A DNA stretch of 17,915 bases from NCBI GenBank assembly GCA_903904765.1, contig CAIVEA010000282.1:1-17915 (forward strand), read 5' to 3'. Of this stretch, positions 1-17,915 are shown one piece after another. Every line of letters begins with the position of its first letter. Within the stretch, counting starts at the first letter, position 1. The notes below the pieces were generated by a model, which was not told the origin of the DNA, made no database searches, and saw only the letters and a list, made by a program, of their open reading frames with translations. Both the position numbers and the translations under genes were made by a program. This stretch comes from an uncultured Chloroflexota bacterium. Its GTDB lineage: Bacteria; Chloroflexota; Anaerolineae; Aggregatilineales; Phototrophicaceae.

Positions 1-233
1 CGGCTCTTGCGGCGGGCGGCATTGCGAGGGTGAATAGTACCCCGGCTGGCGGCCATATCCAGATCACGGACTGCGGTGCGCGTGGCTTCCTGCGCCGCCT
101 CGACGCTCTTGCCATGCAAAGTGGTACGCGCCTTCTTCACCAGCGTGCGAACGCGGGTGCGGAAAATGCGGTTGTGAACGCGGCGCTTTTCGCTCTGACG
201 ATGGCGCTTGAGCGCGGATTTATGATTTGCCAT
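1..233 (-). CDS. rpsT: 30S ribosomal protein S20 (3' end cut by window edge)
   Basis: Structural protein of the small ribosomal subunit that binds 16S rRNA. Read on the minus strand from the ATG at 233, the 77 visible codons give a very basic protein beginning MANHKSALKRHRQSEKRR and ending in the typical S20 tail RGTIHPRNAARRKS. Bacterial S20 is usually about 85-90 residues, so roughly ten C-terminal residues lie outside the window. A GGAGG Shine-Dalgarno sequence sits seven bases upstream of the ATG and fixes the start. The TPR gene lies 103 bp upstream on the same strand. Identification rests on the conserved N-terminal block (MANxKSAxKRxRxxEKRRxxN), which is seen directly. Confidence 0.96.
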   Translation of the reverse strand, partial: MANHKSALKRHRQSEKRRVHNRIFRTRVRTLVKKARTTLHGKSVEAAQEATRTAVRDLDMAASRGTIHPRNAARRKS

Positions 234-296
234 TCCTGCCTCCAGCAAAACGAACAGGTATCGTTTATTGATTTTCTCGATCAAATAGACCGACAG

Positions 297-324
297 TTTA
301 TCATAGTCCTCGCCGGAATGTCTA
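297..324 (-). promoter_or_regulatory. Possible promoter of rpsT
   Basis: On the minus strand, TAGACA (324-319) and GATAAA (302-297) are separated by 16 bp, in the gap between the TPR gene and rpsT. An overlapping TATGAT (305-300) is a better -10 box but would leave only a 13-bp spacer. Each hexamer departs from consensus, so this is a weak inference. A promoter here would let rpsT be expressed independently of the TPR gene. Confidence 0.22.
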
Positions 325-336
325 GCTTGAATCCGG

Positions 337-1410
337 CTAACTTGATGTCAAATTGACAAAGAGCAGCGCCGCCGCCCCCACGTTCAATAAAAGCGTGAAC
401 AACAGGCCGACGATCACCAGCGCCGGATAGCGTTCGCTGGTTCCGGGCAGGCGGGTTGCTTTGATTTCTTTGGGGATGTAGCGGAAAAATTCGTCCGTAT
501 CAACCTTATTCAACTGACCGTCTTCCCCGAAATCCTCCACCAGCGCCCCCGCATCCAGTTCTTCATCCCCCGCCATCTCCAGCAGCGGGTCAGTACGGGG
601 CGATTCGGCGGGGCTGGTTCTCTGTGAGGACATAGAGAAACGGGGTCTGGCGGGCGCAGCAGGTGCGACATCCTGCATGAAGCTGTTGTCACCGCCGAAC
701 GGTCCGGCATTATCTGTGAATGAACCGCCGAATAGGTCAGCAGCTGCATTCGGGTTGGCGGGCGGTGCATTGAAATCGAAGGTGGCGTTCGGGTCGGTTT
801 CTTCACTCTCTTCGTCAAAGGATGGAGTTGACATGAACTGCGCGGCGGCGTTCAACTGCGCGACAGTTTTGGGATCAAGATCGGCGGGCGGTTTGCCTCC
901 CAATCCGAGGTTGCTTACCCACGCATCATATTCTTGTTCGGAAGGTTCATCTACATGATAATTGGAACTGGCACTGCTACTGGCCGTCACCGGAGCAGCG
1001 GGTGCGGTGGTGCGGGGTGATTCAAAGCCGATGCTGCTCGGTAGTTCTTCCTCTGATCCGGCACTGAACGGGTTGGAATCAGAAATGTTCGTAAAGCTGG
1101 CAGAAGCGAGAGTGTCCGCATCCTGTGCAGCGGCTTTGGCAGGCGATGCGGCCTCTTTGCGATTGAGCATCTCCAAACCCTGCTTGGCGCGTTCGTTGCC
1201 GGGGTTGATGGTGAGTACATTTTCGAGACAGGTTTTTTGCTCGTCCGCCGATTCGACAACCGCGCTCAGCCACAGCCACGCTTGCTCGTTGAACTGGTCA
1301 ATTTCAACGGCACGCAGCAAGAGCGCCCGCGCTTCGTCTTTACGACCGGCGCGATATGCGGTGATCCCCTCGCGCACCATTCCGTCGGTATTGGCTGTAT
1401 TGGCTGGCAT
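337..1410 (-). CDS. TPR-repeat protein with C-terminal membrane anchor
   Basis: A 357-residue protein of unknown specific role. Residues 10-85 form about two tetratricopeptide repeats (GITAYRAGRKDEARALLLRA, then NEQAWLWLSAV and CLENVLTINPGNERAKQGLE), which usually mediate protein-protein contacts. Residues 85-320 are low-complexity, rich in Ala, Pro, Ser and acidic residues, and probably disordered. Near the C-terminus, residues 330-352 form one strongly hydrophobic segment (ALVIVGLLFTLLLNVGAAAL) with only a few residues after it, so the TPR part should face the cytoplasm in a tail-anchored arrangement. The ATG at 1410 follows a GGTGGAG sequence at suitable spacing. It lies upstream of rpsT on the same strand and divergent from the PPOX gene. 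The partner protein cannot be told from the sequence. Confidence 0.85.
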   Translation of the reverse strand: MPANTANTDGMVREGITAYRAGRKDEARALLLRAVEIDQFNEQAWLWLSAVVESADEQKTCLENVLTINPGNERAKQGLEMLNRKEAASPAKAAAQDADTLASASFTNISDSNPFSAGSEEELPSSIGFESPRTTAPAAPVTASSSASSNYHVDEPSEQEYDAWVSNLGLGGKPPADLDPKTVAQLNAAAQFMSTPSFDEESEETDPNATFDFNAPPANPNAAADLFGGSFTDNAGPFGGDNSFMQDVAPAAPARPRFSMSSQRTSPAESPRTDPLLEMAGDEELDAGALVEDFGEDGQLNKVDTDEFFRYIPKEIKATRLPGTSERYPALVIVGLLFTLLLNVGAAALLFVNLTSS

Positions 1411-1451
1411 CGTATACGCTCCACCCGAAGTTCATTGGTCTCTTTAGACTG

Positions 1452-1460
1452 ATGATAGCA
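1452..1460 (-). promoter_or_regulatory. Possible extended -10 promoter element for the TPR gene
   Basis: On the minus strand the gap between the TPR and PPOX genes contains TGCTATCAT, matching the extended -10 pattern TGnTATAAT with one mismatch, about 40 bp upstream of the TPR start codon. No good -35 box is seen at 16-18 bp, which is acceptable for an extended -10 promoter. This is inferred from pattern only. Confidence 0.3.
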
Positions 1461-1511
1461 CGAAGGCGGCGCGGGGGGAAACGGTCACTGAAGGTTTGGT
1501 TGAGAATAGAT

Positions 1512-1518
1512 GGGGAGG
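1512..1518 (+). promoter_or_regulatory. Ribosome binding site that sets the PPOX gene start
   Basis: GGGGAGG lies four bases before the ATG at 1523. The longer open frame begins with TTG at 1496, but the strong Shine-Dalgarno sequence would then fall inside the coding region, so 1523 is preferred. Confidence 0.7.
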
Positions 1519-1522
1519 CAAA

Positions 1523-2026
1523 ATGGAACCGAATCATGCCCGTGCAGGTAGGCCAGCGATGGCGAAAAGTTATGGGATTGCCAGCGGCGAACAGGGTTTG
1601 ATGGAGTGGTCGTGGGTGGACGCGCAGATGGCAAAATCGCGCAACTACTGGATTGCCAGCACTTGCCCGGATGGTCGCCCGCATGTTGCGCCGGTGTGGG
1701 GCGTGTGGCTGGACGGGGTATTGTACTTCGGCGGCGATGTGCAGGCGCGACGCTCACGCAATTTGGCGGCCAACCCACGAGTGGTGGTGCATCTCGAAAG
1801 TGGCGACGAGGTGGTGATGATCGAGGGTGAGGTTGAATCGGTGCTTGACCCAACATTCCTGCGACGGGCGGCGGCGGCGCTGGCGGAAAAGTATGCGCTG
1901 CCGCAGATGGTCAACACTTTTGACGATCTTGCGGGGGTGGTGTGTTTCCGTGTGAAAGCGCAAAAAGTGTTCGCGTGGCTCGAAAAAGACTACCCGAATA
2001 CCGCCACGCGCTGGGTTTTCGATTAA
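1523..2026 (+). CDS. PPOX-class (pyridoxamine 5'-phosphate oxidase-like) flavin/F420-binding protein
   Basis: A 167-residue cytoplasmic protein of the split-barrel PPOX superfamily, whose members bind FMN, F420, heme or similar cofactors and often act as small oxidoreductases. Residues 41-62 carry the superfamily hallmark strand pair (NYWIASTCPDGRPHVAPVW), followed by LYFGGDVQARRSRNLAANPRV, the usual cofactor-phosphate-contacting strand and loop, and then VVVHLESGDEVVMIEGEVE. The C-terminal part (FRVKAQKVFAWLEKDYPNTATRWVF) matches the closing strand of this fold. The sequence alone does not say which cofactor is used. The gene is divergent from the TPR gene and 64 bp upstream of pgeF. True PdxH activity is unlikely, because the protein is shorter and the family is broad. 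Confidence 0.85.
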   Translation: MEPNHARAGRPAMAKSYGIASGEQGLMEWSWVDAQMAKSRNYWIASTCPDGRPHVAPVWGVWLDGVLYFGGDVQARRSRNLAANPRVVVHLESGDEVVMIEGEVESVLDPTFLRRAAAALAEKYALPQMVNTFDDLAGVVCFRVKAQKVFAWLEKDYPNTATRWVFD

Positions 2027-2090
2027 CTTTTGTGCCGCCGCGCTGTACACTTGCATCCGGTTCGGCCTGCATCAGCAGTTGCGGACATGA

Positions 2091-2888
2091 ATGGGAAAGG
2101 ATGAACGCTTGGAACGGGTGATGGATGGGGATTTACAGTATTACCGTTTTTCGTTGTGGCCGCAGTTGAAGCATGGCGTTTTCACACGCAAGGGTGGTTT
2201 CAGCCCTGCGCCGTGGGCCTCGTTGAATCTGGGCGGGAATGTGGGCGACAGCCCGGAAGCAGTGCGCCACAATCACGAGGCCATGTATCACGCGCTCAAT
2301 GTGCGTGGTGATCGCGCCTGTACTGTGTGGCAGGTGCATAGCGCCGATGTGATGATCGCACTGGGACCAGTTCCCGGACGGCGCTGGAGTACGCTGGCGG
2401 ACAGCATGATTACTGATCTGCCGGATACGCCGCTGGTGATGCGTTTTGCGGATTGCACGCCGCTGCTCTTTCACGACCCCGTGCGCGGTGTGATCGGCAT
2501 GGCACATGCCGGTTGGCGCGGGACAGTGCAGGGCGTGGGTGCGAAAACTGTGCTGGCTATGACCGATGCCTATGGTAGCCAACCAGCGGATATTCAAGCG
2601 GCGATTGGCCCCAGCATCGGCCCGGAACGCTATCAGGTGGGTGAGGAAGTGGTGGAAGCTGTGCAGTCCTATTTCGGCACGACGGACGGGTTAATCCGGC
2701 GCGATCCGCAGGACGGGACAGCTTATTTGAACCTGTGGGCGGCAAATCGGCTGGATTTGGAACGCGCTGGCGTGGAACAGATCGAGGTGGCGGGCATTTG
2801 CACCGCCGAACATACCGACGAATTTTTCTCGCATCGAGCCGAGAAGGGGCGCACCGGGCGCTTCGGGGCGGTGTTATCGCTATCATGA
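2091..2888 (+). CDS. pgeF: Peptidoglycan editing factor / multicopper-laccase-domain protein (PgeF, YfiH family)
   Basis: A 265-residue protein of the DUF152/YfiH family. Characterised members act as peptidoglycan editing factor, removing wrongly incorporated L-Ser from UDP-MurNAc precursors; some homologues show purine nucleoside or polyphenol oxidase activity in vitro. All three metal-ligand/active-site motifs are present: His83 in WQVHS, Cys122 in FADCTPLLF and His139 in AHAGWRG. The C-terminal FFSHRAEKGRTGRFGA block is also typical. Length is normal. The ATG at 2091 has no clear Shine-Dalgarno sequence; Met11 is an alternative start, and residues before about 14 are not conserved in the family. 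Its stop codon overlaps the ATG of yggS (ATGA), suggesting translational coupling. Confidence 0.93.
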   Translation: MGKDERLERVMDGDLQYYRFSLWPQLKHGVFTRKGGFSPAPWASLNLGGNVGDSPEAVRHNHEAMYHALNVRGDRACTVWQVHSADVMIALGPVPGRRWSTLADSMITDLPDTPLVMRFADCTPLLFHDPVRGVIGMAHAGWRGTVQGVGAKTVLAMTDAYGSQPADIQAAIGPSIGPERYQVGEEVVEAVQSYFGTTDGLIRRDPQDGTAYLNLWAANRLDLERAGVEQIEVAGICTAEHTDEFFSHRAEKGRTGRFGAVLSLS

Positions 2889-3616
2889 ATACACATATCG
2901 CGGACAATCTGAATCGGGTGCGGCAGACGATAGTAGATGCCTGTGCTAGGGTAGGGCGCGACCCCGCCAGCGTAACACTGGTGGCGGTTAGCAAAACACA
3001 TCCTGCCAGCGATGTGCTGGAAGCATTCGCCGCTGGGGCGCAACATTTTGGCGAAAACCGCGTAGAAGAAGCTGAATCGAAGATTCCAGCGGTCAATGCG
3101 GCGGTGACGCAGCCTCCGGTGTGGCACATGATTGGTCATGTGCAGAGCCGGAAGGCCAAAGAGGTTGTGCCGCTGTTTCAGGTGGTGCATTCGGTGGATA
3201 CGCCCAAGCTGGCGCAGAAGTTTTCGGCACTGGCGGTAGAACGCGGCCTGCGACTGGATGTGTTGCTGGAAGTGAATGTGTCTGGCGAGGAGGCCAAACA
3301 AGGGTTTGAAGCCTCCGGTTGGGAGCGTGATGCGGCGGTGCGGCAGCGCATTGTGTCAGACGTGTTGCCGTTGTTCGCTTTGCCCGGCCTGCACATTCGC
3401 GGGTTGATGACGATGGCTCCCATCGTGGAGCAAATGGAACGGGCGCGTCCGGTCTTTGCGGCGCTGGCTGGCTTGCGGGCGCTGCTGGCGGCAGAATCGG
3501 GCCAGCCATTGCCTGACCTGAGCATGGGTATGACGGACGATTATCCGGTAGCGATTGAGGAAGGTGCGACCCTCGTGCGGGTGGGACGCGCTATCTTTGG
3601 CGAACGCCAGAGTTGA
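2885..3616 (+). CDS. yggS: YggS/PROSC family pyridoxal phosphate-binding homeostasis protein
   Basis: A 243-residue PLP-binding protein of the alanine-racemase-like TIM-barrel fold. The family buffers PLP and affects amino-acid and vitamin B6 homeostasis; no catalytic reaction is firmly established. Lys37 in VAVSKTH is the expected PLP lysine. Other family motifs are HFGENRVEE (54-62), HMIGHVQSRK (81-90), RGLMTMAP, and the C-terminal LSMGMTDDYPVAIEEG and VRVGRAIFG phosphate-binding segments. The open frame extends upstream into pgeF, but ATG 2885 overlapping the pgeF stop gives the standard N-terminus and normal length. In E. coli the neighbours are also yggT and yggU; in many Gram-positives yggS lies between pgeF and sepF/yggT. 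Confidence 0.95.
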   Translation: MNTHIADNLNRVRQTIVDACARVGRDPASVTLVAVSKTHPASDVLEAFAAGAQHFGENRVEEAESKIPAVNAAVTQPPVWHMIGHVQSRKAKEVVPLFQVVHSVDTPKLAQKFSALAVERGLRLDVLLEVNVSGEEAKQGFEASGWERDAAVRQRIVSDVLPLFALPGLHIRGLMTMAPIVEQMERARPVFAALAGLRALLAAESGQPLPDLSMGMTDDYPVAIEEGATLVRVGRAIFGERQS

Positions 3617-3625
3617 ATTTCTAGT

Positions 3626-3631
3626 GAGGAG
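3626..3631 (+). promoter_or_regulatory. Ribosome binding site that sets the yggT start
   Basis: GAGGAG directly abuts the ATG at 3632 but is six bases before the ATG at 3638. The normal spacing therefore favours 3638 (MLLQIIFF...) over 3632 (MDMLLQ...). Confidence 0.6.
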
Positions 3632-3637
3632 ATGGAT

Positions 3638-3901
3638 ATGCTGCTTCAGATCATTTTTTTCATCCTGAATGTGTACGAATTGCTCCTGCTGGGGCGGGTA
3701 TTGCTCAGTTGGTTTCCGAACATTGACTATCGCAATCCGTTGGTGCAATTCCTGTATGAAGTCACCGAGCCAGTGCTGCGGCCTGTGCGCCAGTGGTTGG
3801 GTGGGATGGGCATGTCCGGCATGATGGATTTCAGCCCGGTGGTTGTATTTCTGGTCATCCGCGTGCTGATGATTATCCTGCCCACTTTTCTGCGGTATTA
3901 A
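3638..3901 (+). CDS. yggT: YggT family integral membrane protein
   Basis: A small 87-residue inner-membrane protein. Two hydrophobic segments are visible: residues 1-20 (LLQIIFFILNVYELLLLGRV) and about 65-86 (FSPVVVFLVIRVLMIILP). Between them lies the family signature LSWFPNIDYRNPLVQFLYEVTEPVLRPVR, a WFP...NP...TEP.LRP.R pattern. Family members are linked by genome context, and some experiments, to cell division, chloroplast nucleoid/photosystem biogenesis, or osmotic response; the molecular function is unsettled. It follows yggS by 21 bp on the same strand. The alternative start at 3632 would add Met-Asp. Confidence 0.92.
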   Translation: MLLQIIFFILNVYELLLLGRVLLSWFPNIDYRNPLVQFLYEVTEPVLRPVRQWLGGMGMSGMMDFSPVVVFLVIRVLMIILPTFLRY

Positions 3902-4024
3902 GTCAGTCTTGTAGCGTTCAGCGCATTTTCGCTGTACAGTAAGTATTGTAAGGTCGGCGCTCTTATGACTCATCTGCGTAATTTGGGATGATAATAAGAG
4001 TACGAGTCGAAAGGGTACACTACA
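3902..4024 (+). other. Gap between yggT and yggU; no firm element
   Basis: This 123-bp stretch is the longest gene-free region in the window. It contains a five-base-pair inverted repeat, CAGCG-CATTTT-CGCTG, just after yggT but without a T-run, so it is not a convincing terminator. GATAAT occurs about 30 bp before the yggU start and could be a -10 box, yet no -35 hexamer is well placed. AAAGGG ahead of the yggU ATG is a weak ribosome binding site. The gap may carry a secondary promoter for yggU and the lipoprotein. Confidence 0.3.
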
Positions 4025-4354
4025 ATGACTGATCGCAAATTCGAGATTACCGATGCACGCGGCGGCGTTGCTTTAGCGGTGCGTGTGGTCACACGTTCGG
4101 CGGAGACTGAACTGGTTGGCGCTCAGGTCGAAGGCGATCTGAAAGTGCTGAAAGTGCGTTTGAAGGCTTCTCCGGCTGGCGATCCCGCTGCCAATCAGGA
4201 ATTGATCGGTTTGCTGGCCTCGTTGCTGAGTGTGCCGGAAAACAAGATCGAAATCGTTGCTGGCGCGGGTGGACGCGAAAAAGTCGTCACCGTTGAAGGC
4301 GTTTCCAGTGCCGATGTAGAAGCGAAATTGGGTGGCGTGAAGGCGGACGAGTAA
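4025..4354 (+). CDS. yggU: DUF167 (YggU family) protein
   Basis: A 109-residue cytoplasmic protein of the DUF167 family, function unknown. The family core is seen in VRVVTRSAETELVG near the N-terminus, then VLKVRLKASPAGDPAANQEL, the LLASLLSVPENKIEIVAGAGGREKVV segment (about residues 62-88) with the typical G-x-R-x-K ending. About 15 extra C-terminal residues (SSADVEAKLGGVKADE) exceed the usual domain. Its position after yggS and yggT matches the E. coli order yggS-yggT-yggU. It is separated from yggT by 123 bp, so co-transcription is likely but not certain. Confidence 0.88.
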   Translation: MTDRKFEITDARGGVALAVRVVTRSAETELVGAQVEGDLKVLKVRLKASPAGDPAANQELIGLLASLLSVPENKIEIVAGAGGREKVVTVEGVSSADVEAKLGGVKADE

Positions 4355-4396
4355 GCCGCTGCGCCCTGCAAAAACTGTTGATATACAGGCTCATTC

Positions 4397-4963
4397 ATGT
4401 CGTCGGGGAATGGGGTTAACGGGTTATCTATGGTAATCGGGCGTGGTGTTCTGGTTCTGGTTGCGGCGTTGCTACTGGCGGCCTGCTCATCCGGTGGGAT
4501 TGCTGCGCCTGAACCCACGCAAACTTTGATTCCGCCGACGGAAACCCCTATCCCGCAAGTTATTCTTCCAACTGCCACACCCGAAGCCACACTGCCGCGT
4601 CCCGGCGATATTGCCGTTGCCTCTCCGCAGGCCGCCGCTTCGGACATCGTCACCGACAGCGTTTCGCTGGAAACCGATCCCGTAGCTGCCGAATTGGTGG
4701 CATTGGCACGGCGGCGCATCGCGCAGGAACTCAATCTACCGTCACAACGGGTGCAGTTGGTGGAAATTCAAGCGGTGCGCTGGCCGGATTCCAGCCTCGG
4801 TTGCCCTGCTGCCGATCAAACTTACGCGCAGGGTGAGGTGGATGGCTACCGCATCGTGCTGTCGGCGGGAGATCGTCCGTATTATTTCCACACCGATTTT
4901 GACCGCGCACTCCCATGTGATGCCGTCCGCGAAGTGCTGCCCAAAGCCACCGAACAGCCCTAA
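4397..4963 (+). CDS. Secreted lipoprotein of unknown function
   Basis: A lipoprotein precursor of up to 188 residues. A hydrophobic signal peptide (VLVLVAALLLAAC) ends in the lipobox LAAC with the lipidated cysteine at residue 30. It is followed by a Pro/Thr-rich linker (PTQTLIPPTETPIPQ and more), a common spacer in Chloroflexota surface proteins. From about residue 95 comes a compact domain (VALARRRIAQELNLPSQRVQ, RWPDSSLGCPAADQTYAQG, YRIVLSAGDRPYYFHTD, LPCD) containing two cysteines that could form a disulfide. I do not recognise a named family with certainty. Two starts are possible, ATG 4397 and ATG 4430 (Met12); both keep the signal peptide and neither has a strong ribosome binding site. 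It converges with the sugar phosphotransferase gene, and the two stop codons overlap. Confidence 0.82.
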   Translation: MSSGNGVNGLSMVIGRGVLVLVAALLLAACSSGGIAAPEPTQTLIPPTETPIPQVILPTATPEATLPRPGDIAVASPQAAASDIVTDSVSLETDPVAAELVALARRRIAQELNLPSQRVQLVEIQAVRWPDSSLGCPAADQTYAQGEVDGYRIVLSAGDRPYYFHTDFDRALPCDAVREVLPKATEQP

Positions 4964-6378
4964 ACCCCACTCATCTTCAGCACCTTGCCCACTGTCCGCA
5001 CGAGGATGTTCACATCCAGCGTCAGCGATTGATGACGGATATAGAACAGGTCGTATTGCAGCTTGATGAGCGCATCTTCGTCCGTTGAGCCGTAGTTGAA
5101 GCGCACCTGCGCCCATCCGGTCAGCCCGGGACGGATGACCAACCGCGTGCGGTAGAACGGGATGCGCTCGGTCAACCGCTTGACGTGTTCGGGACGTTCC
5201 GGGCGTGGCCCGATCAGGCTCATATCCCCGCGCAGGATGTTGTAAATCTGCGGTATTTCGTCCAGTCGCATCCGGCGCATCCAGCGTCCGACGCGGGTCA
5301 CACGCGAATCACCGGGGCGGCTGAATACTGCACCCGTTTGTTGCTCGGCATCGTTCCGCATCGAGCGAAATTTGTAGATGCGGAAGATATGCCCGTTCAG
5401 GCCAATGCGCTCCTGTGAGTAGAATATGCTACCCGGCGAGTCCAGCCGGATGAGCAGCGCGAGGGGGGGCAGCAGCAGCAGGAACACCACCATGCCGATC
5501 AACGACAGCACCACATCCAGCAGGCGCTTGACCAAGCGGTACGGGCTGAACAACGATGCGCCGTCCATCGGCAGCACTACCGTCCAGTTGTTGCCGATGT
5601 GATCTACCGGAACTTGCCCGGTGATGCGCTCGTAAAGCAGCGTCATCGGCACGATGGACACGCCATTCTCGTAAGCGTCCATCACACCCTGAAAGGTTGC
5701 GCCGCTGAGTTCGTGGGTGGATGTGACGATCACCTCGCTGATGCGTTCAGCTTTTACCACGCGCCGCACGTCTTCACCCTTGCCGACTATCGGAATATCG
5801 CACAGTTCGGTTAGCACATCATCCGGTTCTGCGATCACGCCGCGAATGTCGTAGACGTGATGCGCGTGGCGGCCAATCGCGCCGATGATGGTGATGGCCG
5901 CCCAGTCCGTGCCGATAATCAATACGCGACGCTTGCCCGCCCATCCCGTGAGTGCTGGATTGAGCAGGCGTGCGAGGCCGACCAGTGCAAATGAGGCGGC
6001 GGCATAGTACAGGATGAATAGGCGCGGCAGTTCGAGCGGGCGGGCGAGGAAGAAGGCCAGCACGTACAGCACCAGCATTTGCAGGTTAATCAACACGAGG
6101 CTCTGGAAGGTGGCGTTGCGACTGGCGGCGAGACGCAGTTCGTAGAAATCGTTCGCGCCGGCCAGTACCAGCCACAAACCGATGAGGATGAAGAACCAGT
6201 GGCTGCGCGGCCACACAAAGACCACGTCGAACGGTTCGCGGGCGACTGTCGCCCATACCGCGAGGGCGACCAGTACCGCCAGCGCCACTGCCAGCACATC
6301 GCCTGCCATCAGCAGCAGGCGGCGCTCCGAGATGCGAAGCTGGGGGGCGTGGTGTTCGGGGGAGGGTTTGAAGATCAT
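4960..6378 (-). CDS. Polyprenyl-phosphate sugar-1-phosphate transferase (WcaJ/WbaP-like), initiates surface glycan synthesis
   Basis: A 472-residue integral membrane enzyme expected to move a sugar-1-phosphate from a UDP-sugar to undecaprenyl phosphate, the first step of exopolysaccharide or O-antigen assembly. N-terminal residues 21-140 hold about four membrane helices; 151-270 form a CoA-binding-like Rossmann domain (RVLIIGTDWAA); 281-472 are the bacterial sugar transferase domain. Its motifs are RLLDVVLSLIG, the YKFRSMRNDAE segment (335-345), RLDEIPQIYNIL with the Asp-Glu pair at 373-374, SLIGPRPERPE and RPGLTGWAQV. Start ATG 6378 overlaps the stop of the upstream YfhO-like gene (ATGA); a longer frame to 6471 would intrude 97 bp into that gene and adds unconserved residues. 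The sugar transferred cannot be read from the sequence. Confidence 0.94.
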   Translation of the reverse strand: MIFKPSPEHHAPQLRISERRLLLMAGDVLAVALAVLVALAVWATVAREPFDVVFVWPRSHWFFILIGLWLVLAGANDFYELRLAASRNATFQSLVLINLQMLVLYVLAFFLARPLELPRLFILYYAAASFALVGLARLLNPALTGWAGKRRVLIIGTDWAAITIIGAIGRHAHHVYDIRGVIAEPDDVLTELCDIPIVGKGEDVRRVVKAERISEVIVTSTHELSGATFQGVMDAYENGVSIVPMTLLYERITGQVPVDHIGNNWTVVLPMDGASLFSPYRLVKRLLDVVLSLIGMVVFLLLLPPLALLIRLDSPGSIFYSQERIGLNGHIFRIYKFRSMRNDAEQQTGAVFSRPGDSRVTRVGRWMRRMRLDEIPQIYNILRGDMSLIGPRPERPEHVKRLTERIPFYRTRLVIRPGLTGWAQVRFNYGSTDEDALIKLQYDLFYIRHQSLTLDVNILVRTVGKVLKMSGV

Positions 6379-8636
6379 GATGAAAGGTGATCGGGATTTC
6401 GTGAACGAAACAACACCAGCAAAATCAGACCGGAAATGACCGAGATCACGATTCCGGGCAGCGGCCACCACGGGCGATAATCGAAGCGAATGGTTTGTGC
6501 GCCCGCTTGCACCGCCACCGCTCGGAACGCGCCGTTGGCTCGTTCGATGGTCGCAGGTTCACCGTCTTTGCTGGCGACCCAACCGGGGTAAAAAGTGTCC
6601 GCCAGCACCAACCAACCGTCGGCAGGCGCGTTCACGTCCACCCGTGTATGGTTCGGCGCATCGTTTACAGTGGCGGGGACGGCGGCGGATTCGATGGGCG
6701 GCGGGCAGTCGCCTGTGCCACGCAGAAACACCTGCCGTTCAGGATTCCAGTTTGCATCGAGCAGGGCGGCATCCAGTGCAGGCTGGTCAGCCACCCAGCA
6801 GGCGCTGGCGACCCACCATGCCCGCAAAGGCGTTTGTTCCAGCGGTTGCACCACACCCGCCTCGTCATACACCCCGCCCGAACCCGCCGCGTGGAGTAGC
6901 AGCGCCTGTTGTTCGGGATGCGCTTCGATGCGCTGCACATAGTCCGCCATGCCGCCCACTTGCAGCGGGTCGAAGTTGTTCAGCACGGCGTAGCGGTCTA
7001 TCAGGTTGAGGTTGGCTAACCCGCTGGTACGGAAGGCTTCCGCCTGATTCTGCGCTTCAGGATAATCTTCAAACGGCATGTAGCGGTCAAAACTGATGCT
7101 GTTCTCAATCTCTTTAGGCCAATACGGGCGCGGTACGCTGGTTGCGGGTTCGCGGCGGGCATAGAAATCCGCGCTGACCGTCGGGTTCAGCCCGTAATTG
7201 GCAGCGATTAGGTCGCCACTGACGATCAGCAGCACTGCCATCTCCCATAGCGGATACCAGCGGCTTTCCGGCGTTTCCGGTTGGCGCAGCGTCAGGAATC
7301 CTGCCAGCGCCCCCAATATGCCTACCGAAATCACGGCGCGGGTGAGGACGGCGAAGCCTTCGGCCTGCGCCACTTCCGGCGGCAGCAAGCGTGAACCGAG
7401 CAGCGCCAGCACCACCGCGCCGATGCCCGCCGCTGTCGCCAGACGGGTTGCGAACAGCAGCCAGTGACCGCTCCCCCATGCGCTCATGCCGATTCCTGCT
7501 AGTACGCTCAACGCCAGCACGCTCCACAGATGCCAGCGAACGGGCGCTTGGAATAGGCTGAAGGTGGGCACATAGCGGTACAGGAACGGGAACACAGGCG
7601 AATGATCGCCCAGCGCGAACACATAGGCCACGATCAACACCAGCAACCAGAAGGGGACGGTGGCGAACAGCGCCGGACGCGCCTTGCGCCGCAGTTTGCC
7701 CCATGCCCATGTCAGGATGGCCGCCAGTGCCGCCATCAGCGGGATGAAGCCGATATATACCGCGTCCTCGAAGTACGCGCCTTTGGCGAGGTATGTGCCG
7801 TCGGCGGGTGTGCCGAACACATTGGGCGCGAGGAAGTTCAACGTGCGCGGTAGGCTGTAGCTGAAATTCATGGCGAAGGTGAAATCCACCCCGCCCGAAC
7901 GCTGCGATTGACTCAGGAGTTCGGCGGTGGGCAGCAGTTGTGCGGTGGCGATTCCGCCTCCTAATGCCAGTGCCCCCACGACCTGCGCCAGCCTTAACCG
8001 CTGAACCGGACGATGCGTGAGTACCCACCAGCCGCAAAAGGCAGCCGTGAGCAGCAGGCTATACCATGCTGATTGAGCATGTCCGGTCAGTAGCTGCAAT
8101 CCGGTGACGAGCGCCAACCAGCCGACATCCCGCCGCCGTCCTTGCGTGAGGATGCCAAGCGCCGCCCAAAGCATAGAGGGCAGCCACACGGCGGCAGTCA
8201 CGGTGGGGTAGCTGAAGGCGCGGGCGACCAGATACCCGGTCAGACCGAAGGATAGCGCGGCGAGGTTTTGCCCCGGCACGCTCATGCCCAGCCGCCCGCC
8301 CAGCGCCCACAGCCCCGCGCCGCCGATGAACAGATGCAGCACGACGGTTACGCTCATCCACCATGCCAACGGCAGGAACAGCCCCGGCCAGTGGAACGGG
8401 TATAGCAGCGCCGATTGATAGTTCGCCAGCAGGGGCGCGCCTGCGCCGTTGTAGCTGTTCCACAGGGGCAGTTGTCCGTTGCGAATCAGGTCAAAAGAGT
8501 ACTCGCGCCAAGGATAGAACTGCGTGGCGGGCAGCCCCCAGAACAGGCTTTCACCCAGCAGCAGCCGATGGAACAGGATGAGTAACGCCAGCGCCAGCAG
8601 CCATAAGCCCCATGCGCGGTGGACGGTTTTTACCAT
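6375..8636 (-). CDS. YfhO-family polytopic membrane protein
   Basis: A 753-residue protein with a dozen or so membrane helices. YfhO proteins are GT-C-like; studied members take part in glycosylation of cell-wall or lipid-linked polymers using polyprenyl-phosphate sugars. Visible markers are the periplasmic first-loop segment FYPWREYSFDL, then GQLPLWNSYNGAGAPLLANYQSALLYP (about 54-80), and the C-terminal soluble part LVLADTFYPGWVASKDGEPATIERANGAFR, a classic YfhO ending, followed by a last helix (GIVISVISGLILLVLF). The start at 8636 overlaps the upstream gene by 7 bp; the open frame continues to 8948, but that extension is Arg/Gly-rich shadow sequence. It is probably co-translated with its paralogue upstream and the sugar phosphotransferase downstream. 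Confidence 0.9.
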   Translation of the reverse strand: MVKTVHRAWGLWLLALALLILFHRLLLGESLFWGLPATQFYPWREYSFDLIRNGQLPLWNSYNGAGAPLLANYQSALLYPFHWPGLFLPLAWWMSVTVVLHLFIGGAGLWALGGRLGMSVPGQNLAALSFGLTGYLVARAFSYPTVTAAVWLPSMLWAALGILTQGRRRDVGWLALVTGLQLLTGHAQSAWYSLLLTAAFCGWWVLTHRPVQRLRLAQVVGALALGGGIATAQLLPTAELLSQSQRSGGVDFTFAMNFSYSLPRTLNFLAPNVFGTPADGTYLAKGAYFEDAVYIGFIPLMAALAAILTWAWGKLRRKARPALFATVPFWLLVLIVAYVFALGDHSPVFPFLYRYVPTFSLFQAPVRWHLWSVLALSVLAGIGMSAWGSGHWLLFATRLATAAGIGAVVLALLGSRLLPPEVAQAEGFAVLTRAVISVGILGALAGFLTLRQPETPESRWYPLWEMAVLLIVSGDLIAANYGLNPTVSADFYARREPATSVPRPYWPKEIENSISFDRYMPFEDYPEAQNQAEAFRTSGLANLNLIDRYAVLNNFDPLQVGGMADYVQRIEAHPEQQALLLHAAGSGGVYDEAGVVQPLEQTPLRAWWVASACWVADQPALDAALLDANWNPERQVFLRGTGDCPPPIESAAVPATVNDAPNHTRVDVNAPADGWLVLADTFYPGWVASKDGEPATIERANGAFRAVAVQAGAQTIRFDYRPWWPLPGIVISVISGLILLVLFRSRNPDHLSS

Positions 8637-10636
8637 AAGGACGGAATGCCTTTCGTGCCGGATGAACGATAACGCCGGATGCGCCCCACCGCGAGGAATA
8701 GTCCCGCCGCCACCCATGCTGCGCCGGAGAATCCGTTGGCGGCGAGGGTGAGCGCGTTCAGGTCGGCTACCTGTTCGGACGTGGGCAAGTCCGGCCAGCC
8801 TTCCAACCACGCGGGAATATCCTCGCTGTTCGCTGTGGAGGAGATGTAGTCCATATTGGCGTACACGAACACCTCCCCCACCTGACCGAGCGATTGTAGG
8901 CGCGGGTTGTTTATCGGGTAGCCGGCGATCACATGGCTCACGCGCCATTCAGCTAACACAGCCGTATTGATGACCGCGTTCCGGTTGGCCTCGCTGATGT
9001 CCTCGTCATTCGCCAGCCCCGCCAGCGAGGGCAGCACCGGCTCATAGCTGCGCGAAGGGACACCGCTTCCCGCTTCCACAGCCCGCACGATTCCGGTCAA
9101 CTGGAACGGGTCTACTCCGCCGAACAGGTGCAGATGATAAACCGCCGCTACCTGTTGATCGAGGCTGAATGAGGGCGAATAGATGCGATCTGCCTGTAGG
9201 CTCACCAGCCGTTCCGCCAGCGGACGTTGTACATCCAGCCAGTTGGCGGGGGATTTCCAGTGGACGAGGTGTACCCCTGTCCATAACAGATCGAGTGCGG
9301 TGAGCGCCAACAGCACCCGCGCCGCCATCGTTGCCGTCAGCCGCCCGCGCAGGACAGCCAGCAGCACCGTGCCGAGCAACACTCCGCCGCACAGGGCGCT
9401 CAAACTGATCGAGGTTGCTAGGGGCAGCGCGACCAGCGCGAATCCGCCGAGTAGGGCAATCAGCCCGCAGCACAGGATGACGACAAACACCTGCCGACTG
9501 CTGCCCATACGACCATCATGGGCGGCAGCGGCGCGGGTCATCAGGTGTTCTAGCCCTTGCGCCGCTAGCAGTGGCAGCAGCAGCGCCGCGATAATCCAGA
9601 TTCGTGCCGGAACGCGGAACCACAGCAGCGCCGGCATCAGGCGCGTGAGCAAAGGCCACAAGAAGGCGTTCGAGCCGAGCGCGTACAGGAACAGGAATAC
9701 GAACAGGCCACCCCACAGCCAGCGCAGGCGCGGCGTATAGGTGCGGATGCCGAGTAGTGCCAGCGCCAGCACGGGCAAGCCAGCGTAGAGTACGGTTTCT
9801 TTGCCGCCATGCCCCGGCAGGATGAAAGCCAGCAGCGCCAGCGGTTCGAGCATGGCTGCACTGGGGTCGTTGGCGGTGAGTGTGGTGCGGGAGAGGTACG
9901 GACTCCATGCCGCCAACGGGACGATCAGCGCGGCAGACAAGGCCAGCGCCCCGATTGCCGCTGGAACGAGCAGCCACATGCGCTGCCCTAGGACATCGTA
10001 CCGCGTTTCTATGAGCGCATAAACCCCCGCGCTGGCATAAGCAAACACCGCCACGCGCACATCAGCGGTGAACAGTAGCGCCGCTACCAGCGCCAGTTGC
10101 ACAATAGTGGTCAGCCTCTGTGGTTGGCGAAAGCAGCGCCGGACTAGCAGCATCAGCCACGGAAACCACGCCATCGCTGCCACAATATCCAGATGTCCCG
10201 CACCCAGATGCCCGAACAGGCGCGGCGACAGGCCATAGCTCAACGCAGCGAAAGTTGCCCCCGCTGGACTTAGTCCCATCGCCCGCGACCAGTACCCCAT
10301 CCCCAGAGTGGCGAGGGCGATGTGCAGCAGCAGCAAGCTATTCAGGTGTAGGGCAGGGGGGAGTAGTAGTGCCAGCCATTGCAGCGGGTAGGCCGTTTTA
10401 TTCAGCGGGTTAGCGGCGAATGGTTGCCCTGCCATGATCGTGTCCTGCCACAGCGGGAATTGTCCGCGCTCCAACACAGATTCGCGCAGATGTAGCGCCG
10501 CCGGCCAGTGCGAGAGCGCCACATCGGAATAGTCTGTTTCGGCGTTGGAGTAGGGGAGTCCATCCGGGCGAAAACCCGCCAGCAGCAGGACAGTCAGGAT
10601 GACTGCCCCCACGAAGGCACGGCTTTCAAGGCGCAT
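8630..10636 (-). CDS. YfhO-like polytopic membrane protein (paralogue of the next gene)
   Basis: A 668-residue membrane protein with many hydrophobic segments. After an N-terminal helix comes an extracytoplasmic loop with acidic residues (ETDYSDVALSHWP, Asp35 and Asp38), followed by RGQFPLWQDTIMAGQPFAANP and YPLQWLALLLPP. This matches the downstream YfhO protein residue for residue in its Gly-x-x-Pro-Leu-Trp, Gly-x-Pro, Ala-Asn and Tyr-Pro positions. Acidic residues in that loop are typical catalytic candidates in GT-C enzymes. The C-terminal third (about 440-620) is a soluble segment with YAVIAG-like content and a final helix (FSGAAWVAAGLFLAVG). The ATG at 10636 overlaps the upstream gene by 11 bp. 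A glycosyltransferase-type role is inferred from fold and operon context; donor and acceptor are unknown. Confidence 0.82.
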   Translation of the reverse strand: MRLESRAFVGAVILTVLLLAGFRPDGLPYSNAETDYSDVALSHWPAALHLRESVLERGQFPLWQDTIMAGQPFAANPLNKTAYPLQWLALLLPPALHLNSLLLLHIALATLGMGYWSRAMGLSPAGATFAALSYGLSPRLFGHLGAGHLDIVAAMAWFPWLMLLVRRCFRQPQRLTTIVQLALVAALLFTADVRVAVFAYASAGVYALIETRYDVLGQRMWLLVPAAIGALALSAALIVPLAAWSPYLSRTTLTANDPSAAMLEPLALLAFILPGHGGKETVLYAGLPVLALALLGIRTYTPRLRWLWGGLFVFLFLYALGSNAFLWPLLTRLMPALLWFRVPARIWIIAALLLPLLAAQGLEHLMTRAAAAHDGRMGSSRQVFVVILCCGLIALLGGFALVALPLATSISLSALCGGVLLGTVLLAVLRGRLTATMAARVLLALTALDLLWTGVHLVHWKSPANWLDVQRPLAERLVSLQADRIYSPSFSLDQQVAAVYHLHLFGGVDPFQLTGIVRAVEAGSGVPSRSYEPVLPSLAGLANDEDISEANRNAVINTAVLAEWRVSHVIAGYPINNPRLQSLGQVGEVFVYANMDYISSTANSEDIPAWLEGWPDLPTSEQVADLNALTLAANGFSGAAWVAAGLFLAVGRIRRYRSSGTKGIPSLW

Positions 10637-12221
10637 AGATAGTGACGCTGCCGAAGATTGCAGCCGGGGTGAGGGATTTCAGGCACACACTCTGTCCGAG
10701 TTTGGCTTCTTGCGGGCCCGCCACGATATAGTGGACATGGTATTCGTCCAGCAAGGCGCGGCACTGGCTGTTATTGGTTGCCGAATACCAGTCTAATACC
10801 TGCTGCTCTTTGGTTTTTGCGTCCAGTGTTTCGTAAGGATGCCCGTAGACCACTCGCGCCCCGACCCAACTGGGAATCCACACGCTCACATCTTCGGAGG
10901 CCAGAATCACATCCGGTGAATGTGTGTAGGCGCGTAACCATTGAAAGGCAGAGGCGTAATCTTGTTCGAGAAATGGCCCTTCGTTAATGGCGAAACTGCT
11001 CAAAAGCACCAGTATCGGGCTGAGGAGCAGCAGGGGCGCGGTCAGCACCATCAATAAATTATGCCAGCGTCGTGCGATGCGCGGATACCAGTAGTTGCTG
11101 AGGGCACGCACGGCGAAATACGTGACCGGAATCATAATGCCTACCCCGAAGCGGCGCTGGACGCTGGTGGGCAGGTACATGGCAATCACGATCAGCACCA
11201 GCCACAACAGCATGAAGCGATCACCGTCTTGCTCGAAGCGGCGCAGGGCGCGGACGATGGCTGGCAAGCCGATGAGCAGTGGTAGCCCAAGCCCGATCAG
11301 CAGTTCCGGCAGGGCCGGCGATAGCGTAAGGTTCTGGCGATTCCATTCCGCCACAGCCGGATTGTAATTCACTGCCGCCATGTAGTAGATCGCCAGCGGC
11401 GCGGCAGGCAGCACCAGCGCCATCAGCCAGTATAATTCGCGGATCGCGAGTCGCCGTGCTTTGAGGGAATAGAACAGCATGTACAACCCGATTGCGCCAC
11501 ATAGCGGGATCAGTGCGTGGGGGTACAGGATGGAGAGGAAGAAGCTAAAGACCACCACCAGTATCCCGCCGTTATCCAGTTGCGGGTTTTGCGTCATGCC
11601 GGGGCGCAGGATGGTGATGAATAGCGCCGCCAGTTGAATGATGCAGGTCAGCGCCAGCGGGAAATGCACGTTTACGAGGCTACTGTAAAACGGGAACATC
11701 TCCGGTATGGCGAGGTCTGGGACTGTGATGCTGCCGCTGAGGGGCGCATATAGCCAACCGAAACCGGAGGTGATGGCGGCGATGAGGAAGAAGATGCGCC
11801 GGGCGCGAACGCGGTGCGGGTAAATGCTAGCGGCAAGGTAGTAGAGCGAACTGTACATGAGCAGAGAGGCGATCACCCGCGCTACATGGTACACCGCGAC
11901 AACGGGCAGTTGCAGCACCCGCGCCAGATTGCCTAAGGCAGGATAGACTGCCGCGAGAAAGGCTGGAGTATGCGCTTCCGGCGTGTGCCAGAACTGGATG
12001 AGCCACGCGCCTTCCACGCCCTGCTGCATTTTGGCGAGGTAAGTTGCGCCATCGCGGTAGTTGGTCAGCACGCCCATGAATTGCCAGTTGGGGTGCGACG
12101 AGCCGCTAAAGGCGATCCATAAGAACGGCACAAACGCAAGGCCAACGAGCAATCCCGCCATCAACACCACCCACCGCCATTCGGCTGGACTGATGTGTAT
12201 GTTGTCGTTTGTACCTTGCAT
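10626..12221 (-). CDS. Polytopic membrane protein, probable GT-C type glycosyltransferase
   Basis: A 531-residue protein with about ten to eleven membrane helices. After the first helix (VVLMAGLLVGLAFVPFLWIAF) is an outward loop with NYRDGATYLAKMQQG, where the acidic Asp is placed like the catalytic residue of GT-C enzymes. Then come a conserved-looking HTPEAHTPAFLAAVYPALG segment and alternating helices. The last 110 residues (from about SAFQWLRAYTHSPDVILAS) form a soluble extracytoplasmic domain, as in many dolichyl- or polyprenyl-phosphate-sugar-dependent transferases. It is the first gene of the four-gene minus-strand operon; AAGGCGG lies five bases before the ATG. I cannot name a specific family, and a non-enzymatic role is possible. 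Confidence 0.8.
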   Translation of the reverse strand: MQGTNDNIHISPAEWRWVVLMAGLLVGLAFVPFLWIAFSGSSHPNWQFMGVLTNYRDGATYLAKMQQGVEGAWLIQFWHTPEAHTPAFLAAVYPALGNLARVLQLPVVAVYHVARVIASLLMYSSLYYLAASIYPHRVRARRIFFLIAAITSGFGWLYAPLSGSITVPDLAIPEMFPFYSSLVNVHFPLALTCIIQLAALFITILRPGMTQNPQLDNGGILVVVFSFFLSILYPHALIPLCGAIGLYMLFYSLKARRLAIRELYWLMALVLPAAPLAIYYMAAVNYNPAVAEWNRQNLTLSPALPELLIGLGLPLLIGLPAIVRALRRFEQDGDRFMLLWLVLIVIAMYLPTSVQRRFGVGIMIPVTYFAVRALSNYWYPRIARRWHNLLMVLTAPLLLLSPILVLLSSFAINEGPFLEQDYASAFQWLRAYTHSPDVILASEDVSVWIPSWVGARVVYGHPYETLDAKTKEQQVLDWYSATNNSQCRALLDEYHVHYIVAGPQEAKLGQSVCLKSLTPAAIFGSVTIYAP

Positions 12222-12248
12222 TCAGACCGCCTTGTTGGTCGTGACTGT

Positions 12249-12278
12249 TTGGCGCAGGATTCCGCAGCGATGTATACT
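12249..12278 (+). promoter_or_regulatory. Candidate sigma70-type promoter for the zinc-ribbon/NACHT-HEAT operon
   Basis: TTGGCG (12249-12254) and TATACT (12273-12278) are separated by 18 bp. Transcription would begin near 12285, leaving a leader of about 60 bases before the preferred ATG at 12344. The -10 box overlaps that of a candidate promoter in the other direction. Seen as a pattern only. Confidence 0.45.
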
Positions 12279-12298
12279 CAGCGTTGTGATCTATGCAA
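12271..12298 (-). promoter_or_regulatory. Candidate promoter for the surface-glycan operon
   Basis: On the minus strand TTGCAT (12298-12293) and TATACA (12276-12271) are separated by 16 bp, 50 bp before the ATG of the first glycan gene. The -10 overlaps the opposite promoter's -10 in the shared TGTATACT block, so the two operons may compete for RNA polymerase. Inferred from pattern. Confidence 0.38.
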
Positions 12299-12343
12299 TC
12301 TGTTTTTTCATTCTACACCGACTTGGGATACACGCCATTGACC

Positions 12344-13051
12344 ATGACACAAGCGGAGGCGCTTTACCGCCTTCAAGAGATTGATCTCCTTCTGGCACAA
12401 GCGCAAAAGCGACTGACCGACATTGATACGGCGCTGGCTGACCGGGGGGCAGTGACTGCTGCCGAAGCGGAAGTACAGGCCGCGCAAGCCCATTTGAAAC
12501 CGTTGCAAACCCGTTCCCGTAACCTCGAACTTGAAATCCAGTCGAATACCGCCAAGATGCGGCAGGCGGATGAAACGTTGTATGGCGGGCGCGTCCGCAA
12601 CCCCAAAGAACTGCAAGATTTGCAGCACGAAATCCAGTCGTTGAAGAAGCGCAATTCCGAACTGGAAGATGATCTACTGGAACTGATGGTACAGGTGGAA
12701 GCGGGTGAGGCGACGCTAACCGCACGGCAAGCCGCGCTCAAGGCAGCGCAGGTTGCGTGGGAGGCCGAACACGTTCACCTGCTGGATGAGCAGGCCACGC
12801 TCAAACAGGGATTGCCGGAGACGAGTAAGCGTCGGCAACAGGCGTTGCAGGATGTGAACGCCGATGGCCTGAAGTTGTACCAATCATTGAAACCACGCAA
12901 GCATAATCAACCTGTCGCACTGCTGGTGAACCAGAGTTGCTCGTTCTGCCGGGTGGAGCAGGATTTGGCGATCATCCGTGAGGTGCGTACCGGGCAAAAA
13001 CTGACCACCTGTTTAAGTTGCGGGCGCATCCTCGCCTACCGCAGCGGCTAA
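12344..13051 (+). CDS. Coiled-coil protein with C4 zinc ribbon (COG1579 / CdsZ-like)
   Basis: A 235-residue protein. Residues 1-185 are almost wholly helical, with heptad-like coiled coil broken by the family motif LYGGRVRNPKELQDLQHEI (79-97). The C-terminus has a zinc ribbon with Cys199-x2-Cys202 and Cys223-x2-Cys226. Family members are proposed to bind nucleic acid or to work with partner proteins (CdsZ in Chlamydia, others near RNase H and Nif3-like genes); the molecular role is not settled. The frame could start at ATG 12293, but family proteins begin close to the LYRLQEID segment, so 12344 is preferred; neither start has a strong ribosome binding site. It is followed after 15 bp by the NACHT-HEAT gene. 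Confidence 0.9.
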   Translation: MTQAEALYRLQEIDLLLAQAQKRLTDIDTALADRGAVTAAEAEVQAAQAHLKPLQTRSRNLELEIQSNTAKMRQADETLYGGRVRNPKELQDLQHEIQSLKKRNSELEDDLLELMVQVEAGEATLTARQAALKAAQVAWEAEHVHLLDEQATLKQGLPETSKRRQQALQDVNADGLKLYQSLKPRKHNQPVALLVNQSCSFCRVEQDLAIIREVRTGQKLTTCLSCGRILAYRSG

Positions 13052-13066
13052 ACATTTGGAGGGGTT

Positions 13067-15751
13067 ATGGGCTTCGATGTACAGAATTTTGGCATCGGTT
13101 TGCTGGCGGGGTGGGCATCGGCCTACGGGGTTTATCGCGCCCGTAATCGCATCCGGGGGTGGGCGCAGGCCGCCTCGAATCAGGCCAGCAGCGCCCAGAA
13201 CTATGCCACGCTGAGCAGTGACCGCCGCTATATCACTGAGATTATTCGTTATGCACAGGCCGGGCATTTGCTCGGCGCAACTGTCCCGTTGACGGAAGTG
13301 CTGGTGGAACCGCGTTTCCTACCTGCTGCCACGCTGGTCGCCCCGCCGGATGATGATGTGGTGCATCAGGTGTTCCACGTTATCCCCATACTGCCCGATC
13401 ATCCCTATTTGCAGGCGGCTTATCATCTGGAAACGCTCTCGATTGACGACCTGAGCAAGGGCGAAAAACGGCTGGCGATCATCGGCAGGCCGGGTAGCGG
13501 GCGCACGACGGCGCTGTTTGCTATTCTGCTGCGGGCGATGGGTGTGGCGAAGTTCGACAAGCCGCGTGATGCCGTGCAAGAACGGTTGGATGCCGAAGAA
13601 TCCGCCCTGAATGAGAAGCAGCGGGCAGTACGCATTCAAGAGCGCGTGATGATGGAAGAACGCGCCCGTGCCAAGTTCGCTGATGAGAACAGCGGCAAGG
13701 CGTTTGATTTGCAGAACGAAGCCAGCGCGGGAATCCCGCTGCTGAACCGGCTGATGCCCGTGTATGTTCATCTGGCGGATATTGACCCGCGTGATTCCGA
13801 GTTCGGCGGCGAAGTGGATGCCGCCGAGCCGCTGGTGCGGGCAGTGCAGCGGCAGATCGGGCGTGTGGCTGCCAGTTCTGTGCCGCGCAACCTGTACAAC
13901 CGCCTAAATCGCGGACAGGTGCTGCTGCTGGTGGATGGCTACGACGATTTACCGGAGAGCGAGCGCCCCCGTCAGGCGGCATGGCTTCAGACGTTGATGC
14001 GCGATTACCCTGACAATATGTACATTGTGGCTGCGCCTGCGGTGGGCTATGGCCTATTGACAGCGCGGTTGGGGTTGACCCCGTTGATTTTGCGCCCCTT
14101 TAACGACCATGATACAAACACTGCTGCTGTCAGATGGGCGGCTGCGTGGCCACGCACAGGTGGTAAACGTTCAGTCAAACCGCCCACGGAAGAACAGGTG
14201 CAAGTAGCACGCAACAACAACCGCACGTATTCCCCCTTCGATCTGACGCTCAAGATTCGTGCCACCTATGCGGCCGATGCGGAAGCCGCTGGCTACGAGG
14301 GCTGGATGCGTTCGTTGCTGGCGAAGTTCTTGCCACCGGAGATGCCGTTCGGCGTGGCGCTGACGCAACTGGCGCAAACCGCTGCGTTGCAACTGGACGA
14401 GGGCTATGTCACGCTGAAACGTTTGCAAGACATTCTGCATGATCCGGTGGTCGTGAACGCCCCTGCGGATGAGCCTTCGCTGGATGAAATCGCGTCTAAC
14501 GCATCCGACAAGAAGGATAAGAAAGATAAGAAGACCGCACCGAAAGAAGACACCAGTATGCAGGCCAAGTTCCTGAACGCGCTGGTGCGGGGCGGGTTGC
14601 TGGTGCGCTATGGTGGCGGACGGCATTTGTTCCGGCATCCGCATCTGGCGGCTTATCTGGCGAGTTTGACACTGAAAGACGCGCCGCCGGAGCAGGTGAC
14701 AGAGAAGGCGCTGCTTCCCGTGTGGAATGCAGCGTTAGGGTTTGCAGTTTTGCATCGCCCGATTGATGATGTGGCACGGGTGCGCTTGAATGCGCCCGCC
14801 GATGTGCTGCATCATCTGGTGCTGGAGATGGCCTACTGGCTGCCGTTCGCCCCGGCTGATGCGGCGTGGCGGCGCACTTATTTGAAGCAACTGGGCACGA
14901 TGCTGATCGCTCCGGCGCAGTACCCGTTGCTGCGTGAACGGACGGCGGCGGCGTTGGTGGCAACACGCGATAAAACCGCTGCGCTGGTGTTCCGTCAGGC
15001 GATTAAGAGCAGCACCCCGCATCTGCGGCGCTTGGCCTGCCTCGGTTTAGGTGCGATGGGCGAAACGACGGCTGTGCAGGAAATTGTCAGTCTGTTCGGG
15101 GACGAAGACCCGAATAATTCGCTGGCGGCGGCGCTGGCGCTGGGTGCGTTGGGTACGAATGAGGCGTTGGAGGCGCTGGCACAGGCTTTCGCCAGCGGTT
15201 CGGAAGATGTGCGGCAGGCTGCTGCCGAAACTTTCGCCAATATCCCCGACGAAGGCTATCCGGTGCTGTATGATGCGATTCAAGACGAGGAGATGATGCT
15301 GCGCCGCGCCGCTGTGTACGGGTTGCGGCGGGTGAAATCCCCTTGGGCGGTGGTCGCTATTTACCGCGCCTTCCTCGAAGATCAGCAGTGGTACGTGCGT
15401 TCCGCCGCGCAATTGGCCTTCGAGGAGTTGCAGTATGGTGGCGCACTGGTTGCTCGCAACCTGCCTGCGCCGGACGGCATCGGTTGGCTGAAGGATTGGG
15501 CGGCGCAGCGCGGCGAAAGCATCCCCCCCGGCGAGGGCGCGGTACAGATGCTCCTGAAGGCTCTTCAAGAAGGCGCAGACGAGGTTCGCGTGTATGCCGC
15601 CTCGAATCTCGGTCAGTTGGGGCTGGCTTCGACGGCGAAGGCGTTGTACGCGGCGCTTTATGATCGGCAACCGGAAGTGCGCGACGCGGCGCACCGTGCC
15701 TTAGCCGAGTTGCAGCAGCAGATCGGCAAACCGCTGCCCGCGCCGTTGTAG
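13067..15751 (+). CDS. Membrane-linked NACHT-like P-loop protein with C-terminal HEAT repeats
   Basis: An 894-residue STAND-type protein. Residues 8-24 (FGIGLLAGWASAYGVY) are a short hydrophobic segment, perhaps a membrane anchor. A P-loop follows at 140-147 (GRPGSGRT), and VLLLVDGYDDLPE at 285-297 resembles a NACHT Walker B. Both deviate from the usual form: Arg146 replaces the canonical Lys, and Asp294 stands where Glu is usual. The segment after it (MYIVAAPAVGYG, 318-329) lacks the expected Thr-Ser-Arg-like sensor. Between the motifs, about 164-206 is a highly charged, helix-prone insertion. After a winged-helix-like region and a Lys/Asp linker (481-489), residues 620-885 form HEAT repeats (HLRRLACLGLGAMG, DVRQAAAETFANI, MLRRAAVYGLRRV, EVRVYAASNLGQLG, EVRDAAHRALAEL). 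GGAGGGG precedes the ATG. Function is unknown; defence, signalling and scaffolding are all possible. Confidence 0.85.
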   Translation: MGFDVQNFGIGLLAGWASAYGVYRARNRIRGWAQAASNQASSAQNYATLSSDRRYITEIIRYAQAGHLLGATVPLTEVLVEPRFLPAATLVAPPDDDVVHQVFHVIPILPDHPYLQAAYHLETLSIDDLSKGEKRLAIIGRPGSGRTTALFAILLRAMGVAKFDKPRDAVQERLDAEESALNEKQRAVRIQERVMMEERARAKFADENSGKAFDLQNEASAGIPLLNRLMPVYVHLADIDPRDSEFGGEVDAAEPLVRAVQRQIGRVAASSVPRNLYNRLNRGQVLLLVDGYDDLPESERPRQAAWLQTLMRDYPDNMYIVAAPAVGYGLLTARLGLTPLILRPFNDHDTNTAAVRWAAAWPRTGGKRSVKPPTEEQVQVARNNNRTYSPFDLTLKIRATYAADAEAAGYEGWMRSLLAKFLPPEMPFGVALTQLAQTAALQLDEGYVTLKRLQDILHDPVVVNAPADEPSLDEIASNASDKKDKKDKKTAPKEDTSMQAKFLNALVRGGLLVRYGGGRHLFRHPHLAAYLASLTLKDAPPEQVTEKALLPVWNAALGFAVLHRPIDDVARVRLNAPADVLHHLVLEMAYWLPFAPADAAWRRTYLKQLGTMLIAPAQYPLLRERTAAALVATRDKTAALVFRQAIKSSTPHLRRLACLGLGAMGETTAVQEIVSLFGDEDPNNSLAAALALGALGTNEALEALAQAFASGSEDVRQAAAETFANIPDEGYPVLYDAIQDEEMMLRRAAVYGLRRVKSPWAVVAIYRAFLEDQQWYVRSAAQLAFEELQYGGALVARNLPAPDGIGWLKDWAAQRGESIPPGEGAVQMLLKALQEGADEVRVYAASNLGQLGLASTAKALYAALYDRQPEVRDAAHRALAELQQQIGKPLPAPL
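14507..14533 (+). repeat. Short in-frame repeat encoding a Lys/Asp linker
   Basis: A 27-base purine-rich stretch repeating GATAAGAA-like units encodes DKKDKKDKK (residues 481-489) within the NACHT-HEAT protein. It lies between the winged-helix-like region and the segment before the HEAT repeats, and probably forms a flexible charged linker. Such simple repeats can vary in length between strains. Confidence 0.6.
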
Positions 15752-15766
15752 GCCGGAGCGTTTGTG

Positions 15767-16237
15767 ATGATTTTGCGGGCGTGCCTGCCTGCGGATGAAC
15801 CGTTTTTGCGCGAAATGTTGTATCAGGCCATCTACGTCTCACCGGGGCAGCCACCGCTACCGCATGATGTGATAGATCAGCCGGATATTGCGCCCTATGT
15901 GCAGAACTTCGGGCGGCAGGCGGGGGATATTGGCTTCGTGGCTGAGCAAGATGCTATTCCCTGCGGTGCGGCGTGGGTGCGCTTGATGCAGGGTTACGGC
16001 TTTGTGGATGCACACACACCCGAATTGACGATTGCGCTGCTCCCCGCTTTTCGCGGACAAGGCTTGGGAACGCTGCTGCTCGAAGCCTTGTTTGATGCGG
16101 TTCGTCCCCATTTCCAGCAGGTTAGTCTGAGTGTGGTCAGGGAAAACCCCGCCAGACGCTTATACGAGCGTCTGGGGTTTGTGGCGGTCAGCCAGAACGG
16201 GGATTCGCTGACCTTGTGCAAACGATTGACCGTCTAG
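15767..16237 (+). CDS. GNAT family N-acetyltransferase
   Basis: A 156-residue acetyl-CoA-dependent acetyltransferase. Motif A for acetyl-CoA is at 94-104 (AFRGQGLGTLL, with R/Q-x-x-G-x-G/A satisfied by RGQGLG) and motif B at 127-138 (NPARRLYERLGF). The N-terminus ILRACLPADEPFLREML is the standard opening of the fold. The substrate is not evident: it could be an amino group on a protein, a small molecule or an antibiotic. GGAG at 15755-15758 serves either ATG 15767 or the in-frame GTG at 15764. The gene starts 12-15 bp after the NACHT-HEAT stop, so co-transcription is likely. Its TAG stop shares the palindrome CTAG with the stop of the convergent gene. Confidence 0.92.
   Translation: MILRACLPADEPFLREMLYQAIYVSPGQPPLPHDVIDQPDIAPYVQNFGRQAGDIGFVAEQDAIPCGAAWVRLMQGYGFVDAHTPELTIALLPAFRGQGLGTLLLEALFDAVRPHFQQVSLSVVRENPARRLYERLGFVAVSQNGDSLTLCKRLTV
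16143..16180 (-). terminator. Possible intrinsic terminator inside the GNAT gene
   Basis: A nine-base-pair perfect inverted repeat, CCAGACGCT (16152-16160) and AGCGTCTGG (16167-16175), has a six-base loop. Outer arms AAACCCC (16144-16150) and GGGGTTT (16174-16180) can pair as an alternative extension. Read on the minus strand it ends in CGGGGTTTT, so it could terminate the convergent membrane-protein transcript about 55 bases beyond that gene's stop. The T-run is short. The repeat also encodes the conserved GNAT motif B, which may explain part of it. Confidence 0.4.
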
Positions 16238-17355
16238 CTTCCCATCAGCGTAAGGGCAAATAGCAGTGTGAGCGCCCAGAGCGTGCCGTAGCGTAAGGCG
16301 CGGCGGTGGTGGTTTGCCGCCGCGTACAGGATGAGCGCGATTTGCAGGCCGAGAATGAAGCGCAGAATGCCGATGGGTTCGCGGTATGTGGAGAACGGCA
16401 CGAACGGCAGGATGAGTGCGTTGACCAGCAGCAGCGCCGACCAGCGATTGAACGTCCCCGCCCGCATATCCCGCCACAGCTGCCGCAGCGCCCACAGCGT
16501 TGGCAGCAGCACGAACGGCAGCAAAATCGCGCTGTAGATGAGCGCCAGACCCGCCCATGATGCGGTGGGCGATTCGATGAAGATGCGGATGATCCCCATG
16601 AATGGGATGATCTCAAAAGCGGTGGCCTGTGCGCCACCCGCGCCGATGCCGAATGTGCCGAAATGCGCGTACAGGATGGCCTGCCACGCGGCAAACGGTA
16701 GCAGGCTGATGCCCGCAATCAGCGCGGCCCGCAGCGGACGGCGTTCGAGTAGTTCTGCCAGCCCCCAGCCTGCCGCGAAGAACAGCGTGGTTTCTTTAGC
16801 CAGCGCCGCCAGCGCCAGCAGAATCGCACCACTTATCCACCGCTGGCGGGTGAGCAACCACAGCGCCGCGATCACCAGCGCGTAAGCCAGCGGTTCGGAG
16901 AGCGACAACCGCGCTGACCCGACCATGCCGAGCGATAGACCGACCCCCAGCGCCAGCCAGCGGCTGACCTTGTGCTGGACGAGCAGGTTTTCCAGCAGCG
17001 CCACGCCCCCCGCAAGCGCAACGAGGTTGATGAGTAGGAATGCCCACGCAATCCATTCGGGATGCCCGAAACTGAGCAGCGCCCCTAGCGCCGGGAACAG
17101 GATGCGCTGCATCCGGTAGGTGGGGACATCCAGCATGGTCGCCGCGCCGGACGGGTCGCGAGCGATATAGTAGTTGAACTGCCCGTCGTAACCTTCTGTG
17201 CCGCCTTCCGCTGCGGGGATTCCTTCGCTGAAACGGGTGCCAATCGTCACGAGCGCCTGCGCGTCACCCGCACGCAGCACAACGAACAGCGCCAGCACCA
17301 GCGTAACCAGCGTCACAAGGCTATATGGGCGGAACAGGATGCGCTTCGATAGCAT
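16234..17355 (-). CDS. Polytopic membrane protein with GYDGQF motif (AZOBR_p60025-like, surface glycopolymer formation)
   Basis: A 373-residue protein with about eight to nine membrane helices. After the N-terminal helix, the first outward loop carries GYDGQFNYYIARDP (55-68) and YRMQRILFPALG, the recognisable signature of the AZOBR_p60025 family of cell-surface glycopolymer formation proteins, related to GT-C transferases. Asp57 is the likely functional acidic residue. The loop with ARLSLSEPLAYAL (148-160) and the helix region ALAALAKETTLFF are also typical. ATG 17355 follows AAAGGA at eight bases. It diverges from the O-antigen ligase-like gene with only 16 bp between start codons, and converges with the GNAT gene. 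Its donor and acceptor are unknown. Confidence 0.82.
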   Translation of the reverse strand: MLSKRILFRPYSLVTLVTLVLALFVVLRAGDAQALVTIGTRFSEGIPAAEGGTEGYDGQFNYYIARDPSGAATMLDVPTYRMQRILFPALGALLSFGHPEWIAWAFLLINLVALAGGVALLENLLVQHKVSRWLALGVGLSLGMVGSARLSLSEPLAYALVIAALWLLTRQRWISGAILLALAALAKETTLFFAAGWGLAELLERRPLRAALIAGISLLPFAAWQAILYAHFGTFGIGAGGAQATAFEIIPFMGIIRIFIESPTASWAGLALIYSAILLPFVLLPTLWALRQLWRDMRAGTFNRWSALLLVNALILPFVPFSTYREPIGILRFILGLQIALILYAAANHHRRALRYGTLWALTLLFALTLMGS

Positions 17356-17371
17356 TCAAGGTATCCTTTCG
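17356..17371. promoter_or_regulatory. 16-bp divergent gap containing both ribosome binding sites
   Basis: The minus-strand gene's AAAGGA (17369-17364 on the minus strand) and a plus-strand AAGG (17358-17361) both fall in or at this gap. It is too short for a promoter in either direction, so promoters must lie inside the opposite gene, or one of the start codons is wrong (ATG 17396 is an alternative for the plus-strand gene). Confidence 0.45.
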
Positions 17372-17915
17372 ATGCGTTCACTTGCAAAGGCGGTGATGGT
17401 GCAGCGACGATTTGATTTTATCGCCCGTGCGCTTATGACGCTGCTGTTCAGTTATTTGCTGGCAGTCGGCGCGACCTATAACGGCATCCTCGCGCCGGAG
17501 TTTCATCCCCTCACACTGGGGGTGATGGCGGTGGCGGCGCTAGTGTGGTTGGTCGCACATGGGCGGTGGGCATGGCAGCGCACACCGCTGGATGGGGCGC
17601 TGCTGATATGGTGTGCGGCTTTCGCGCTTTCGCTGCTGGCGAACGGGGACGCGGCGCGGCGCAGCGCCATCGGTTTGTGGTACGTGGGCCTGTATATCGG
17701 CGTGTGGTATGCGCTGGCTGATCTTGTAGGCAACCGCATCCTGCGCCGCGATATTCTGGTGGATGCGCTGCTGATCGTCGGCGTGGTCATCCTGCTATTC
17801 GGCTATATCCAGATCATACCCGCGCTGCGGAGTGGTGCGCCGCTGCCGAGGCCGGTGAGTGTGTTTGGCAACCCGAATTTTCTTGGTGCGTTCCTGACGG
17901 TGCTGCTGCCGCTGC
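17372..17915 (+). CDS. O-antigen ligase / Wzy-type polymerase family protein (5' part; runs off the window)
   Basis: The first 181 residues of a polytopic membrane protein that starts at ATG 17372 (MRSLAKAVMVQRRFD) and stays open to the window end. Hydrophobic segments are seen at about 20-35, 48-63, 74-90, 101-118 and 130-148, ending in PVSVFGNPNFLGAFLTVLLPL (161-181). The Phe-Gly-Asn-Pro-Asn-x-Leu block is the hallmark of the O-antigen ligase/Wzy superfamily (PF04932), whose members polymerise or ligate undecaprenyl-linked glycans on the outer face of the membrane. No long minus-strand frame competes over most of it. Start ATG 17396 is an alternative. Its position supports an extracellular polysaccharide locus continuing to the right. 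Confidence 0.85.
   Translation, partial: MRSLAKAVMVQRRFDFIARALMTLLFSYLLAVGATYNGILAPEFHPLTLGVMAVAALVWLVAHGRWAWQRTPLDGALLIWCAAFALSLLANGDAARRSAIGLWYVGLYIGVWYALADLVGNRILRRDILVDALLIVGVVILLFGYIQIIPALRSGAPLPRPVSVFGNPNFLGAFLTVLLPL

Follow-up and report, generated by a model that had tools for sequence, protein, structure and literature searches.

A NACHT-HEAT protein of a Chloroflexota bacterium with arginine in place of the Walker A lysine

Bacterial NACHT proteins protect against phage, as the accessible part of one report states (PMC12169576). In the NLR proteins the proline of HD1 contacts adenine, and the sensor-1 arginine is absent from NLRC4, NLRP4, NLRP9 and NLRP13 (PMC7583971). Exchange of the Walker A lysine for arginine is a common laboratory change that slows or blocks hydrolysis while binding is kept, as in RAD51 K133R. 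According to the accessible text of PMC9599529, mutation of a Walker motif lowers activity drastically, except that a substitute with much the same properties possibly leaves some of it.

Natural replacements of this lysine have been described. The STAND-type NTPase SAMD9 has glycine there throughout its family, in the accessible part of PMC5445408, and the GMS GTPases of the IRG family (Irgm) have a fixed P-loop methionine beside a subgroup that has lysine, in that of PMC1297648. Our literature search, mostly of journals outside subscription, found among the matches listed nothing direct on a natural Walker A arginine or on a NACHT/HEAT family of Chloroflexi; the accessible portions of PMC7159879 and PMC9599734 do not mention such a family. 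Among the literature matches listed, arginine in a NACHT module and recurrent lysine/arginine exchange within one gene family seem to be new.

Nearly all switch proteins of the immune-receptor type have at this position the lysine that grips ATP. Here we investigate a NACHT-HEAT gene of an uncultured Chloroflexota bacterium, in which the change familiar from the laboratory has been made by nature and retained among near relatives; further members of the family still have lysine. The window is the whole stretch of DNA that was analysed, 17,915 nucleotides of contig CAIVEA010000282.1 (assembly GCA_903904765.1).

The NACHT-HEAT protein

The order of parts in the protein is N-terminal helix, NACHT nucleotide-binding domain, HD1, winged helix, HD2 and HEAT superhelix (Table 1), and the AlphaFold2 model has a pLDDT of 88.3 and a pTM of 0.88. 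The fusion to HEAT repeats proposed in the initial annotation is borne out by Pfam HEAT_2, which matches four stretches (E 3.2e-31). No PYD, CARD or effector domain was found by Pfam.

Table 1. Features of the NACHT-HEAT gene and its surroundings (coordinates in the window).
Feature	Coordinates	Strand	Remarks
Upstream gene, CT398-like coiled-coil hairpin with zinc-ribbon-like end	12293..13051	+	15 bases 5' of the NACHT-HEAT start
Putative ribosome-binding-like GGAGGGG	13058..13064	+	2 bases 5' of ATG; from sequence
NACHT-HEAT protein P0001, 894 aa	13067..15751	+	ORF, homologues, AlphaFold2 model
N-terminal Gly/Ala/aromatic helix, residues 5-26	13079..13144	+	Weakly hydrophobic; pLDDT about 45-65
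Walker A / P-loop GRPGSGRT, residues 140-147	13484..13507	+	
Arg146 codon CGC, in place of Walker A Lys	13502..13504	+	
Charged helical insert, residues 169-208	13571..13690	+	After the P-loop helix, ahead of the next strand
Walker B DGYDD, residues 290-294 (LLLVDGYDD, 286-294)	13934..13948	+	
Sensor-1 position AAP, residues 322-324 (VAAP, 321-324)	14030..14038	+	
Pro390, place of the HD1 proline	14234..14236	+	Pro in 48/53 Arg loci, 19/31 Lys loci
Linker, residues 465-497	14459..14557	+	Low model confidence, weak conservation
His524 of FRH, place of the WHD FxH histidine	14636..14638	+	His in 190/211 Arg rows, 72/78 Lys rows
Helical/HEAT-repeat region, residues 600-886	14864..15724	+	

The NBD-HD1-WHD-HD2 arrangement of the STAND fold is present, as are the HD1 proline (P390), the WHD FxH histidine (F522-R-H524) and the Walker B pattern of hhhhD followed by a small residue and a further acid downstream (LLLVDGYDD). 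GRPGSGRT departs from the canonical Walker A GxxxxGK[S/T], and the sensor-1 arginine of NACHT and STAND proteins is absent. Pfam NACHT scores 22.1 bits (E 1.5e-4) on a curated cut-off of 26.7. Because two defining NACHT features, the Walker A lysine and the sensor-1 arginine, are lacking and the Pfam cut-off is narrowly missed, the protein is not placed among the canonical members; it is NACHT-derived by fold and descent, and by motif it is a variant and not a canonical NACHT NTPase. We read it as an NLR-like STAND switch, apparently inherited vertically, from a Chloroflexota lineage of Anaerolineae type.

The protein search scored 7,996 candidates and gave 293 homologues at E <= 1e-3, the best 120 of which, window included, were aligned; a precomputed PF05729 label is carried by 11 of these 120. 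When three lysine-bearing and two arginine-bearing members of the family were scanned, L145 (Lys) passed the Pfam NACHT cut-off with 32.3, and L116 and L122 (both Lys) and L127 and L137 (both Arg) fell below it. The charged insert is short or missing in L137, L145, L151, L152 and L153, and is present in L116, L122 and L127.

Arginine and lysine at residue 146

The P-loop and its CGC codon are as the initial annotation had read them, and a shift of the P-loop register was rejected, residues 136-151 being without any lysine. Among the best 120 of the 293 homologues, window included, arginine is found at residue 146 in 119, and P0069 has lysine. Once 11 new matches from a profile search are added, 130 of 131 close homologues have arginine and one has lysine, so that the proposed check for lysine-bearing close homologues came out negative and the suggestion of a lineage-specific variant, one among several in the initial annotation, is supported: arginine is a fixed family trait.

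Gene products were also read from 85 genome loci, of which 53 have arginine, 31 lysine and one (L107) leucine. All six arginine codons are used at residue 146 among the 53 arginine genes, and five are used among the 43 arginine genes of the window's own branch; the codon has drifted, since it is so varied, while the residue has been retained. Arginine 146 is held by selection. The dN/dS is 0.02-0.13 in all nine pairs tried (seven Arg pairs, two Lys pairs). In L107:4977-7742 the P-loop is GPPASGLTT, in which leucine replaces the Walker A lysine, and Walker B is DGYRE; this site is possibly truly dead.

A profile search at E <= 1e-25 found a member in 33 of 400 Chloroflexota genomes and, in the order to which G001 belongs, in 112 of 154. 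A search with the arginine-bearing L127 gave 79 matches, among them 75 new ones, of which 46 have lysine, 28 arginine and 1 threonine; the threonine-bearing P0206 is an unrelated HEAT protein and was removed from later counts. The family then comes to 290 rows, with arginine in 211, lysine in 78 and leucine in 1; they are not all independent, as the same gene may stand as locus row and protein row (for example, L082 and P0066).

How is arginine distributed within this family? In the trees, which were quick, carry SH-aLRT support only and place long branches (L151, for instance) with little certainty, two arginine lineages (L127 with L129 and P0132, and P0138 with P0139) are nested in lysine clades. 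There are at least four or five lysine/arginine exchanges by tree, P0069 being one apparent return to lysine. AU tests (two trees, LG+G4) on a set of 44 rows rejected the joining of all arginine rows (p 5e-114) and that of the window's branch with L127 and L129 (p 4e-6), the second grouping having been picked after a tree was viewed. Arginine is thus present throughout the close relatives and also, separately, in further branches of an otherwise lysine-bearing family. Lysine would be the ancestral state, a reading that rests on the lysine outgroup that we chose as root (L141-L150 and L153) and on the control NACHT proteins. Lysine and arginine members are often found at one and the same locus. 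The arginine-bearing P0138 shares 67% identity with L121 and 64% with P0135, two lysine members.

The control consisted of 30 generic Chloroflexota NACHT loci, the top match per genome in 30 of the 38 genomes with a match (121 searched), some of them near-identical. A script resolved 25 of the 30 loci, with lysine in 25/25 and a Walker B ending in Asp-Glu in 25/25. The other five each have a GKT or GKS loop printed, which in L164 and L183 is possibly not the NACHT loop. Arginine at the Walker A lysine position was seen in none of the 30 control loci, a set biased to lysine by its selection with the Pfam NACHT profile at E <= 1e-8, for which the window protein (E 1.5e-4) would not qualify.

Serine 144 accompanies arginine 146 in 209 of 211 arginine rows vs 22 of 78 lysine rows, and is present in just one of the three arginine members L127, L129 and P0132. 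Over five independent pairs, too few for 0.05 to be reached and thus of little power, association with arginine 146 was not significant for serine 144, threonine 147 or aspartate 294. No compensating column tracking arginine across its origins passed the filter applied to residues 60-639 (at least 80% among close arginine homologues and at most 30% in lysine rows); residue 144 came nearest.

The nucleotide pocket, the N-terminus and the genomic neighbourhood

The initial annotation took the arginine, a Walker B-like motif ending in aspartate and the lack of a Thr-Ser-Arg sensor to be three changes of one site. All three are present in the sequence, yet they do not form a single event. In the best 120 of 293 homologues D290 and G291 are found in 120/120 and D293 in 119/120, and residue 294 is aspartate in 89 and glutamate in 31. 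Both residues occur there in both groups of the family rows (Arg rows, n=211: 137 Asp, 67 Glu, 7 other; Lys rows, n=78: 21 Asp, 56 Glu, 1 other). None of the 290 rows, the 78 with a P-loop lysine included, has arginine or lysine within residues 320-325, and therefore the sensor-1 arginine is missing independently of arginine 146, as a trait of the whole family. In the 25 resolved control loci the sensor is TSR in 13 by script, and arginine was found there by eye in the other 12. Among the three changed positions, only arginine 146 is special.

The rest of the pocket is well conserved. Over the 131 close homologues G143, S144, G145, R146, T147, T148, D290, G291 and D293 rank within the best-conserved 6-14% of columns, and P390 and H524 within the best 22%. 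The mean column entropy, 1.43 over the whole protein, is 0.42 in residues 139-150. Such conservation is not what one expects of a pocket in decay, and nucleotide binding is on this ground probably kept. The degenerate NTPase that the initial annotation had offered as one possibility is accordingly disfavoured, the remaining pocket columns being among the most conserved of the protein.

A Kyte-Doolittle mean of 1.6 was taken as the cut-off for a membrane helix. The short N-terminal segment that had been called hydrophobic does exist, but its best 17-residue mean is 0.89, and the description therefore fits it only in part. Counting rows with an N-terminus of sufficient length, 1.6 is reached by none of the 131 close homologues, whose median is 0.89, and by 44 of 45 lysine proteins, 26 of 31 lysine loci, 14 of 27 further arginine proteins and 11 of 47 arginine loci. 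Since most lysine members reach this value and none of the close homologues does, a membrane anchor is likely to be ancestral. The membrane association suggested for this protein is therefore plausible for its lysine-bearing relatives and weakly supported here. F8, G9, G11, G15, W16 and R26 are present in 131/131 close homologues, among which the near-invariant Gly-rich helix may be either a short anchor or a packing or output element.

The product of the gene immediately upstream matches Pfam PF24481 with 72.7 bits and the zinc ribbon PF02591 with 24.6 bits, below the cut-off of 29.1 for the latter. This zinc-ribbon gene adjoins the NACHT-HEAT gene in 64 of 85 loci (37/53 Arg, 26/31 Lys, 1/1 Leu). 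It does not in the other 21 (L002, L079, L086-L090, L092-L094, L096, L113, L114, L120, L124, L125, L127, L129-L131 and L151), for which reason an obligate partnership was rejected; it lies elsewhere in six of those 21 genomes (one match weak) and was found in none of the other 15, these being MAGs that may be incomplete.

In 50 of the 85 loci, 42 of them with arginine, 7 with lysine and 1 with leucine, YggT or DUF167 genes lie 3' of the NACHT-HEAT gene and run opposite to it. In the window, a block at 2091-4963, upstream of the NACHT-HEAT gene, has laccase-domain (YfiH-like), YggT-like, DUF167-like, YggS-like and small lipoprotein-like ORFs; names that go beyond Pfam are our presumption. The position of this block, upstream here vs downstream in many relatives, is a local rearrangement. 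Three tandem large membrane-protein-like ORFs occupy 6375-12221 on the minus strand, the first alone with a Pfam match (YfhO), and relatives of the third adjoin the NACHT-HEAT gene in many of the loci listed. At 3-284 on the minus strand is a gene for ribosomal protein S20 that runs open into the start of the window.

The neighbourhood looks housekeeping-like. At E <= 1, PADLOC gave four model matches; three cover HEAT parts, and the fourth, weak at E 0.016, covers the P-loop. None of these models is named NLR or Avs, and neither these matches nor the neighbouring genes across loci support a defence island. Each of the five genomes in which every candidate was scored has one full gene, which in G003 comes in two pieces of a single ORF; their other matches are to HEAT repeats alone or to distant NACHT proteins. 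In the larger searches, which scored few candidates per genome, G548 has a match in two separate places.

Explanations for the arginine and comparison with known systems

The best explanation, to which we give an even chance, is an NLR-like STAND switch whose arginine pocket binds ADP or ATP and hydrolyses slowly, giving a slow or held nucleotide-bound state. The pocket would still bind the nucleotide, with arginine 146 placed on the beta and gamma phosphates and histidine 524 closing over ADP. Hydrolysis would be slow, and the switch would in consequence be slow or be held in its nucleotide-bound state. The HEAT array may sense or scaffold a partner, and the N-terminal helix may serve as anchor or output. 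Several points count against this. A very similar residue may retain activity (PMC9599529, in its accessible text), so arginine might hydrolyse well. The close relative P0069 has lysine. The presence of lysine and arginine at the same locus and the lack of a column tracking arginine, bar residue 144 in part, would equally be expected of a nearly neutral exchange. In addition, the membrane-anchor part of the explanation is weak for the window's clade.

In a second explanation, arginine and lysine are interchangeable in an ordinary slow STAND switch, a positive charge suffices and their exchange is near neutral. The four or five exchanges at least, the apparent return to lysine in P0069, the lack of a clear co-varying compensating column, the zinc-ribbon neighbour and architecture common to both forms, and the activity that PMC9599529 (accessible text) allows for very similar residues are all consistent with it. 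However, 130 of 131 close homologues retain arginine, which persists through five codons in the 43 genes of the branch and is absent from the 25 script-resolved control loci, although that control leans to lysine. We regard this explanation as unlikely, if well worth keeping in mind.

It is rather improbable that the protein is an active NTPase of an arginine type, a working alternative evolved several times in which arginine replaces both the Walker A lysine and the sensor-1 arginine and both holds and senses the gamma phosphate. More doubtful still is a pseudo-NTPase that has lost nucleotide binding, its domain serving merely as a scaffold for the HEAT repeats. The arginine itself, the absent sensor-1 arginine, the frequent aspartate for the Walker B glutamate and the score below the Pfam NACHT cut-off (22.1 vs 26.7) would fit such a protein, but the P-loop glycines, Ser/Thr147, Asp290 and mostly the WHD histidine are retained, and the entropy of residues 139-150 is far below that of the whole protein.

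There is a similarly small chance that the protein is a bacterial NLR of the bNACHT/Avs-like kind that acts against phage and has an unusual P-loop. It has a NACHT fold and a repeat region, and phage defence by bacterial NACHT proteins is on record (PMC12169576, accessible part); against this stand the recurring housekeeping-like locus, the low dN/dS and the PADLOC matches, which cover HEAT parts or a weak P-loop stretch. Sequencing error or a strain-specific mutation, in favour of which nothing was found, is refuted by the arginine of 130/131 close homologues and has next to no probability.

The protein can be set beside the closest known systems. The NACHT modules of animal NLRs (NLRP3, NLRC4, NOD2) share with the window protein the NBD-HD1-WHD-HD2 fold of about 400 residues, the HD1 proline and the WHD FxH. 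They differ in their Walker A lysine and in having LRRs, where the window protein has arginine, HEAT repeats and an N-terminal Gly-rich helix. The lysine-bearing Chloroflexota members (for example, L142, L145, L116 and L122) have the same order of parts, lack the sensor-1 arginine and, in 26 of 31 loci, have the zinc-ribbon gene upstream; in contrast to the window protein, they have GxGK[ST] and, in most cases, an N-terminus that is a clear membrane helix by hydropathy. Matched natural pairs, such as the arginine-bearing P0138 with the lysine-bearing L121 and P0135, make it possible to ask about the function of the lysine in switches of the NLR type and whether these need hydrolysis at all.

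SAMD9 is alike in its family-wide replacement of the Walker A lysine, by glycine there and by arginine here; orthologues mixed between lysine and other residues, present here, are not mentioned in the accessible part of its report (PMC5445408). The GMS GTPases of the IRG family, as far as the accessible text of PMC1297648 goes, are alike in a fixed natural substitution of the P-loop lysine next to lysine-bearing relatives. They differ in that they are GTPase subgroups within one mouse genome, whereas the arginine and lysine relatives described here are found in different genomes.
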